Shown piece after piece: positions 1 to 64,000 of a stretch of DNA of 64,000 nt. The notes beneath the pieces were generated by a model. The model ran no database searches and was not told the DNA's origin. It saw nothing but the letters and a program-made list of their open reading frames with translations. The stretch is taken from NCBI RefSeq assembly GCF_023913515.1, contig NZ_CP099391.1, positions 2,666,001 through 2,730,000 of the forward strand. Direction: 5' to 3'. A program made the translations under genes and the position numbers. The DNA comes from Natronococcus sp. CG52. Its GTDB lineage: Archaea > Halobacteriota > Halobacteria > Halobacteriales > Natrialbaceae. Every line of letters begins with the position of its first letter. Within the stretch, counting starts at the first letter, position 1.

Positions 1-645
1 AGCGAAGCGGTCAAGGACCGCATCGCCGAAAACGGCGTCCTCGCCGTGCTTCGCGGCGTCGACGAGGAGCAGATCGTTCCGGTCGCTCGAGCGATGTACG
101 AGGCGGGCGTCGGCGCGCTCGAGGTCACCGCGGACGACACGCGAACGTACGAGAAGATCGCCGCAATCGACCGCGAACTGGCGGATACGGACGCCGTCGT
201 CGGGGCCGGCACGGTCCTCGACGCCGCGTCGGCCCAGTCGGTGATCGACGCGGGTGCGGAGTTCGTCGTCTCGCCACACACCGACCCCGAGGTCGTTCAC
301 GTCTGCAACCGCCACGACGTGCTCTCGGCGCCCGGCGTCATGACGCCGACGGAGGCCGTCACCGCGATCGACGCCGGTGCGGACGTCCTCAAGATGTTCC
401 CCGCATCGACGGTTGGTCCGGGTCACATCGGCGCGCTACAGGGGCCGCTGGGCGACGTTCCGGTCATCCCGACCGGCGGCGTCAGCCGCGACAACGTCGC
501 CGACTATCTCGACGCGGGTGCCGTCGCGGTCGGCGCTGGCGGTGCGATCGTCGACTACGAGGCGATCGCCGAGGACGACATGGACCAGGTCCGCGAGACG
601 GCAGCGGCGTTCGTCGAGGCCGTCGAGGACGCGCGGAGCGAGTAA
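1..645 (+). CDS. eda: KDPG aldolase (2-keto-3-deoxy-6-phosphogluconate aldolase), 5' partial
   Basis: Class I aldolase that cleaves 2-keto-3-deoxy-6-phosphogluconate to pyruvate and glyceraldehyde 3-phosphate, the lower step of the semi-phosphorylative Entner-Doudoroff pathway in the cytoplasm. The frame is open from the first base, so the true start lies outside the window; the GTG at 46 is inside conserved sequence (RIAENGVLAVLRG spans it). The Schiff-base lysine is in VLKMFPAS near visible residue 130, the conserved glutamate in ALEVTADD near residue 40, and the phosphate-binding segment is PTGGVSRDN. Glucose dehydrogenase and a sugar-acid dehydratase follow on the same strand, which fits the pathway role. 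The family is clear; KDPG versus KDPGal preference cannot be read from sequence. Confidence 0.9.
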   Translation, partial: SEAVKDRIAENGVLAVLRGVDEEQIVPVARAMYEAGVGALEVTADDTRTYEKIAAIDRELADTDAVVGAGTVLDAASAQSVIDAGAEFVVSPHTDPEVVHVCNRHDVLSAPGVMTPTEAVTAIDAGADVLKMFPASTVGPGHIGALQGPLGDVPVIPTGGVSRDNVADYLDAGAVAVGAGGAIVDYEAIAEDDMDQVRETAAAFVEAVEDARSE

Positions 646-856
646 GTGCAGAATCGAAGCGCGCGAGTCGACCCCGTCGGACGCAACGGATGCGTTGGAC
701 GGGTCTGACGCGCTCGCTCGAGTACCGTTTTGATGCCCTCGAAGCGGATAGTAACCCCGAGCCGACGGCACGTCTCGTGGAGACTTCGAATCGCCGAGTG
801 CGATCGCCAAATATCACGTACCCGACCAGTACTGGTGCTCGCCGACCGCGGATAAG

Positions 857-877
857 ATATTTACTACAGATAGGGTA
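857..877 (+). promoter_or_regulatory. gdh promoter with TrmB-like operator
   Basis: An AT-rich TATA-like stretch (ATATTTAC, 857-864) precedes glucose dehydrogenase. Overlapping its end is TACT (862-865), seven bases, then GGGTA (873-877). The site published for Halobacterium TrmB is TACT-N7/8-GAGTA, so this differs by one base. A TrmB-family gene lies 2.8 kb away. Binding at this place is inference. Confidence 0.45.
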
Positions 878-909
878 ATCTTTTGTTCTCCGAGCGCGAC
901 GATCGAGTC

Positions 910-1977
910 ATGAAGGCGATCGCAGTCGAACCGGGGGCCGGCGAACCGACCCTCGTGGAGAAACCGCGTCCCGAACCGTCGCAGGGCGAAGCTCTCGTTC
1001 GCACACTTCGCGTCGGCGTCGACGGAACCGACCACGAAGTCATCGCGGGGAACCACGGCGACCTCCCGGCCGGCGCGGATCGACTCGTCCTCGGTCACGA
1101 AGCCGTCGGCGTCGTCGAGGACGCGAACGGCACCGACCTCGAGGAGGGACAGCACGTCGTTCCGACCGTCCGCCGACCGCCGAACGGGACCAACGAGTAC
1201 TTCGAGCGCGGTGAGCCCGACATGGCACCCGACGGCGAGTACCTCGAGCGCGGCATCGTCGGAGAACACGGCTTCATGGCGGAGTACTTCACCAGCCCTG
1301 CGGAGTACCTCGTGCCGATTCCCGAACGTCTCGCACACCTCGGCTTCCTCGTCGAACCGATCAGCATCTCCGAGAAGGCGATCGAGCACGCCGTCGCGTC
1401 ACGGTCCGCGTTCGACTGGGAACCCGAATCGGCGCTCGTCCTCGGCAACGGCTCGCTCGGACTGTTGACGCTCGCGATGTTCGAATCGGTGCTCGAACTC
1501 GAGCGCACGTACTGTCTCGGGCGACGCGACCGACCCGACCCGTCGATCGACATCATCGACGAACTCGGCTCGACGTACGTCGACTCGCGCGAGACGCCGG
1601 TTTCCGAGATTCCGAACGAGTACGAGTCCGTCGACATCGTCTACGAGGCGACCGGCTACGCCAAGCACGCGTTCGAAACCATCGACGCGCTCGCGCCCAA
1701 CGGCGTCGGCGTCCTGCTGGGCGTCCCCGAACCCTGGTCGTTCGAGATCGATGGCGGGCGACTCCACCAGGAGTTCGTCCTCCACAACAAGGCTTTGGTC
1801 GGCTCGGTAAACTCCCACCGCGGCCACTTCGAGGCGGCCATCGACACGCTCGAGGGGCTGCCGACGTGGGTGACCGACGACCTCGTAACCGGCATCTACG
1901 GCCTCGAGGAGTACCAGGCCGCGTTCGAGACCGGCGACGACGTCGTGAAGACGGCGGTCGAGTTCGCCCCGGTCTGA
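910..1977 (+). CDS. gdh: Glucose 1-dehydrogenase (NAD(P)+, zinc-dependent)
   Basis: Medium-chain dehydrogenase oxidising glucose to gluconolactone, the first step of the modified Entner-Doudoroff pathway. The 355 residues match the length of haloarchaeal glucose dehydrogenases. The catalytic zinc ligands known from Haloferax mediterranei GlcDH fall at the expected places: Asp38 (GVDGTD), His63 and Glu64 (LGHEAVG), and Glu at EPISISEK near 150. The nucleotide-binding GxGxxG is LGNGSLG near 182. The ATG at 910 is preferred over an upstream in-frame TTG (883) because the family begins MKAIAVEPG and the TATA-like box lies about 50 bases upstream, leaving a short leader. The dehydratase of the next step is 110 bases downstream with its own likely promoter. 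Confidence 0.93.
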   Translation: MKAIAVEPGAGEPTLVEKPRPEPSQGEALVRTLRVGVDGTDHEVIAGNHGDLPAGADRLVLGHEAVGVVEDANGTDLEEGQHVVPTVRRPPNGTNEYFERGEPDMAPDGEYLERGIVGEHGFMAEYFTSPAEYLVPIPERLAHLGFLVEPISISEKAIEHAVASRSAFDWEPESALVLGNGSLGLLTLAMFESVLELERTYCLGRRDRPDPSIDIIDELGSTYVDSRETPVSEIPNEYESVDIVYEATGYAKHAFETIDALAPNGVGVLLGVPEPWSFEIDGGRLHQEFVLHNKALVGSVNSHRGHFEAAIDTLEGLPTWVTDDLVTGIYGLEEYQAAFETGDDVVKTAVEFAPV

Positions 1978-2087
1978 GCGACGGGACAGCACTGAGCGAC
2001 GGGGCGGCAGGCAGATAGCGTTCGCTGGCCTGACAGTGCGTCTCGAGATAGAAACTATTACACGATTACGAGTGAGATTTGCTCATC

Positions 2088-3326
2088 ATGGGAGTCGATT
2101 ACTCGAAGCTACACGACCCGAACGCGGAGTACACGATGCGAGAGCTCTCCGCTGAAACGATGGGCGTCACGGGCGAGCGCGGCGGCGGCCGCGACGTCGA
2201 GATCACGGACGTCCAGACCACGATGATCGACGGCAACTTCCCGTGGACGCTCGTCCGCGTCTACACGGACGCCGGCATCGTCGGAACCGGTGAGGCCTAC
2301 TGGGGCGCCGGCGCGCCCGAACTCATCGAACGGATGACGCCCTTCCTGCGGGGCGAGAACCCGCTCGACATCGACCGCCTCACCGAGCACCTCGTCCAGA
2401 AGATGTCCGGCGAGGGCTCGATCGGCGGCGTCACCGTCACCGCGATCTCGGGCATCGAGGTCGCGCTGCACGACCTCGCAGGCAAGATCCTCGACGTTCC
2501 CGCCTACCAACTGCTGGGCGGCAAGTACCGCGACGAGGTTCGCGTCTACTGTGACTGTCACACCGAGGAGGAGGCCGACCCCGTCGCCTGCGCCGACGAG
2601 GCCGAACGCGTCGTCGAGGAACTCGGCTACGACGCGCTGAAGTTCGACCTCGACGTCCCCTCGGGGCACGAGAAGGACCGCGCCAACCGCCACCTGCGCG
2701 GCGTGGAGATCGAGCACAAGGCCAGCATCGTCGAGGCGATCACCGAGCGCGTCGGCCACCGCGCCGACGTCGCCTTCGACTGTCACTGGACGTTCTCGGG
2801 CGGCAGCGGCAAGCGGCTGGCCCAGCGACTCGAGGAGTACGACATCTGGTGGCTCGAGGACCCCGTCCCGCCGGAGAACCACGACGTCCAGCGGGAGGTC
2901 ACCCAGAGCACCTCAACCCCGATCACCGTCGGCGAGAACGTCTACCGCAAGCACGGCCAGCGTAACCTCATCGAAGAGCAAGCCGTCGACATCATCGCGC
3001 CCGACATGCCCAAGGTGGGCGGAATGCGCGAAACCCGGAAGATCGCCGACCTCGCGGACATGTACTACATCCCGGTCGCGATGCACAACGTTTCCTCGCC
3101 GGTCGCGACGATGGCCAGTGCGCAGGTCGGTGCCGCGATCTCGAACTCCCTGGCCGTCGAGTACCACTCCTACGAACTCGACTGGTGGGAGGACCTCGTC
3201 CAGGAGGACATCATCGAGGACGGCTACATCGAGATCCCCGAAGAACCCGGACTCGGTGTCACGCTCGACATGGACGTCGTCGAGGAGCAGATGGTCGAGG
3301 GTGAGGAACTGTTCGACGAAGCATAA
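2088..3326 (+). CDS. gad: Gluconate/galactonate-type dehydratase (enolase superfamily)
   Basis: Sugar-acid dehydratase, 412 residues, of the mandelate racemase/enolase superfamily; by context it converts gluconate to 2-keto-3-deoxygluconate. Superfamily metal ligands and acid/base residues are visible: Asp in DCHWTF near 228, Glu in WLEDPVPP near 254, Glu in VGENVYR near 280, and His in AMHNVSS near 331. The ATG at 2088 is used instead of the in-frame TTG at 2079; an AACTATTA box near 2053-2060 is the likely TATA element. The close neighbours glucose dehydrogenase and KDPG aldolase support gluconate as substrate, but galactonate or another aldonate cannot be excluded from sequence. The last bases of the gene recur twice downstream as short repeats. 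Confidence 0.85.
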   Translation: MGVDYSKLHDPNAEYTMRELSAETMGVTGERGGGRDVEITDVQTTMIDGNFPWTLVRVYTDAGIVGTGEAYWGAGAPELIERMTPFLRGENPLDIDRLTEHLVQKMSGEGSIGGVTVTAISGIEVALHDLAGKILDVPAYQLLGGKYRDEVRVYCDCHTEEEADPVACADEAERVVEELGYDALKFDLDVPSGHEKDRANRHLRGVEIEHKASIVEAITERVGHRADVAFDCHWTFSGGSGKRLAQRLEEYDIWWLEDPVPPENHDVQREVTQSTSTPITVGENVYRKHGQRNLIEEQAVDIIAPDMPKVGGMRETRKIADLADMYYIPVAMHNVSSPVATMASAQVGAAISNSLAVEYHSYELDWWEDLVQEDIIEDGYIEIPEEPGLGVTLDMDVVEEQMVEGEELFDEA

Positions 3327-3432
3327 GACTCACCGATCCTGCTGAGCTCTGCTCAGGTATTGTTCGACGAAGCTTACGTTTCGTCGAGCCAGCAAATCAG
3401 TGATTTGCGCTGTTCGACGAGGCGTAAGCCTC
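3310..3432. repeat. Three tail repeats interleaved with four hairpins
   Basis: TGTTCGACGAAGC, the last codons of the dehydratase gene (3310-3322), recurs at 3361-3373 and, with one change, at 3411-3423, i.e. every 50-51 bases. Between and over them lie perfect inverted repeats: CTGAGC/GCTCAG (3342-3356, loop 3), TCGACGAA/TTCGTCGA (3364-3387, loop 8), GCAAATCA/TGATTTGC (3392-3408, loop 1) and GAGGC/GCCTC (3419-3432, loop 4). The sequence is seen directly; a role as terminator or RNA processing/stability element is inference. Confidence 0.75.
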
Positions 3433-3709
3433 CTCAAACTCGTTACCGGTAGTTGGCGATACGGTTTCTTTATTCAGTAGTGAGTCTGAGTGGGCCACTC
3501 CGTGAGGGAGACCTGCGAGTCGAACACCAATTTCGTTCCAGTTATCGTGGACGAAACTGCCCTAGCAATCGATTCGGAGCTACGTGACACTACGAGTGCG
3601 GCTGAATTGGGACAGCACTTGTCTTCGACCCGGTCCCCTCGGTGATAATTGCGTTGTGGTATCAAATATCGTAAAGCGCTGGACCCGTCGAGTGAAGAGG
3701 CGCGCGGAC
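3327..3709. other. Intergenic region between convergent dehydratase and TrmB genes
   Basis: About 380 bases between convergent genes. The first third holds the hairpin/repeat array; the remainder is less GC-rich than the genes and I see no credible coding sequence, tRNA or known RNA in it. Confidence 0.6.
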
Positions 3710-4501
3710 TCACTCCGCTCGATTACTGTCGAGCCGCCACGTGAAGATCGCTCGCAGGACGACGACGAGGCTGTTGCTTTCGCCAGTTCCCCAAATCGCC
3801 GTCTCTTCGATCCCTTGAGCCGTAGTGGCGCCGTTGACGAGCGCACTGACGAGAGCCGTCTCTTCGTCGGTGATCAGAAGACTTCCGGCGGATGTCTCTT
3901 GCCACTCCCAGAGAGTCTCGAACAGGTGAGCGGACGGCACCGTCTCCTGGATGCGGTTCCGGACCTCGCCGGAGATGCCTGCCAGATGGATTTCGACCCC
4001 ACGGTTGTCGGCGGCCTGAAGCGCGTCGAGATGGTCTTCTGTGAGCAACTCGTCGACGGTCATGTAGACGAGTTGCTCGTCTGCGTCGGCGATGAACTCG
4101 TTGATGCGGGCTGCCACCGCCTCCCGACCGGTGACCGTCCAGACGCCGAACTGTTCCTGTTGTGGTTGGACTGGTCCGATCTCGTCCAGGTACTCCGAGA
4201 GGTCGGTAATAGTGCGTTCTCGTTCGGCGTTGAGCATGCGGATGATCGTTTCTTTCGAGATCACCGTGAATTTCCGCGGCGTCGTGTGCTGGATGTCGAT
4301 GAATCCGCGTTCGTGGAGTCGATCGGTCGCTTCGTACACGCGAGTTCGAGGGACGTTGTTGATTCGAGTGATGTCCTTGGTGGTGCCCGTTCCGAGCCGG
4401 AAGAGGTTGACGAGTGTCTGTGCTTCGTACTGAGACAACCCGAGTTCTTGCAATCTGTCGAGTGCGTCGGCTTCAGCCGCCTCCCTGTCGCCGTTTGACA
4501 T
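3710..4501 (-). CDS. TrmB-family transcriptional regulator
   Basis: Probable sugar-responsive DNA-binding regulator of 263 residues. The N-terminal third is a winged helix: LGLSQYEAQTLVNLFRLGTGTTKDI followed by the recognition helix region VPRTRVYEATDRLHERGFI, typical of TrmB. A helical linker (KETIIRMLNAERERTITDLSEYL) precedes a C-terminal effector region with the phospholipase-D-like fold seen in TrmB proteins (residues about 105-250). It is shorter than Halobacterium TrmB, so the sugar-binding C terminus is reduced or absent and it may not be the strict orthologue. It is convergent with the dehydratase gene, and a TrmB-type motif lies on the gdh promoter. Control of this pathway is likely but inferred. 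Confidence 0.85.
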   Translation of the reverse strand: MSNGDREAAEADALDRLQELGLSQYEAQTLVNLFRLGTGTTKDITRINNVPRTRVYEATDRLHERGFIDIQHTTPRKFTVISKETIIRMLNAERERTITDLSEYLDEIGPVQPQQEQFGVWTVTGREAVAARINEFIADADEQLVYMTVDELLTEDHLDALQAADNRGVEIHLAGISGEVRNRIQETVPSAHLFETLWEWQETSAGSLLITDEETALVSALVNGATTAQGIEETAIWGTGESNSLVVVLRAIFTWRLDSNRAE

Positions 4502-4524
4502 GTGTTATAGTATGTCACGGGATG

Positions 4525-4531
4525 TTAAAAG
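4525..4531 (-). promoter_or_regulatory. TATA box of the TrmB-family gene
   Basis: On the minus strand CTTTTAA lies about 26 bases before the ATG, the spacing expected for a leaderless haloarchaeal transcript. This supports the chosen start. Confidence 0.55.
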
Positions 4532-4691
4532 CCATCTGTAACCGATAGCACTACGCTCAGGGTCAAACTGAGCCGGCTGTCGCGGCCGTTTGGTCTCCGG
4601 AGGGAACGGCAACGGTGGCGTTCTCTCGGGAGAAACTGCCGTAGTTCCCACCACCTCCGATTCGAAACCGGCTTTGCGGCCTGTTTCGTCG

Positions 4692-5030
4692 CTATCGTTC
4701 GAATTCGGCGGTGACGAACTGGTGCAGTTTCTCGACGCGCTCGTTCGGACGATAGCGAACCGTTTTCGTTCGCTTATCCCACTCAATGAAGCCTGTCTCT
4801 TCCAGTTTCGGGAGGTGAGTGTGATCCAGCCTGAGAAGAAGCCGCTCGGTACATATCGCCCCAGGCTGCTCTGGTGGTGGGTTCTCGAGAGAGACGTATT
4901 CGACGAGTTCGTCCCGCGTCACGACGTTATCCTCACTGTCGATCAACCGCGCCAGTACCGATCGACGCTCCGGTTCCGCGAGTATCCGCAGTGCTGTCTC
5001 GGTAGAAACGGTTTGTATGGGGTGTGTCAT
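4692..5030 (-). CDS. DUF7344 domain protein (small winged-helix regulator)
   Basis: A 112-residue protein with the haloarchaeal DUF7344 pattern: an opening helix ETALRILAEPERRSVLARLID, a middle DELVEYVS segment, then LLLRLDHTHLPKLEETGFIEWD, which is the helix-wing signature of the family. DUF7344 proteins resemble winged-helix DNA-binding domains and are thought to be regulators; no target is known to me. A minus-strand AAAATA box at about 5050-5057 sits about 25 bases before the ATG. It lies behind the TrmB-type gene on the same strand with a 190-base gap, so it is probably a separate unit. Two relatives, one truncated, occur at 45.3 and 48.3 kb. Confidence 0.75.
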   Translation of the reverse strand: MTHPIQTVSTETALRILAEPERRSVLARLIDSEDNVVTRDELVEYVSLENPPPEQPGAICTERLLLRLDHTHLPKLEETGFIEWDKRTKTVRYRPNERVEKLHQFVTAEFER

Positions 5031-5330
5031 GGTTCGACCTACTTCCTCGTATTTTTGCCTTCTTTCGGTATAACTCCCTCATTCACTCACAGCATCACAG
5101 TTCAGCTGTTACACTGAGCAAGAAAATCCGATTCGAGAAGCACGCTCGCGTTACGCTGAATACGGTCGTCACAACCGATGAACGATCGGTATCCGGAACG
5201 TTCCCGGCTCGAGTTGGACGAGTTCGATCCGTTCACTACCGGAGACCGATACGCTCCCTCGCCCTTCCCACCGCTACCACTTCCTGGACACATTCTGTAC
5301 TACTAACTCCTGGTCCGTTTTGGTGGCTGG
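5031..5330. other. Intergenic region, no gene seen
   Basis: About 300 bases between the DUF7344 gene and the GH15 gene, both on the minus strand. It holds the DUF7344 promoter at its left end; the rest shows no convincing coding sequence, repeat or RNA. Confidence 0.55.
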
Positions 5331-7217
5331 CTATTCCTCACGCTCGAACAGCGTATCGACGCCGTCGGCGTGGAAGTCCTCCGGCGTCACGTCACCGTCG
5401 ACCTCGAGCGCCCGCGTCAGGTACGAGGCGCTGTTGAGCAAGCCGAGGTGGCTGAAGGCCTGAGGGAAGTTCCCCAGGAGCTGTCCGTCCTCGGGGTCGA
5501 TCTTCTCCGAGCAGAGCCCGAGCGGACTCGCGTGGTCGAGGACGTTCTCGAAGTGCGTCTCGGCCCGCTCGAGCCGGTTCGAAAGGACGAGCGCGTCGAT
5601 CAGCCAAAACGAACAGAGCACGAACGCTTCTTTTTCATCCTCGCGGACGTCGGTGTCGACGAACCGGACGACGAGCCCGTCCTCCGTCGTCAACTCCTCG
5701 AGAACGGTGTCGATCGTCGACTGGACGCGCTCGTCCTCGGGCGGCAGAAACTCGTAGATCGGGATCAGGAGTGCGGTCGCGTCGATCGCCTCGTCGGTGT
5801 CGAAGTGCTGGACGAAGCTCTCCGCCTCCTCGCTGTAGCCCCGCTCTTCGATGGCCTCGCGGACGGCCTCGCGTTCCTCGCGCCAGCGCTCGAGGGGTGC
5901 CTCGCGCTCGTCTTCGGTCGCCATCGCGAGGCCGCGATCCAGCGCGACCCAGCAGAGGAGCTTCGAGTGCAGGAAGTGGCGCCGTTCGTCGCGGAACTCC
6001 CAGATGCCCGGGTCGCGTTCGTCCCAGTGAGCGCAGACGTAGTCGACGACGTCGCGGATCGCCGCCCACTCGTCGTTCGCGAGTGCGGTCTCGTCGTCGA
6101 GCTGGATCATCTCGTAGGCGGCCTGGACGATCGTCCCGTACGTGTCCAGTTGTCGCTGTGGAGCCGCGCCGTTGCCGATTCGAACGGGACCCGTGTTCCG
6201 GTAGCCCGAGAGGTGCTCGAGGATCTCTTCTTCGATCTCGGTTTCGCCGTGCAGGCCGTAGAGCGGCTGAATCTCCGCGGGGTCGTCCCGCATAACCTGG
6301 GCGAACCACTCGAAGTAGTCCCGCGCCTCCCGTCTGTGGCCCGTGTCGTGGAGCGCCTGTACCGTGAACTTCGCGTCGCGAATCCAGTTGTACCGGTAGT
6401 CCCACGTCCGATCGGAGCCGATCTCCTCCGGGATCGACGTCGTCGCCGCGGCCGGAATCGCCCCCGTCTCGTGGTGGATGAGCAGCTTCAACACGAGCTC
6501 GGACCGGACGACCATCTCGTGCCACCGTTCCGGCATCGACCCCGGTCTCCCGTCACCGTTACTGAGCCAGGACCGCCAGTACCGCTTCGTGTCGTCGAAG
6601 ACCGCGTCTCGGTCGATCGCGGTCATGGGCTCCGATCCGCCGTACTGCATCCCGGTCCAGCAGTGCTCGCCCGCCTCGAGCGAAACGGTTCCGGCAACGC
6701 CCGATCCGGACTCCGTCAACTCGAGTTCGCCCTCGAGGTCGGCGTCCGTAACGAGATGCAGGCGTTCGTCCTCCCCGAGTGCGGCCGCGCCGTGATCGGT
6801 CCGTTCGATCTCCGGGGTCGTCCGCGCGTAGTCGAACCGCGGTTCGAACTCGAGGGCGAGTTCGACGCGACCGCGCTCGCACTCGAGCCGACGGTAGATC
6901 GCCTGCTGGAACCGCTCGTCGTCGGGTTCGCCGTCGCCGATCGGCATGAAGTCGGTGACGGTCGCCCGTCCGGTAGCAGTCTCGAACGTCGTCTCGAGGA
7001 CGTTCGTCCGGTCGACGTACTCGTGGTTCGATTCGTGCGTCGTCGTCGGGTAGACAGCGAAGTGGCCGCCGCGGTCGGCGTCGAGGATTCGAGCGAAGAC
7101 GCTCGAGGACTCGAGATGAGGAAGACAACACCAGTCGATCGATCCCCGACGACTGACGAGCGCACAGCGGTCGTCGTTGCCGATAACCCCGTAATCGCGG
7201 AGTGGTGGGTGTTCCAT
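5331..7217 (-). CDS. Glycoside hydrolase family 15 protein (glucoamylase/trehalase-like)
   Basis: GH15 enzyme of 628 residues, expected to release glucose from alpha-glucans or trehalose by inversion. It starts MEHPPLRDYGVIGNDDRCALVSRRGSI-DWCCLP, the usual N terminus of bacterial/archaeal GH15 proteins (beta-sandwich to about residue 220), followed by the (alpha/alpha)6 barrel. The substrate-pocket motif DRTWDYRYNWIRDA is near residue 265, IWEFRDERRHF near 404 carries the likely general acid, and SEKIDPEDGQLLGNFPQAFSHLG near 570 the likely general base. In-frame codons upstream of 7217 overlap the divergent protease region and are not family-like. There is no signal peptide, so it is probably cytoplasmic (storage glycan or trehalose). 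Substrate is not decidable from sequence. Confidence 0.88.
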   Translation of the reverse strand: MEHPPLRDYGVIGNDDRCALVSRRGSIDWCCLPHLESSSVFARILDADRGGHFAVYPTTTHESNHEYVDRTNVLETTFETATGRATVTDFMPIGDGEPDDERFQQAIYRRLECERGRVELALEFEPRFDYARTTPEIERTDHGAAALGEDERLHLVTDADLEGELELTESGSGVAGTVSLEAGEHCWTGMQYGGSEPMTAIDRDAVFDDTKRYWRSWLSNGDGRPGSMPERWHEMVVRSELVLKLLIHHETGAIPAAATTSIPEEIGSDRTWDYRYNWIRDAKFTVQALHDTGHRREARDYFEWFAQVMRDDPAEIQPLYGLHGETEIEEEILEHLSGYRNTGPVRIGNGAAPQRQLDTYGTIVQAAYEMIQLDDETALANDEWAAIRDVVDYVCAHWDERDPGIWEFRDERRHFLHSKLLCWVALDRGLAMATEDEREAPLERWREEREAVREAIEERGYSEEAESFVQHFDTDEAIDATALLIPIYEFLPPEDERVQSTIDTVLEELTTEDGLVVRFVDTDVREDEKEAFVLCSFWLIDALVLSNRLERAETHFENVLDHASPLGLCSEKIDPEDGQLLGNFPQAFSHLGLLNSASYLTRALEVDGDVTPEDFHADGVDTLFEREE

Positions 7218-7383
7218 GTGGATCCGTTCTGACTCCGTCGCGTGTCGGTCCGCGGACGATACTGGTGAGGAATAGGACAGATAGCTAGCAAAATCGTACG
7301 CCGGCAGTAGCCGGGTTCTCGTGTGACTGCCGCGAGAGGCTGCCGGTGAGAGTTTTATCTTCTTCCTCGGGGTGGCAAGGTTC

Positions 7384-8478
7384 GTGACTCCAGACGACAT
7401 TACGCGCAGGCGACTGCTCCGCGTCGCCGGTGGAACCGTCGCCGTCGCCGCGGTCGGCGGCTCCACCGCAGCAACTGCCGGTCGGAGCGTGAGCGAGCAC
7501 ACCGGAAACGCGATCCGAGCGCAGGACGAACAGTACTCGGAGATCTACGACGAGACGATCGACTCCGTCGTGCTCGTCAACACGTTCGGTAACGGCGACG
7601 GGGGTCCCGGCGGGCTGGGATCCGGATTCGTCGTCGACGACGAATACGTCGTCACCAACGATCACGTGGCCGGCGACGCGACGGAGGTCGAACTCCAGTT
7701 CCGCGACGAGCAGTGGCGGTCGGCGTCCGTCATCGGATCGGACGTCCACAGCGATCTGGCCGTCCTCGAGGTGGAGGACGTTCCGGACGCCGCCGAGGGG
7801 CTGTCGTTCACGGACGCCGAACCGACCGTCGGACAGGAGGTGATCGCACTCGGCAACCCGCTCGGTCTCGACGCTTCGATCTCGCAGGGGCTCGTCAGCG
7901 GGGTCGACCGCTCGCTGCCGAGTCCGACCGGTTTCTCGATCCCGGCGGCTATCCAGACCGACGCCCCGGTCAATCCCGGCAACAGCGGCGGCCCGCTCGT
8001 GAGCCTCGAGAGCGACGTCCTCGGCGTCGTCTTCGCCGGCGCCGGACAGACGATCGGCTTCGCGATCTCCGCGGCGCTGGCGAACCGGGTCGTCCCCGCC
8101 CTCGTCGAAGACGGCGAGTACCAGCACGCGTACGTCGGAGTGAGCGTCCTGCCGGTCGGGCCGCTGGTCGCCGAGGCGAACGACCTCGAGGAGCCCCGGG
8201 GCGTTCTGATCGTCAACGTGGTTCCGGACTCGCCTGCGGACGGCGCTCTCGAGCCCGCGGACGGCGTCGAGTCCGTCGGCGGCGATCCGGTCCCGGTCGG
8301 CGGCGACGTGATCATCGCCATCAACGACCGGGAGATCCCGAACCAGGATCGCCTGTCCTCGACGCTCGCACTCGAGACGTCACCCGGCGAGACGGTCGAC
8401 GTCGAGGTCGTCCGCGACGGGGAGCGCCGGACCGTCGAGGCGACGCTCGAGCCGAGACCCGACGTGGACGTTCCCTGA
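7384..8478 (+). CDS. HtrA/DegP-type trypsin-like serine protease, Tat-exported
   Basis: Extracytoplasmic quality-control protease of 364 residues. A Tat signal is visible (TRRRLLRVAGG, then a hydrophobic Ala/Gly-rich stretch). The catalytic triad of the S1C family is present: His in VVTNDHVAGDA, Asp in HSDLAVLEV and Ser in NPGNSGGPL. A single PDZ domain occupies the C-terminal third (AYVGVSVLPVG ... IIAINDREIPNQDRLSSTL). I take GTG 7384 because TTTTATC (7353-7359) lies about 27 bases upstream; GTG 7372 is the alternative and adds four residues. Divergent from the GH15 gene. Confidence 0.9.
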   Translation: MTPDDITRRRLLRVAGGTVAVAAVGGSTAATAGRSVSEHTGNAIRAQDEQYSEIYDETIDSVVLVNTFGNGDGGPGGLGSGFVVDDEYVVTNDHVAGDATEVELQFRDEQWRSASVIGSDVHSDLAVLEVEDVPDAAEGLSFTDAEPTVGQEVIALGNPLGLDASISQGLVSGVDRSLPSPTGFSIPAAIQTDAPVNPGNSGGPLVSLESDVLGVVFAGAGQTIGFAISAALANRVVPALVEDGEYQHAYVGVSVLPVGPLVAEANDLEEPRGVLIVNVVPDSPADGALEPADGVESVGGDPVPVGGDVIIAINDREIPNQDRLSSTLALETSPGETVDVEVVRDGERRTVEATLEPRPDVDVP

Positions 8479-8568
8479 TCGCTCGGCGCAGTCACAGCGG
8501 ACCGTGCGAGTGGCGAACAGGCGCACGCAGGTGCAGCGATTAGGGACGAAAACGTCCTCCCGTGTTCT

Positions 8569-9525
8569 ATGACGGAGATCGGTCACAAACTCATCAGTGA
8601 AGAGCACGGCCCGAACGATCTCGCGGAGTACGGCCGACTCGCCGATCAGTCGGCGTTCGACTACGCGATGATCTCCGACCACTACCACCCCTGGACCTCG
8701 AGCCAGGGCGAGAGTCCGATGGTTTGGAACGTGATCGGTGCCATCTCGCAGGCGACCGACGACCTGCGTCTCGGCACCGGCGTCACCTGCCCGATCATGC
8801 GCGTCCATCCGGCGATCATCGCGCAGGCGGCCGCCACCGCCGGCGCGCAGTTGCCCGGTCGCTTCTTCCTCGGCGTCGGCACCGGCGAGAACCTGAGCGA
8901 GCACGTTCTCGGCGACCGGTGGCCGGAACACGCGGTCCGACTCGAGATGCTCGAGGAAGCGCTCGACGTCATCCGCACCCTCTGGGGGGGAGAGACCACG
9001 AGTTACCACGGGGAGTACTACACCGTCGAGAACGCGCGAGTGTACACGCTCCCCGACGAACTCCCGCCGATCCCCGTCGCCGCCGACGGCCCGAAGACGG
9101 CGCGCAAGGCCGGTGAAATCGGCGACGGACTCATCGCGATCGCGCCCGACGAGGACCTGGTCGAGGCGTTCGAAGACGGCGGCGGAGAGGACAAACCCCG
9201 GTACGCCGAGGTCAGCGTCTGCTACGCCGAAGACGAACGGGAGGCGATCGAAACGGCCCACGAGATCTGGCCCCAAGCGGCACTGCCCGGGGAGCTCGTG
9301 TGGGAGCTTCCGACGCCCGCCCACTTCGAGCAGGCGACCGAAGCGGTCTCCGAGGAAGACGTCGCAGAGACGGTCGTCTGTGGCTCCGACCCCGACGAAC
9401 ACCTCGAGGCGATCCGGGAGTTCGTCGACGCCGGGTTCGATCACGTCGCCGTTCACAACATCGGCTCGAACCAGGCCGAGTTCGTCGAGTTCTACGAAGG
9501 GGAGGTGTTACCGGCAGTACAGTAG
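8569..9525 (+). CDS. F420-dependent LLM-class oxidoreductase (TIGR03557-like)
   Basis: Luciferase-like (beta/alpha)8 flavin/F420 enzyme of 318 residues. It opens with IGHKLISEEHGPNDLAEYGRLAD and ISDHYHPW, the pattern of the F420-binding G6PDH-related family, and continues GTGVTCPIMRVHPAIIAQAAAT and FFLGVGTGENLSEHVLG, which line the cofactor pocket in characterised relatives. Haloarchaea make coenzyme F420, so F420 rather than FMN is likely. The substrate is unknown: glucose-6-phosphate dehydrogenase activity belongs to some mycobacterial members and should not be assumed. The gene is alone on this strand, 90 bases after the protease. Confidence 0.83.
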   Translation: MTEIGHKLISEEHGPNDLAEYGRLADQSAFDYAMISDHYHPWTSSQGESPMVWNVIGAISQATDDLRLGTGVTCPIMRVHPAIIAQAAATAGAQLPGRFFLGVGTGENLSEHVLGDRWPEHAVRLEMLEEALDVIRTLWGGETTSYHGEYYTVENARVYTLPDELPPIPVAADGPKTARKAGEIGDGLIAIAPDEDLVEAFEDGGGEDKPRYAEVSVCYAEDEREAIETAHEIWPQAALPGELVWELPTPAHFEQATEAVSEEDVAETVVCGSDPDEHLEAIREFVDAGFDHVAVHNIGSNQAEFVEFYEGEVLPAVQ

Positions 9526-9555
9526 TCGGCCGGGCGAGAGTCCGAGGGAAGCGCG

Positions 9556-9759
9556 CTACGACCTCTCGTCGGTCTCGCCTTCCGCTTCCTCCAGGTCGTC
9601 GGGTTCCTCGTCCGACCGTGGTGCGTTCTGCGTCCCGAGATCGCCGTCGCCGTCGTCCACCTCGTCGGGATCGCGGCCGACGCGCTCGAGTTCCTCTTCG
9701 ATTTCGGCTTCGCGCTCCGCCTCGTGCTCGTCGGCGCGGTCGGTGTTATCTTCGGCCAT
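9556..9759 (-). CDS. Small highly acidic hypothetical protein
   Basis: A 67-residue protein of which more than a third is Asp or Glu, with no membrane segment or recognised domain (EAEREAEIEEELERVGRDPDEVDDGDGDLG). The ATG at 9759 is chosen; a longer form from 9861 would add 34 residues of different composition that overlap the divergent secE promoter region. It is convergent with the F420 enzyme gene and divergent from secE. Function unknown; possibly a haloarchaeal low-complexity protein. Confidence 0.5.
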   Translation of the reverse strand: MAEDNTDRADEHEAEREAEIEEELERVGRDPDEVDDGDGDLGTQNAPRSDEEPDDLEEAEGETDERS

Positions 9760-9868
9760 GACACTCCCGTATTCGGGATCGAACGGCTTGGGGATCCGGC
9801 CGTCGAGTGCAACGTCGAGGTCGGTCGATCGGCGCGCGCTCGCGAACACGACAGCGGACACGAAAGAC

Positions 9869-9876
9869 AGATAAAA
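9869..9876 (+). promoter_or_regulatory. TATA box of secE-spt5
   Basis: AGATAAAAGG lies about 27 bases before the secE ATG, correct for a leaderless archaeal transcript. Confidence 0.6.
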
Positions 9877-9901
9877 GGCCCCGCGCTGTAAACAGACAAA
9901 T

Positions 9902-10087
9902 ATGGACGTTCCCTACGACCTCACCTCGTACGTGCGGGTGTTGAAGATGGCGACAACGCCGACGAGCGAAGAGTTTTTCCAGGTGTCGAAAATCGCCGGT
10001 GCAGGGATCCTGCTGGTCGGATTCCTCGGATTCCTCATCGGCGGAATCATGCTGCTGTTGACCGGTGACGCCGGTGGTGCCTTATAA
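9902..10087 (+). CDS. secE: Protein translocase subunit SecE (Sec61-gamma)
   Basis: Small essential subunit of the SecYE translocon, 61 residues. It has the typical layout: an amphipathic N-terminal helix ([27 protein letters not shown]) followed by one transmembrane helix ([21 protein letters not shown]) at the C terminus. Its stop codon overlaps the spt5 start (TAATG), so the two are translationally coupled; the secE-spt5 pair is conserved in archaea and resembles bacterial secE-nusG. Confidence 0.93.
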
Positions 10088-10524
10088 TGGGCATCTTCGC
10101 AGTCAAGACGACGGCGAGCCAGGAGCGAACCGTCGCCGACATGATCATCAACCGCGAGGAACCCGAGATCCACGCCGCGCTCGCGCCGGACTCGCTGACC
10201 TCCTACGTGATGGTCGAAGCGGAGGGCGACGCCGTCTTGAACCGCGTGCTCGAGGATATCCCGCACGCGCGTAGCATCGTCCCCGGCAAGTCGGACATCT
10301 CGGAGGTCGAGCACTTCCTCTCGCCGAAGCCGGACGTCGAGGGGATCGCAGAGGGGGACATCGTCGAACTCATCGCCGGTCCGTTCAAGGGCGAGAAGGC
10401 CCAGGTCCAGCGGATCGACGAGGGCAAGGACCAGGTGACGGTCGAGCTGTACGAGGCGACGGTTCCGATTCCGGTGACGGTTCGGGGCGACCAGATCCGC
10501 GTGTTGGATAGCGACGAACGGTAG
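10087..10524 (+). CDS. spt5: Transcription elongation factor Spt5 (NusG homologue)
   Basis: Processivity factor binding the clamp of archaeal RNA polymerase, usually with Spt4. The 145 residues consist of the NGN domain ([20 protein letters not shown] to about residue 85) and one KOW domain ([23 protein letters not shown], about 88-115), the standard archaeal length. Encoded directly after secE with a one-base overlap. The stop codon sits in the loop of a perfect 8-bp hairpin. Confidence 0.94.
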
Positions 10525-10593
10525 TTCGTCGAACCATGCGAACGGGCGCTATGCGCCCGTGAGCGGACAGTGACGAGCGTTAACGCGCTCGTC
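10512..10593 (+). terminator. Hairpin cluster at the end of spt5
   Basis: Three perfect inverted repeats within 82 bases: CGACGAAC/GTTCGTCG (10512-10531) whose four-base loop overlaps the spt5 TAG; ACGGGCGC/GCGCCCGT (10542-10560, loop 3); and GACGAGCG/CGCTCGTC (10572-10593, loop 6). A role in ending or protecting the secE-spt5 transcript is inferred from position; no T-run follows the stems directly. Confidence 0.5.
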
Positions 10594-10682
10594 GAGTAGT
10601 TAGGCGACGGACGACAGCGAATCACCGCCGAGCGTCGCGCCGTTTCGTCCCGGACAGCCGACGAGTCGCGTCCAGGTTTCTT

Positions 10683-10970
10683 CTACTGTCGCAGTTCCTC
10701 GGCGATTCCCCTGATATCCGCAGTCGCTTCGATCTCCTCGAGCAGCGCCTCGCGCTTCCTGACCTCCTCGGAACTGGCGCCGTACGCGCGGACGTACTCG
10801 GCACGGCTGTGCTCGGTGAAGGTGTGTCGGATCCCGAGATAACCGTCCGGGACGACGGAGCCACAGACCTTGCACTCGCGGCGTTCGTGTTCGGTCGCCT
10901 GATGGACGACGGCCGACTCGACGTCCTCGAATACCCCTCCGCAGCCGCCGATGCCGCATTCCCAAGCCAT
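10683..10970 (-). CDS. DUF7565-like small zinc-finger protein
   Basis: A 95-residue haloarchaeal protein with paired Cys/His clusters: MAWECGIGGCGGVFEDVESAVVHQATEH (CCHH, C2H2-like) followed by ECKVCGSVVPDGYLGIRHTFTEH (CxxC...HxxxxH), then a helical C terminus (EEVRKREALLEEIEATADIRGIAEEL). The start at 10970 fits the family-like MAWECG; a longer in-frame form to 11081 is not needed. Two zinc sites suggest nucleic-acid or protein binding. No operon partner is evident; it is convergent with spt5. Confidence 0.72.
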   Translation of the reverse strand: MAWECGIGGCGGVFEDVESAVVHQATEHERRECKVCGSVVPDGYLGIRHTFTEHSRAEYVRAYGASSEEVRKREALLEEIEATADIRGIAEELRQ

Positions 10971-11469
10971 TTGATAGGAGAATCGCGGGGCCGACCTAAT
11001 GGTCTTTTCGTCCGCGAGCACCGCGCCTTGAGCGGCCGGCACGACCGCCGTAGAAAGCGGAGCAGTCGCCGGGGCCGCCAAGGCAGGTCAGCCGGTCATA
11101 CTGTTCCGTTTCGTACAGCCTGAACTGCACACTCCGGGATACCGTCTCTTCTGCGGCGGAGTCAGCCCGGGGGTCGCCCGCTGTCTCGAACGTCCGCTCC
11201 TCCGCATCGCGAATTTCGTTGAACGTTCCGCTCGTTATTCCACTACCGATTCTTTGACTTCTAATAAGGTTGAAAACTTTACCGCTAGCTGGCGTATCTA
11301 TCGGAAATCTCCCGTAGAGCTAACTGTTGATCTCAATAGCGTTCTAGCCGTGAGCGCCGACGATGCGGCTACTTCTATGGTACAGTATCGCGGTGAACTG
11401 CGGGAGGATGGTGAGACAGTGCGAATCAGAATTCATAACTCGGCGCTCGCGAAAGGACCGGATATACTC
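10971..11469. other. Long intergenic region, AT-richer than its surroundings
   Basis: About 500 bases. An in-frame extension of the downstream PHP gene runs from 11254 but its codon use and composition are unlike the gene body, so I treat it as non-coding. TTCATAACT at 11432-11440 could be the PHP gene TATA box. No tRNA or known RNA motif is seen. Confidence 0.5.
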
Positions 11470-12234
11470 GTGAGTGACGGAGTGGAGGTTCGAGTCGACT
11501 GTCACGTGAAGGTTCTCAACGACGCCGTCGTCGAGCGCGCTAAACGGGTCGGACTCGACGCAATCGTTTACGCACCGCACTTTACCCGCCTCCCGGAGAT
11601 CCGGGAACGAGCGGCGGCCTACTCGAGCGACGACCTGCTGGTTATCCCCGCACGAGAGGTCTTCACCGGCTCCTGGCGGGATCGGAAACACGTCCTCGCG
11701 ATCGGACTCGAGGACCCGGTTCCGGACTTCATCCCGCTCGAGGTGGCGATGGCCGAGTTTGACCGCCAGGGTGCAGCGGTACTCGTCCCGCATCCCGAGT
11801 TCGCCACCCTGAGCCTGACGGAGGCGGATCTGCGGACGTACGCGAAGACCATCGACGCCATCGAGACCTACAATCCGAAACACTTCCCCTCTCACAACAA
11901 GCGCGCGCGAGAACTCGCGGAGCTGCTGTCGTACCCGCCGTTTACCTCCTCGTACGCACACCTGCCGAGTTCGGTCGGCGTCGCCTACACGGCCTTCGAG
12001 ACGGCGATCGAGTCCGAGGCGGACCTCGTCGACGCCCTCGTGAACCGGGTCGCCCGTCGTGTCGTCCACGACAACGGAACCAGGCGACTCCGGACGTCAG
12101 CGGGCGAACTCGCCCACCTCTGTTACGAGAACACCTGGAAGAAGGCCGATCGACTCTTTCTCTCGGGAATCGAGCCGACCCACCCCAGTCACATCGCCTA
12201 CGACGGCCGATTCGACGACGTGGCCGTGTACTAA
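11470..12234 (+). CDS. PHP-domain phosphoesterase-like protein
   Basis: Polymerase-and-histidinol-phosphatase fold protein of 254 residues, soluble. PHP motifs in order: VDCHVKVL near residue 9, YAPHFTRLPEIRERA near 38, VIPAREVF near 62, VLVPHPEF near 104, and IDAIETYNPKH near 130. The first motif reads D-C-H-V-K instead of the usual HxH, so one metal ligand seems absent or moved, as in other haloarchaeal relatives I recall. The GTG at 11470 is chosen since homologous proteins begin just before this motif. The substrate is unknown; activity as a metal-dependent phosphatase is inferred from fold. Confidence 0.78.
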   Translation: MSDGVEVRVDCHVKVLNDAVVERAKRVGLDAIVYAPHFTRLPEIRERAAAYSSDDLLVIPAREVFTGSWRDRKHVLAIGLEDPVPDFIPLEVAMAEFDRQGAAVLVPHPEFATLSLTEADLRTYAKTIDAIETYNPKHFPSHNKRARELAELLSYPPFTSSYAHLPSSVGVAYTAFETAIESEADLVDALVNRVARRVVHDNGTRRLRTSAGELAHLCYENTWKKADRLFLSGIEPTHPSHIAYDGRFDDVAVY

Positions 12235-12434
12235 CGGCACCCGCTCTCGAGCACCGGGCACGCTTCGAGGGGACGTGCCCCTCTCGAGTCCGGTCGGACA
12301 GTCCGCCGAGGCCCCCGGCGACGAAGGATGCACCAGCTCGTACGCCGAGGCCCGTATAGCAGTAGCAGGCACTACCGCCATCCCAACAGATTACGTACAA
12401 CACTCCGGCTAATACACGTTCGATAACGATTCTC

Positions 12435-13826
12435 ATGAGACAACGAGCGCTCGTCGCGATTTCGGCCGCGGTTGTACTGACCCTTCCCTGGGCCGCCGTG
12501 TGGGGAGCTACCGATCTCCTCCCCTGGCTCACAGCGACAGCCGCCCCGGGGGTGGCGTACGAAGCGCCGGCCATAGTCCGAACGCTGTCGACGCTCGGGA
12601 CGGTAATCGTGACTGGGATCGCCGTCCTCGGATCGGCGTTCCTCCTCGCGTGGGCCGCCGAAACCGCCGAGAAGGACGTGCCGCAGGCGTTCGCGATCGC
12701 GGTACTCGCGGTACTGGCAGTTGCACCCGAGTACGCGGTCGACGCCCTCTACGCCTGGAACGCGGGCCAGTTCGCGGGAACCGAACGGGGGGTCGAAGCG
12801 GGCAACCTCGCGGTCGCCAACATGACCGGCGCGAACCGAATCCTCATCGGTCTCGGGTGGGCCGGCATCGCCCTCTTTACGATCTTCCGTCGGGGAGCGG
12901 CGTCCGATCCTGCGGTCGAAACTCGCTCCGGTTTCCTCTCCGACGTCGTCGTCCTCGACCGGGAGATCGGCCTCGAGATCGTGTTCCTGCTGCTCGCGAC
13001 GATGTGGGCGTTTCTCGTCCCGCTCAACGGCGGCATCGATATCTTCGACATGCTGGTGCTGGTCGGGTTGTACGTCCTCTACATCGCGGTGATCCTCCGC
13101 GGGGAGGTCGATCACGACATGGATCACGTCGGCGTGCCGGCGTACCTGCAACAGTTCCCGAAGCGCCGTCGGGTCGCCACTGTCCTCGTTCTCTTCGCCT
13201 ACTCCGGCGCGATGATCTTCACGGCCGTCGAACCGTTCGCCCACGGTCTCGAGTATCTCGGCGAGGGGATCGGGATTCCGTCGTTCTTCATGATCCAGTG
13301 GATCGCACCGCTGGCCTCCGAAGCGCCGGAACTCATCGTCGTCGTCTACCTGGTGAACAAGGCCCGGTCGACCGCGGGGTTCAACGCGCTCATCTCGTCG
13401 AAGCTCAACCAGTGGACGCTGCTCATCGGCACGCTCGTCGTCGTCCACTCCCTCGCGCTGGGTCGGTACGGCGTGCTCGCGTTCGACTACAAGCAGATGG
13501 CCGAGATCTGGCTGACCGCCGCCCAGTCGTTCTTCGCCATCTCCCTCCTCATCAGGTTCGAAATCTCCGTCGGGGAAGCGCTGACGCTGCTCGCGCTGTT
13601 TACCTCGCAGGTCCTGTTGGAGTTTCTCATCATCCGCGATTTCGTCGCTCTTCCGGTCTCGAGTATCCAACTCCTGTTCGTATACAGCGTCATCTACGTC
13701 TTTCTCGGGACGACGCTGTTCGTGTCCCGCCGACAGTCGTTCGGCCGCCTCCTCCGGCGAACGGCGGGCACCGTGGGTTCGGCGATGCCGATCGGCCAGG
13801 GCAGGTCCCACGGCACTGATGACTGA
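12435..13826 (+). CDS. Sodium/calcium exchanger family membrane protein (CaCA superfamily)
   Basis: Integral membrane antiporter of 463 residues with two repeated halves of about five helices. The alpha-repeat signatures are visible: first AVAPEYAVDALYAWNAGQF ... GNLAVANMTGANRILIGLGW (about 95-145), second WIAPLASEAPELIVVVYLVNK (about 290-315) carrying the conserved acidic Pro-Glu pair. Between them is a polar loop with HDMDHVGVP. It probably expels Ca2+ or another cation in exchange for Na+. Variant alpha-repeat residues mean the ion is uncertain. It is monocistronic; a hairpin follows. Confidence 0.83.
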   Translation: MRQRALVAISAAVVLTLPWAAVWGATDLLPWLTATAAPGVAYEAPAIVRTLSTLGTVIVTGIAVLGSAFLLAWAAETAEKDVPQAFAIAVLAVLAVAPEYAVDALYAWNAGQFAGTERGVEAGNLAVANMTGANRILIGLGWAGIALFTIFRRGAASDPAVETRSGFLSDVVVLDREIGLEIVFLLLATMWAFLVPLNGGIDIFDMLVLVGLYVLYIAVILRGEVDHDMDHVGVPAYLQQFPKRRRVATVLVLFAYSGAMIFTAVEPFAHGLEYLGEGIGIPSFFMIQWIAPLASEAPELIVVVYLVNKARSTAGFNALISSKLNQWTLLIGTLVVVHSLALGRYGVLAFDYKQMAEIWLTAAQSFFAISLLIRFEISVGEALTLLALFTSQVLLEFLIIRDFVALPVSSIQLLFVYSVIYVFLGTTLFVSRRQSFGRLLRRTAGTVGSAMPIGQGRSHGTDD

Positions 13827-13845
13827 ACGGGCCGGTTTAGCCCGT
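13827..13845. terminator. Hairpin between convergent exchanger and Mut7-C genes
   Basis: ACGGGC (13827-13832) and GCCCGT (13840-13845) form a perfect stem with a T-rich loop immediately after the exchanger stop. Position between convergent genes suggests a bidirectional terminator. Confidence 0.4.
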
Positions 13846-13921
13846 CGATCTCGAACGCGTTCGATCGCCTCTGCGGACAGTTCGCCGCGCTCGGTACGAG
13901 CGCCGGCTGCGAGCGCGAGCG

Positions 13922-14404
13922 TTAGGTCGATCGATCGCAATCGGCTGATTCCTCGGTGGATTCGAGCCTCGAGAGCGTTCGTTCGACCCGTTCCCAGTGA
14001 CTGCCGCGCCAGAAGTGCTGGCCGCAGTCCCGGCAGCACCAGACCGCGGTTTCGGCGGCATCGGGCGCGTATTCCGGCGTCGACGCTGCGGAGTCGACCG
14101 GTTCGAGCGGGCCGTTACAGCGCCCGCAGAAGTCGGGTTCGTCCTCGAGAGAAAGCCCGATCCCGGCCGCCGAGAGCGCCGCGAGCTGGTCCTCGACGTC
14201 GCGCGACTCGAGCAGGATCGACGCCTCGGTGCGGCCCGCGAGCCGGACGTCGCGGGTGACGATCGTTCGCTCTTCTTCTCGGGCGACCGCGAGTAACTCG
14301 TCGTCGGCCTCGAGGTCGCGGTCGCCGGCGTAGACGGTGTCGTGGCCGCACATCCGCAGGTAGGCGACGAGCCCGCCGCACATGACGTCGAGGAGGAGTC
14401 GCAT
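13922..14404 (-). CDS. Mut7-C RNase-domain protein (PIN-like plus zinc ribbon)
   Basis: A 160-residue member of the Mut7-C family. The N-terminal half is PIN-like: LLLDVMCGGLVAYLRMCGHDT with the first acidic residue, then DDELLAVAREEERTIVTRDVRL with the second acidic pair. The C-terminal half is a zinc ribbon with two cysteine pairs, FCGRCNG and WCCRDCGQHFWRGSHW. The family is predicted to be a ribonuclease. It lies 25 bases downstream of polX on the same strand, so it probably belongs to the DUF5788-polX unit. Confidence 0.87.
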   Translation of the reverse strand: MRLLLDVMCGGLVAYLRMCGHDTVYAGDRDLEADDELLAVAREEERTIVTRDVRLAGRTEASILLESRDVEDQLAALSAAGIGLSLEDEPDFCGRCNGPLEPVDSAASTPEYAPDAAETAVWCCRDCGQHFWRGSHWERVERTLSRLESTEESADCDRST

Positions 14405-14429
14405 AGTGGAGAAAACGAACCGTCGAGCG

Positions 14430-16232
14430 TCAGTGCAGAAACTCGCGCAACTCCTCGAGTTCCCAGGTGTTGATCACGTCCGCGGGCTCGGCCCAGCCGC
14501 GGCGGGCGGTGTGGACGCCCCAGCGCATGTACTCGAGCGTCGCGGGTTGGTGAGCGTCGGTGTTGACCGCGATCGGCGCGCCCGCTTCGATCGCGGCCTG
14601 GACGGCGCTGCCCCAGAGGTCGAGCCGCCGGGGGTTGCTGTTGACCTCGAGCGCGGTGCCGTGTTCGGCGGCGGCCTCGCCGAGCGCGGTCGCGTCGAAC
14701 TCGAGGCCGGAGCGCTCGTTGAGCAGTCGCCCGCTCGGGTGGCCGAGGACGTCGACCGCCGGGTTCTCGACGGCCCGGAGGAGGCGGTTCGTCGCCGTCT
14801 CGGCGTCCTGACCGAGCGCGCTGTGAGGCGAGGCGACGATCACGTCGAGGGCCTCGATCACCTCGTCCCCGAGGCCGATCTCGCCGTCTGCGTCGATGTT
14901 AGCCTCGATCCCCGCGAGCACCTCGACGTCCGCGGCTGCGGCGACCTCGCGGATCGCCTCGACCTGTTCGAGGATCTCGGTGTCCGCGAGACCCATGTCG
15001 GCGACGACGCCCGGGCCCTCGGCGTGGTCGGCGACGCCGTAGTAGTCGTAGCCCATCGCCTCGGCGGCCGCGATCATCTCGTCGATCGAAGTGTTGCCGT
15101 CGGACCACTCGGTGTGACTGTGGAGGTCACCCCGGATGTCGTCGCGAGTGAGCAGATCCGGCAGGTCGCCGGTCGCCGCGGCGTCGATCTCGCCGCGGTC
15201 CGTCCGGAGTTCCGGCGGGATCCACTCGAGGCCGAGCGCCTCGTACATCCCTTCCTCCGTCTCGCCGGCGACTCGCTCGCCGACGCGTTGACTACCGTCG
15301 GACCGCTGGTCCGACGACGTTCGCGAACCGTCGGTTCCCTCACCCGCGTCGGGATCGTCGATCTCGCTTACGTCGAAGGCGCCGTACTCGTTGAGCTTCA
15401 TCCCGCGATCGATCGCGTAGTTGCGCAGCGTGACGTTGTGGTCCTTGCTCCCCGTGAAGTACTGCAGCGCGGAGCCGAACTCGTCGGGGACGACCACGCG
15501 GAGATCGACGCGGATCTCGCCGATTCGGACGCTCGCCTTCGCGGGCCCGGACTCGATCTCGTCGTCGACGGAGTCCCAGCCGACGAAGGCGTCGATCACG
15601 TTCTCCGCGTCGTTCGTCCCCACGAGCACGTCTACGTCGCCGATCGTCTCGCGCCACCGGCGGATCGAGCCGGCGACTTCGCAGCGCTCGACCGCCTCGT
15701 GGCTCTCGAGGAAGGCGAGGACGTCGTCGGCCAGCGGCCGGGCCTCGCCGAGCAACTGGCGCTGGCCGATCGTGCGGGCGAACTCGATGTTCTCGCGGAT
15801 GTTCTCCTCCGTCTTGGGACCGAATCCCTTGATCTCCTGTACCTCGCCGGCCTCTGCTGCCACCTCGAGGTCGTCCAGCGTCTGGATTCCGAGTTCCCGG
15901 TACAGCTTGCCCGCGGTTTTGGGGCCGACGCCCTCGATGCGGGTGATGTCGGCGATGTCGATCGGGAGTTCGGCGCGTAACTCTTCCAGCTCCTCGATCT
16001 CACCGGTCTCGACGTACTCGACGATCTTCGAGGCGATCGCGTCGCCGACGTGGTCGACGTTCTCGATCGCCTCGCGGTCGCCCGCCGTGACGTAATCGGC
16101 GATCGGCGTCGGATGCGCGCGGATGCTCTCGGCCGCCCGTCGGTAGGCCCGGGGCTTGTACTCGACGTCGTCGGCCTCGAGCAGGTCCGCGAACTCCTCG
16201 AAGCGACCCGCGAGTTCGGCGTTGGTCGTCAC
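14430..16232 (-). CDS. polX: Family X DNA polymerase with PHP domain (PolX)
   Basis: DNA repair polymerase of 600 residues for short-gap filling in base excision repair. Domains: helical N-terminal 8-kDa-like region with helix-hairpin-helix motifs (IEGVGPKTAGKLY near 98, IKGFGPKTEENI near 133); nucleotidyl transferase with GDVDVLVG near 200 and the third carboxylate in RVDLRVVVP near 243; a hydrophilic, probably disordered linker about 295-335; and a C-terminal PHP domain beginning GDLHSHTEWSDG near 368, with intact metal motifs, expected to give 3'-5' exonuclease activity. The start is GTG overlapping the DUF5788 stop (GTGA). Confidence 0.95.
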   Translation of the reverse strand: MTTNAELAGRFEEFADLLEADDVEYKPRAYRRAAESIRAHPTPIADYVTAGDREAIENVDHVGDAIASKIVEYVETGEIEELEELRAELPIDIADITRIEGVGPKTAGKLYRELGIQTLDDLEVAAEAGEVQEIKGFGPKTEENIRENIEFARTIGQRQLLGEARPLADDVLAFLESHEAVERCEVAGSIRRWRETIGDVDVLVGTNDAENVIDAFVGWDSVDDEIESGPAKASVRIGEIRVDLRVVVPDEFGSALQYFTGSKDHNVTLRNYAIDRGMKLNEYGAFDVSEIDDPDAGEGTDGSRTSSDQRSDGSQRVGERVAGETEEGMYEALGLEWIPPELRTDRGEIDAAATGDLPDLLTRDDIRGDLHSHTEWSDGNTSIDEMIAAAEAMGYDYYGVADHAEGPGVVADMGLADTEILEQVEAIREVAAAADVEVLAGIEANIDADGEIGLGDEVIEALDVIVASPHSALGQDAETATNRLLRAVENPAVDVLGHPSGRLLNERSGLEFDATALGEAAAEHGTALEVNSNPRRLDLWGSAVQAAIEAGAPIAVNTDAHQPATLEYMRWGVHTARRGWAEPADVINTWELEELREFLH

Positions 16233-16669
16233 GGACCCCTCCGCGCGCTGGCGCTACCTTCCTCCCCGAGCGCCTTCTTCAGGAAGGACATCCAGCGCTT
16301 CGTGTCGGCGGCCTGCTTCGCCTGCTGTTCGCGCTCGAGGTCCGTCGGGCCGAGGTTCTCGAGGGCGTTCAGCGCCCGGTCGATGCCGATGATCCCCTGG
16401 GCGAGCTCTTCGCCCTCCTCGCAGCTGATATCGTCCTCCTCGATCGCCTCGAGGCGCTCGACGCGCTCGCGTCGCAGGTTCCGTTTGGCCTGCTCGACGC
16501 GGTCGCGCTCGCCGGGCGGCACCGTTTCGCGGCGCTTGATCTCGAAGACGAACGTCCGGAGGTCGATTACCTCCCCCTGAACGGTGATCGTCTCCGGGAT
16601 GTCCGCGCCGACGGTCGCGCCCTCGCGCTCGACGCGCTCGAGCAGTTGCTTTCGCTCGTACTCTTGCAC
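16229..16669 (-). CDS. DUF5788 family protein
   Basis: A 146-residue, mostly helical, charged haloarchaeal protein (QEYERKQLLERVEREGATVG; YVxF-like region IDLRTFVFEIKRRETVPPGERDRVEQAKRNL). The GTG at 16669 is preferred to an ATG at 16696 because a minus-strand TTTTTTGA stretch lies about 28 bases upstream of it, as for leaderless genes. Its stop overlaps the polX start by four bases, so it is co-transcribed with the repair polymerase; a role linked to DNA repair is inferred only from that. Confidence 0.78.
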   Translation of the reverse strand: MQEYERKQLLERVEREGATVGADIPETITVQGEVIDLRTFVFEIKRRETVPPGERDRVEQAKRNLRRERVERLEAIEEDDISCEEGEELAQGIIGIDRALNALENLGPTDLEREQQAKQAADTKRWMSFLKKALGEEGSASARRGP

Positions 16670-16763
16670 ATACCGAACTGCGGGGCGAGACGTCAAAAAA
16701 CGTCCGTCGATTCGCTGCGGAAAACCCCAAATCCCTTAGCGATGCCACACCTATCCCCGGCCA

Positions 16764-17699
16764 ATGGCCACGTGCGACGTGTGTGGGAAAGAGGAGAGCA
16801 TGCCCTACAACTGCCGGCATTGTGGGGGCACCTACTGCAGTGAACACCGACTGCCGGAGAACCACGACTGTACGAGACTCAACAACTGGAACGATCCCCA
16901 GGGGGTCTTCGACAGCGGCTTCGACGACAGCGTTCAGAACGGCGGAACGTCGAAGACCTCGAGTCTGATGGACAAGATCCCCATCGACACCGGGCCGGGC
17001 GGCCCGCTGGCGTACTTCCGCGGGAACGCGACCTACACGTTCCTCGCGCTGATGTGGATCACATTCGCGCTCCAGTGGATCACGATCCTGATCGGCGGAC
17101 TGTCGCTACACGGCGCGCTGTTCACTCTCTCGACGGAAAATCCCGAGTACGTCTGGACGTGGATCTCCTCCATCTTCGCACACAGCCCGTTTGGAATCTT
17201 CCACATCGTCTTCAACAGCATCGTGATCTTCTTCTTCGGCCCGCTGGTCGAGCGCTACGTCGGCTCGAAGAAGTTCGCAATACTGTTCATCGTCAGCGGC
17301 GCGCTTGCCGGTCTCGGGCAGGTCGGAATCTCGGCCGTGCAGGGCGTCCCCTCAAGCGTTCTCGGCGCCAGCGGCGCCGCACTCGCGATCATGGGCGTGC
17401 TCACGATTCTGAACCCGAATCTCAAGGTCTACCTCTACTTCATCCTCCCCGTTCCGATCTGGCTGCTCGCGGCCGGGACGGCGGTGATCAGCGTCTTCTT
17501 CATCGGCACCGGCGGCGGCGGCAACATCGCCCACGCGGCCCACCTCGTGGGGCTCGTGATCGGGCTCGCCTACGGCGAGTACATCAAGCGAACCCAGAAC
17601 GTTCGAACGCAGGACCAGTTCCAGCTCGGCGGCGGCGGTCCCGGTGGACCGGGCGGTCCGGGCGGCCCCGGCGGGCCCGGCGGCCGACGACGCTTCTGA
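16764..17699 (+). CDS. Rhomboid-family intramembrane serine protease with AN1-type zinc finger
   Basis: Membrane protease of 311 residues. Residues 1-36 form an AN1-like zinc finger (CDVCGKEESMPYNCRHCGG ... YCSEHRLPENHDC). Six hydrophobic helices follow from about residue 90. The catalytic serine is in VLGASGAALAIMG near 205 and the catalytic histidine in NIAHAAHLVGLVIG near 258. The tail is a Gly-Gly-Pro repeat ending in Arg-rich GGRRRF. The zinc finger-rhomboid fusion is known in haloarchaea. It is followed by endonuclease V 55 bases downstream. Confidence 0.92.
   Translation: MATCDVCGKEESMPYNCRHCGGTYCSEHRLPENHDCTRLNNWNDPQGVFDSGFDDSVQNGGTSKTSSLMDKIPIDTGPGGPLAYFRGNATYTFLALMWITFALQWITILIGGLSLHGALFTLSTENPEYVWTWISSIFAHSPFGIFHIVFNSIVIFFFGPLVERYVGSKKFAILFIVSGALAGLGQVGISAVQGVPSSVLGASGAALAIMGVLTILNPNLKVYLYFILPVPIWLLAAGTAVISVFFIGTGGGGNIAHAAHLVGLVIGLAYGEYIKRTQNVRTQDQFQLGGGGPGGPGGPGGPGGPGGRRRF
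17629..17690 (+). repeat. In-frame GGTCCG-type repeat encoding a Gly-Gly-Pro tail
   Basis: Nine-base units (variants of GGTCCGGGC) repeat about six times and encode (GGP)n at the C terminus of the rhomboid protease. Unit number is likely to vary between strains. Confidence 0.7.
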
Positions 17700-17754
17700 G
17701 CTACCGGCCGAACCCCGACACTGATTTTCGCTCGCCGACAACGCTCTCCCACCG

Positions 17755-18546
17755 ATGAACGCGTCCCGTCCCGACCTCGTTCCCGACGCCTCGCTCGAGC
17801 GCGACGACATGGAAGCCCTCCAGCGCGAGATTGCCAACGCTGCGGTTTTCGAAGACGATATCGCGTTCGACCCCGCGGTGCTCGGCGACCCGCTCGCCGC
17901 GTCCTCGAGTCCCGACGAACCGCCGGTCGTCGCCGGCGTCGATCAGTCCTTTCTCACCGACGCCGACGGGGAGCAGGATCGCGCCCTGAGCGCCGTCGTC
18001 GCGATGCAGGGCGGCGAGGTGATCGAACGCATCCACGCGGTGACGCCCCTCGAGATCCCCTACATTCCCGGCCTGCTTTCGTTTCGAGAGGGGCGGCCGA
18101 TCCTCGACGCGCTCGAGGCGCTCTCGGCGTCGCCGGATCTGCTCCTGTTCGACGGCAGCGGCCGGATTCACTTCCGGCAGGCGGGGATCGCGACCCACAT
18201 GGGCGTCGTCCTCGACGTCCCGAGTATCGGCGTCGCCAAGAGCCTGCTCTGTGGCAGCCCCCGCGAGGAGACCGAGAACCTGCCCGAGGGGTCCCGGGTG
18301 GCCATCGAGTCGAACTCGAGAGTCGACGTACCCGACGGCACCTTGCTCGGCTACGCGGTACAGACGCGACAGTACGACTCTCCCGATCGGTACATCAACC
18401 CGCTGTACGTCAGTCCCGGCCACCGCGTCGGCCCGGAAACGGCCGCCGACGTCGCCCTGGCGCTTTCCTCGTCGTACAAGCTCCCCGAACCCGTCCGGCT
18501 GGCCGACAGCTACGCCGACGAGGCGAAGCGAGGGCTCGACGAGTAG
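17755..18546 (+). CDS. nfi: Endonuclease V
   Basis: Deoxyinosine-specific repair nuclease cutting the second phosphodiester bond 3' to inosine. The 263 residues contain the family hallmarks: VAGVDQSF near 61-68 (first metal Asp), IPYIPGLLSFREGRPIL near 102-118 (second carboxylate Glu), LLFDGSGRIHFRQAGIATHMG near 131-150 (third Asp) and the hypoxanthine-pocket wedge region VPSIGVAKSLLCG near 158. The N terminus is about 30 residues longer than bacterial Nfi, as is common in haloarchaea. Likely paired with the preceding rhomboid gene only by proximity. Confidence 0.93.
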   Translation: MNASRPDLVPDASLERDDMEALQREIANAAVFEDDIAFDPAVLGDPLAASSSPDEPPVVAGVDQSFLTDADGEQDRALSAVVAMQGGEVIERIHAVTPLEIPYIPGLLSFREGRPILDALEALSASPDLLLFDGSGRIHFRQAGIATHMGVVLDVPSIGVAKSLLCGSPREETENLPEGSRVAIESNSRVDVPDGTLLGYAVQTRQYDSPDRYINPLYVSPGHRVGPETAADVALALSSSYKLPEPVRLADSYADEAKRGLDE

Positions 18547-19137
18547 CGGCCGGCCGCGTTCGATAGCCGACCGACCAACCGCCGCGGTGGGTGGGACCGA
18601 AAGGGGCTGGCCGGGTCGACGAGCGAGACGACGCAAGCACTGTCGTTCGAGAGAGCTTCGCTCTCTCGTGATCACGAAAGGCGCAAAGCGCCTTTCGAAC
18701 GAGACCGAGCGTAGCGAGGGAAGCGCACAGCGAGTCGCAGCCGTCGACCCGGCCAGGGGCTTTCACCGTGTTCTGGAACGCTCTCCGTGTTCTCATACGG
18801 AATAGCGTCCTGCTTGCACGAAACACGTGGAGTAGCCACACCCTCCCCAGCCGACTCACTCGCTTGCGCGCTCACGGCTTACGCCGTTCGCGTTACCGCG
18901 GCGCTACGCGCCGCGCTCTGCTCGTTCGCCCCTCGCGCAGCTTCGAACCGCGTCTCGCGTCACTCGCCGCGGATCAGTGCACGCCACGTCTCCCGATGCA
19001 TCGTGCTTCAAGCGCAGACGACCGAGCTTCGCGCATAACACGACCGACTCTCGACGAACAGTTCCTCCGCGGCCGGAAATTACGACTGGCGCGACAAACC
19101 GTCGATACTTAGGTATCCTCTCTCGAAACGGTCACCC
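18547..19137. other. 590-base gene-free region
   Basis: Contains the nested palindrome in its left third. The right part is rich in further short hairpins (ACGGC..GCCGT near 18877; GCGGCGC..GCGCCGC near 18898). Open frames across it have no family resemblance. The promoter for the SDR gene should lie at its right end; GATACTTAGG near 19105 is a candidate TATA element. Confidence 0.6.
18607..18756. repeat. Nested four-arm inverted-repeat element
   Basis: Outer perfect 15-bp arms CTGGCCGGGTCGACG (18607-18621) and its complement (18742-18756) enclose a second pair, TCGTTCG/CGAACGA (18643-18649, 18696-18702), which in turn encloses two tight hairpins: CGAGAGAGC/GCTCTCTCG (18648-18668, loop 3) and CGAAAGGCGC/GCGCCTTTCG (18675-18697, loop 3), joined by TGATCA. 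The layout resembles a cruciform or folded RNA. I recall similar intergenic sequences in other haloarchaeal genomes, but cannot verify here. Confidence 0.7.
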
Positions 19138-20076
19138 ATGGCCATCGCTGAGGAAGCCGACGATGAGGCGGGGGACGACGGAACCGCCGCAGCAGATGAC
19201 TCCAGGCGGGAAACGGAGACGAGCACGACCGCCGACGATCGTTACACGCGCAAGCGGTGCGTGCTGATCACCGGCTGCTCGTCGGGAATCGGACACGCGA
19301 CCGCTCGAGCCTTCCTCGAGAAGGACTGGCAGGTGATCGCGACCGCTCGGAACGCCGACGATATCGCGGATCTCGCCGAGGCGGGCTGTACGACGCTCGA
19401 ACTCGACGTCACCGATCCGGATCAGGTCGCCGAGGTCGTCGAACGAACCGTCGAGATCGGCGGCGCGATCGACTGTCTCGTCAACAACGCCGGCTACGCC
19501 CAGATGGGGCCGCTCGAGGACGTCTCGACGGTCGACCTCCACCGGCAGTTCGACGTCAACGTCTACGGCCCGCACCGCCTCGCTCGCGCCGCCCTACCGC
19601 ACATGCGCGCACAGGGCGAGGGACGGATCATCAACGTCTCGAGCGTCGCCGGCCGGGTCTCGTTCCCGGGGTCGGGCGCCTACTCGGGATCGAAACACGC
19701 CCTCGAGGCGATGAGCGACTCGCTTCGCGCCGAGATCGAGGAGTTCGGCATCGATGTCGTGCTGATCGAGCCGGGCCCGGTCGAGACGGAGTTCACGGAC
19801 CGAGTCGACGAGGAACTCCCCGAATCCCAGCGCACGCCGGCCTACGAGTCGCTGTACGAGCTCTACGACGAAGCGCAACTGATCGGCGGCGGACAGGGCG
19901 GTCCCTTCGCCTCCACGCCGAGGGAGGTTGCAGTGGCGATCGTCGAGTCCGCGATCCGTTCCGAGCCGCCGGCCCGGTATCCGGTCGGCCCGCTCGGCCA
20001 GGCCGGCGTGTACGCCCGCTTCCTCCCGGATCGACTCCAGGACGCGGTCTACGGACTCGTTCGAAAACTCGTCTGA
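19138..20076 (+). CDS. SDR-family oxidoreductase
   Basis: Short-chain dehydrogenase/reductase of 312 residues. After a 38-residue acidic extension the Rossmann fold begins CVLITGCSSGIGHATARAF (TGxxxGIG cofactor motif), followed by NNAGYA near 118, catalytic Ser in INVSSVAG near 163 and the YxxxK motif as YSGSKHALEAM near 176. The fold and the arginine in TARNADD suggest NADP(H). The substrate is unknown. A glycerate kinase gene follows 21 bases later, so both may form a two-gene unit, perhaps acting on related hydroxy-acids; that link is inference. Confidence 0.88.
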   Translation: MAIAEEADDEAGDDGTAAADDSRRETETSTTADDRYTRKRCVLITGCSSGIGHATARAFLEKDWQVIATARNADDIADLAEAGCTTLELDVTDPDQVAEVVERTVEIGGAIDCLVNNAGYAQMGPLEDVSTVDLHRQFDVNVYGPHRLARAALPHMRAQGEGRIINVSSVAGRVSFPGSGAYSGSKHALEAMSDSLRAEIEEFGIDVVLIEPGPVETEFTDRVDEELPESQRTPAYESLYELYDEAQLIGGGQGGPFASTPREVAVAIVESAIRSEPPARYPVGPLGQAGVYARFLPDRLQDAVYGLVRKLV

Positions 20077-20097
20077 GCGCACCGGTTATCGATACTC

Positions 20098-21510
20098 ATG
20101 TTCCACTCCCGCGAACGACACGCGAAGACGCCAGCCCGCGAGACCGCCCTCGACGCACTCGAGGCCGGGATCACCGCTACCCTTCCGGAGACCGTCGTCG
20201 ACTCGGCGGTGGTACTCGAGGGAGAGACGCTCCGCGTTCACGGCCGCGAGTACGATCTCGATCGGTTCGACGAGATCCTCGTCCTCGGCGGCGGAAAGGC
20301 GACCGGCGGCGTCGTCGCGGCGCTCGTCGACCTGCTCGAGACCCGGATCGACGACGGCGTCGTCGTCACGACCGCGCCCGACGAGGAGACGATCGGCCCG
20401 GTCGCCGTCCGCGAGGGTGATCACCCGACACCGTCACAGCGAAACGTCGACGCGACGCGGGAACTCCTCGAGCGGGCCGACGCGGCCGGCGAGCGAACGC
20501 TCGTGCTCGCGGCGATCACCGGCGGCGCGAGCGCGTTGTGCTGTGCGCCCGCCGACGGGCTCTCGCTCGGAGCGCTTCAGGAGACGACCGACGCGCTGCT
20601 CGAGTCGGGGGCGTCGATCGACGAGATCAACGCCGTCCGGAAGCACTGCTCGGCGATCAAGGGCGGCCAACTCGCCCGCCGAGCGGCTCCCGCGACGGTT
20701 CTCACGCTCGCCATCAGCGACGTCGTCGGCGACGATCCGTCGGTGATCGGCAGCGGACCGACGGTGTCCGATACCAGCACGTTCGCCGACGCCGTCAGCG
20801 TGCTCGAGCGCTACGGGATCCGGGACGAGGTTCCCGCGAGCGTCCGCGAGCACCTCGAGCGCGGGGCGGCGGGCGAACTCGCGGAGACTCCGAACGATGG
20901 CGACTCGGCGGTCGCCGACGCCGACGAGGACTGGTACTGTCTGGCGAACGGTCGAACGGCTATCGACGCCGCACGCGACGCCGCTCGAGAGCGCGGCTAC
21001 GAGTCGCTCGTGCTCTCGAGTCGTCTCACGGGCGAGGCGCGGGAGGTCGGCCGGGTTCACGCCGCCATCGGAGCGGAGATCGCGGCAGACGGCGATCCGA
21101 TCGAACCGCCCGCGGTCGTCCTCTCCGGCGGTGAGGTGACCGTCACCGTCAGCAAAGACGATGCTGGTGACGACGACGGTGGTAACAGCGGAAGCGGCGG
21201 CAGCGGCGGCCCGAACCAGGAACTCGCGCTCGCGGCCGGCCTCGAGTTCGCCGCGAGCGAGACCGAGGCCGTCCTCGCGAGCGTCGACACCGACGGGATC
21301 GACGGACCGACGGACGCTGCGGGCGCGATCGTCGACGGTGAAACGATAGACTCGGAGGAGGAGGAGGCGGCGGCGAAACGCGCACTCGCGGCGAACGACG
21401 TTTACGGACCGCTCGAAGACTTCGGTGCCCTGCTCGAGACGGGCTACACCGGGACGAACGTCAACGACCTCCGCGTGCTCGTCGTTTCGGGGGAGGCGTC
21501 GCGAGCGTAG
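20098..21510 (+). CDS. Glycerate 2-kinase (GckA/MOFRL family)
   Basis: Predicted ATP-dependent kinase making 2-phosphoglycerate from glycerate, linking glycerate to lower glycolysis. The 470 residues comprise the DUF4147 domain (LVLGGGKATGG near 63, GDHPTPSQRNVDATREL near 108, ITGGASALCCAP near 140, SDVVGDDPSVIGSGPT near 206) and a C-terminal MOFRL domain (SGGEVTVTV, GPNQELALAAGLEFA, DTDGIDGPTDAAGAIVDG, GYTGTNVNDLRVLVV). A Gly/Ser/Asp-rich loop (about 357-373) interrupts the MOFRL domain and is probably a surface insertion. Confidence 0.9.
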   Translation: MFHSRERHAKTPARETALDALEAGITATLPETVVDSAVVLEGETLRVHGREYDLDRFDEILVLGGGKATGGVVAALVDLLETRIDDGVVVTTAPDEETIGPVAVREGDHPTPSQRNVDATRELLERADAAGERTLVLAAITGGASALCCAPADGLSLGALQETTDALLESGASIDEINAVRKHCSAIKGGQLARRAAPATVLTLAISDVVGDDPSVIGSGPTVSDTSTFADAVSVLERYGIRDEVPASVREHLERGAAGELAETPNDGDSAVADADEDWYCLANGRTAIDAARDAARERGYESLVLSSRLTGEAREVGRVHAAIGAEIAADGDPIEPPAVVLSGGEVTVTVSKDDAGDDDGGNSGSGGSGGPNQELALAAGLEFAASETEAVLASVDTDGIDGPTDAAGAIVDGETIDSEEEEAAAKRALAANDVYGPLEDFGALLETGYTGTNVNDLRVLVVSGEASRA

Positions 21511-21675
21511 ACGGGTCGTTCGCGTTCTCTCGTCGGTGCGAGGGTGCAGAACGGTCGACGGCCGGCGATCGGTAGTCGGAGATCGGATCGGCCGGGAAGA
21601 AGAAAAGGCGCGAGGAAGCAGCGGGATGATATCGAACGATTCTGGGATCTCGAGCGGTCGGTAGCCGCGGTAGTA

Positions 21676-21906
21676 TCAGTCGTCGGTCGCTCGAGCGTTC
21701 CAGCGATTCTCGTCGACGGCGAACTTTCCGCCGGTACACTGACGAACGTATCCCGCCCGCTGTAGCTCGCGGCAGCGGCGTTCGACCGTCGCCGGATGGC
21801 TGGCAAGAGAGTCCGCTAACTCCGGAATCGTGATCGGTCCGGATTCCGAAAGTGTCTGAAGGACTACGCGTTCGCTCCGGTTGGATACCAGTCCATCTGT
21901 CGGCAT
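21676..21906 (-). CDS. Small winged-helix DNA-binding protein
   Basis: A 76-residue protein that is essentially one winged helix-turn-helix: ERVVLQTLSESGPITIPELADSLASHPATVERRCRELQRAGYVRQCTGGKFAVDENRW. The recognition helix is ATVERRCRELQRAGY. Start at 21906 (MPTDGLVSNR) is chosen; a form from 21942 is possible. It is convergent with the glycerate kinase gene and has no operon partner; its targets are unknown. Confidence 0.75.
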   Translation of the reverse strand: MPTDGLVSNRSERVVLQTLSESGPITIPELADSLASHPATVERRCRELQRAGYVRQCTGGKFAVDENRWNARATDD

Positions 21907-22154
21907 TGAGCGTGTCTTGGTATTGTCGAACCCGGACATCAACGGTCGCGCCGGTTCCCACTTCCCGAGAATAGGTGCGTCGTGACGACTCCCGGTGGTT
22001 GTCGGAGTTTCCGTCGTCGATCGACAGCTCTCTGCCGACGCTGTCTCTCTCGGGAATCAGCCGCGGCCGAAGCGACGAGTGTACGGCTCGGCTGTCGCGT
22101 CGCGCGGTTACGGGAAGAAGATCGGCGCGACGGGGCGAGGCAGCCGCAACCGGG

Positions 22155-23945
22155 CTAGCCGTTGAACGCCTCGGCGAAGTCGGTCGGCAGCGTTCCGAGG
22201 TCGATTCCCCACGCCAGCGGCAGCCAGAGGAGCGCGACCAGCGTGATCAGAATGATTCCGAGGACGTTGAGCCCGACGCCGACGCGAGCCATCTGAGGCA
22301 GCGTGATGTAGCCGCTACCGAAGACGATGGCGTTCGGCGGCGTCGCGACCGGGAGCATGAACGCGAACGAGGCCGCGGTCGCGCCCGCGATCATCAGCCC
22401 GTAGGGGTGGACGCCGATACCCACCGCGACGCCGGCGAGGATCGGCATGAGCATCGCCGTCGTCGCCGTGTTCGAAGTGACCTCCGTCAGGAAGATCGTC
22501 ATCGTGACGACCGTGAGTATGATGAGAACCATGGAGACGCCCTCGAGTCCGGCGAGCTGTTCGCCGATCCACGCCGCGAGGCCGGTATCGCCGAAGCCGG
22601 CGGCGATGGCGAGGCCGCCACCGAACAGGAGGATGACGCCCCACGGAATCTCGACGCCGCTGGTCCAGTCGAGGAGGAACGTGTGATCACCGTCTTCGGT
22701 CTTCGTCGGCAGCGTGAACAGTACCAGCGCGCCGCCGATGGCGACGATCGTGTCGACGTCCTCCGGAACGGGAACGAGTCCGGCCTGGTCGGCCAGACTG
22801 GCGCCTATCCACGCCGCCGCCATGCCCACGAAGACGACCAGCACCATCCGCTCTTGAGTTCCCATCGAGCCGAGTCGCTCGAGTTCGGTGTCGATCGTGT
22901 CGGCGCCGATCGGTAACTGATCGAACTCCGGCGAGATAGCGACCCGGGTGACGTAGAGGTAGACCGTTACGAGCCCGACGATCGAGATCGGAACCCCGTA
23001 GAGCATCCACTCGGCGAAGCCGATCGTCGTTCCGAACAGTTCGCCTGCCTGGCCCGCAAAGAGGATGTTCGGCGGCGTACCGATAAGCGTCGCGACGCCG
23101 CCGACGGACGCGCCGTAGGCGATACAGAGCATCAGGGCGACGCCGAAGGAGAAGTTGCCCTCGCTCGTGTCGATCTCGAGGTCGGTCTCGTCGACCAGAT
23201 CCGCGGTCTGGTAGATGACCGCCAGCGCGATCGGAACCATCATCATCACGGTCGCGCTGTTAGAGACCCACATCGAGAGGAACGCCGTCGCGAGCATGAA
23301 CCCGAGGATGAGCCGCGAGGGCTCGGTTCCGACGGCCTTGATCGTCCGGAGGGCGATGCGCCGGTGGAGCCCCCACCGCTGCATCGCCATCGCGAGGAAG
23401 AATCCGCCCATGAAGAGAAAGATCAGCGGATTGGCGTAGGAGGGAGTCGTCTCCCCGGCCGGGAGCGCACCGGTCAGCGGAAACAGCACGATCGGGAGCA
23501 GCGACGTCGCCGGAATCGGGATCGCCTCGGACATCCACCAGACCGCGATCCACGCGGTGGCGGCGGCGACGGCCTGTCCTTCCGGCGTCAGTCCCTCCGG
23601 CGTCGGCGAGAGGTACAGCACCGCGAACAGGAGCGGGCCGAGAACGAATCCGATCTTCTGCCGGAGTTTGTACTCACCGCCAACGTCGAACGGCGACTGG
23701 TCGTCGCCTCCGGATCCATCGCCCCCGGATTCCGCGGTTCCGCCTCCGTCGTTCACTTGTTGGCCGCCGTCGGCGAACGCCGTCCGAGCGACGCGTTTTT
23801 CTTCCTTTGAGAGCGTATCCAGGTCTTCGGCGATCGCTCGCCCGTCGAGGGTGAGATACGCCTTCGTCTGTTCGTTGAGAACCCACAGATACGTCCAGAT
23901 GCGCTGGATGATCGACTGGTACTTTCTTCGCGAGCGGAACACCAT
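22155..23945 (-). CDS. SLC13/DASS-family sodium-coupled anion transporter
   Basis: Membrane transporter of 596 residues for dicarboxylates, sulfate or phosphate-like anions. A 95-residue hydrophilic N terminus precedes about eleven helices. Two SNT-type substrate/Na+ motifs are present: VSNSATVMMMVPIA near 260 and TSNTATTAMLMPILAG near 505, each followed by its Pro loop (TLIGTPPNILFAG near 306; VATPPNAIVFGSG near 547). The ATG at 23945 is used; the frame continues upstream to 24011 but without a better start. Substrate undetermined. Confidence 0.88.
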   Translation of the reverse strand: MVFRSRRKYQSIIQRIWTYLWVLNEQTKAYLTLDGRAIAEDLDTLSKEEKRVARTAFADGGQQVNDGGGTAESGGDGSGGDDQSPFDVGGEYKLRQKIGFVLGPLLFAVLYLSPTPEGLTPEGQAVAAATAWIAVWWMSEAIPIPATSLLPIVLFPLTGALPAGETTPSYANPLIFLFMGGFFLAMAMQRWGLHRRIALRTIKAVGTEPSRLILGFMLATAFLSMWVSNSATVMMMVPIALAVIYQTADLVDETDLEIDTSEGNFSFGVALMLCIAYGASVGGVATLIGTPPNILFAGQAGELFGTTIGFAEWMLYGVPISIVGLVTVYLYVTRVAISPEFDQLPIGADTIDTELERLGSMGTQERMVLVVFVGMAAAWIGASLADQAGLVPVPEDVDTIVAIGGALVLFTLPTKTEDGDHTFLLDWTSGVEIPWGVILLFGGGLAIAAGFGDTGLAAWIGEQLAGLEGVSMVLIILTVVTMTIFLTEVTSNTATTAMLMPILAGVAVGIGVHPYGLMIAGATAASFAFMLPVATPPNAIVFGSGYITLPQMARVGVGLNVLGIILITLVALLWLPLAWGIDLGTLPTDFAEAFNG

Positions 23946-24113
23946 TGTTGCGAGCGTTTCGAATGGAAGACTAAAAAACGCCGAGATTCGGTTGCGTGAG
24001 GATGTCAACATTGGTGAAACTCCTCACGGAAGTTCGGCCCAGAAACCCGCCAGCGCTCGAGAGGAATCCGCCAACGTCGGAACCCACATACTCGTGCCGA
24101 GTGAAGCCGGAGT

Positions 24114-24488
24114 ATGCCGCTGTTACAGTTCGATACGACCCGTTCGTTGACCCCCGAGGAACGAACGGCTCTCGCCGATCGAGTGACGGAACTGTACACG
24201 AGCGAGATGGAGACGACTGCGGGTCACGTCGCGGTGACGATCCGCGAACACGAGGCGTCGGCGCTCCACCTCGGCCGTGCGGTCGAGGGACCGCTCCTGT
24301 TTCTCGACGCCGAAATCCGTCGCGGGCGCTCCTTCGAGCGGAAACGAGCGTTCGCGCTCGCCACCATGGAGTACGCGGGTAAGACGCTCGAGATTCCCGA
24401 CGAGAACGTGAAAGTCGTGTTCACCGAACACCCGGGAGAGGCGATGATGGGCGTCGACCGCGTCGGCGGCGAGTGGTCCGAGGAGTGA
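24114..24488 (+). CDS. Tautomerase-superfamily protein
   Basis: A 124-residue protein of the 4-oxalocrotonate tautomerase/MIF superfamily. Pro follows the initiator Met (MPLLQFDTTRSL), giving the N-terminal catalytic proline after Met removal. The beta-alpha-beta unit continues TPEERTALADRVTELYTSEM and HVAVTIREHE, then a second unit. It is about twice the length of 4-OT monomers. Substrate unknown; many relatives act on phenylpyruvate-like or malonate-semialdehyde-like compounds. Confidence 0.78.
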   Translation: MPLLQFDTTRSLTPEERTALADRVTELYTSEMETTAGHVAVTIREHEASALHLGRAVEGPLLFLDAEIRRGRSFERKRAFALATMEYAGKTLEIPDENVKVVFTEHPGEAMMGVDRVGGEWSEE

Positions 24489-24611
24489 GACTGAGACGCT
24501 TCGATCGGACTCGGAGGCCGTTCTGCACTCGAAAATCCCCGTTCTCGGCCGGCGCCGGCTTCCGGTTTCGGCACCGTAAAGCACGTCCCTTCGAAACGAA
24601 CGCAGTGTTCG

Positions 24612-25808
24612 ATGGATCGGTCGTACTGGCGAACGGTCTCGCTCGTGACGACGTGGCAGATCGCCGCGAGCATCTGCTACTACACGGTCTTCGCGGCGAC
24701 GCCGTTCTTTCGCACGGAGTTCGGACTGTCCCGGTTTCAGGTTGGATTCGTCGTGACCGCGCTCACGCTGGGGTACGCGGTCTTTCTCCTGCCGGTTGGC
24801 GCGCTGACCGACCGGTTCGGCGAGTACCGCACGCTTTCGCTCGGCCTCGTCGGCCTCGCGACCGGCGCGGCGCTGGTCGCCGGCGCGCCGTCCGTCGCGC
24901 TCCTGCTCGCCGCCGCGTTCTTCCTCGGATCGACGTACGCCGCGGCGATTCCGGGGACGAACAAGGCGGTCTACGACAACATCGCCGCCGGTCGGCAGAA
25001 CCTCGCGATGGGTATCAAGCAGGTCGGCGTCACCGCCGGCAGCGGCATCAGCGCCCTGCTCGTGACGGGACTCGCCGGCGCGCTCTTCTGGCAGGCCGGC
25101 TTCCTGATCGCCGCCGCCGTCGGCGTCGTCGTCGCGGCGGTCTTCGCGTTTCTCTACACCGGGAGCCACGACGGCGGAACGGCCGAGTATCCCGACTTCC
25201 GCGCGCTGTCGCACAATCGGCCGTACCGCCGCCTGGTCGCGGCGGGGTTCTTCCTCGGCGCGGCGCTGTTCACCACGACCGGCTACACCGTTCTGTTCGT
25301 CGCGGAGGAGGTGGGGGCATCGATCGCCTTCGGCGGAGTCGTACTTGCAATCGTGCAGCTATTCGGCAGCGTCGGTCGAATCACCACGGGATGGCTGAGC
25401 GACGCGCTACCGGGCGATCCGCAGTTCCGGATCGGCGCGATTCTGATCGTCCAGGCGCTCGCCGGAGCCGTGCTGTTCGCCGTCGTCGCCGCCGCGTCGA
25501 CGGCGATCGGGGCCGTCGTCGCCTTCGCCGCGCTCGGCTTCTTCGTCCTCGGAAACACCGGCGTCTACTACTCCTGTATGGCGACGCTGGTCGGGGCCGA
25601 CGAGATGGGCGGCGCGACCGCCGGCGGACAGCTCTCGCTCGTCGCCGGGTCGATCGTCGCGCCGCCCGCCTTCGGCTACCTCGCGGACGGCGTCGGCTAC
25701 CGCGCCTCGTGGTGGCTGCTCGGCGGCGGCTGCGTCGTCGCGGCCGCGTTGCTCCTGTTCGTCGTGCGCACCGAGCCGCCGGTCGACGAGTCCGCGATGA
25801 GCGACTGA
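24612..25808 (+). CDS. MFS transporter
   Basis: Twelve-helix major facilitator protein of 398 residues. The loop 2-3 signature is GALTDRFGEYRTLSLGLVG near 62, and its second-half counterpart is GWLSDALPGDPQ near 262. The N-terminal helix TTWQIAASICYYTVFAATPFF and IPGTNKAVYDN motif are typical of oxalate/formate- and nitrate-porter-like MFS branches. Substrate unknown. It is followed by a universal stress protein gene 49 bases downstream on the same strand. Confidence 0.85.
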   Translation: MDRSYWRTVSLVTTWQIAASICYYTVFAATPFFRTEFGLSRFQVGFVVTALTLGYAVFLLPVGALTDRFGEYRTLSLGLVGLATGAALVAGAPSVALLLAAAFFLGSTYAAAIPGTNKAVYDNIAAGRQNLAMGIKQVGVTAGSGISALLVTGLAGALFWQAGFLIAAAVGVVVAAVFAFLYTGSHDGGTAEYPDFRALSHNRPYRRLVAAGFFLGAALFTTTGYTVLFVAEEVGASIAFGGVVLAIVQLFGSVGRITTGWLSDALPGDPQFRIGAILIVQALAGAVLFAVVAAASTAIGAVVAFAALGFFVLGNTGVYYSCMATLVGADEMGGATAGGQLSLVAGSIVAPPAFGYLADGVGYRASWWLLGGGCVVAAALLLFVVRTEPPVDESAMSD

Positions 25809-25857
25809 TCGATGCCGGATCGTGAACCACTATGGCCGCTCGTCTCGAACGCCACCC

Positions 25858-26313
25858 GTGTACCGAATTCTGCTCGCGGTCGACGAGAACGAGACCCGCG
25901 GTCGCGCACAGGCCGAGGCCGTCCTCGAACTACCAGATACCGACGACGTCTTCGTCGACGTCGTCCACGTTCACGAGGGAATGTCGGGACCCGACGCCGA
26001 GTGGGCTGCGGGCGGCTTCTCCGAGGAGTACGCTGAGAAGATGGACGAGAACGTTCGAAGGCGCGCGTCATTACCGGCGTCGGTCGAGACCGTTACGGAG
26101 ATCCTCGAGTCGAGCGCCGTCGAATACGCGGTCCACGAGTCGGTCGGCGAGCCCGCGGAGACGATCCTCGCCGCCGCGTCCGAACGCGACAGCGACGGAA
26201 TCGTCATCGGTATTCAGAAGCGATCTCCCGTCGGAAAGGTGCTGTTCGGAAGCGTCGTGCAGGCGGTGATCCTCGACAGCGACCGACCGGTAACGGTCGT
26301 TCCGGAGCGCTGA
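25858..26313 (+). CDS. Universal stress protein (UspA family)
   Basis: Single-domain UspA protein of 151 residues. It begins VYRILLAVDENE, and the ATP-binding motif of the family appears in the C-terminal part as VIGIQKRSPVGKVLFGSVVQAVILDSDRPVTVVP (G-x2-G-x9-G-S/T type). The GTG at 25858 is used rather than GTG 25822, because UspA proteins start immediately before the first beta strand. Likely cytoplasmic; binding of ATP is probable from the motif. Possibly cotranscribed with the MFS gene. Confidence 0.88.
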   Translation: MYRILLAVDENETRGRAQAEAVLELPDTDDVFVDVVHVHEGMSGPDAEWAAGGFSEEYAEKMDENVRRRASLPASVETVTEILESSAVEYAVHESVGEPAETILAAASERDSDGIVIGIQKRSPVGKVLFGSVVQAVILDSDRPVTVVPER

Positions 26314-26345
26314 GCCGCGGTCGGTCGGGTTCGATCGTCGCTCCG

Positions 26346-26700
26346 TTACCAGTGGGCGTCGTCGGATCCGGTTCGCGTTCCGTCATCACGCGAGTCACCG
26401 CCGCGGTCGTCGCTCCGCACGGAAACGGGTCGGTACTCGAGGTAGACGCGGGCGTACGCGAACTGCAACGACCGGGCTGACGACCGCGGTCAGGATCGCC
26501 GTCACCGCGAGAAACGCGAGATAGAACCCGTCCCGTGGCCGGTAAACGGCGCCGTGACGATTCCCGCCCCGGCGACGACGAGAAACGACACGACGTAGAT
26601 ACCGAACAGTTCGAGGAGGTTGCCCTTCGCGACGGACCAGCGCGTGTTGAGGTTCTCGAGGGCGTCCCGTTCGTACGGCGAATGATCGAACGATCTATAT
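26346..26700 (-). pseudogene. Remnant of a multi-pass membrane protein gene (two frameshifts, no start)
   Basis: Reading the minus strand across three frames gives a continuous membrane-protein C terminus: ERDALENLNTRWSVAKGNLL and FGIYVVSFLVVAGAGIVTAPF, then (shift near 26527) GFYLAFLAVTAILTAVVSPVV, then (shift near 26462) LQFAYARVYLEYRPVSVR and an acidic tail to a stop at 26346. No in-frame ATG/GTG precedes it; its upstream edge meets a TTTATATA box near 26697 behind the ArsA gene. Hydrophobic pattern and G+C at third positions indicate former coding. Family not identified. Confidence 0.65.
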
Positions 26701-26743
26701 AAAAACGGTCGTCTCCTTACAAGACCGATCCAGGTTCGAACGA

Positions 26744-27886
26744 CTACCGCAGACAGGCTGCGACGACCTCGAGCATCCCCTCTCCCTGTACCTCCTCGGC
26801 GAACAGCGGAACACGACGAACGTCGGTGCCCCGGAACAGCTCCTGGGCTTCCGCGAGCGCCGACTGCTGGACGTCCCAGCGGCGCTGGCAGAACTCGCAG
26901 TCGTCGAGGTTCGGCTGGAGGAACTCGCCCTCGACGTCGTCGGTGACGTCCGAGAGCGGCTCCATGACGCGGTTGACGACGACGGTGCCCACGGGAATCT
27001 CGAACTCCCGGAGCCGTTCGCGAAGCCGCTTGGACTCGAGGACGCTCATCTCCTCGGGAACGAGGACGATCCGGAAGTCCGTCCGCGCCGGATCGCGCAG
27101 CGCGGCCCGAAGCCGTTCGATGCGCTCGCGGAGCACCTCGAGGTCCTCGAGGTCCGCCTCCTGGTCGGGAATCTCCTGCCCGCCGAACATCCCCTTGATG
27201 CCGTCGATCATGCCGCCGATTCGCTGGCGGAACTGCACGATCCGGCCCATCATCGTATCCATGATCTCGGGGAGCTGAAGCAGCCGGAGGGTGTGTCCCG
27301 TCGGCGCCGTGTCGACGACGACGCGCTCGAATCGGTCGTCGTCCATGTACTCGAGCAGAAGTTGCATCGCGGCGGCCTCGTCGGAGCCCGGCATCGGGCC
27401 GCCGAGCAGCGAGTCCATCGGTGACTCCTCGCCGACCATCTCGTCGAGCCCGCCGAACATGTCGCCACCTTGGCCCGCGAAGGCGGCCTGCCCCTCTTCG
27501 ACGGCAGCTTCGGGATCGATCTCCGCGGCGTACAGCGGGATGTCCTCGCGAATCCTGTCGGGTTCCGCCGGGATGTCGGTCTCGAACGTATCCGAGAGCG
27601 AGTGGGCGGGGTCCGTCGAGACGACGAGCGTCGAGACGCCCCCGCGAGCGCTGTCGAGTGCGGTCGCCGCCGCCATCGTCGTCTTCCCGACGCCACCTTT
27701 CCCGCCGTAGAGCACGTAGTCGGGGCCGTCGATATCCTCGCCGGAGGGGTCGACCGCGACGGTCTCTCGCTGTTCGTCCGGCACCGAGTCCGTCGGTGTG
27801 ACCTCGATCGTGTGGGACTCCTCGTCCGTCGCAGTCGCGTCCCCTTCGGCCGTTTCGTCGACCGGCTCGACGTCGATTCCGCTCAT
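26744..27886 (-). CDS. ArsA/Get3-family ATPase
   Basis: P-loop ATPase of the arsenite-pump/tail-anchored-protein-targeting family, 380 residues. After a 55-residue acidic N terminus: deviant Walker A GGKGGVGKTTMAAAT near 61, Switch I STDPAHSLSD near 90, Switch II VVVDTAPTGHTLRLL near 187, A-loop/NR motif VVNRVMEPL, and a zinc CxxC as CEFCQRRW near 332 as in Get3. The Met-rich GGMIDGIKGMFGG region (about 225-237) fits the hydrophobic client-binding helices. Tail-anchored-protein insertion is more likely than arsenite export because no ArsB or ArsD lies near. Confidence 0.9.
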   Translation of the reverse strand: MSGIDVEPVDETAEGDATATDEESHTIEVTPTDSVPDEQRETVAVDPSGEDIDGPDYVLYGGKGGVGKTTMAAATALDSARGGVSTLVVSTDPAHSLSDTFETDIPAEPDRIREDIPLYAAEIDPEAAVEEGQAAFAGQGGDMFGGLDEMVGEESPMDSLLGGPMPGSDEAAAMQLLLEYMDDDRFERVVVDTAPTGHTLRLLQLPEIMDTMMGRIVQFRQRIGGMIDGIKGMFGGQEIPDQEADLEDLEVLRERIERLRAALRDPARTDFRIVLVPEEMSVLESKRLRERLREFEIPVGTVVVNRVMEPLSDVTDDVEGEFLQPNLDDCEFCQRRWDVQQSALAEAQELFRGTDVRRVPLFAEEVQGEGMLEVVAACLR

Positions 27887-28137
27887 ACGCGCCGGTTTCC
27901 GCCGCGCACACGAGTAGTCGTCGGTCTCGATCAGTCAGTCCCCGTCGATACCTCGAGAGTCGATTCCGGATCCCCGCTTTTCCGCTCTTTCCCACGGTGT
28001 ATTACCACCCTTGTAGACAAACTAGGTCTGCAGAATCTCCTTACCTGTATATCCATACTAGACATCGAATTTAATTACGAGAGTCGCATCGATCCGAACA
28101 CGTCGAAGCAGGTGGTGGCGCTTCGAACCCCGTACTC

Positions 28138-28392
28138 ATGACAGCACAACTTACGAAGCTACGAGCAGAGGAATCGTCGACGACGGACGCCACACAGTTC
28201 CCCTACGGAGCCGAAGACACCGGACTACCGCTCCCGACGGCACACTCTCGCGGCGTTCTTCGACCGCGGAGCGCGAGCGACGCGGTCGGTGTCGCCGGAT
28301 CGACGGACTGTCCGGCTTGCGATGCGGAGACGGTCAACGGCGCCGGGCTGTTCGCCTGCACGAACTGTTCCTGGAACGGGTCCCTTCGGTAA
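28138..28392 (+). CDS. Small zinc-finger protein (two CxxC)
   Basis: An 84-residue protein with a disordered N terminus and a C-terminal zinc ribbon DCPACDAETVNGAGLFACTNC followed by SWNGSLR. Such one-domain CPxC proteins are abundant in haloarchaea and mostly uncharacterised. It is divergent from the ArsA-type gene across about 250 bases. Start ATG is the only good choice before the ribbon. Function unknown. Confidence 0.68.
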   Translation: MTAQLTKLRAEESSTTDATQFPYGAEDTGLPLPTAHSRGVLRPRSASDAVGVAGSTDCPACDAETVNGAGLFACTNCSWNGSLR

Positions 28393-28488
28393 CGGTTGAC
28401 CCCGCGGCCCTCCTCATTTCGTCGCGTTCGTCTTTCTCGCCCCGACGCGTTCGTCCGTCACTTTTCGTCGTACTCGTCCTCGCCGTCG

Positions 28489-29595
28489 TTACGAATCGTC
28501 GAAGTACGCCGCGAGCCGATCGGCGGCCGCCGATACCCGCGGCGTGACGAGCGCGAACCGGAGCCAGTCGCTCCGCGAGTCGCCGAACGCCTCCCCCGGC
28601 ATGCCGGCGACGCCGGCCTCGTCGATCAGCCGCTCGGCGTTCTCGAGCGTCCCCGGATACCCCTCGAAGCGCGCCATCACGTAGAACGAGCCCTGCGGCG
28701 TGGTGTACTCGGCGCCCGCGGTCTCGAGCGCGTCGGTGAAGGTCTCGACCCGCTCGGCGAGGAGTTCGCGGTTGCGCTCGTAGTAGTCGGGACCGGTCTC
28801 GCGCAGCGCCCGGAGGACCGCGTACTGGGAGGGTCGACTGCCGGCGACGTTGACCAGCATGTGGCGACTCTTGGCGTTCTCGACGAGGTGCGGCGGGAAG
28901 ACCGCGTAGCCCACGCGGAAGCCGGTGATCGCCATCGACTTCGAAAAGGCGTTGGTGATGACCCGGTGATCGGAGTCGAACCCGAGCGCGCTGGCGAACT
29001 CCCCGGAGAGATCGTAGTGGTCGTACACTTCGTCACTAACGAGGATCGCGTCGTACTCCTCGGCGATAGCGACGAGTTCCCGAACCGTCTCCTCGGGGTA
29101 AACCGCTCCGGTCGGGTTGTTCGGCGAGTTGACCACGATCGCGGCAGTCTCTCCGCTCGCGGCCGCGCGAACGTCGGCCGGCTCGAGCTGTCCCTCGTCG
29201 TCGGTCGCGACGAACGACTGCGTTCCGCCGAGCATCGTCGTCTTCCCCGGATAGTAGGGGTAGACCGGATCGGTCAGCAGGATCTCGTCGCCGCGATCTC
29301 GCTCGAGCGCCCGCGCCATCGCGAGGTAGTTCGCCTCGCCGGCGCCGTTGGTGATGACGACCTGCTCGACGTCGACGCCCCGCCGGGCGGCGATCTCCTC
29401 GCGGAGTTCTCGTAAGCCCACGCTCGGCGGATACTGGAACTGGTCGGGCTCGAGGTCGGCGTACTCGTGCAGCCCCTCTCGGAGCGCCTCGGGCGGCTCC
29501 CAGTCGGGGTTGCCGCTCACCATATCGACGACGTCGCGGTCCGCCTGGGCCGCGTACTGCATCACGTGGAAGAACAGCGGCGTCTCGTACTCCAT
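28489..29595 (-). CDS. Class I/II pyridoxal-phosphate aminotransferase
   Basis: Fold-type I PLP enzyme of 368 residues. Visible motifs: MVSGNPDWEPPEALREGL near 24, YPPSVGLRELREEIA near 57, NSPNNPTGAVYPEE near 153 (the Asn-Pro-x-Gly pair), DEVYDHYD near 186, and the PLP lysine in NAFSKSMAITGFRVGYAVFP near 216. C-terminal GEAFGDSRSDWLRFAL holds the substrate-carboxylate Arg region. Annotated relatives are aspartate- or alanine-type aminotransferases; specificity is not decidable. Its start region faces cinA divergently. Confidence 0.9.
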   Translation of the reverse strand: MEYETPLFFHVMQYAAQADRDVVDMVSGNPDWEPPEALREGLHEYADLEPDQFQYPPSVGLRELREEIAARRGVDVEQVVITNGAGEANYLAMARALERDRGDEILLTDPVYPYYPGKTTMLGGTQSFVATDDEGQLEPADVRAAASGETAAIVVNSPNNPTGAVYPEETVRELVAIAEEYDAILVSDEVYDHYDLSGEFASALGFDSDHRVITNAFSKSMAITGFRVGYAVFPPHLVENAKSRHMLVNVAGSRPSQYAVLRALRETGPDYYERNRELLAERVETFTDALETAGAEYTTPQGSFYVMARFEGYPGTLENAERLIDEAGVAGMPGEAFGDSRSDWLRFALVTPRVSAAADRLAAYFDDS

Positions 29596-29741
29596 ATCGG
29601 GTACTGGGAACGCCCCGACCGTCGTTCTTTCCGTTCGGCCTCGGATCGCCTCTCGAGGCGCTCGAGTCAGTTCGCGGCTCGGCTGCCGCCCGAACCGACG
29701 AAACCCGGTCTTTGAAACGCGCTCGTCCCCTCGAATCAGGT

Positions 29742-30263
29742 ATGAACGACGAGATCGAACGCGAACTCCCGATGCAGGTGGCCGACGCCCTCCGCGACGA
29801 AGAGGAGACGCTCGCCGTCGCCGAGTCCTGCACCGGCGGGCTGATCGGCGCCGCCGTCACCGCCGTTCCGGGGGCGAGTGACCACTTCGATTCGGGGCTG
29901 ACGACCTACTCGTACGACGCCAAGCGCCGCCACCTCGGGGTCAGCCGCGAGGCGCTCGACGAACACGGCGCCGTCTCCGAACCGGTCGCCCGCGAGATGG
30001 CTCAGGGGGTCCGCGACGTCGCGGATACGACCTGGGGCGTCGCCGCGACCGGCGTCGCCGGCCCGACCGGCGGAAACGAGGACAAGCCCGTCGGAACGGT
30101 CTACATCGGCGTCTCCTACGCCGGGCCGTGGGGCTCGCAGTCCTCGTTCACGACCGCCTCTCGCTACGAGTTCGACGGCGACCGAGCGGCCGTCCGGGCG
30201 AAGACCGTCGACCAAGCACTCGAGGACCTGCTCGCCGCTGCCGGTGAGACGTCGCGGGGGTGA
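29742..30263 (+). CDS. CinA-family nicotinamide-nucleotide amidohydrolase
   Basis: Stand-alone CinA C-terminal domain (PncC), 173 residues, which deamidates NMN to NaMN for NAD recycling in characterised members. Conserved sequence: LAVAESCTGGLIGAAVTAVPGAS with the catalytic Ser, GLTTYSYDAKRRHLGV with Tyr and Lys, and GVAGPTGGNEDKPVGTVYIGV. The ATG at 29742 gives the standard length; an upstream in-frame start at 29712 is unlikely. TTTGAAA at 29711-29717 lies about 28 bases upstream. Confidence 0.9.
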   Translation: MNDEIERELPMQVADALRDEEETLAVAESCTGGLIGAAVTAVPGASDHFDSGLTTYSYDAKRRHLGVSREALDEHGAVSEPVAREMAQGVRDVADTTWGVAATGVAGPTGGNEDKPVGTVYIGVSYAGPWGSQSSFTTASRYEFDGDRAAVRAKTVDQALEDLLAAAGETSRG

Positions 30264-30365
30264 ACGCTCCGCCGCAATCGACCGCTTCTCGCGCCTATTG
30301 GTTCGAGAACCTGACCGTCTCGGAGAGAAAGGTATTCGAGGATCCCCCGTCGAGTCACGCCTATC

Positions 30366-30851
30366 ATGAATAAACGAGGCCACGTCCTCAACGCGATCCT
30401 GCTGAGTATCGGGCTCGGCTACCTGCTCGAACCGGTGGGTGATCTGGGGACGTTCGAGACGATCATCGAAATCGGCGTTCCGGTCACGCTCGGTGCCCTA
30501 TTCCCGGACGTCGACACGGCGTTCGGCAGACACCGGAAGACGCTGCACAACCTCCCGATCCTGGTCGGATTTCTCGGCTTTCCGGTGCTCTTCGGAAACC
30601 TCGAGTACGTCTGGATCGGCATCCTGACGCACTACGCGCTCGACGTCGCGGGGAGCAAGCGGGGCATCGCGCTGTTTTACCCGATCTGGAAGAAGGAGTT
30701 CGGTCTCCCGAGCGGCGTCGCCGTAAGCAGCAAGCGAGCGGATCTGGTGACCGTTCTCGTGACCGCCGTCGAGCTAGCGCTCGCCGCCGCGATTATCTAC
30801 GAACTGCCCCGACGAGGCGTCGAGATCGGCCGACAGGCGATCGGCATCTAA
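30366..30851 (+). CDS. Membrane-bound DUF457/YdjM-family metal-dependent hydrolase
   Basis: A 161-residue membrane protein with about four helices and the YdjM-type histidine/aspartate motifs: MNKRGHVLNAILLS at the N terminus, LFPDVDTAFGRHRKTLHNLP near 47-66, THYALDVAGSKRGIALFYPIW near 89. The family is annotated as membrane-bound, LexA-regulated metal-dependent hydrolase in bacteria; activity here is not proven. It stands alone, 100 bases after cinA. Confidence 0.8.
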   Translation: MNKRGHVLNAILLSIGLGYLLEPVGDLGTFETIIEIGVPVTLGALFPDVDTAFGRHRKTLHNLPILVGFLGFPVLFGNLEYVWIGILTHYALDVAGSKRGIALFYPIWKKEFGLPSGVAVSSKRADLVTVLVTAVELALAAAIIYELPRRGVEIGRQAIGI

Positions 30852-30965
30852 CGGACACGCGCCACGCTTCCTCACAGGCCTGGTATCAGTTTCGGTGGCC
30901 GTGGCTCGAGCGTCGCGTCGAACGCGAGCAGTCCGCTCCAGCAGAATCGAGCGCAGACGACGAAA

Positions 30966-31922
30966 CTACCGACGGTTCGGCGTCCACTCCTCGCAGGCGT
31001 CCATGTTCTCCATCGTCTCGTCGTGACGGCCGCAGTAGGGGACCATCCCGGACGACGAGCGGACGTACTCGAAGTGACTGCAGTTGCCGCAGTAGCGGTC
31101 GGCCGGCTCCGGCCGTTCCGTCGAGGAGTCGACGATCTCCGCATCGCGGCCGTCTCCGACGTCCGTCTCGAGCGGCGAGGAGATGTCGGCCGCCGTCGAG
31201 CCGCCGTCGCTCGTCGCTGCGCTCGTTCGGTTGGCGCCCGACGATCGCCGACTCCGCGACTGACTGCGGTGGTCAGGCGACCGAGAGCGGGCACCGTCCG
31301 CGTTCGAGTTCGTCTGGGTCTCCACGTTCCCGTCCGGTTTTTCGCCGAGGAATCCGACCCCGCCGAGTCCGCCGGCGGTCGACGACTCGTCGACCTCAAC
31401 GATAGTCTGGTTGTGGCGCGTGACGTTCATCTCGAGCATCCCGCCGGGGTCGTTTCGCGTCTTGAAGTTGACGACCGCGACGAACAGACACCAGACGGCG
31501 ATGAAGAGTCCGAGGAGATAGATCGTCGAGACCTCGAGCGTCAGGTCGGCGCCGTGCCCCCGCCAGTGGTGAGGGTAAGCTTCCCAGAAGAGCACGACGC
31601 CGAGCAGACAGAGACTGGCGCTGATCGCACCGGCCGCGCGTACCCGTCGACTCGCCGGCAACACGAGAAAGACGCCGACGAGTGCGGCCGGAACGCCGAC
31701 GCCGGCGAGCGCGCCTGCGACGCGCACGGTCGCGTAATGATCGGGCATGTCCCACGCGGTTGCCCCGGCGACGTAGCCGGCGAAGAGGTCGGTCGTCGGC
31801 ACGAGGACGGCGAGCACCGAGAGCATCGCCCCGAGCAGAACGAGCGACGTCCCCGCGTACAGCCGCCGGAGGCTGGTCACTTCCCGTGTGTTCCCCTGAT
31901 AGGCCTCCGTCAGACTCGTCAT
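30966..31922 (-). CDS. DUF7139-like membrane protein with C-terminal zinc site
   Basis: A 318-residue haloarchaeal membrane protein. Four hydrophobic segments fall in the first 140 residues (YAGTSLVLLGAMLSVLAVLV, VRVAGALAGVGVPAALVGVFL, AAGAISASLCLLGVVLFW, TIYLLGLFIAVWCLFVAVV). A long Ser/Arg/Asp-rich linker follows, and the C terminus carries YCGNCSHFEYV ... MVPYCGRHDETMENMDACEEW, a four-cysteine zinc-type knot. The start at 31922 (MTSLTEAY) is chosen. Role unknown. Confidence 0.75.
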   Translation of the reverse strand: MTSLTEAYQGNTREVTSLRRLYAGTSLVLLGAMLSVLAVLVPTTDLFAGYVAGATAWDMPDHYATVRVAGALAGVGVPAALVGVFLVLPASRRVRAAGAISASLCLLGVVLFWEAYPHHWRGHGADLTLEVSTIYLLGLFIAVWCLFVAVVNFKTRNDPGGMLEMNVTRHNQTIVEVDESSTAGGLGGVGFLGEKPDGNVETQTNSNADGARSRSPDHRSQSRSRRSSGANRTSAATSDGGSTAADISSPLETDVGDGRDAEIVDSSTERPEPADRYCGNCSHFEYVRSSSGMVPYCGRHDETMENMDACEEWTPNRR

Positions 31923-32046
31923 GCGGAGGGGTTCGGGCGCACACCACAAAACGGTGTGTCAGACACGTTTCAGATCTCAGAGAGGAACCGGGCCGCGTAT
32001 CCGGTGAAACGAAAGGTTGAATCGCCGGGACCGAAAATCTTCGGTC

Positions 32047-32334
32047 ATGAGCGACGAGGACGAGGATTCGGAACCTGCGGTCTCGCTCGGTGAACGAACG
32101 CCCGTCGAGGGGGCGCCGCTCGCCCGCGTGAGTTCGCGACTCACCTGGCCGAAAGAGAAGAGCGAGATCGATCGCCTCGAGGGAGAGAGCGTTATCCGCA
32201 CCCCGGACGGCCCGCGAGAGCTTTCCGCCGTCCTCGAGGAGGTCGAGGAAACGTACTTCCAGCGCCACCAGGAGTTCGAGACCGAGGTCCGCGAGGTCAT
32301 CAGCACCGGACCGGTCCCGACCGCGGACGAGTAA
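32047..32334 (+). CDS. DUF5789 family protein
   Basis: A 95-residue soluble acidic haloarchaeal protein. The conserved core is RVSSRLTWPKEKSEIDRLEGESVIRTPDGPRELSAVLEEV, followed by a helix EETYFQRHQEFETEVREVI. Six bases separate it from the CPBP-type gene, suggesting cotranscription. No function known to me. Confidence 0.75.
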   Translation: MSDEDEDSEPAVSLGERTPVEGAPLARVSSRLTWPKEKSEIDRLEGESVIRTPDGPRELSAVLEEVEETYFQRHQEFETEVREVISTGPVPTADE

Positions 32335-32340
32335 CCAACC

Positions 32341-33039
32341 GTGTCGGCGGAGGGGGAACGGAGCGACGCGGGCTGGCTCTCCGACCAGTTCGATCGACTC
32401 AGCTGGTTTCAGAAGTCGCTACTGACCGGCGGCGTCCTGACGCTGCTGTGGATGCAACTCGTCCCGGGCGACCTCGGGCGTCGGGCCGTCATCGACGCGA
32501 TCCTGTTGATCGGCGGCCCGCTGGCGCTCGGCCTCTCCCACGGGAACCGCATCGGCTGGAATATCAATCGGATCGCCGTCCGGAACGCGGCGTTGCTCTC
32601 GCTGTTCGTCCTCCCCTTCTACGTGGTCGGATCGACGCTCCCGACCATTCGCGCGTTCTACCCGATGTGGGAGACCTCGGCCGCTCCCGGCGAGTTCATC
32701 CCCCACGCCCTCAAGCTCTTTACGCTGGCGCTGGCCGCCGAAACCTACTATCGCGGCCTGCTCTGCGTGGGGGTCAAGGAGATCGGATTCAAGGCGGTGT
32801 TGATCAGCCCCGTCGTCTACATGATCCACCACGCCTCGAAGCCGCCGCTCGAGTTCCTGCTGTCGGGGCCGACCGACGTTCTCTTCGGCGCCGTCGACTA
32901 CAAGTCCGACTCTATCCTCCCGTCGGTGATCGCCCACGGCGCCGGACTCGTCCTGCTGGACTGGCTCGTGTTGCACGACCCGCTGTTCGATCCCGTCCCG
33001 TACCTGCGGTACCTCGAGTGGCTCCCGGTCCCGGTTTGA
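32341..33039 (+). CDS. CPBP-like (Rce1/AbiI) intramembrane protein
   Basis: A 232-residue multi-pass membrane protein (GTG start). The first CPBP motif, usually EExxxR, is here AAETYYRGLL near 139; the second is MIHHASKPPLEFL near 160, and the final one is SVIAHGAGLVLLDW near 198. One of the two glutamates is replaced by Ala, so proteolytic competence is uncertain although the E-x3-R and His residues remain. It follows the DUF5789 gene by six bases. Confidence 0.72.
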   Translation: MSAEGERSDAGWLSDQFDRLSWFQKSLLTGGVLTLLWMQLVPGDLGRRAVIDAILLIGGPLALGLSHGNRIGWNINRIAVRNAALLSLFVLPFYVVGSTLPTIRAFYPMWETSAAPGEFIPHALKLFTLALAAETYYRGLLCVGVKEIGFKAVLISPVVYMIHHASKPPLEFLLSGPTDVLFGAVDYKSDSILPSVIAHGAGLVLLDWLVLHDPLFDPVPYLRYLEWLPVPV

Positions 33040-33096
33040 GCGGGAACGGCAGGCGCGGCGGTGGGGCTTTAGTGGCTCCCGTTCGATGGACTAGGT

Positions 33097-33561
33097 ATGA
33101 GTCTCCCGATCGACCCAGCCGAGATCGACCCGAACGACGTCGGCGAGAAACAGGCCGTCCTCGAGATGGAACACGAGGAAGCGATCGAACACGTCCGCGA
33201 GGTCTGCGAGGACGTCGGCTTCGGCATTCCCGTCGAGTTCTCACCCTCGGAGCTGTTGAACGAGAAGGTCAACGCCGATCGGGACCCGTACTACGTGCTC
33301 GGCGCCTGCAATCCCGCGATCGCGAACGAGGCGCTCGACGAGACGATGCGGATCGGCGGACTCTTCCCCTGTAATGTGATCGTCTGGGAGGAGGAATCGG
33401 GTCAACAGCGGGTCTACCACCTTTCGATCATGAAGATCGCCCGCCTGCTCGATCTCGCCCCTGATAGCGAGACGTGGGCCGAGATCGTCGACACGACCGG
33501 CGATCTCACCGAGGAAGCGTTCGAGAAGTTCGACTCGGTCGACACCGAGACGACCGACTGA
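33097..33561 (+). CDS. DUF302 domain protein
   Basis: A 154-residue protein with the DUF302 core: EEAIEHVREVCEDVGFGIPVEFSPSELLNEKV, then YYVLGACNPAIANEALDETMRIGGLFPCNVIVWEE with the characteristic CNP motif, and the closing strand QQRVYHLSIMK. The domain is widespread and of unknown biochemical role (a TATA-binding-like fold). A C-terminal acidic extension is present. Confidence 0.87.
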   Translation: MSLPIDPAEIDPNDVGEKQAVLEMEHEEAIEHVREVCEDVGFGIPVEFSPSELLNEKVNADRDPYYVLGACNPAIANEALDETMRIGGLFPCNVIVWEEESGQQRVYHLSIMKIARLLDLAPDSETWAEIVDTTGDLTEEAFEKFDSVDTETTD

Positions 33562-33687
33562 CGGCCGCCTCGAGACCGCTCCGGCCGTACCGTTCTCACG
33601 CCGTTTCCCGCGTCGTTCCGCGTCCCGATGCGGATGCGACGTTCGATACAGTTAGAAGTTCTGAATGTCAACACTTATGTACATTCC

Positions 33688-34785
33688 ATGACATCTCGAG
33701 ACATGGATGCCCGAACCGCGTTCTTCGCCCTCCTGCTCGTCGTTCTGGCGGCGATTTCGACCCTCATCCTCGCCCCGCTGTTGCAGTACGTGCTCGCCGC
33801 CGGACTCCTCGCGTTCGTGCTCTTCCCGGCACAGAAGCGACTCGAGTCGCGGATCGGGGCGCGGCCGTCGGCGCTCGTCCTCACCGGAGTTGCGATTCTC
33901 GCCGCGGTCGTGCCGGTCCTCTACCTCTCGGTCGTGGTCCTCCAGACGGTGTTTTCGTTCCTGAACGGGTTCGACGAGATAGTCGTCATCGAGTCCGCGA
34001 GGGAACTCGCCCTCGAGTTGGGCGCCGATCCCGAAGTGGTGGCGACTACCGAGGCACAGCTCGTCTCCGAACTCGAGGGGCTCTTCGGAAACGCCGTCGA
34101 CGTCGCGCTCGCGGAACTGGTCGGGCTGCTGAACGCCAGTATCCGGATGAGCCTGGGGCTGCTGGTGCTCGTGTTTTTGCTCTACTACCTGCTGGCCGAC
34201 GGGCGGATGTTCGTCACCTGGCTGGCCGACGTCGCGCCCCTCGAAGACGGGATTCGCGACGAGCTGTTCGACGAGGTCGAGGTCGTGACCTGGGCGGTCA
34301 TCAAGAGCCACGTGCTCGTCGCCGTCGTCGAGGGGGTGCTCGGCGGCCTCGGATTCTACCTTCTCGGCGTCCCGAACGTCGCGTTCTGGACGGTCGTGAT
34401 GATCGTCGTCTCGTTCCTGCCGGCGATCGGCGTCTGGTTCGTCTGGGGCCCGGCGGTCGGCTATCTCGCGACGACGGCCGATCCGCTCTCCGCGGTCGCG
34501 TTGCTCCTGTACGGACTCGCCGTGCTCTCGGTCGTCGACAACTACCTGCGGGCGATCTTCGTCGACCGAAACTCCGGGCTCCACCCCGCGGTCGTCCTGG
34601 TCGGCGTCATCGGCGGCATCTACCTGCTCGGCATCATGGGGCTGTTCCTCGGCCCCGTGCTGCTGGCGGTGTTCAAAGCCGGGCTCAACGTCCTCAACGA
34701 GACCGCGCTGGCCGCCGGCGACGTTCGCCTCGAGCCCGCAGAGCGGCCCGCACCGAAGTCGGACGCGGGAACGGCGGACGACTGA
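33688..34785 (+). CDS. AI-2E family transporter (YdiK/PerM-like)
   Basis: Polytopic membrane protein of 365 residues with about eight helices in the AI-2E arrangement: ILAPLLQYVLAAGLLAFVLFPAQKRL in the first part, a hydrophilic region near 100-145, and the conserved block VKSHVL-type here as AVIKSHVLVAVVEGVLGGLGFYLLGVPNVAFW, then SFLPAIGVWFVWGPA and GLFLGPVLLAVFKA. Many members are Na+/H+ antiporters or exporters rather than AI-2 transporters. Start uncertain: ATG 33688 or ATG 33703, the latter 27 bases after CTTATG. Confidence 0.85.
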   Translation: MTSRDMDARTAFFALLLVVLAAISTLILAPLLQYVLAAGLLAFVLFPAQKRLESRIGARPSALVLTGVAILAAVVPVLYLSVVVLQTVFSFLNGFDEIVVIESARELALELGADPEVVATTEAQLVSELEGLFGNAVDVALAELVGLLNASIRMSLGLLVLVFLLYYLLADGRMFVTWLADVAPLEDGIRDELFDEVEVVTWAVIKSHVLVAVVEGVLGGLGFYLLGVPNVAFWTVVMIVVSFLPAIGVWFVWGPAVGYLATTADPLSAVALLLYGLAVLSVVDNYLRAIFVDRNSGLHPAVVLVGVIGGIYLLGIMGLFLGPVLLAVFKAGLNVLNETALAAGDVRLEPAERPAPKSDAGTADD

Positions 34786-34812
34786 GCGTCCTCGTAGCGA
34801 CTCGAGAGCGCG

Positions 34813-36250
34813 TCAGTCCGCGGGCTGTGCCGTTTCGGCGCGGTCCGTCGACGGCACGCCGCGGCCGGTCGCGGCCATCGCGAACAGGACGAGCGGCGAG
34901 AGGAACCCGAACAGGTAGTAGGGCGCGTACTCGAGCGTCGGCACGCCGGTCGCGCCGGCCATGAAGACGCCGCCGGCGTGCCACGGGATCAGCGCGCCGG
35001 TCGGCGTCCCGGCGGCCTCGACGGCCCGGGAGAGTTCGTCGCTGTCCAGATCGAACTCCTCGTAGAGGTTCCGGAGGGTCATCCCCGGGAGCACGATGCT
35101 CATGTACTGCTGGGCGGTGAGCACGTTGATCGCCATGGCGGAGACGCCGGTGCCGGCGATCAGGCTTCCCGAACTCGTCACGCCCTGCGAGAGCCGGTGA
35201 GCGAGCACCGCCAGCACGCCGGTCTTCTCGAGTAGCCCGCCGAGTGCGAGCGCCGCGACGACGACCGTGATCGTCCAGGCCGAACCGGTGAGTCCGCCGG
35301 TCTCGAGGAGACCGTCGACGAGTTCCGAACCGGTCTCGGGCGCGGTTCCGGCCATGAAGACCTCCCAGGCGGGGACGAAGCCGGTTCCCTGAACCAGGAT
35401 CGACGTGACGACGCCGGCGATCGTGCCGACGACGAGGGTCGGAAGCGCCGGGACGCCGCGGAGCGCGAGCCCGAAGGTCACGACGAGCGGGAGGAAAACC
35501 GCCGGCGAAATCGCGTAGCTTCCCTCGAGTGCGGTCTGGATCTCGGCGAGTTGATCCGCGGGAACGGCGCCGCTGGCCTGGAGCCCCGAGCGCGGCGAAG
35601 CCGACCACCGCGATCCCGAACGCGACGGCGGTCCCCGTCCGCATGCGGTTTATGTGGTCGTACAGCGGCGTGTTCGTCACCCCAGCGGCGAGGTTCGTCG
35701 TGTCGGAGAGCGGCGACTGCTTGTCGCCGGCGTACGCCCCCGAGATGACCGCCCCGACGGTCATCGGCGCGGGAATCCCTAGCCCGGAGCCGATCCCGAC
35801 GAACGCGACGCCGAGCGTCCCGACCGTGGTCCACGACGACCCGATCGCGAACGCGACGACGCCTGCGAGGACGGCCGCCGCGGGCAGGAACACCGTCGGC
35901 GTCAGCACCTCGAGGCCGTAGTACATCATCGCCGGGATCGTTCCGGCGTCGACCCAGGTCGCGATGAGCGCGTAGATGGTGAAGAGGATCAGGATCGCCT
36001 GTAGTCCCATCAGGAGGCCGTTGGCGATCCCGTCGTAGAGATCGTCCCACGAGTAGCCGAGGTAGTACCCGAAGGCGCCGACGAACACGATACTCCAGAG
36101 CAGTGGCGCGTGGGGATCGAGTCCGAGCAGCGCGGAGCCGATTCCGAGGAAAGCGACGACGGCGAGCACCGGAACGAGCGCGAGTCGGGCTGACGGCCGT
36201 CGCTCCGGATCCAGCTCGTCGATCGTCGTCGGTGTAAAGTCGCGAGGCAT
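34813..36250 (-). pseudogene. nhaC: NhaC-family Na+/H+ antiporter, interrupted by a frameshift
   Basis: Two minus-strand frames together encode a complete NhaC-type antiporter of about 478 residues. Upstream part: MPRDFTPTTIDELDPERRPS to VVGFAALG, including GSSWTTVGTLGVAFVGIG and GAYAGDKQSPLSDTTNLAAGV, the family's signature. Downstream part resumes LQASGAVPADQLAEIQTALEG to GLALRGVPALP, GLLEKTGVLAVLAHRLSQGV and LIAGTGVSAMAINVLTAQQY. The switch is at the CCCC run 35584-35587 (minus-strand GGGG), where one extra base breaks the frame. It is either a recent mutation or a sequencing error, since all other conserved parts are intact and the promoter is in place. Confidence 0.85.
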
Positions 36251-36271
36251 TAGCCGAGTTATGCCCTGAGG

Positions 36272-36279
36272 GAATAAAA
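36272..36279 (-). promoter_or_regulatory. TATA box of the NhaC-type gene
   Basis: On the minus strand CTTTTATT lies 25 bases before the ATG at 36250. The promoter looks intact although the coding frame is broken. Confidence 0.55.
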
Positions 36280-36432
36280 GTTGACCGAAAGATTACTGCA
36301 AAGCATGCCATTCGGTATCGGAACTCACATTCAGCAGGGACGACACGAGCGCGACGCGGGAGAGATAGCGACGTAACCGCCGCAGCGTCGCTACGGGGTC
36401 GCCGAGTCGACGGAACCGAGCGATTCGTTCGG

Positions 36433-36648
36433 CTACCGGTTCTCGTCGCCTCGATTCTCCCGCGCGTCGGTTCCGTTCTCGGACTCCTGGGACTCCTCCG
36501 AGAGCACGGCCAGGCGCTGCTCCGCGTCGTGCTGGATGTACCCGCTAACGACCGCGAGTACGAGAACGACGAAGACGGGGACCACGACCAGGAGAACGAG
36601 CGCTGCCAGAATCGAGAGCAGGTCGGGGCTGAGAAGCGCGAACCACAT
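36433..36648 (-). CDS. Small single-pass membrane protein
   Basis: A 71-residue protein with one long hydrophobic helix (ILAALVLLVVVPVFVVLVLAV) followed by a charged cytoplasmic-type tail (HDAEQRLAVLSEESQESENG). ATG start, regular codon use. It lies between the NreA and NhaC-type genes on the same strand. No family recognised. Confidence 0.55.
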   Translation of the reverse strand: MWFALLSPDLLSILAALVLLVVVPVFVVLVLAVVSGYIQHDAEQRLAVLSEESQESENGTDARENRGDENR

Positions 36649-36726
36649 ACCGACAGCGACGGGAGCGAACGGGATAGTTCTCCGGATCTCCCGGCGGAAC
36701 GATCGTAGCAGGCCCGCGTTTCCCGC

Positions 36727-38037
36727 TTACTCCGCGTCGGGAGACGCCGAGAACGCGCTGAGATTCGACTGCACGCCGGCCGCGAGTTCCGACTTGCGCC
36801 GCAGACGGCGGTAGGAGATCGGAAGCTGCGTCGTGATCGCCGACACCGCGCCGTGGAACGTCTCGGCTTCGCCGAACTCTCCGTCGAACGCGTTGCGCAC
36901 GCTCTCGCGGACCTGCCAGACGCCGACCGGCGCCCAGTAGTCGTCGCTGACCTCCCGGAGGACGAGACACTTCGCCTGACGGTCGATCGACTCGAGGTAC
37001 TCCAGGGCCCCGAGTCGGGCGGCGTAGTACGCGCCGGCGGTTTCCTCGACGTAGCTAGAGCGCCCCTCGTATCCCTCCGAGGCGCTCTGAAGCCAGATAT
37101 CGTCGTCAGGATTGGGGTTCCAGATGCTGCCGGGCGCCTTCATCTCGACGAGTTCGAACTCCCAGCTGCCGGGCGCGAGCACGACCCAGTACCGGTTGCC
37201 CATGTACTCGTTCTCCCAGACCTGCACCTCGTCGATGCTCGGTGCGTTCCGGATGCGTCCGCGCAGGAACTGGCCGACCGTGTCGTCGACCGCCGTGATC
37301 GACCAGCGCGTCGGGACGAGCCGTCGCTGGTCGCTCTCGCCGAGCGCGCCCGCAGAGAGGATCGAGTTGATCTCGTAGACGTCGAACCCGCGTCGGTAGA
37401 GGTAGGTCATCGCGCCCTGGGCCTGCCAGTCGTCGTCCTCGAGGGTCTTCTTCACCGGTTTGGGAACGTAGGGGTTCTCCCGGAGTTCGGCGTTCCGGGC
37501 GTTCGCTCGCGGACCCCGCGGCGTGGCGACGTCCGTTCCCGGGTCCAGTCCGAGGTTCGGTTTGTCGCTGAGACCGATCTCGAGGTCGACGGGTCGATCC
37601 GCGATGGCGACCTCGCGCTGGACGCCGACGAAGCCGTCCCAGCTGTCGTGGACGTTCGGCGCCAGCCGGCTCGCGATGCTCGGCGAGTCGACGTTCGCGC
37701 GCTTGTTCGAATTCAACAGCCCGGTCCGGCGCTGGAGCACGTCGTCGATCGCGTACCCCTGCCGGTACCACTCGCCGTCGGTGACGTAGGATTCGGCGTC
37801 GTCCTCGTCGCCGACCGGCGAGAGCACCCCGATCGGAATGTCGGGGTAGTTCGATCGCCCGACGAATATCGAGGGCGCCGTCGAGCCCACGAGCGTATCA
37901 CCCGACAGCGCCTGCTCGAAATTTCGTTCGAACTCCTCGAGGTGGTCCGTGATCGCGTAGGATTTCTCCTTTGCGAGGCGCCGCCGCTCGGCCTCCTCGT
38001 CGGGTTCGAGGCTCTCGATGTAGTCGTCGAGGCGCAT
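36727..38037 (-). CDS. nreA: DNA repair protein NreA
   Basis: Archaeal Nre-family repair protein of 436 residues. It starts MRLDDYIESLEPDEEAERRRLAKEKSYAITDHL, and the conserved core includes PSIFVGRSNYPDIPIGVLSPVG, the RTGLLNSNKRANV segment and MGNRYWVVLAPGSWEFELVEMKAPGS. The extreme C terminus has QSNLSAF, matching the PCNA-interacting QxxLxxF box described for NreA. NreA acts in mitomycin C-type damage repair with PCNA in Archaea. Divergent from the antiporter gene at 38.1 kb. Confidence 0.92.
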   Translation of the reverse strand: MRLDDYIESLEPDEEAERRRLAKEKSYAITDHLEEFERNFEQALSGDTLVGSTAPSIFVGRSNYPDIPIGVLSPVGDEDDAESYVTDGEWYRQGYAIDDVLQRRTGLLNSNKRANVDSPSIASRLAPNVHDSWDGFVGVQREVAIADRPVDLEIGLSDKPNLGLDPGTDVATPRGPRANARNAELRENPYVPKPVKKTLEDDDWQAQGAMTYLYRRGFDVYEINSILSAGALGESDQRRLVPTRWSITAVDDTVGQFLRGRIRNAPSIDEVQVWENEYMGNRYWVVLAPGSWEFELVEMKAPGSIWNPNPDDDIWLQSASEGYEGRSSYVEETAGAYYAARLGALEYLESIDRQAKCLVLREVSDDYWAPVGVWQVRESVRNAFDGEFGEAETFHGAVSAITTQLPISYRRLRRKSELAAGVQSNLSAFSASPDAE

Positions 38038-38123
38038 CCGATGAGGGTTAGAACCGCGCAGATTTGAATGTTGAGTTCCGGACGTCCGCGGCGGCTCGTC
38101 GAGACGCTCTCGTCCGAGACGTT

Positions 38124-40004
38124 ATGTACGGAGACGTGGAGGAGAGCCGTATATCCGTGGAGATTCTCCCAGTTGTGGTCGGAATCCTGGCGCTCGGCGT
38201 CGGCGCACAGGTGATCGCAAAGCATCTTCAGGTACCGAGCGTGCTCTTTCTTATCGTCATCGGCGTCGTCGTCGGTCCCGAGGGGCTCGGGTTCGTCACC
38301 ATCGACACCTTCGGCGAGGGGCTCTCCACGGTCGTCGGCGTCAGCGTCGCCATCATCATCTTCGACGGCGCCTTTCACCTCCGCCGGGAGAAACTCGAAC
38401 AGACGCCACAGACGGTCCTCAAGATGGCGACGATCGGCGCGGCGCTGGCGTTCGTCGGGACGGCAGTCGCGGTTCGGTTCTTTCTCGGCACCACGTGGGA
38501 CGTCGCCTTCCTGATCGGCGCGCTGTTGATCGCGACCGGGCCGACGGTAATCACGCCACTGCTCGAGGTGCTCACGATCCGAACGCACGTCGAGGCCGCT
38601 CTCGAAGCGGAGGGGATCATCAACGACGTGACCGCCGCCGTTCTCGCGATCGTCATCTTCGAGGTCCTCGTCGTCGGAGACGCGCCGGAACTGATCCCGC
38701 CAGCGTTTCTCCAGCGGCTGGCCTCGGGCATCGGTATCGGCATCGTCGTCGCCGCCGTCGTCTGGACCCTGCTCGTCCACGCCAGGCCGCCGGCTGGCAA
38801 CGCGCCGCAGATGGCGCGGCTGGTGACGCTCGTCGGCGCGCTCGTCGCGTTCGGTCTCGCCGAGTCGGTGTTCTCCGAGACCGGCGTTGCCGCGGCCGCG
38901 ACCGCCGGGTTCGTCCTCGGGAACGTCGACCTTCCCCACCGCGGAGAAATCCTCGAGTTCAACCGGGATCTCACGCTGATCGTGCTCTCGTTCGTCTTCA
39001 TCTCGCTCGCGGCGCTGATCGACTTCGACTCGCTGATCGGGCTCGGAACCGGCGGCATCGCCGTCGTCGTCGCAGTTACGCTCTTCGTGCGACCGATTCT
39101 CGTCGCTCTCTCGGCGACGGACCGTCAGTTCAGCCGCGACGAACGCCTGTTCCTCTCCTTCGTCGGTCCTCGCGGCATCATCCCGGCGTCGGTGGCGACG
39201 CTGTTCGCCATCGAACTCGAGGCTGCCGGGCAGTTCGAAGCCGCACAGACGCTCGCGGGAACCGTCTTTCTCGTGATCTTCATCACCGTCGTGCTGCAGG
39301 CGGGTTTCGCCCGCCAGATCGCGGACTACTTCGAGGTCATTCCAATGCGCACCATCATCATCGGGGGCGGTCGGATCGGCCGGGCGCTCGCCACACGGCT
39401 GGAGAAACGCGGCGAAAACGTCGTCCTGGTCGACGAGGAGCCTGCGATCGTCGACGACCTTCGCCAGGACGGGTTCGTCGCCCACGAGGGCGACGGGACC
39501 GACGACGAAACGCTGCGGGCTGCGGGCATCGAGGACGCCAGGATCACGGTCGCGACGACGGCGGACGACGACACGAATCTGCTGGTCTGTCAGCTCGCAC
39601 GGACGAAGTACGAGGTCGAGACGGTCCTCGCTCGCGTCAACACGCCCGACAACGTCGACGCCTTCGAGACGCTGGGCGTCCGTGCGATCGACGTTTCGAG
39701 CGCGACCGCGTGGTCGATCGACAATCAGATCGAGCGGCCCGCACTCGCCAAGTGGATGACCGAACTCGGAGAGGGCCACGACGCCCAGGAGATCACGATT
39801 ACCGCTGCAGATCTCGACGGCTCGACCATCGCCGATCTCGACGCCGAGATCCCCGACGGCTGTATCGTCGCCGTCATCGCTCGCGACGGAGAGACCTCCG
39901 TTCCCGGCGCCGACACCGTGCTCGAGGAGGGGGACAAGGTGACGTTTCTCGGTCGCGAAGAAGCGGTCAGGGCGGCCGTCCGTCGGTTTCACCCTCACGA
40001 CTGA
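38124..40004 (+). CDS. Cation/proton antiporter with C-terminal RCK (TrkA-N/TrkA-C) domains
   Basis: Monovalent cation:proton antiporter of 626 residues. Residues 10-395 are a CPA-type membrane domain ([68 protein letters not shown] with the ND-type motif, [20 protein letters not shown]). From about 408 a Rossmann RCK domain begins [23 protein letters not shown], with [11 protein letters not shown] and the TrkA-C domain at the end ([20 protein letters not shown]). Na+ or K+ efflux gated by nucleotide is likely. ATG 38124 is used; GTG 38136 is an alternative. Confidence 0.9.
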
Positions 40005-40081
40005 GCGAACGGGGACGCCGGCGCCACGCCTCCGAGTATCGAAAGACAACGGTTAAAAGCGCCGGGCAAAAAGGGAGGAGT

Positions 40082-40261
40082 ATGAGTACGACGGACGAGC
40101 AGGACAGACGCTCCTGCGTTTCCTGTGGGATCAACATCGCTGGCACGAACGCCGCCGCGTTCAAGTGTCCCGACTGCGGAACGCGCGTCTTCCGCTGTGC
40201 CAAGTGCCGCAAGCAGAGCAACCTCTACGAGTGCCCCGACTGCGGATTTACCGGACCCTGA
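40082..40261 (+). CDS. HVO_2753-family zinc-finger protein
   Basis: A 59-residue protein with four CxxC-type knuckles: [32 protein letters not shown] and [11 protein letters not shown], forming two zinc sites. The family is characteristically placed directly before EF-1beta, as here (12 bases). TATA GGTTAAAAG (about 40050-40058) and a purine-rich GGAGGAG just before the ATG are visible, unusual because most genes here seem leaderless. A role near translation is inferred from this conserved neighbourhood; Haloferax HVO_2753 mutants are known to have biofilm/swarming defects. Confidence 0.9.
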
Positions 40262-40273
40262 GGGACGATCGAT

Positions 40274-40540
40274 ATGGGAAAAGTAGCTGCCAAAATCAAG
40301 GTCATGCCGGACAGCCCCGAGATCGACCTGGACGCGCTCCAGGAGCGCCTCGAGAGCAGTCTCCCCGAAGGCGCGAAGATTAACGGCGTCGAACGCGAGG
40401 ACGTCGCGTTCGGACTCATCGCCCTCTACCCCACCGTGATCGTCCCCGACGGATCGGGCGGCACGGAAGCCGTCGAGGAGAACTTCTCGGACGTCGACGG
40501 CGTCGAGAGCGTCGGCGTCGAGAACGTCGGCCGTATCTAA
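40274..40540 (+). CDS. ef1b: Translation elongation factor 1-beta
   Basis: Guanine-nucleotide exchange factor for EF-1alpha, 88 residues, the usual archaeal length. It begins [58 protein letters not shown] in overall order and ends [15 protein letters not shown], the ferredoxin-like fold of the family. Cotranscribed with the zinc-finger gene before it. A T-run follows 8-14 bases after the stop. Confidence 0.95.
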
Positions 40541-40547
40541 CGCGGCT

Positions 40548-40554
40548 GTTTTTC
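40548..40554 (+). terminator. T-run after EF-1beta
   Basis: GTTTTTC on the plus strand just after the stop, typical of archaeal T-tract termination. The next gene converges. Confidence 0.45.
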
Positions 40555-40623
40555 GTTCGGCCGCTCGAAACGAGTCGAGCGACGGCCGTCGACTGCAGGT
40601 CGTCGCGGTTAGCGGTCCGGAAC

Positions 40624-41820
40624 TCACGCTCCGCGATCGGCGATCGCCGGAAGCGTGAACGAGAACGTCGTGCCCTCGTCGGGCTCGGAGTCGACCCGGA
40701 TCTCGCCGCCGTGACGCTCGACGATGCGACGACAGAGCGCTAACCCGATCCCGGTTCCCGGCTCCTCCTCGTGACTGTGGAGCCGCTGAAACACCTCGAA
40801 AATCCGATCGGCGTCCGCCGGGTCGATGCCGACGCCCTCGTCGCGGATCGAAATCCGCCACTCGTCGCTCCGTCTCTCGGCCGCAACGTGAACGCGAGGA
40901 GGTTCGTCGCCGCTGTACTTGATCGCGTTACTGAGCAGGTTCTGGAACAGCTGGCGCAGTTGGCTGGCGTCGCCCTCGACGCGGGGAAGGGTCTCGACGG
41001 TGATCGCGGCGTCCGCCTCCGCGATCTGCATCTGAAGGTCCGACTGCACGTTCTCGAGCACGACGTCCAGCTCGACCGGTTCGAACGGATCGCCCCGCGT
41101 GTCGACGCGCGAGTACTCGAGCAAGCCGTCGATCATCTCGCGCATCCGCTCGGCGCCGTCGACGGCGAACGCGAGAAACTCCTCCCCGTCCTCGTCGAGC
41201 GCGTCGCCGTACCGGTCCCCGATGAGCGTGAGGTAACTCCTGATCATCCGCAGGGGCTCCTGGAGGTCGTGGGAAGCCGCGTACGCGAACTGCTCCAGTC
41301 GTTCGTTCGACGCCGCGAGCTCGTCGTTGGCCGTCTCGAGTCGCCTCACGACGTTCTCGAGTTCCGCCTCCGTCCGCCGCAGTTTCTGGTTCCGCAGTTC
41401 GACCTCGAGCGCGCGCGTTTTGGCTAGTCCGCCGTACAGCCCGATGCCGAACCCCGCAACGCTGCCGAACGCGGTGAACACGAGGGAGGCCCGGTACGGT
41501 TCAGTGATACTCTCACCCGGCTCGAACTGGTAGAGCGCGAGGCTACCGAGCATCAACCCGAGGCCGGCGAAGCACCAGCCGACAACCGTCGAGTAGAACT
41601 CGGGACGAACGCCGGACCGGGGTAGCCGATAGCCGCCGTACAGAAGTACGGCGCCGGGAGCGCCGATGAAGAAGAAAATGAGGAGGATGGTCGAGACGAG
41701 CCTGCCATCGGAGAGCTGCGTGAACGCCCAGCCGACGGCGAGCGCGATGTACAGTCCGCCGAGAGCCGGAACGATTCGCCACCCGCCGAGCTCGGACACG
41801 AGGCGTTCCCACGGGGCCAT
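40624..41820 (-). CDS. Membrane-bound sensor histidine kinase
   Basis: A 398-residue kinase. Four N-terminal helices (about 15-130: IVPALGGLYIALAVGWAF, VSTILLIFFFIGAPGAVLLYGG, STVVGWCFAGLGLMLGSLALY, VFTAFGSVAGFGIGLYGG) form a membrane sensor without an extra PAS domain. A coiled coil (LRRTEAELENVVRRLETANDEL) leads to the H-box FAYAASHDLQEPLRMI with the phospho-His near 184; N-box LLSNAIKYS near 298; G1 DEGVGIDPADADRIFEVF; G2 GTGIGLALCRRIVERHGG. No response regulator is adjacent, so it is an orphan. Confidence 0.92.
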   Translation of the reverse strand: MAPWERLVSELGGWRIVPALGGLYIALAVGWAFTQLSDGRLVSTILLIFFFIGAPGAVLLYGGYRLPRSGVRPEFYSTVVGWCFAGLGLMLGSLALYQFEPGESITEPYRASLVFTAFGSVAGFGIGLYGGLAKTRALEVELRNQKLRRTEAELENVVRRLETANDELAASNERLEQFAYAASHDLQEPLRMIRSYLTLIGDRYGDALDEDGEEFLAFAVDGAERMREMIDGLLEYSRVDTRGDPFEPVELDVVLENVQSDLQMQIAEADAAITVETLPRVEGDASQLRQLFQNLLSNAIKYSGDEPPRVHVAAERRSDEWRISIRDEGVGIDPADADRIFEVFQRLHSHEEEPGTGIGLALCRRIVERHGGEIRVDSEPDEGTTFSFTLPAIADRGA

Positions 41821-41970
41821 TGACGTTACTCGGTGAACGGCACATTTGAGGGTTATGGCGGAGAAGCGTCCCGCATTCGTCGTTTCCCTCGAGGCGGAGC
41901 GCCGCTTTCGGCCGCGCGTCGCCCCGCGTCTCTCGTCCGTCCGCGGATCCCGCGGGGGCGAACCGTTCGG

Positions 41971-42645
41971 TCAGTCGATCGTTCGCTTCGACTCGGGATC
42001 GACGGCGGTGAGGTACTGCTCGAGCAGATCAGGAAACTCCCGGCCGCGGATGTACCGCAGGCCGAAGTCCTCGGTCCAGTCGACGATCCCGCGGTCCTCG
42101 GTGACGACCCCGGCGTCGAGTTCGCGGGCGAGAATCAGGAGGTCGAAGTCCTCCCGGGAGTCGAGGACGCCGGTTCGCATCGCGCCGCGGTACTTGTCGC
42201 GGAGTTCCGAAATCACCGCGTCGATTTCGGTCTTGTAGTCGTGGTCGTCGAGGGGTTCGTCGCCGCGCTGTTCGGCCCGGCGGACCGCCTTCTCGGAGAC
42301 GCGGAGGCCGCGGTCGACCCGGTCGCTCATCTCGTCGACGAAGCTGTAGACGACGTTCGCGGGGATCGACACCGCGTACCGATCGGGGTGTTTTCGGATG
42401 ACCCAGGTGTTGAGTTTCGAGAACACCTCGTCGTCGACGCCGCGGTGCTCGAGCATCGTGGTGAGTTCGTCGTGGATCGTCGGCGGGACGTAACACGAGA
42501 TACCGAGGTTGAGACGCGCGTTCGCGATCAACTCGAGCAGCCTGAGCACGGCCTCCTCGAGCGACTCGTCGTCGTGGCGGATCTCCTCGGTGATGAACAC
42601 CGACGTGTCGAGGACGAATCGCTGTTTGAACGCCTCGATGGACAT
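41971..42645 (-). CDS. RNA ligase partner protein (PIN-domain, TIGR03875)
   Basis: Predicted PIN-fold nuclease of 224 residues, belonging to the 'RNA ligase partner' family that co-occurs with the archaeal homodimeric RNA ligase. [18 protein letters not shown] holds the first acidic residue; [23 protein letters not shown] and [25 protein letters not shown] carry the remaining acidic residues of the PIN active site. ATG 42645 ([10 protein letters not shown]) fits the family; an extension to 42729 is not supported. The ligase gene is 1 kb away, oppositely oriented. The biochemical role of the partner is not established. Confidence 0.88.
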
Positions 42646-42697
42646 GGACGAACGTAGGACGCCGAGCAGGAAATAGGTGGGTTGCAGGGACGAAGCG

Positions 42698-43138
42698 TTA
42701 GCGCTCGTCCGCGTTCGGCCCTCGAGCACCGAGGTCGGCGTCGGAGATCATCTGTGCGCCCGTCGCCGAGAGGTCGACCGTGACGTCCTCGTGGACGGCC
42801 TTGCTGATCTCGTCGACGTTGCCCGCGAGCACCGTCAGAACGTCCTGCGGTTCGACGTAGATGAGCATGTTCCCGTCCGGCCCCTCCGTCACGAGTTGCA
42901 GGTCGTTGAGGACGATCTGGTCGTTCTGGATCGTCGCCGAGACGACGGGTAGCGCCTCCGGCTTGCCCGGATCGTTCTCCGTGACTCGCCGGATGACGAC
43001 CTCGTCGAGGTCGATGATTTCCTTGTGCTCCCGGATTCGCTCGGCGCAGTTGACCATGTCGTTGATGACCTGCGTCCGCTGCTCGTTGCCGTGGTCGCCC
43101 TCGAGACAGTGCTGGCAGACGCGGAGTTCGATTCGCAT
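42698..43138 (-). CDS. Conserved hypothetical protein with N-terminal Cys/His site
   Basis: A 146-residue protein of unrecognised family. The start [23 protein letters not shown] contains a CxxC plus nearby His, a possible metal or nucleic-acid site; it is followed by helix [18 protein letters not shown], several beta strands ([36 protein letters not shown]) and an acidic tail. It precedes the PIN-type RNA-ligase partner by 52 bases on the same strand, so cotranscription is likely. It therefore merits attention as a possible third component of the RNA-repair locus. Confidence 0.65.
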
Positions 43139-43238
43139 ACGCTCGAGTATTCGCTGGACGCCGATGAGAATTCCGCTTCAACACCCGCGATTACGGTTCG
43201 GCTTCGCGTTCCGATCGTCGAGTCCTCGGGGAGGAAAA

Positions 43239-43244
43239 TTTATG
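43239..43244 (+). promoter_or_regulatory. TATA box of the zinc-ribbon membrane protein gene
   Basis: AAATTTATG is centred about 27 bases before GTG 43269, consistent with a leaderless transcript and supporting GTG as start. Confidence 0.55.
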
Positions 43245-43268
43245 TGTGTCGTCTAACTAGTCCGAGCC

Positions 43269-43589
43269 GTGACCGTTCGAGCCGGCTTACAGGCGATCGG
43301 GCTCCTCACCGCGATCTACCTGCTGTTCTTGACGTTCGCCGCACTGGGTCCTCTCGGCTGGCTGTTCTTCGGAGCGCTGCTCGTGATCGGTCTCGTACAG
43401 GGGTACCGCGGCCGTACTCGAGAGGGAGTCGCCGAAGACGGCGAGACCGGCTACTGTCCCGAGTGCGGGGCGCCGATCGCACCGGATTCGGAGCACGGTT
43501 CTGACGCCAGATCGGTGAACTGTGACGCGTGTGGCGCGCCGAACGATCCGAAACGAACGACCTGTGAGTACTGCGACGCGACGCTGTAA
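43269..43589 (+). CDS. Membrane protein with C-terminal zinc ribbons
   Basis: A 106-residue protein: two closely spaced hydrophobic helices (AGLQAIGLLTAIYLLFLTF; LGPLGWLFFGALLVIGLVQGY) then GYCPECGAPIAPDSEHG and NCDACGAPNDPKRTTCEYCDATL, i.e. four CxxC pairs that would bind two zinc ions in the cytoplasm. GTG start. It lies directly before the RNA ligase (55 bases, its own TATA between), so it may be an accidental neighbour. Confidence 0.75.
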   Translation: MTVRAGLQAIGLLTAIYLLFLTFAALGPLGWLFFGALLVIGLVQGYRGRTREGVAEDGETGYCPECGAPIAPDSEHGSDARSVNCDACGAPNDPKRTTCEYCDATL

Positions 43590-43612
43590 CTGTTCCCGCT
43601 CGAGCGCCCGGT

Positions 43613-43620
43613 GATTATAC
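43613..43620 (+). promoter_or_regulatory. TATA box of the RNA ligase gene
   Basis: GATTATAC lies about 28 bases before ATG 43645. Confidence 0.55.
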
Positions 43621-43644
43621 TGCTCGTCGTGGTAGCCGTCTCTG

Positions 43645-44763
43645 ATGAACGATACCGAGTACCACAGGCGGCTCGGGATCGGGGAGGCGGCGTTCGACGC
43701 GCTCGAAGACCACCTCGAGCACCGCAGCTACGAGGGGCGGGAGTACCGCCATCTGCCGGACTACCGCCACGGCGTCGAGCGCGGAACCGCACTGATCGAC
43801 GGGGCGGTCGTCCGCGGATTCCCGAAGATTCCGCGAACGCTCGTGCTCGAGACCGGGATCCCGAACCAGTTCGACGGCCGGGTCGCCGTCGAGGAGAAGC
43901 TCAACGGCTACAACGTTCGGATTGCCCGCGTCGGCGGCGACCAGTTGGCGTTCACGCGAAGCGGCATGGTCTGTCCGTTCTCGACCCGAATGATCGACCG
44001 GCTGGTCGACCTCGAGTCGCTGTTCGACGAGTTCCGGGAGGCGATGGTCTGTGGCGAGATGATCGGACCGGAGAACCCCTACACGGTCCACGACTATCCG
44101 GACGTGGACTCGTTGGCCTTCCGAGCGTTCGACTGGCGGAACCGCCGGTCGGGCGAACCGCTCGACCTCCGGGAACGCCGCGAGCGCTACGAGCGCTTCG
44201 ACGTCCCGCAGACGCCGCTCTTCGGAATCTACGGCGTCGACGAGGCGGCGAGCGAGGTCCGGTCGGTGATCGATCGCCTCGACGCCGAGGCTCGCGAGGG
44301 CGTCGTGATGAAGTCTCCGACCGGGGCGACGCAGCTCAAGTACACGACGTCGGCCTCGAGCCGGGACGACCTCGCGTACGCGTTCTCACTGCCGTTCGAT
44401 TACGGCCAGGAATTCATGTTCCGGCGGCTTCTCAGGGAAGGGTTCCAGACCGTCGAGTGGGACGAATCCGACGATGTCACCCGCGAGCGGGCCCACGAGC
44501 TGGGTGAAGCGATCCTGCTGTCGATGCGGGACGCAATCGAGACCGTTGACGACGGCGGCTCGGTCGGTGAGCGCCACACCGTGCGTGCCAGTTCGGAGAC
44601 GGTCGACGTGCTGCTCGAGCATCTCCGCGGCCAGGGATTACAACTCGAGATCGAAGACGAGCGCGACGAGGACGGCGATCGGGTGGTTACCTTCCGCAAG
44701 CGCGTCCAGTCGAGCAACGACAGGATTCGAAACTACCTCGAGGGGCAGATCGTCACGGAGTGA
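43645..44763 (+). CDS. ATP-dependent RNA ligase (archaeal Rnl3 type, TIGR01209)
   Basis: Nucleotidyltransferase RNA ligase of 372 residues, like Pyrococcus Pab1020 and Methanothermobacter MthRnl, which can circularise or join 5'-phosphate RNA. The adenylation motif I KxxG is in VAVEEKLNGYNVRIAR with the lysine near 86. Motif III/IIIa VCGEMIGPENPYTV near 134 and SLAFRAFDW, motif IV AREGVVMKS near 219, and motif V TQLKYTTSAS near 232 are intact. The helical C-terminal region (YAFSLPFDYGQEFMFRRLLREGFQ) is the dimerisation part in structures of this family. Its usual partner gene lies upstream on the other strand. Confidence 0.92.
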   Translation: MNDTEYHRRLGIGEAAFDALEDHLEHRSYEGREYRHLPDYRHGVERGTALIDGAVVRGFPKIPRTLVLETGIPNQFDGRVAVEEKLNGYNVRIARVGGDQLAFTRSGMVCPFSTRMIDRLVDLESLFDEFREAMVCGEMIGPENPYTVHDYPDVDSLAFRAFDWRNRRSGEPLDLRERRERYERFDVPQTPLFGIYGVDEAASEVRSVIDRLDAEAREGVVMKSPTGATQLKYTTSASSRDDLAYAFSLPFDYGQEFMFRRLLREGFQTVEWDESDDVTRERAHELGEAILLSMRDAIETVDDGGSVGERHTVRASSETVDVLLEHLRGQGLQLEIEDERDEDGDRVVTFRKRVQSSNDRIRNYLEGQIVTE

Positions 44764-44952
44764 GCGGACGGAGCGTGAGGAGAGCGGCGAGGTGCGACTC
44801 GAGCCCGCTGACTCCGTCGAACCCGCGATCGGTTCGGAGCGGTACGAGCGAGCCGTGCCGGTTACCTGCCCGCTACCGGGATAGCAGAGAGGGAAGTGAG
44901 AATGATACGCACGGCCAAATCAGTAGAGAGTGTGACGTCCCGGGCTACAACA

Positions 44953-44960
44953 CTTATAAA
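44953..44960 (+). promoter_or_regulatory. TATA box of the first HalOD1 gene
   Basis: CTTATAAACGC is centred 27 bases before the GTG at 44984, matching leaderless initiation. The same TTATAAACGC string occurs before the second HalOD1 gene near 47718. Confidence 0.6.
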
Positions 44961-44983
44961 CGCACGTAAAGCCGACCGGACCC

Positions 44984-45259
44984 GTGAGCAATTCTGAGAG
45001 CGAAGCACTTCCGATCCGATCACGGTACGATTGGTCGACGATCAGCCCGAGTCTGGCGGTCATCGATGCGCTCGCTACGGCCGAGGAAACGGATCCTGAA
45101 GAGTTGGCGATGGTCTCCGACACCACTCTGTACACGCACGTGGATCCTGAAGCGCTCGATACGGTCGTTGCCGACGGGGATCGCGTCACCGTCTCGTTTA
45201 CGATCGGCGACTATCGGGTTCGAATCGACGGCGACGTGGTGACTATCGGCGATTCGTGA
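44984..45259 (+). CDS. HalOD1 output-domain protein (copy 1)
   Basis: A stand-alone HalOD1 domain of 91 residues (haloarchaeal signalling output domain). It shows WSTISPSLAVIDALATAEETDPEELAMVSD, THVDPEALDTVVADGDRVTVSFTIGDYRVRIDGDVVTI, the usual helix-then-beta core. Biochemical function of the domain is unknown; fused forms follow sensor or receiver domains. A broken DUF7344 gene lies on the opposite strand immediately after it. A second copy lies at 47839. Confidence 0.78.
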   Translation: MSNSESEALPIRSRYDWSTISPSLAVIDALATAEETDPEELAMVSDTTLYTHVDPEALDTVVADGDRVTVSFTIGDYRVRIDGDVVTIGDS

Positions 45260-45276
45260 TTCGGTCGCCGTTCGGG

Positions 45277-45441
45277 CTACGTCGGAACGTCGATCGGACT
45301 GACTGACCGGAGGTGCGGTTCCAACCGAGCGAGTTTCGCCGTCGGCCCGGCGAGCGATCGGTGTTCGTCGTGCTCGACGAGTTTCGGGAGGTGGACGTGT
45401 TGGAGCGAAACCGCGATACGGGTCAGTTCACCGTCCGACAT
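45277..45441 (-). pseudogene. Truncated DUF7344-type winged-helix fragment
   Basis: An intact small frame of 54 residues starts MSDGELTRIAVSLQHVHLPKLVEHDEHRS. The LTRIAVSLQHVHLPKLVEHD part aligns by eye with LLLRLDHTHLPKLEETG of the 4.7-kb protein and LERMEISLHHRELPQLHEA of the 48.3-kb protein, i.e. only the second half of the DUF7344 domain remains; the usual first helices are missing. After that the sequence diverges (LAGPTAKLARLEPHLRSV). It is either a remnant or a short variant. Confidence 0.6.
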
Positions 45442-45515
45442 ACTCGTTATCTATTCGTCGCGTTACGTGGATAGGTTATCCGGGCGCAGACGCTGGGCTG
45501 GCGTTCCGCCTCCGA

Positions 45516-46193
45516 TCACTCGCGCAGGTCCGCATGGATCTCCGCGATCCGGTCGGCCCCCTCCTCGACGTAGCCGCCGTGGTAACACAGCGTCTGCTCG
45601 ACGTCCAGCTCGGCGAGTCGGCCGACTGATTCGGTGGCGCGGTCCATATCCGGCGTGAACTCCGGTTTCGGTCCGGAGAGCGATTCGTTTCCGTCCGCGA
45701 CGAGCGCGTCGCCGGCGAGTAGCAGTCGGTTCTCCGAGAACTGCAGCGAAATATGGCCCGGCGAGTGACCAGGCGTCTCGACGACCTCCATCGGGCCCGC
45801 GAGCGTGGGAATACGGACTCCATCGACGAGTTCCAGATCGATCGGGACCGGCGGATATCGATCGTCATCACCTTTGATCGGATCGCGCTCGCCGGCGACG
45901 TACGGCGCTTCGTCGCGATGCGTCGCGACGGTCGCGTCGACGGCTGTGAGGAGTTCCGAGAGCCCACCGGCGTGATCGCCGTCGTGGTGGGTGAGTACGA
46001 TCAGCCGGACGTCTTCGAGCGAGAACCCGAGACTTTCAAGGTGAGTCTCGAGTCCGCCGACGGCACCCTCCGGACCGACGTCGACGAGCACGAGTCCGCG
46101 ATCCGTTTCGACGACTGCAGGAGTGATTGTGAGCGACTGCCCGCCGTACTCGAGCGAGAGCGGGAGCGCGTGGACGTGTGCATCGTTCTGCAT
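45516..46193 (-). CDS. MBL-fold metallo-hydrolase
   Basis: Metallo-beta-lactamase fold hydrolase of 225 residues. Motif HxHxDH is present as LTHHDGDHAGGLSELL near 67, later metal ligands are ETPGHSPGHISL near 139, GDALVADG near 160 and LCYHGGY near 210. The size and pattern match the glyoxalase II/thiolesterase-like general branch; the substrate is undetermined. It stands alone between HalOD1 copy 1 and the HTH regulator region. Confidence 0.88.
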   Translation of the reverse strand: MQNDAHVHALPLSLEYGGQSLTITPAVVETDRGLVLVDVGPEGAVGGLETHLESLGFSLEDVRLIVLTHHDGDHAGGLSELLTAVDATVATHRDEAPYVAGERDPIKGDDDRYPPVPIDLELVDGVRIPTLAGPMEVVETPGHSPGHISLQFSENRLLLAGDALVADGNESLSGPKPEFTPDMDRATESVGRLAELDVEQTLCYHGGYVEEGADRIAEIHADLRE

Positions 46194-46647
46194 ACAGCAC
46201 CCATTCGGCCGACACTATATGGATCTCCTGTCCGCGACGGATCACTCTGACCGAACGGTCGGGAGAACGGTTCCTGGAACCGTAACCGCCGGCAGCGACC
46301 CTATGGAGTTCTCCGCGTCGCGGACGAAAACCGACGACACACATAAATTCGTGTCTCACGAAAGATCCGTCGTTGATGCAACGCAAGCGCCAGTTCCCCA
46401 CGCTCGACGTTCGACTCGAGCGACCCAGCGGATGGGGTGAAGCGGGAACTAGCCCTCCTCCCGGGAAGGAGCAACGTCGAGTCTCCGTTCCGCGAGGATG
46501 GCACGGGAGTACGCTGCAGTGGCAGCACTCGGTTCCGAAATCGATCCCGTCGACGGCGATGCGCATCTCGAGGGGGGCGAGACGCTACTTCCCGATCACT
46601 TCCGAGCGAGCGACTGAAACGAGCGGATCGAGCCGAACGGAGGGACG
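46194..46647. other. Intergenic region with no convincing gene
   Basis: About 450 bases. ACATAAATTC near 46341-46350 is a good TATA-like box for rightward transcription. Two weak frames follow: one from 46376 ending in ATGA overlap with the next gene but unlike any protein in composition, and one of 39 codons (46498-46617) with haloarchaeal codon use. Neither is supported by similarity I can recall. Could be the leader of the HTH gene. Confidence 0.5.
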
Positions 46648-47475
46648 ATGACCGTGACCGAGTCCAGCGCCGGATCGGACGATTACGACGGCCAGAGCGG
46701 GCCTGCGGAGACCGACGAGAGCCGCCAGGAACTCCTGACCGAGGCCGTTCGTCGATCCGACCTGCTCACCGCGTTACAGTCCTCGCCAGCCAGTCCCAGC
46801 GAACTCGAACAGTCGCTAGATATCTCCCGATCGACCGTCCATCGTGCACTCAAGACGCTGAAAGAGTTGAATCTGGTCGAGAAAACCGGCGGACAGTACG
46901 AACTCACTGGCGTCGGGATGTTCGTAGCGAGAGAGACGAGCGTCTACCGTGAGCGTGTCGACGCGGCGATGTCGCTCGAGCCGTTCCTCAACCTCGTCGA
47001 AGTCGACGACATTCCCGTGGAACACTTCGCCGATGCGGAGGTCACCAGGCCGAAGCCGCGGCAGCCACACTACTCGGTCCGGCGAATCATCGACCTGATC
47101 GAGCGCTCGGAGCACCTCCGGATCTTCTCGACGATCATCTCACCGTTCTACGTCGACGTCGCTCACCGGGAGATGCTCGACGGCATGGAGATCCAGGCGA
47201 TCTTCAACGAAGGGATTATCGACATCGTTCTCGGCGAGTACGAGCAGGAAGCGTACGAGGCGTTCGAAACCGGCTGCTTCGACGTGTACATGCACGCGAA
47301 CCTTCCGTTCGAGCTCTTTCTCTTCGACGACAGGATCGGCATGGCAGCTCACGACCAGAACGGGATTGCACGCGTCTTCGTGGAGACCCAGTCCGAGGAG
47401 GCGATCGACTGGGCGACGGACCTCTACGAGCGGTACCTCGAGCAGTCGACTGCGCTCTCGCCGACGCTCGAGTGA
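46648..47475 (+). CDS. Helix-turn-helix regulator with FilR1-like domain
   Basis: Transcription factor of 275 residues. The N-terminal winged helix is LLTALQSSPASPSELEQSLDISRSTVHRALKTLKELNLVEKTGGQYELTG in sequence order (ArsR/MarR-like, about 38-88). The larger C-terminal part (about 110-265) follows the FilR1/DUF1724 pattern seen in many haloarchaeal regulators: VRRIIDLIERSEHLRIFSTIISPFYV, then IQAIFNEGIIDIVL and HANLPFELFLFDDRIGMAAHDQNGIARVFVET. Ligand and targets are unknown. It is embedded among small HalOD1 and DUF7344 genes. Confidence 0.83.
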   Translation: MTVTESSAGSDDYDGQSGPAETDESRQELLTEAVRRSDLLTALQSSPASPSELEQSLDISRSTVHRALKTLKELNLVEKTGGQYELTGVGMFVARETSVYRERVDAAMSLEPFLNLVEVDDIPVEHFADAEVTRPKPRQPHYSVRRIIDLIERSEHLRIFSTIISPFYVDVAHREMLDGMEIQAIFNEGIIDIVLGEYEQEAYEAFETGCFDVYMHANLPFELFLFDDRIGMAAHDQNGIARVFVETQSEEAIDWATDLYERYLEQSTALSPTLE

Positions 47476-47838
47476 CGGGTTTCGAATCTCGAGACGGATC
47501 GATCGCCCGAGCTGGCGCGTCTCCTCGGTGACGGCCTGCTGGCCACTCGGCCGAGACGCCCGCGATTCGACGATCGATACCGCTCTGACGTGGTCCCGCG
47601 GCTGGGCCGTCTCTCAGGTATGGGAATTGTCCCGGAATAGAATCACAGTACGGACCTGTGAACGTAACTACCCGTGAAACAGTATCTCGGTCCTGCAGAG
47701 GCGTCTCGGAGATGGTTATAAACGCCGGTCTACAGTACAACGCGTGAACGGCAAATTCCTCCCGCTAAATTGGAGTTGAGCGATTCAGATATGAACGAGC
47801 CGCCACCCCGAACCGGCAAATAGAACGGTGACAACGTA
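47476..47838. other. Leader region of the second HalOD1 gene with two mini-ORFs
   Basis: About 360 bases. GGTTATAAACGC near 47714-47725 matches the promoter of HalOD1 copy 1. About 26 bases on is GTG 47744 opening an 11-codon frame (MNGKFLPLNWS) ending at 47779; ATG 47791 opens a 10-codon frame (MNEPPPRTGK) ending at 47823; the HalOD1 ATG is at 47839. The rest shows nothing recognisable. Confidence 0.5.
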
Positions 47839-48150
47839 ATGAACCAAGATACAAACGCGTCAGAACCATCCGTTGAATACGAGCCAGTACGCGGCTCATA
47901 CAGGATGACACGACCAATCGTCGGTGATGTCGGCATCGAAACGATCCGCGCTGTCGCCGAAATCTCGAACACCGATCCGGTCGATATGGAGCCAGTCTAC
48001 AACGACTTCGATCCCCAGCTACTCGATAGTCTGTACGAAAGCTATCTGAATGGAAACCTCGAAATCGACGGACGAATCGTCGTGACTATTGCGAATCATC
48101 GAGTGACCATCGAAGGAGACGGAACGATCAGGATCTACCCGCCCGAGTGA
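47839..48150 (+). CDS. HalOD1 output-domain protein (copy 2)
   Basis: A stand-alone HalOD1 domain, 103 residues. Core features parallel copy 1: VGIETIRAVAEISNTDPVDMEPVYNDFDPQLLDSLYESYL and NLEIDGRIVVTIANHRVTIEGDGTIRIY. The pairwise identity to copy 1 is moderate. It is followed by a full-length DUF7344 gene on the same strand, whereas copy 1 has only a DUF7344 fragment on the opposite strand. Start ATG 47839 chosen; see mini-ORFs upstream. Confidence 0.78.
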   Translation: MNQDTNASEPSVEYEPVRGSYRMTRPIVGDVGIETIRAVAEISNTDPVDMEPVYNDFDPQLLDSLYESYLNGNLEIDGRIVVTIANHRVTIEGDGTIRIYPPE

Positions 48151-48315
48151 GATTCTCGATTTCGTGCTCGAGGCAGGATCGATAGAGTCTGCCAGAGATG
48201 ACAGTCATCGAGAGCGATCAGTGGCGAGTGCCAACTGACCGCTTATGCGCATCGAAGACGAATCCCTTCGGAGAGATCACATCCAACAGGCACCGGTCCT
48301 GTCGGAGAGTACACG

Positions 48316-48666
48316 ATGGACAGAGCTACCGATAACCCGGGCGCGGTATCACTCGACGAGGTCTTCGAACAGCTCGCTGCCCGGCGACGACGGTACGTAC
48401 TCTACGAGCTGCAGGACGAGGATCACGTAGAGCGACCGGAACTCGCCCGTCGAGTTGCCGCCAGGGAACGCGGCTGTGACGTCGACGACGTCGCGTCGAG
48501 CGACCTCGAGCGCATGGAAATCTCGCTCCACCATCGCGAACTCCCACAACTGCACGAGGCGAAGTTCCTCCAGTACGACGAGCGCCAGGGTGACGTCTCC
48601 GTCACCCAGTACTTCGATCTGGTCGAGAAGTACCTGCAACTCGCCAGGGAGGACGAACGAAATTGA
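48316..48666 (+). CDS. DUF7344 domain protein
   Basis: A 116-residue winged-helix-like DUF7344 protein. Order of elements: LDEVFEQLAARRRRYVLYELQ (first helices), DEDHVERPELARRVAARERGC, then DLERMEISLHHRELPQLHEAKFLQYDERQGDV, the family's hallmark helix-wing, then a C-terminal helix. The RRRRYVL stretch is typical of these DNA-binding proteins. Probably a transcription regulator; no target known. It ends 48 bases before the convergent cystathionine synthase gene. Confidence 0.8.
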   Translation: MDRATDNPGAVSLDEVFEQLAARRRRYVLYELQDEDHVERPELARRVAARERGCDVDDVASSDLERMEISLHHRELPQLHEAKFLQYDERQGDVSVTQYFDLVEKYLQLAREDERN

Positions 48667-48713
48667 ACCGTATCGACGGGGCCTGTAAACGAAGGATGGA
48701 GGCGTCGTCTCGG

Positions 48714-49895
48714 TTACTGAAGCGCCGACTCGATTGCCTGCTCGAGGTCATCGATCAGGTCGTCCTCGTGTTCGATGCCGACGCTAACACGAATGAGGCT
48801 GTCCGTGAGACCGGCTGCGACTCGCTCCTCGCGAGGGATCGCCGCGTGGGTCATCGGCGCCGGCTGCTCGATCAGGCTCTCGACCCCGCCCAGGCTCTCG
48901 GCGAGCGTGAAGACGTCCGTACTCGAAACGACCTCGCTCGCCTCCTCTAAGCTCGCGTCGAGTTCGAAGCTGAGCATCCCGCCGAAGTCGTCCATCTGCT
49001 CGCGGGCGATCTCGTGGCCGGGGTGGGACTCGAGGCCCGGGTAGTGGACCCGGTCGACGTCCGGGTGATCGTCGAGCCACTCGGCGATCGCACGGGCGTT
49101 CTCGCAGTGGCGGTCCATCCGGACTGGCAGGGTCTTCGTCCCCCGGAGGACGAGGAAAGACTCGAAGGGGCCGGGGGTCGCGCCGACCGAGTTCTGGTAG
49201 AAGCCGAAGCGCTCGTCCAGTTCCTCGTCGTTCGTCACCAGCGCGCCGCCGACGACGTCGGAGTGGCCGCCGAGGTACTTCGTCAGCGAGTGCGAGACGA
49301 CGTCCGCACCTAACTCCAGGGGCCGCTGGAGGTACGGCGTCGCGAAGGTGTTGTCGATCGCACAGAGCGCGTCGTTCGCGTGGGCGATCTCGGCGGCGCC
49401 TTCGATATCGACGATCGACATGAGCGGATTGGTCGGCGTCTCGAGCCAGAGCAGTTCCGTGTTCTCCCGAAACGCGGCGTCGATCTCATCGAGATCGGTC
49501 ATATCGACGAACGAGAACTCGACGTCGTAGTCCTCGTAGACCTGCGTGAAGATGCGGTGGGTGCCGCCGTAGACGTCATTGCCCGTGACGACGTGATCGC
49601 CGGCCTCGAGCAGATTCAGGACCGTGTTGATCGACCCCATGCCGCTCGAGAAACAGCGGCCGTAGTCGCCGTTCTCGAGGCTCGCGAGGTTCTCCTCGAG
49701 GTCGGTTCGGGTCGGATTGCCGGTCCGCGAGTACTCGTAGCCGCGGTGCTCGCCGGGGGCGTCCTGCTCGTACGTGGAGTTCGCAAAGATCGGCGTCATC
49801 AGCGCGCCGGTCTCCTCGTCGGGCTCCTGTCCGGCGTGGATCGATCGGGTCTCGAACCGGAACCGGTCGTCGTCGCTGCCGCTGTCGTCGTCCAT
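48714..49895 (-). CDS. Cystathionine gamma-synthase/lyase-type PLP enzyme
   Basis: Cys/Met-metabolism PLP enzyme of 393 residues. Hallmarks: FETRSIHAGQEPDEETGALMTPIF near 13, EYSRTGNPTRTDLEENLASLE near 55, SSGMGSINTVLNLL near 85, DNTFATPYLQRPLELGADVV near 183, PLP lysine in HSLTKYLGGHSDVVGG near 208, and ESLGGVESLIEQPAPMTHA near 342. It may form cystathionine or split it; context (methionine synthase at 58 kb) does not decide. The ATG at 49895 gives family length; codons further upstream run into the rpl21e promoter. Confidence 0.92.
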   Translation of the reverse strand: MDDDSGSDDDRFRFETRSIHAGQEPDEETGALMTPIFANSTYEQDAPGEHRGYEYSRTGNPTRTDLEENLASLENGDYGRCFSSGMGSINTVLNLLEAGDHVVTGNDVYGGTHRIFTQVYEDYDVEFSFVDMTDLDEIDAAFRENTELLWLETPTNPLMSIVDIEGAAEIAHANDALCAIDNTFATPYLQRPLELGADVVSHSLTKYLGGHSDVVGGALVTNDEELDERFGFYQNSVGATPGPFESFLVLRGTKTLPVRMDRHCENARAIAEWLDDHPDVDRVHYPGLESHPGHEIAREQMDDFGGMLSFELDASLEEASEVVSSTDVFTLAESLGGVESLIEQPAPMTHAAIPREERVAAGLTDSLIRVSVGIEHEDDLIDDLEQAIESALQ

Positions 49896-49988
49896 GCGTG
49901 CGACAATGAGACCGAGCAGGGTTACTCTTACCGTTCGTTCTGATCCGGTCTCCCACCGAGTACGAGGACGGTCGCGGACAAACGTGCG

Positions 49989-49997
49989 TTTTATAAC
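49989..49997 (+). promoter_or_regulatory. TATA box of the rpl21e-rpoF unit
   Basis: TTTTATAACC lies about 32 bases before the rpl21e ATG, leaving a very short leader. Confidence 0.6.
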
Positions 49998-50025
49998 CGT
50001 CACAGAGTAAGAGGGCCGTACGACT

Positions 50026-50334
50026 ATGCCCAACTCTAAAGGACCTCGTCAAGGGACCCGGGACAAGCTTTCGAACACACCTCGAGACCGCGGCGCGTCG
50101 CCGCCACAGCGAGCGATCCAGCAGTACGACGACGGACAGAAAGTTCACCTGAAGATCGACCCGAGTATCCAGGACGGACGCTTCCACCCGCGCTTCGACG
50201 GCCGCACCGGCGAAGTCGTCGGAAAGCAGGGCAAGGCGTTCAAGGTGCAGATCGTCGACGGCGGCAAGGAGAAGACGCTGATCGTCACCGCCGCTCACCT
50301 TCGCGCACAGGACCAGGACGAAGTCAGCGTCTGA
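50026..50334 (+). CDS. rpl21e: 50S ribosomal protein L21e
   Basis: Ribosomal protein of 102 residues, archaeal/eukaryotic type. It begins [17 protein letters not shown] and shows [29 protein letters not shown] and [24 protein letters not shown], diagnostic of the family. It opens the L21e-RpoF-DUF655 run and rpoF starts seven bases after its stop. Confidence 0.96.
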
Positions 50335-50341
50335 GTTCACG

Positions 50342-50698
50342 ATGACGATCTTCAAAGAGATCGTCGACGAGGAGTTCCTGACGGTTTCGGAAACGAAGGA
50401 ACTGCTCGCCGACATCGAGGCCGAGCGCGCACTGGACGAGGACCGGGAGCTGCGCTACGAGCTCGCGCGAGCGATCGAACACGCCAACCGATTCGCGGTC
50501 CTCGAGCCCGAGGAGGCCCAGTCGCTCGTCGACGACCTGCAGGACGTAGAGAAGGTCGACGAGCCGACGGCGTACAAGATCGCCGATCTCCTGCCGCGTG
50601 ATCGTGACGAACTCCGGTCCGTGTACGCTCAGCAGCGCTACTCGCTGTCCGGAGACGAACTCGACGAGATTCTCAACGTCGTTGCGCAGTACGCCTGA
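50342..50698 (+). CDS. rpoF: RNA polymerase subunit RpoF (Rpb4-like)
   Basis: Rpb4/RPC9-family subunit of 118 residues which forms the stalk with RpoE. Key regions: EFLTVSETKELLADIEAER and VEKVDEPTAYKIADLLPRDRDELRSVYAQQRYSLSGDELDEIL, matching the HRDC-like core. It is encoded between rpl21e and a DUF655 gene, the usual archaeal order. Confidence 0.93.
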   Translation: MTIFKEIVDEEFLTVSETKELLADIEAERALDEDRELRYELARAIEHANRFAVLEPEEAQSLVDDLQDVEKVDEPTAYKIADLLPRDRDELRSVYAQQRYSLSGDELDEILNVVAQYA

Positions 50699-50743
50699 CG
50701 GCGGGCCGATTCTTTAAGTGCGCCGTCGCCGTATCGGAGAGTA

Positions 50744-51331
50744 ATGAGCGAAGTCGATAGCGACGAGACGGACGTTCGACGCGCGGTCGTGTTGGACTAC
50801 CTCGCACACGGACTGTCGGACGACAGGCGACCCCAGTACGAACGGTCACCGGCAGGGTACGCACTCGACGTCGAGGACTTCGAGCTCTACCAGGTCGCGT
50901 TCGACGACGAGGCGCGGCTCACCATCGGCACCGACATCGTCATCGAGCCGGAAGCCGAGCGGGACGTCGTCGTCGAGTGCCGACAGGTCGAGTACGAGGA
51001 CCTCACCTCGGGCGCCCAGTCGGAACTCGAGTACGTCGTCCAGGACCTCGTCGAGGAGGACGAAGGGCGGTTCGTCGACTTCTACAACGACGCCCAGCCG
51101 ATCACGCTGCGACTCCACCAGCTGAACCTCCTGCCCGGGATCGGGAAGAAACTGCGCAACGGCATCCTCGAGGAACGAAAGCGCAAACCCTTCGAGAGCT
51201 TCGAGGAGCTGTCCGAACGGGTCTCGGGGCTGCACGATCCGGACGAGATCCTCGTCGAGCGGATTCTCGAGGAACTGCGCGACGACGACCTGAAGTATCG
51301 AACGTTCGTCGGCCGACGGGACGAGCAGTAG
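50744..51331 (+). CDS. DUF655 family protein (helix-hairpin-helix, predicted RNA binding)
   Basis: A 195-residue archaeal protein. The N-terminal half has an OB-like beta pattern (AVVLDYLAHGLSDDRRPQYERSPAGYALD; LTIGTDIVIEPEAERDVVVECRQVEYEDL) and the C-terminal half has a helix-hairpin-helix region (LHQLNLLPGIGKKLRNGILEERKRKPFESFEELSERVSGLHDP, in sequence order). The family lies between rpoF and ksgA in many archaea and is predicted to act in rRNA or translation-linked processes. Function untested to my knowledge. Confidence 0.9.
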   Translation: MSEVDSDETDVRRAVVLDYLAHGLSDDRRPQYERSPAGYALDVEDFELYQVAFDDEARLTIGTDIVIEPEAERDVVVECRQVEYEDLTSGAQSELEYVVQDLVEEDEGRFVDFYNDAQPITLRLHQLNLLPGIGKKLRNGILEERKRKPFESFEELSERVSGLHDPDEILVERILEELRDDDLKYRTFVGRRDEQ

Positions 51332-51334
51332 TAC

Positions 51335-51853
51335 CTACTCGCCGTCCGCCACTTTTCGGGAGGGATCGGTATCCAGTCGGTTCCCCGTGAGGTGAGCGAA
51401 CGCCGCGCCGGCAAAGCCGGCGACGGCGAACTGAATGGGGACTCCGAGTGCCCGACCGGCAAACAGGATGACGTCGAGGGGTCGGATCCCTTCGACGGTC
51501 GCTCCGTCCGCCGTAATCAGCAGGTAGAGCAGCGCGAAGCACATCGGAATCAGGTATCCGATCAGGCCGCCGAAGCCGACCGCGAGCGCGAATTGTCGAT
51601 AGCGACGTCGGAGATCGAGGTCGGTCCCGATCCAGTACCCCAGCGCGAACACGGCCCCGAATCCGAGAACGAAAGCCGTGGCGTCTACGGTGTAGTGATA
51701 CAGCACGAGCGTCTCGCCCGGCGTGTCGAGTTGTGGAAACCGGCCCCACTCTCCGGCGACGAGTTGCTGCGTTACGTATCCCGGCGAGAGGTGGACGACC
51801 GAGAGGGCGAACCCGAGGAGGGCGGCGCCGACCGCGCTTTTCCGACGGCTCAT
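51335..51853 (-). CDS. Four-helix membrane protein of unknown function
   Basis: A 172-residue protein with four hydrophobic segments (VGAALLGFALSVVHLSPGYV, AFVLGFGAVFALGYWIGTDL, FALAVGFGGLIGYLIPMCFALLYLLI, VILFAGRALGVPIQFAVAGFAGAAFAHL). It lies on the opposite strand between the DUF655 and ksgA genes, whose neighbouring is otherwise conserved; its stop is three bases beyond the DUF655 stop. No family recognised. Likely an insertion into the old gene order. Confidence 0.7.
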   Translation of the reverse strand: MSRRKSAVGAALLGFALSVVHLSPGYVTQQLVAGEWGRFPQLDTPGETLVLYHYTVDATAFVLGFGAVFALGYWIGTDLDLRRRYRQFALAVGFGGLIGYLIPMCFALLYLLITADGATVEGIRPLDVILFAGRALGVPIQFAVAGFAGAAFAHLTGNRLDTDPSRKVADGE

Positions 51854-51980
51854 ACTGAGTACAGTCTGTTCGGCTCACAAACACGTTGTGATTTTGATCG
51901 CTTTCGCGGTCGCTCTTCCCGTCCGAATCAGTTCGCGCCGAGACGGTGCGTTTACACCGCCACCCGCACAAGCGCCGGCA

Positions 51981-52820
51981 ATGAGAGATCCCGACGCCCT
52001 GATCGCCCGCGCCGGCGTTCGCGGCGATCCGAACCGCGACCAGCACTTTCTCGTGGACGACCGCGTGCTCGACCGCTTGCCGACCTACCTGACGGAGATC
52101 GACGCCAACACGAGCCACCTGCTCGAGATCGGCGGCGGAACCGGCGCGCTGACGGACCGATTGCTTTCGATCGCCGACGAGGTGACCGTCATCGAGCGGG
52201 ACCGCGACCTCGCCGCCTTTCTCCGCGAGGAGTTCGCCGACGAGATCGCCGCCGAGCGACTGACGGTGATCGAGGGCGACGCCCTCGAGGTCGAGCTGCC
52301 CGACTTCTCGGCGTCGGTGTCGAACCTTCCCTACGGCGTCTCGAGCGAGATTGCGTTCCGCCTGCTTCCAGAAGGGCGCCCGCTCGTGTTGATGTTCCAG
52401 CAGGAGTTCGCCGAGCGGATGGTAGCAGAGCCGGGTACCTCGGAGTACGGCCGACTCTCGGTGTCGACCCAGCACTACGCCGACGTCGAACTCGTCGAGT
52501 CGATTCCGAAGGAGGCGTTCTCGCCGGCGCCGGCGGTCCAGAGCGCGGTTGTTCGGGCCGTGCCCCGGGACCCGGACTACGAGGTCGACGACGAGGCGTT
52601 CTTCCTCCGGTTCGTCAAGGCGCTGTTCACCCAGCGTCGGAAGACGATCCGGAACGCGATCCGGAACACGGCCCACATCTCGGGGCTCGCGGAACCGGAA
52701 GCGGTGGTGGAAGCGGCCGACGAGGACGTGCTCCGAAAGCGCGCCGACGCGATGGCGCCGGCCGAGTTCGCCGCGCTGGCACAGCTTGCGGCCGAGGTCG
52801 GAGAGCGAGAGCGCAGCTAA
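51981..52820 (+). CDS. rsmA: 16S rRNA dimethyladenosine transferase KsgA/RsmA
   Basis: SAM-dependent methyltransferase that dimethylates two adjacent adenines in the 3' hairpin of 16S rRNA. The 279 residues show GVRGDPNRDQHFLVDDRVLDRLP, SAM motif I LEIGGGTGALTDRLL near 49, VIEGDALEVELP near 96, and catalytic motif IV SVSNLPYGVSSEIAFRLL near 111. The C-terminal helical domain ends LAAEVGERERS. ATG 51981 is selected; the earlier frame lies in the previous opposite-strand gene. Usually a DUF655 gene precedes it and a HemK-type gene follows. Confidence 0.94.
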   Translation: MRDPDALIARAGVRGDPNRDQHFLVDDRVLDRLPTYLTEIDANTSHLLEIGGGTGALTDRLLSIADEVTVIERDRDLAAFLREEFADEIAAERLTVIEGDALEVELPDFSASVSNLPYGVSSEIAFRLLPEGRPLVLMFQQEFAERMVAEPGTSEYGRLSVSTQHYADVELVESIPKEAFSPAPAVQSAVVRAVPRDPDYEVDDEAFFLRFVKALFTQRRKTIRNAIRNTAHISGLAEPEAVVEAADEDVLRKRADAMAPAEFAALAQLAAEVGERERS

Positions 52821-52901
52821 TACCAGTCGAACCGTGCACGAAACGAATTGACCGACGGATACAGGTAGCTGGACCGCCGAGACGCTCGAGAGACGGACGC
52901 A

Positions 52902-54062
52902 ATGACCGACCCGCTGGCGCTCGATTGGCTGTCCGAGACGTTCCGGACGACGCCGCTTCGACTCGCGGTGACGTTCGTAGCCGTCGGTGTACTCCTCGCC
53001 GTGCTCTTCTCGTTCCGACGGCTCCAGGAGTGGCTCAACGATCGAATGGGGCCGCTGTACAGCGACATTATCTCGACGACGGTACTGGTCGGGACCTGTC
53101 TGAGCGCGCTCACGGTACTCGTTGGCGTCTGGAGCGATACCGAAGAGATCCGGGATATCTACGCGGAGCTCGACATCGGCAGCGACGTCGTCGCGCTCAC
53201 GATTTTCTCGTGCATCCTCGTCCTCGCGACGCTCATCGTTACCCGGGTCGTCCAGCGCGTAATCGACGAGGTGTTCAGCTCCGCGTCGGCGGTGACGGCC
53301 CACCAGCGCGAGGTCACGCACCGACTCGCACAGGTGACCATCTGGTCGGTGTCGCTGATCGTCATCCTCGGCGTCTGGATCGACGATCTCGGCGGGCTCC
53401 TCGTCGGGGCCGGCTTCCTGGGAATCGTCGTCGGGATGGCGGCGAGACAGACCCTCGGCACCGTGATCTCGGGCTTCGTCTTGATGTTCGCTCGGCCGTT
53501 CGAGATCGGCGACTGGATCGAGGTCGAGGACGACCAGGGGATCGTCACCGACATCTCCATCGTCAACACTCGAGTCCGATCGTTCGACGGCGAGTACGTC
53601 ATGATCCCCAACGACGTCATCGCCTCGGGCGTCGTGACCAACCGCTCGAAACGCGGTCGAATCCGCGTCGAGATCGACGTCGGCGTCGACTACGCGGCGG
53701 ACGTCGAACGCGCCAGCGAACTCGCGACTTCGGTCGTCGAGGACGTAGAGGAGTCCCTGGAGGCGCCCTCGCCGCAGGTCATCTCCAAGTCGTTCGGCGA
53801 CTCCGCGGTTCTGCTCGGGGTGCGGTTCTGGATCGACAAGCCGAGCGCCAGACGCCAGGCGGAGGCCCGAACCGCGGCGATCAACGCGATCAAACGCGAG
53901 TTCGAAGAGGCGGGAATCAAGATCCCGTTCCCCCAGCGCGAACTCGCCGGCCGCGAGGAGACCGGCGGGTTCCGGATTTCCGACGGCCGCGAATCGGGAA
54001 CGACCGATCCGCAGGAATCGAGCGAACGGGAAGAACGGATGCGACCGCAGGAGGGAGAGTAA
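52902..54062 (+). CDS. MscS-type mechanosensitive channel
   Basis: A 386-residue MscS-family channel. Hydrophobic helices: RLAVTFVAVGVLLAVLFSF, IISTTVLVGTCLSALTVLVGV, VVALTIFSCILVLATLIVTRVV and WSVSLIVILGVWIDDLGG. The pore-lining TM3 Gly/Ala pattern is GAGFLGIVVGMAARQTLGTV near 170-190. The beta domain follows (FEIGDWIEVEDDQGIVTDISIVNTRVRSFDGEYVMIPND), then the ferredoxin-like end. One base separates it from the next gene. It protects against osmotic downshock, an obvious need in a halophile. Confidence 0.91.
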   Translation: MTDPLALDWLSETFRTTPLRLAVTFVAVGVLLAVLFSFRRLQEWLNDRMGPLYSDIISTTVLVGTCLSALTVLVGVWSDTEEIRDIYAELDIGSDVVALTIFSCILVLATLIVTRVVQRVIDEVFSSASAVTAHQREVTHRLAQVTIWSVSLIVILGVWIDDLGGLLVGAGFLGIVVGMAARQTLGTVISGFVLMFARPFEIGDWIEVEDDQGIVTDISIVNTRVRSFDGEYVMIPNDVIASGVVTNRSKRGRIRVEIDVGVDYAADVERASELATSVVEDVEESLEAPSPQVISKSFGDSAVLLGVRFWIDKPSARRQAEARTAAINAIKREFEEAGIKIPFPQRELAGREETGGFRISDGRESGTTDPQESSEREERMRPQEGE

Positions 54063-54063
54063 C

Positions 54064-54660
54064 GTGGACCTGCGCGATCGACGTGACATCGGGACGGACG
54101 TCTACCAGCCGGCCGAGGACTCGCAGTTGCTCGCGGAGACCGTCTGCGGCCGTCTTTCCGGCGACGAAAGAAGCGAGACCGGCGACGAGAGAACCGTCCT
54201 CGAGGTCGGGACGGGATCGGGGTACGTCGCCTCCCGGATCGCAGCGGAGACCGGCGTTCGTGTGATCACCACGGATCTGAATCCCCACGCGGTCCGCCAG
54301 GCCCGCGAGAAGGGGCTCGAGACCGTCCGTGCGGATCTGGTCTCGCCCTTTACCGACGAAGCGTTCGACGCCGTCGCGTTCAACCCGCCGTACCTGCCGA
54401 CCGATCCCGACAACGAGTGGGACGACTGGATGGAACGCGCGCTGTCGGGCGGCGAAGACGGGCGAGCGATCATCGACCCCTTCCTCGCGAGCGTCGACCG
54501 GGTGCTCGCTCCGGACGGCGTCGTCTACCTGCTCGTCAGTAGCCTCACCGACGTCGACGCGGTGGTCGAACGAGCCGGCGAGGAAGGCTTTAGCGCCGCC
54601 GCCGTGGCCGACGAATCGTTCCCGTTCGAGACGCTGACGGTGCTCGAACTGTTCCGCTGA
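54064..54660 (+). CDS. HemK2/MTQ2-family N5-glutamine methyltransferase-like protein
   Basis: SAM methyltransferase of 198 residues. DIGTDVYQPAEDSQLLAETV is the family's YxPxEDS signature; motif I LEVGTGSGYVASRIA near 42; NPPYLPTDPDNEW near 102 is the NPPY catalytic motif for glutamine or adenine/amino-N methylation. In archaea and eukaryotes the MTQ2 group methylates the GGQ glutamine of release factor 1. GTG start directly after mscS. The L21e...KsgA...HemK order supports a translation role. Confidence 0.87.
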   Translation: MDLRDRRDIGTDVYQPAEDSQLLAETVCGRLSGDERSETGDERTVLEVGTGSGYVASRIAAETGVRVITTDLNPHAVRQAREKGLETVRADLVSPFTDEAFDAVAFNPPYLPTDPDNEWDDWMERALSGGEDGRAIIDPFLASVDRVLAPDGVVYLLVSSLTDVDAVVERAGEEGFSAAAVADESFPFETLTVLELFR

Positions 54661-54688
54661 CGGACGGCTCGAATCGGAGATCGGCTGC

Positions 54689-55495
54689 TCACGTACCCGT
54701 CGTGACCTCGACGAGCAACTCGTCGCCATCCTCGAGGTCGTACGCCGCCGGGGTAACCAGACCCCCGTCGACGAAGAACGCGAGCTCCGTTCCCGGCGTC
54801 CGTTCGTCGTACTCGGTATCGTCGATACCGAGGACGTGGTTGCCGCCCTCGCGACCGTACGAGACGTGCGGCAGCAGGTCGAGTCCTTCGCCCAGCGTCA
54901 CCCGCTCGAAGTCCTCCGTGAACCACTTCTCGGAGCCCTCGTGGAAGTGAAACGCCATCGCGTGATCCTCGGCGTTTTCGGCCTGCAACCGGTCCTGCGA
55001 GAGATCGAACGAATCGCCGTCGACGACGATATCGATCTCTCCCGATGCGTCGATGAACGACGGATCTTCCTCGTAGCTTACGGTGCCGTCGGTCGTGATC
55101 TCGACCAGAACCGAGTCTCCGTCGTCGAGTTCGTGCGCTTCCGGATCGACGAGTGAACCGCCGACGAAGAACGCGGTTTCGGTGCCGACGTCCCGTTCGT
55201 CGTACGTCGACTCTCCGACGGTGAGAACGCGCCACCCGTTCCGGCGATAGCTGCACTGCGGCAGCGTGTCGATGACTTCGGCGACGGTTATCAGCTCGCG
55301 GTCGTCCGCCGACCACTCGCTCCGTGGATGGTCGAGCGGTTCGCCGTCGACGACGACGTCGATACTGCCCGTCGCACTCGAGCCGTCGTCCTCCGCAGCG
55401 GAATCGGACTCCGCTCCTGCCGACGGGTCGGATCCCGTACAGCCGGCCACGGAACAGATGCCGGCTACCGCGACGAGAAGGGATCGTCGTTTCAT
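54689..55495 (-). CDS. Secreted lipoprotein with two copies of an unknown beta domain
   Basis: A 268-residue protein with a signal peptide and lipobox: MKRRSLLVAVAGICSVAGCTG, Cys near 19. A Ser/Asp linker follows, then two related domains of about 110 residues. Copy 1 has IDVVVDGEPLD ... TLPQCSYRRNGWRVLTVGESTYDERDVGTETAFFVGGSLVDPEAHELDDGDSVLVEITT in order; copy 2 repeats IDIVVDGDSFD ... LPHVSYGREGGNHVLGIDDTEYDERTPGTELAFFVDGGLVTPAAYDLEDGDELLVEVTT. Shared YDER-x2-GTE-x-AFFV and DGD-LLVE motifs mark an internal duplication. Anchored outside the membrane; ligand unknown. Divergent from the PQQ-repeat lipoprotein. Confidence 0.75.
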   Translation of the reverse strand: MKRRSLLVAVAGICSVAGCTGSDPSAGAESDSAAEDDGSSATGSIDVVVDGEPLDHPRSEWSADDRELITVAEVIDTLPQCSYRRNGWRVLTVGESTYDERDVGTETAFFVGGSLVDPEAHELDDGDSVLVEITTDGTVSYEEDPSFIDASGEIDIVVDGDSFDLSQDRLQAENAEDHAMAFHFHEGSEKWFTEDFERVTLGEGLDLLPHVSYGREGGNHVLGIDDTEYDERTPGTELAFFVDGGLVTPAAYDLEDGDELLVEVTTGT

Positions 55496-55683
55496 ATCGT
55501 CTTTGACGGCGCATAGGTGCGGTAAATACTTTCTGACCGGTGCAGCGACGCTGTTCGATCGCTCCACTACCGACGGTGTGACGCCGAGTTTCGCCGCCAC
55601 GGGGACTCGTCCCGAGAGTACCGTCGTCGACAGCACCGGCCCGATCAGAAGATACTTGCTACCTACGTCAGCAGAAAAACACG

Positions 55684-56907
55684 ATGACCTCCTCGCGACG
55701 AGCCCTCTTGGCGAGCGTCGGTTCCGGGACCGTGCTGCTATCGGGCTGTTCGCGGTTCTCGAGTACGCGGTCTCGAGAGCCTCCCGAACCTGACGAGCCG
55801 CCCGAATCGGGCGTCGACGAACTCCCGGATCCGAGCAGACACGTCCACGGTGCAAACGGCGAGTGGTCGAGTTTCGGCTGTAACGCCGCCAACACCCGCA
55901 CCGTCGCCGACGGGAAGGCACCCGTCGACGGGGGTTCGGAGCGCTGGCGGGTCGAGGCGTCGCCAATGGCGCGCCAGGGACTGGTGGCCGCCGGCGGTCG
56001 CGTCTATCTTCCCGACGGCAGCGAACTGTCCGTCTTCGACGCCGACGACGGAACGGAGCTCTGGTCGGTCGAGAACGTGTGGGAACCGCCACTGGTCTGG
56101 GAAGACGTCGTCTACGTCTCGAGTATCGACGGAGTCCACGCGCTCGAGGCCGAAACCGGCGACGAACTGTGGAAACGGACGGTCGACGTGCCGGGCAATG
56201 CAACGGCGCCGGCGATCGTCGGCGGCCGGAACCTGATCTGTGCGTTCGGAGAACGCGTCGTTGCGCTCGATCCGGAGGACGGCTCGGTTCGCTGGCACCG
56301 CGACGTCTTCGGGCAGGTGCTCGATCACGCCGCGACCCTCGGACAGCGCTGGATCGTCGTCGCTACCGAGGCGGGGATGGTCTACACCCTGGCAGGGAAC
56401 GGGGTCGCGTACAACCGGTGGCAGTTGCCCGAGCCACCGACGGCTCCGCCCAGCACCGACGGCGAGACGATCTACGTGAACTGCAGGGACGGAAATACGT
56501 ACGCGCTGTCGGACGAGAACGAATCGATGACGAAGTTCGACTGGACGGTAGAGACCGGCTGGGCCAGAGGAGGGATCGCCGTCGTCGACGATATCGTTCT
56601 CACTGCGGGTGGCCGTACCCTTCGTGCTATCGACGCCGAGTCGGGCTTGCGCTACTGGGATCACGAGATCGGTGACTGGGACCACACCGCACCCGCGTAC
56701 GGCCGCGAAACGGTGTTCGTCGGCGGCGACCGCCTCTGGGCGCTGGACCTGGCTCCCGAAGGCAATCCGGCCGACGGCCCCGCGATCCGTTTCGAGCGGG
56801 AGTTCGCCGGCGAGATCGTCGGCCCGGGTCCGGTGCTCGACGATGGGGCGCTCTACGTCGTTGCCCAGGTCGAGGACGAGGAACTCGTGCTGCTAGCACT
56901 CGAGTGA
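55684..56907 (+). CDS. PQQ-binding-like beta-propeller lipoprotein
   Basis: Cell-surface beta-propeller protein of 407 residues. The N terminus is a Tat-type lipoprotein signal (SSRRALLASVGSGTVLLSGC with the lipobox Cys near 22). After an acidic/Pro linker, repeats with the WxxxxxG...ALDxxDG pattern occur: LSVFDADDGTELWSVEN, VHALEAETGDELWKRTV, VVALDPEDGSVRWHRDV, TYALSDENESMTKFDWTV, LRAIDAESGLRYWDHEI, LWALDLAPEG. These are PQQ-like propeller blades used as protein-binding scaffolds; no PQQ site is implied. Divergently placed to the two-domain lipoprotein, with about 190 bases between. Confidence 0.85.
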   Translation: MTSSRRALLASVGSGTVLLSGCSRFSSTRSREPPEPDEPPESGVDELPDPSRHVHGANGEWSSFGCNAANTRTVADGKAPVDGGSERWRVEASPMARQGLVAAGGRVYLPDGSELSVFDADDGTELWSVENVWEPPLVWEDVVYVSSIDGVHALEAETGDELWKRTVDVPGNATAPAIVGGRNLICAFGERVVALDPEDGSVRWHRDVFGQVLDHAATLGQRWIVVATEAGMVYTLAGNGVAYNRWQLPEPPTAPPSTDGETIYVNCRDGNTYALSDENESMTKFDWTVETGWARGGIAVVDDIVLTAGGRTLRAIDAESGLRYWDHEIGDWDHTAPAYGRETVFVGGDRLWALDLAPEGNPADGPAIRFEREFAGEIVGPGPVLDDGALYVVAQVEDEELVLLALE

Positions 56908-56947
56908 TCGGCGCGAACCCGATCGAACTGGCCGGCGACGAACGCGG

Positions 56948-57775
56948 TCAGGATCGCTCGATCACGCCGAGCCGGCGACCGAGGGTTTCGGAGTCGAAGA
57001 ACGCGACGCGACCCTCCGGCCACTCGAGCGGCTCGCCGAGCGGATGCGCCTCCCGCGCGGCCCCGAGGTCGTCCGTTCCGAGCAGACAGCTACACGGGCA
57101 GTCGGGGAACCGCTCGAGACGGTCGGCGATCCAGCCGTCGTCCGCCGTCGCGAACGCCACGGGTTGACCGGGGACCGAGGCGACGGTTCCGAAGCCGGGA
57201 ACGCCGGTACGGACGGGTGACGGGAACCGGTAGCAGTCCCCGAACGTTCGGACGGCTGCCTCGAGGTCCGCGACGGCGACGACCACCTGTTCGATTCCGG
57301 TGAGCGGACCGCCGGCGACGCTGGGCGAGGGTTCGACCCGGTACGAGAGCGGCGTTCGGTCCGCGATGGCGAACGGGAACAGGAGTCGCCGCTCCTCGGT
57401 GCCGAACTCCGCCCTGTCCCACTCGACGAGCGTGCCGTCGTCGCGTTCGCGAGAGCCGTAGAGCGGTCCGCGAACCGGAACGCCGCGCTCGAGCATGCGC
57501 GTACACTCCTCGACGACGTCGGGCACGCGAACGCACCACGCCGCCGGGCCCGCGTTCGCGCGGATGTGGTCCGGCCAGAACTCGTGATCGCCCGCTCCGC
57601 GCTCGGCGATGAGTTCGAGGTACGACCGGTCGTCGAATCCGAGGACGGACATGTGAGTGATACCGTTGCCGTGGACGCCGCCGTACTCCGGCGCGAGTCC
57701 GAGCCGGTCGAGTTCGTCGCTGATCGCCTCGAGGTCCTCGAACGCGAACGGAACGTGATCGATAGAGGGGTCCAT
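56948..57775 (-). CDS. VOC-superfamily (glyoxalase-like) protein
   Basis: A 275-residue protein with paired betaalphabetabetabeta modules. First module: SIDHVPFAFEDLEAISDELDRLG and YLELIAERGAGDHEFWPD, His and Glu in metal-ligand positions. Second module: GIEQVVVAVADLEAAVRTFGDCY. The layout corresponds to the glyoxalase-like domain (PF13468) group of haloarchaeal proteins. Enzymatic activity unknown. Stop is 40 bases beyond the convergent propeller gene. Confidence 0.78.
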   Translation of the reverse strand: MDPSIDHVPFAFEDLEAISDELDRLGLAPEYGGVHGNGITHMSVLGFDDRSYLELIAERGAGDHEFWPDHIRANAGPAAWCVRVPDVVEECTRMLERGVPVRGPLYGSRERDDGTLVEWDRAEFGTEERRLLFPFAIADRTPLSYRVEPSPSVAGGPLTGIEQVVVAVADLEAAVRTFGDCYRFPSPVRTGVPGFGTVASVPGQPVAFATADDGWIADRLERFPDCPCSCLLGTDDLGAAREAHPLGEPLEWPEGRVAFFDSETLGRRLGVIERS

Positions 57776-57927
57776 AGCTGTGGTGTGTTTGCCGGCAAGA
57801 TAACGTTCCGCCGGTCGATGCCTCTTTTACACGGTCCGCGTATCGAGAGAAACCTGCAAAAATTACTGTAGCGTATTAGTGTGGATGGAAAATATTAAGC
57901 GTCGGCATAGCCTAGCCGCTTTTACGC

Positions 57928-58926
57928 ATGACCGAATACGTCTCGACCACGCCGGGGCTCTTTCCGCTCCCGGACTGGGCGAAAGACGACCTCTCGGATC
58001 TAAAGGGCCACCAGAAACACGACCTCGTCAGCGGTGACGAGGGTGAGGCGATCACCGCCGCGTACGAGGACGCGCGCGAGGAAGTGATCGAGGTACAACA
58101 GGAGGCCGGTCTCGACCGGGTCAGCGAGGGACAACTGCGCTGGGACGACATGCTCGCACATCCCCTCGCCGTCCACGACGCCGTCGAAACCCGCGGCATC
58201 GTCCGCTACTACGACAACAACAACTTTTACCGGGAGCCGGTCGTCAGCGGCGACCTCGAGTTCTCCGGCGACGTGGCCTCGGAGCTCGAGTATGCGAGCG
58301 AGTCCACGGACGATCTGCAGGCGGTTCTCCCCGGTCCGTACTCGCTTGCCGATCTCGCGACCGACGAACACTACGGGGACGAGGCGGAGTTCCTCTCGGC
58401 GATCGCCGACTTCCTCGAGGGCGAGGTCGCCGCCTTCCCCGCCCACGAGACGCTGTTCCTGCTCGAGCCCTCGCTCGTCGAGAACGCGCCCGAGGACGGA
58501 GTCGACGAACGCGCCAGCGAGGCGATCGACCGGGTCGCGAGCGCGACCGACGCCGACGTCGTCGTCCAGCCCTACTGGGGTGCGCTCGAGGAGAAGGTCT
58601 ACGCCCACCTGCTCGACGCGGACATCGACGCGGTCGGCTTCGACTTCGTCGCGAACCAGGAGGATAACCTGTACAACATCCAGGAGTACGGCGCGACCGA
58701 CGACGTCTCGCTCGGCCTCGCCGACGGCCAGAACACGCTCGTCGAGGACCCCGAGGCGATCCGCGACCGCGTCGACTGGGTGTACGAGCAGATCCCCGTC
58801 ACCGATTTCGAGACGGTCTACCTGACGACCAACACGGAGACGTTCTACCTCCCCTACGCCAAGTTCGAAGAGAAACTCGCCGTCCTCGCCGAGGCCGCGG
58901 ACCTCGCGGAGGTGAAAGCAGCATGA
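57928..58926 (+). CDS. Methionine synthase MetE-like, N-terminal-half protein
   Basis: UROD/MetE-like TIM-barrel protein of 332 residues starting MTEYVSTTPGLFPLPDWAKDDL. It corresponds to the N-terminal barrel half of cobalamin-independent methionine synthase; the zinc-binding HxC and Cys motifs of the catalytic half are not visible (VVQPYWGALEEKVYAHLLDADI instead). Its last bases overlap the catalytic-half gene (ATGA), indicating coupling. A GCGTATTAG/AATATTAAG-rich leader lies upstream. In archaea the catalytic half alone can use methylcobalamin-type donors; this partner may help bind the methyl donor, which is inferred. Confidence 0.85.
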   Translation: MTEYVSTTPGLFPLPDWAKDDLSDLKGHQKHDLVSGDEGEAITAAYEDAREEVIEVQQEAGLDRVSEGQLRWDDMLAHPLAVHDAVETRGIVRYYDNNNFYREPVVSGDLEFSGDVASELEYASESTDDLQAVLPGPYSLADLATDEHYGDEAEFLSAIADFLEGEVAAFPAHETLFLLEPSLVENAPEDGVDERASEAIDRVASATDADVVVQPYWGALEEKVYAHLLDADIDAVGFDFVANQEDNLYNIQEYGATDDVSLGLADGQNTLVEDPEAIRDRVDWVYEQIPVTDFETVYLTTNTETFYLPYAKFEEKLAVLAEAADLAEVKAA

Positions 58927-59999
58927 CCACGAACGAGAACAAGGATCAGTTCCGACCCGAGGAGCACGAAAACGACCACTTCCTGCTGACGACCGTCGTC
59001 GGCTCCTACCCCAAACCGAAGTGGCTGAACCGCGCGAAGGAGCTCTACCAGGACCCCGACCACGGGTTCGACGAGGACGACTATCAGGAGGCCAAGGACG
59101 ACGCGTCCCGCCTCATCACGAACGAACACGAGCGCGCCGGACTCGACGTCGTCGTCGACGGCGAGATGCGGCGCAACGAGATGGTCGAGTTCTTCGCCCA
59201 CCGCATCGAGGGCTACGAGTTCAACGGCCCCGTCAAGGTGTGGGGCCACAACTACTTCGACAAGCCGAGCGTCGTCAACGAGGTCGAGTACGACGAGAGC
59301 TGGCTGGTCGACGAGTACGAGTTCACTGCCGACGCGAGCGATCGCCCGGTGAAAGTCCCCATCACGGGTCCCTACACCCTCGCAAACTGGTCGTTCAACG
59401 AGGCCTACGACGACGACGAGGAACTCGCCTACGAGCTCGCCGACCTCGTCAACGAGGAGATCGAGAAGCTCGTCGAGGCCGGCGCTCGCTACATCCAGAT
59501 CGACGAGCCCGCCCTCGCGACGACGCCCGACGACCACGCCATCGTCGGCGAGTGTCTCGAGCGCATCGTCGCCGACATTCCCGAGGAGGTCCGCATCAGC
59601 CTCCACGTCTGTTACGGCGACTACTCCCGCATTTATCCGGAGATCCTCGAGTTCCCGGTCGACGAGTTCGACCTCGAACTCGCCAACGGCGACTACGAGC
59701 AGCTCGACGTCTTCAAGGACCCCGAGTTCACGAAGGACCTCGCGCTCGGCGTCACCGACGCCCACGTCGCCGAGGTCGAGTCCGTCGAACAGATCGAGAA
59801 GAACATTTTGAAGGGCCTCGAGGTCGTCCCGCCGGAACGGCTGGTCGTCTCGCCGGACTGCGGCGTGAAGCTGCTGCCCCGCGAGGTCGCCTACGGCAAG
59901 ATGGCGAACATGGTCGAAGCCGCCCGCAACGTCGAAGCCGACCTCGACGAGGGTAACGTCGACGTCGAACGCGGAACGCCCGCGCCGGCCGACGACTGA
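58923..59999 (+). CDS. metE: Methionine synthase MetE, catalytic C-terminal half
   Basis: Cobalamin-independent methionine synthase core of 358 residues making methionine from homocysteine. It begins with the family's TTVVGSYPKPKWL near 21. Zinc ligands of the catalytic barrel: ISLHVCYGDYSRIYP (His and Cys) near 222, Glu in the DEPAL region (QIDEPALATTPDD near 193), and the final Cys in VVSPDCGVKLLPREV near 305. Start ATG overlaps the stop of the N-half gene by four bases. The two together equal one full-length MetE. Confidence 0.92.
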   Translation: MTTNENKDQFRPEEHENDHFLLTTVVGSYPKPKWLNRAKELYQDPDHGFDEDDYQEAKDDASRLITNEHERAGLDVVVDGEMRRNEMVEFFAHRIEGYEFNGPVKVWGHNYFDKPSVVNEVEYDESWLVDEYEFTADASDRPVKVPITGPYTLANWSFNEAYDDDEELAYELADLVNEEIEKLVEAGARYIQIDEPALATTPDDHAIVGECLERIVADIPEEVRISLHVCYGDYSRIYPEILEFPVDEFDLELANGDYEQLDVFKDPEFTKDLALGVTDAHVAEVESVEQIEKNILKGLEVVPPERLVVSPDCGVKLLPREVAYGKMANMVEAARNVEADLDEGNVDVERGTPAPADD

Positions 60000-60175
60000 G
60001 GCGATCGACGGATCGCGCCGGCGTGCTCCGGTCTGCCGCCGTCTGGTCGGCGATAATCGACGACGCCGAGGATCGCTCGAGAGAGGACCGACACCGAACG
60101 AAACGTAAGGTTTCGATGCCGGTGACTTCGGTTTCCAAGCTCAATCGCTTTTCGTCCCGGGACTGAACGACCGGT

Positions 60176-61204
60176 ATGGAGAACCCGCTATCGAGGGATA
60201 CGCTCCGAGGGCGAACCGGCGAGAGTCGGATCGCACACTGGATTCTGCTCGATGCGAACCGGTGGCTGCTCGCGGGGGTGCTGTCCGTCGTGGCCTTCGC
60301 CGCGCTCGTCGGACTCGGAGCGGTTGCCCTGCCGCTTCGGGAGGCGATGGAGAACGGCTCACCCGTGGATACGGCGTTCCAGGCGCTGATCGCCGCGCTG
60401 CTCACCGGCGTGACGCTCGTCGTGGCGATCAACCAGCTGGTGCTCTCGCAGGAACTCGGGCGCCTCGGCGACCAGCAGGCGTGGATGGACGAGGCGATGG
60501 AGTACCGACGCAGCGTCGAGGAACTGTTCGGAACGGTCGGCCCGCCCGATCCCTCCCAGTTCCTGCGGGCGCTCGTTCAGACGAGCAGCGAACGGGCGGA
60601 GACGCTCCGAGAGGCCGTCGCCGACAACGACGACGGCGTGCTTCGGAGCCGAGCTGATCGATTAGTCGAGAACGTCTGTCGAAACTCGGAGGAGATCGAT
60701 TCCCAGCTCGAGACGTCTACTTTTGGCGAGTTCGGCGTCTTGCGATCGGGGTTGAACTACAACTACTCCTGGAAGATCTACGCGGTCCGGCGACTCCGCC
60801 ACGAACACGAGGACAGTCTCGACGACGACGAGCTGGCGGCCTTCGACGAACTCATCGACGCGCTGACGCTGTTCGGACCGGCTCTCGAGCACTTCAAATC
60901 GCTGTACTTCCAGTGGGAGCTCGTCCACCTTACGCGGTCGATACTGTACGCCGGGCTGCCGGGAGTGGTCGTCGCGACGGCGACGGTGTTGTATCTCGAT
61001 CCGGACTCGGTTCCAGGGACGACCCTCGGCGTGGATAACATGGTGTGGGTCGTCAGCGCCAGTACGACGCTCGCGCTCGTGCCGTTCTTCCTGCTCGCAG
61101 CCTACGTCCTGCGGATCGCAACCATCTCGAAGCGAACCGGTTCGCTCGGACCGTTTATCCTCCGCCGGGCGGAGCGAACGGAGGCGATCGACTGGGAGAA
61201 ATAA
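60176..61204 (+). CDS. Haloarchaeal membrane protein of unknown function
   Basis: A 342-residue protein with two N-terminal helices (WLLAGVLSVVAFAALVGLGAVAL; ALIAALLTGVTLVVAINQLVL), a soluble helical central region (about 85-240; LGRLGDQQAWMDEAMEYRRSVEE etc.), and two C-terminal helices (GLPGVVVATATVLYL; TTLALVPFFLLAAYVL). Helical composition and the paired membrane hairpins recall signalling or lipid-linked haloarchaeal membrane families, but I recognise no domain. Monocistronic. Confidence 0.78.
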   Translation: MENPLSRDTLRGRTGESRIAHWILLDANRWLLAGVLSVVAFAALVGLGAVALPLREAMENGSPVDTAFQALIAALLTGVTLVVAINQLVLSQELGRLGDQQAWMDEAMEYRRSVEELFGTVGPPDPSQFLRALVQTSSERAETLREAVADNDDGVLRSRADRLVENVCRNSEEIDSQLETSTFGEFGVLRSGLNYNYSWKIYAVRRLRHEHEDSLDDDELAAFDELIDALTLFGPALEHFKSLYFQWELVHLTRSILYAGLPGVVVATATVLYLDPDSVPGTTLGVDNMVWVVSASTTLALVPFFLLAAYVLRIATISKRTGSLGPFILRRAERTEAIDWEK

Positions 61205-61301
61205 GAGGACGATAGCGCGCACACGATCTACTCGAAAAGTGGCAGCTCGAGATCAAATATGATCGGTAAGACGAACGTAAACACGAGACAACGACACGAC
61301 T

Positions 61302-61314
61302 GTTACCTGGTAAC
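61302..61314. promoter_or_regulatory. Palindrome upstream of the nitroreductase gene
   Basis: GTTACCTGGTAAC is a perfect inverted repeat (GTTACC-T-GGTAAC) about 50 bases before the nitroreductase ATG and just upstream of an ACATACA TATA-like stretch. It is a plausible operator for an activator or repressor; the binder is unknown and no regulator gene adjoins. Confidence 0.45.
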
Positions 61315-61362
61315 CTGATTGTCCAAAAACATACATGCGTCGCAAATCCCTACGATCGAACG

Positions 61363-61977
61363 ATGCAAGAAACCGTCGAGAACCGCGAACTTCGTACCGA
61401 AGTCGCCGAGCACCGCACCCCGGACCACGAGATCGACCCGCTCTTCGTCAATCGGTGGTCACCGCGTGCGATGACCGGCGAGTCGCTCGACGAGGAAGAG
61501 TACCTGCCGCTGTTCGAGGCCGCCCGCTGGGCCCCCTCCGCGTTCAACAACCAGCACTGGCGGTTCGTCTACGCGACTCGCGAGGACGACGAGTGGGGCA
61601 CGTTCGTCGACCTCCTCGGTGAAGGGAATCGGGCCTGGGCGACCGACGCCGCCGTCCTCGCGGTCATCGTCTCGAAGACGACGTTCGACCACAACGACGA
61701 ACCGGCGCCGGTCCACTCCTTCGACACCGGTGCAGCCTGGCAGAACCTTGCGCTCGAGGGCGCGCGCCGCGGACTGGCCGTTCACGGAATGGCCGGCTTC
61801 GACTACGAACGCGCTGCCGAGGTGCTCGACGTTCCCGACGAGTTCGCCGTCGAGGCGATGTTCGCGGTCGGCGAGCGCGCACCGCCCGAGACGCTTCCGG
61901 AGGAACTGCAGGAGCGCGAGCAGCCGAGCGGTCGCAAACCCCTCGAGCAGACCGTTTACCGGGGCGAGTTCGAGTAG
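61363..61977 (+). CDS. Nitroreductase-family protein
   Basis: FMN-dependent nitroreductase fold enzyme of 204 residues. FMN-contact sequence is visible: NRWSPRAMTGESLDEEEYLPLFEAARWAPSAFNNQHWRF (the S-R-A and APS-N-Q pattern) near 28-66, then AVIVSKTTFD and TGAAWQNLALEGARRGLAVHGM near 127, and EAMFAVGERAPPE-type close. Such enzymes reduce nitro, quinone or enone groups with NAD(P)H. Physiological substrate unknown. Confidence 0.88.
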   Translation: MQETVENRELRTEVAEHRTPDHEIDPLFVNRWSPRAMTGESLDEEEYLPLFEAARWAPSAFNNQHWRFVYATREDDEWGTFVDLLGEGNRAWATDAAVLAVIVSKTTFDHNDEPAPVHSFDTGAAWQNLALEGARRGLAVHGMAGFDYERAAEVLDVPDEFAVEAMFAVGERAPPETLPEELQEREQPSGRKPLEQTVYRGEFE

Positions 61978-62201
61978 TTTCCAGCCTGTCACGGCCGACG
62001 CCGTTCTCACCGCAACCCCGGGGTTCAGGCCCTGTCTTTTTGTCCGTTTCCGTGAACGTGACCGACAGCGAATGCGTAGACGAATAGTAGACGACTTTCT
62101 TCGGATCGTCTCGGACAGGCGGAGAGACGCAGACGTATCGACTCGAGGCTCCCTCGCGACGGTTCGCAACACCTTATCGCCGGGAGGTCGAACGGTGGCG
62201 C

Positions 62202-63179
62202 ATGACTCCGAACGTTCTGGTCGCCGGCGAGACGCTGATCGACTTCCTCCCCGAACGACCCGGCCCGATCTCGAGCGTCGAGGGCTTCGACCGACGGCCC
62301 GGCGGCGCGCCCGCGAACGTCGCCGTGGCACTCGAGCGACTCGAGCGAACGCCGCTGTTCTGGACCCGCGTCGGCGACGACCCGTTCGGCCGCTACCTCC
62401 GGGAGACGATCGACGGACACGGTCTTCCGGACCGGTTCGTCGAACTCGATCCCGACGCGAAGACGACGCTCGCGTTCGTCACCCACGACGAGACCGGCGA
62501 TCGCGAGTTCTCCTTCTACCGCGACGGAACGGCAGACACCCGCCTCGAACCCGGCCGGATCGACGACGCAACCCTCGAAAACCTCGAGTGGGTCCACGCC
62601 GGCGGGGTCGCCCTCTCGAGCGGCTCCTCGCGGGACGCCACGCTGGACCTGCTCGAGCGCGCCGCCGACCGGGGCTGTACGGTCTCGTTCGATCCCAACG
62701 CCAGGCCGGAGCTGTGGCCCGACGAGGAGGCGTTCCGAAACGTCGTCCGGGACGCCCTCGAGCACGTCGGCGTCCTGAAAGCGGCCGAGGAGGAGCTCGA
62801 GGCGCTCGGCTTCGAGGGAGCTGACGTCGAGGAACTGGCTCGCGAGGCCCTCGAGTTCGGACCCGCCACCGTCTTCGCCACTCGAGGCGACGAGGGGGCG
62901 ATCGCCGTCGCCGGGGACGACGCACCCTGGTCGGGAACGGCCAGCCACCCCGGCTACGAGGCCGACGTCGTCGACACGACCGGCGCGGGCGACGCGTTCG
63001 TCGCCGGAACGATCGCCGCGCTCTCCGACGGGCAGGATCTCGAGGAGACGCTCGCGTTCGCCAACGCCGTCGGCGCGAGCGCGACGACCGCCCCGGGCGC
63101 GATGACGGCGCTCCCGGATCGCGAATCCGTGCAGACGATCAGGGAGAACGAGGCGTCGAAAGCCGATTCGGATACCTGA
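62202..63179 (+). CDS. PfkB-family carbohydrate kinase
   Basis: Ribokinase/PfkB sugar kinase of 325 residues. Opening strand VLVAGETLIDFLPERPG, substrate motif RRPGGAPANVAVALERLE near 30, and the signature 2 DTTGAGDAFVAGTIAALSDG near 260 with the catalytic Asp and anion hole. In relatives this set catalyses phosphorylation of fructose, ribokinase-type substrates or 2-keto-3-deoxygluconate. The sequence opening resembles fructokinase more than the haloarchaeal KDG kinases I recall, so I do not assign KDG kinase. It is distant from the Entner-Doudoroff genes at the window start. Confidence 0.9.
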   Translation: MTPNVLVAGETLIDFLPERPGPISSVEGFDRRPGGAPANVAVALERLERTPLFWTRVGDDPFGRYLRETIDGHGLPDRFVELDPDAKTTLAFVTHDETGDREFSFYRDGTADTRLEPGRIDDATLENLEWVHAGGVALSSGSSRDATLDLLERAADRGCTVSFDPNARPELWPDEEAFRNVVRDALEHVGVLKAAEEELEALGFEGADVEELAREALEFGPATVFATRGDEGAIAVAGDDAPWSGTASHPGYEADVVDTTGAGDAFVAGTIAALSDGQDLEETLAFANAVGASATTAPGAMTALPDRESVQTIRENEASKADSDT

Positions 63180-63275
63180 AGGGTCGTAGACGGCGCTCGG
63201 TGCAGCGGTACTCGTCGTGATAGGTTTCAGTATCCGAACGCGAAGTATTTACGAAGTACCGTTCAATCATCGAAC

Positions 63276-63494
63276 GTGTCGATCGCGCAGATTCGGTGGA
63301 CCGTTCCGAGATCGTACGCGATTTTGCTCGGTGCCGCCCTCACCGCGAGTTTCGCGTACGCCGTATTCGTGAGGCAGTTGCTTCTCTGGCTGTTCGGCGT
63401 CGTGGCGCTGGCTACGTTCGTCCTCTCGGTGTGCGTCGTCTATCTCTTCTATCGGCTCGTGGTCGCCGTCGAGCGGATCGCTAACGGGTCGTAA
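63276..63494 (+). CDS. Small two-helix membrane protein
   Basis: A 72-residue protein (GTG start) with two hydrophobic helices separated by a short polar turn: YAILLGAALTASFAYAVFV and LLLWLFGVVALATFVLSVCVVYLFYRL. The start is about 25 bases after AGTATTTACG (63244-63253), a TATA-like box. No family recognised. Confidence 0.65.
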   Translation: MSIAQIRWTVPRSYAILLGAALTASFAYAVFVRQLLLWLFGVVALATFVLSVCVVYLFYRLVVAVERIANGS

Positions 63495-63575
63495 CGTGCG
63501 GTCTCGAGCCGCCAGGTGACGGTTTTCCGCGCCGACCGGCCGTTTTAGGCTGACGGCGGGAGAAGGACCGCTCGT

Positions 63576-64000
63576 ATGAGCGACGACAAAATGGAGTACA
63601 CCCGACTCGGATCGACCGGCCTCGAGGTCTCGCGGTTCTGCCTCGGCTGTATGAACTTCGGCGGCGAGCAGCCGTGGATGCTCGACGACGAGGAGCGCAG
63701 CCGCGAACTCATCGACCGCGCGCTCGACCTCGGCATCAACTTCTTCGACACGGCGAACGTCTACTCGCACGGCGAGAGCGAGGAAATCCTCGGTCGGGCG
63801 ATCACCGACTACGACCGGGACGAGCTGGTGATCGCGACGAAGGTCTACGGTGACATGGGCGACGGGCCGAACAGGCGGGGGCTGTCCCGAAAGCACATCT
63901 TCGACCAGTGTCGGGCGAGTCTCGAGCGACTCGGCCTCGACTACGTCGACCTCTACCAGATCCACCGGTTCGACGACGAGACCCCGATCGAGGAGACGCT
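63576..64000 (+). CDS. Aldo/keto reductase, 3' partial
   Basis: N-terminal 141 codons of an NADPH-dependent aldo/keto reductase (Kv-beta/YajO-like); it runs off the window end. MEYTRLGSTGLEVSRFCLGCMNFGG is the family opening; catalytic Asp and Tyr appear in NFFDTANVYSHGESEEILGRAI near 50 (Asp near 51, Tyr near 56); Lys is in VIATKVYGDMG near 83; SLERLGLDYVDLYQIHRFDD follows with the catalytic His. The substrate is unknown. Confidence 0.92.
   Translation, partial: MSDDKMEYTRLGSTGLEVSRFCLGCMNFGGEQPWMLDDEERSRELIDRALDLGINFFDTANVYSHGESEEILGRAITDYDRDELVIATKVYGDMGDGPNRRGLSRKHIFDQCRASLERLGLDYVDLYQIHRFDDETPIEET

Follow-up and report, generated by a model that had tools for sequence, protein, structure and literature searches.

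A dispersed, structure-conserved hairpin element of salt-loving archaea that recurs beside plasmid OB-fold genes

The oriT sites and single-strand origins are strand-specific hairpins located near transfer and single-strand-binding-protein (SSB) genes. According to the available parts of PMC9849209 and PMC11541004, Frpo is found upstream of ssb, where it folds and undergoes transcription in single-stranded form. REP sequences carry a tag, GTAG or CGTC, at the hairpin foot (PMC3733652, in part), and the SMR elements of Haloquadratum insert into palindromes (PMC3119063, in part). No published description of the element reported here was found in the literature searched, including the available portions of PMC3119063, PMC3733652, PMC12873603, PMC7565180, PMC2864571, PMC11541004 and PMC9849209. 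In addition, no paper with both 'halobacteria' and the 17-base core stood at the top of the matches listed.

The window, which is the whole stretch of 64,000 nucleotides of Natronococcus sp. CG52 that was analysed (NZ_CP099391.1, 2,666,001 to 2,730,000, forward strand), contains a gap that is gene-free, as the first-pass annotation of this DNA had claimed, and that runs from an endonuclease V stop (18546) to a short-chain dehydrogenase (SDR) start (19138). A palindromic element had been placed there at 18607-18756. The arms do lie within these limits, but the conserved parts reach from 18589 to 18764 and the element is therefore larger than was first described. Its parts and its setting are given below.

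17755 to 18546, + strand: endonuclease V gene (PF04493), upstream neighbour
18589 to 18764, + strand: whole element, from the conserved 5' GGGTGGG to the 3' CTTTC
18589 to 18607, + strand: 5' core GGGTGGGACCGAAAGGGGC, one mismatch against GGGAMTGAAAGGGGC
18599 to 18603, + strand: GAAAG, 5' side of the basal helix, with the compensations GGAAG/CTTCC and GAACG/CGTTC in relatives
18604 to 18606, + strand: 5' GGG of the GGG/GGG internal loop
18607 to 18621, + strand: 5' arm of the main stem, 15 bp in the window copy and 13 bp in the family
18630 to 18640, + strand: inner conserved motif GACGCAAGCAC
18642 to 18703, + strand: two-hairpin module GTCGTTCGA...TCGAACGAG, best read as inserted, with both inner hairpins and the middle stem
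18723 to 18736, + strand: 3' side of the inner conserved motif, GCGCACAGCGAGTC
18742 to 18756, + strand: 3' arm of the main stem
18757 to 18759, + strand: 3' GGG of the internal loop
18760 to 18764, + strand: CTTTC, 3' side of the basal helix, pairing with GAAAG at 18599-18603
18841 to 18857, + strand: marker CCCTCCCCAGCCGACTC of a second dispersed repeat, further along the same gap
19138 to 20076, + strand: SDR gene (PF00106), downstream neighbour

The three levels of perfect inverted repeats noticed at first sight are exact in every arm: an outer arm of 15 bp (18607-18621/18742-18756), a middle stem of 7 bp (18644-18650/18695-18701) and two inner hairpins of 9 bp (18648-18656/18660-18668) and 10 bp (18675-18684/18688-18697). 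Three bases of each inner hairpin also belong to the middle stem, so that the nesting levels compete and do not form a simple four-arm junction. RNA folding of 18590-18775 gave z = -5.2, and none of 200 shuffles folded equally well. Perfect 15-bp inverted repeats of the same span were counted in 60 third-order Markov copies of the 64 kb (mean 0.23 per copy, maximum 3), so that the outer arm alone is not decisive and the reality of the element rests on its relatives.

These relatives are numerous, as the first-pass annotation had anticipated for haloarchaea. The window hairpins are one copy of a dispersed family of DNA elements with strongly conserved structure. Its 15-base core was found in 160 of 292 Halobacteria genomes and 53 of 77 genera, with a copy number that swings from 0 to 75 even within genera, while the reversed control gave one match in the same 292-genome table. 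Within a sample of the phylum, a 19-base core occurred in 25 of the 53 genomes belonging to the order and in none of the 241 others; viral contigs gave no match to this 19-mer. A scan over a set of 84,980 species returned at least 120 stretches, and the 80 among the matches listed were all haloarchaeal. Exact-core counts are lower bounds, since a plasmid subtype in pJ7-1 and Salinigranum does not have the core. Rfam gave no match on the element at the gathering score or at E up to 10, and the family, known here only from Halobacteria, is apparently unnamed. The suspicion that such sequences are mis-called as proteins was also borne out, one plasmid copy lying inside the 'hypothetical protein' Halar_0093 of DL31.

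The genome of origin holds one nearly full copy (92% identity) together with several diverged ones, and the core pattern with at most 2 mismatches occurs there at 41 sites vs 17 for the reversed control. Fourteen sites with at most 1 mismatch were read individually; most have GGGYGGGAMTGAAAGGGGC, a hairpin and GGGGCTTTC in common, with differing stems. The 3' end is missing at L036 and L037, and at L032 and L043 the hairpin is gone and both ends are kept. The second dispersed repeat of the window (18805-19000, marked by CCCTCCCCAGCCGACTC) is present in L271, where the hairpin is missing, and accompanies the element or a remnant of it in L032, L039 and L043.

The family fold is composed of a GAAAG/CTTTC base, a GGG/GGG loop, a 13-bp stem and inner helices, with GGGYGGGAMTGAAAGGGG as the consensus of the hairpin foot. 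The stem sequence varies between copies and its changes are compensated. From loci L001-L298, 232 distinct 5' ends were collected, 203 with and 29 without a 3' end within 450 bases, and the 191 of the 203 within the size range used gave 146 distinct stems. With the ends alone as anchors, these stems pair over 13 columns, 90.3% being paired in columns 2-13 vs 53.9% when the arms were dealt out anew (maximum 57.4% of 500). In alignment A1, made of 55 of 71 candidates, 23 of 29 pairs are changed on both sides and 93.5% of the cells pair; its covariation score is 0.550 vs at most 0.099 when slid, the structure being derived from the same alignment. Five helices covary, with conserved internal loops between them. 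The basal helix becomes GGAAG/CTTCC in L204, L237 and L127 and GAACG/CGTTC in L402 and L403, and four loci (L251, L227, L259, L081) have a flipped inside or a loop that is paired throughout. Mispairs of the G-T/T-G type outnumber A-C/C-A (82 vs 37 cells, a statistic that kinship of the sequences weakens), which favours the G-rich strand as the folded one.

The cruciform or clover-leaf with four arms that had been proposed for the window copy does not correspond to the fold of the family; aligned relatives have neither the two inner hairpins nor the 7-bp stem. Both hairpins occur alone elsewhere in the same genome, and the module (consensus GTSGTTCGA...TCGAACSAC) was found at the 3' end of tnpB in an IS200/IS605 element of Halovenus salina (L299:2501-2560) and beside a Salinirubellus transposase gene (L300). 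Since the module is found alone and at a transposon end, the nesting is best read as a separate small insertion, comprising the inner hairpins and the 7-bp stem, inside an older element. The second copy of the element in the same genome carries it too. At L028 and L301 (by eye), the module sits inside palindromes, like Haloquadratum SMR elements. Concerning the window copy itself, 30 orthologous endonuclease V loci were examined out of 71 genomes with a match. The element was intact in three (L269, L279, L286) and a remnant in two (L270, by eye, and L288). The 5' core was not found in the 25 others; among these, no SDR gene could be located in 7, and in 7 the gap was too long to be read. Outside these 30, G052 has the core within ~100 bp of the endonuclease V gene in the other orientation. 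This distribution gives no sign of function for the window copy.

A recurring place was observed on plasmids, in which copies precede an OB-fold gene annotated as SOSS-B family, DNA-binding protein or replication factor A. Seven of ten scanned neighbours gave Pfam OB-fold matches, all below the curated cut-off. Two neighbours (JP-L23) gave none but are ~65% identical to the others, and identity between the OB-fold proteins of the two main groups is about 33%. The neighbour at Salinirubellus L398 is TFIIB and was rejected from the group. An HMM of the OB-fold gene gave 32 matches at loci that were mostly chosen for the element and that in part trained the HMM; in 29 of them, representing 27 distinct places because two records are duplicated, the element is found on the opposite strand without exception, at 163-568 bp upstream of the end of the ORF. 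The remaining matches are L167, with the same relation at 1150 bp, a weak one at L379 (same strand) and one without the element.

BLAST searches were compared for the gene (best 60 of 167 and 31 of 31 records) and for the element (best 60 of 122 and 22 of 22). Among the matches listed, 35 of 89 gene records were also element records, and in 27 of these 35 the element is 450-751 bp upstream of the gene, always on the opposite strand (27/27). The 8 remaining shared records are non-adjacent by their best-place rows; 5 of them hold several gene places, and CP050017 has an adjacent copy in other searches. The other 54 gene records were absent from the element records among the matches listed (best 60 of 122). 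Neither the BLAST nor the HMM counts are independent events, as the queries came from linked copies and some records are related (pNG500 twice, DL31 and DL1 identical).

Genes on the far side are on the strand of the OB-fold gene in 73 of 87 cases from 15 plasmids, the overlapping Halar_0093 of DL31 being excluded; in the Haladaptatus salinisoli plasmid both are on the other strand. In that plasmid (L400:3501-5052), the element has the OB-fold gene on one side and, on the other, a gene pair for a DNA repair exonuclease and an AAA ATPase. Linked plasmid records were typed MPF_T in 10 of 16 cases vs 1 of 7 others. T4SS genes are found near the element and OB-fold gene in pNG500 and pHsi139, with a coupling-protein gene and a VirB4-like gene (just below the Pfam cut-off) on the far side of the OB-fold gene in pNG500. 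Of 22 Haloarcula-group copies, 21 have an identical outer 5' arm; identity in 25-column blocks is 0.99 at the element ends and 0.69-0.84 in the middle, with flanks of 0.59-0.93 upstream and mostly 0.3-0.75 downstream. The subtype of pJ7-1 and Salinigranum (L406 and L407, near 6000) has GAAAGGGCGAGG in place of the GGGYGGG core and keeps the same inner motif and CTTTC end. A Piwi-domain gene lies ~2.6 kb beyond the element in the Salinigranum rubrum plasmid (L407:8710-11004). In pNRC100 only a weak, decayed copy was seen at the OB-fold place. The window copy and most of the dispersed chromosomal copies examined are not beside an OB-fold gene.

Constraint was found in one genus, g40, in which the element occupies two loci, alpha in 8 genomes and beta in 5. 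These loci were chosen by the exact 15-base core, and those 15 columns are thus conserved by choice. Alpha lies between M20 and M32 peptidase genes. Over 8 species, its first two 50-column blocks reach a mean pairwise identity of 0.99 and 0.98, compared with 0.45-0.83 for the flanking intergenic blocks on both sides and 0.91-1.00 for the adjacent genes. For beta, the element blocks reach 0.95 and 0.90 vs 0.48-0.81. Within one genome the alpha and beta copies are not the same, an argument against gene conversion between the two loci. In the four alpha and beta loci read for genes, the element follows the stop codon of a gene of like direction at a distance of 69-119 nt. Together, the constraint in g40 and the fixed place and strand on plasmids suggest a function for the element.

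The fixed place and direction beside a single-strand-binding-protein gene suggest an action when DNA is single-stranded. The reading that we tentatively favour, with rather less than even confidence, is a single-strand-active plasmid signal resembling Frpo/ssi, with dispersed and sometimes exapted chromosomal copies. When plasmid DNA becomes single-stranded, by conjugative transfer or lagging synthesis, the G-rich strand would fold into the hairpin, which may act as a single-strand initiation or promoter-like signal. RNA starting from it would run towards the plasmid's own single-strand-binding (OB-fold) gene with the G-rich strand as template. Such plasmids might be the source of the chromosomal copies, or these might have been carried along by mobile DNA, as within a terminal-inverted-repeat element in one lineage; a few would be kept for host function while others decay. 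A more specific proposal appears doubtful to us: an archaeal single-strand promoter or priming site on the incoming strand that would express plasmid RPA before the second strand is made, and whose descendants would have spread class-wide through chromosomes, some being kept by hosts. An oriT, an sso or single-strand origin, or a regulator- or protein-binding site would also fit the same plasmid position. By eye, no TATA/BRE promoter rebuilt by the stems was seen, unlike the -10/-35 of Frpo.

Another explanation, which we hold to be rather unlikely, is REP/REPIN- or MITE-like non-autonomous mobile DNA whose hairpins would be recognised by a transposase in trans and which would have no host function. 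It agrees with the variable copy number and with the module common to the window copy and the second copy of its genome. It also agrees with the position of 227 of 232 copies clear of genes by our own gene caller, with the head-to-head partners at 41 of 232 ends (23-36 bases between cores, both members counted), and with stems that vary little among 30 copies read of the 75 in G176 and differ in the 15 copies each read from G131 and G196. In a G131-like lineage the element lies inside terminal inverted repeats GTGTTCAGATAAG, and three of the 9 testable copies (L228, L121, L147) have direct repeats matching at 11 of 12 bases, a level without control; a looser test was weak (4/9 vs a shuffled mean of 1.69 and maximum of 4). 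Across lineages, however, inverted repeats of at least 10 bases flank 11 of 212 copies vs 6 of 212 shuffled, a small excess that does not make them a general feature. Fifteen of 18 higher-copy genomes and 10 of 16 low-copy ones carry the Y1 transposase (PF01797), which was not found in G147 (71 copies), G089 (20) and G165 (12), and dependence on it is not supported by this distribution. The strong constraint on orthologous g40 copies and the recurring place and strand at plasmid OB-fold genes also speak against this explanation. Long elements with a gene between the arms were not seen within 4 kb or up to the locus end, often only 1.5 kb away. At a genus g30 locus, the 'empty' genomes G016, G083, G102 and G269 look like deletion scars keeping GAAAGCC, so that no clean empty site and no insertion event is proven there; two genomes have the head-to-head pair of this locus the other way round, an inversion in place between species (L312/L334). 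Separately, the 3' arm and GGGGCTTTC are tandemly repeated over about 54 or 80 bases in L100, L107 and L132 of high-copy genomes, and GCGGTGCGG-type repeats lie upstream in G196.

A structured RNA, either a small RNA or a cis element of transcripts, is in our judgement unlikely. The five covarying helices with their internal loops, the excess of G-U over A-C, the position after stop codons in g40 and the strand of the downstream gene (same in 139 vs 90; 25 of 30 in G176) would all suit it. Nevertheless, the flanking genes are ++ 76, -+ 61, -- 56 and +- 32 relative to the element: no more than 108 of 228 upstream genes share the strand of the element, and 56 of 225 copies are antisense to both neighbours. 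No AT-rich promoter signature was observed upstream of the copies, and nine in ten of those with a same-strand downstream gene end ~80 nt or more before its start, which puts them outside leaderless mRNAs. Of the first proposal of a dispersed element or structured RNA, the dispersed occurrence has held, and these orientations oppose a general mRNA role. A hairpin-looped G-quadruplex, GGG-N-GGG-N7-GGG-stem-GGG, seems very improbable. In 35 of 41 sequences that were not chosen for this feature a GGG does stand before the first spacer, and four G tracts persist in L032, L119 and L145, remnants that have lost the hairpin; yet the remnants L043 and L133 have lost a tract and the spacer is conserved too (ACTGAAA or AATGAAA in 145 of 157 loop-free matches). 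This reading was demoted because GAAAG pairs with CTTTC by compensation and the plasmid subtype of pJ7-1 and Salinigranum has no tracts. Finally, a chance palindrome in GC-rich DNA has practically no probability left: a 15-bp inverted repeat alone is only moderately rare, but relatives in 160 of 292 genomes, with double changes in 23 of 29 pairs, refute it. The search for copies and compensatory substitutions that the first-pass annotation had advised thus found both, and its interpretation as a whole is partly supported.

An apparently unnamed element that is present class-wide would offer a handle on the transfer and establishment of archaeal plasmids, a poorly known process, and on the reason for the hairpins in haloarchaeal intergenic DNA, which gene finders can take for proteins. 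Like oriT and single-strand origins, the element is a strand-specific hairpin near transfer and SSB genes. With REP/REPIN and BIME it shares intergenic dispersed hairpins, inverted pairs and genome-specific stems, but in the available part of PMC3733652 the foot is GTAG/CGTC and not GGGYGGGAMTGAAAGGGG, and it further differs from what is described there by its several covarying helices over about 110 nt or more, its plasmid SSB synteny and a Y1 transposase that is not consistently present in element-bearing genomes. The Haloquadratum SMR, PATE and MITE are likewise small non-coding haloarchaeal repeats, and the inner two-hairpin module seems palindrome-inserted as SMRs are (PMC3119063, in part). 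By their description in that part, the outer element is set apart in being without general terminal inverted repeats and in its constraint in one genus. IS605-derived PATE have ends in common with an IS605-type transposon; here the comparison covers the inner module, which was found at the 3' end of tnpB in L299 and beside a transposase in L300. Compared with Frpo/ssi of F-like plasmids, as given in the available parts of PMC9849209 and PMC11541004, the element is archaeal, has another fold, no promoter boxes recognised by eye, a distance of about 450-750 bp from the gene and many chromosomal copies. Nevertheless, both are non-coding hairpins upstream of a plasmid SSB gene on a consistent strand and, by analogy with Frpo/ssi, in which genes are transcribed from the transferred strand, one strand of the element would be the one meant to fold.
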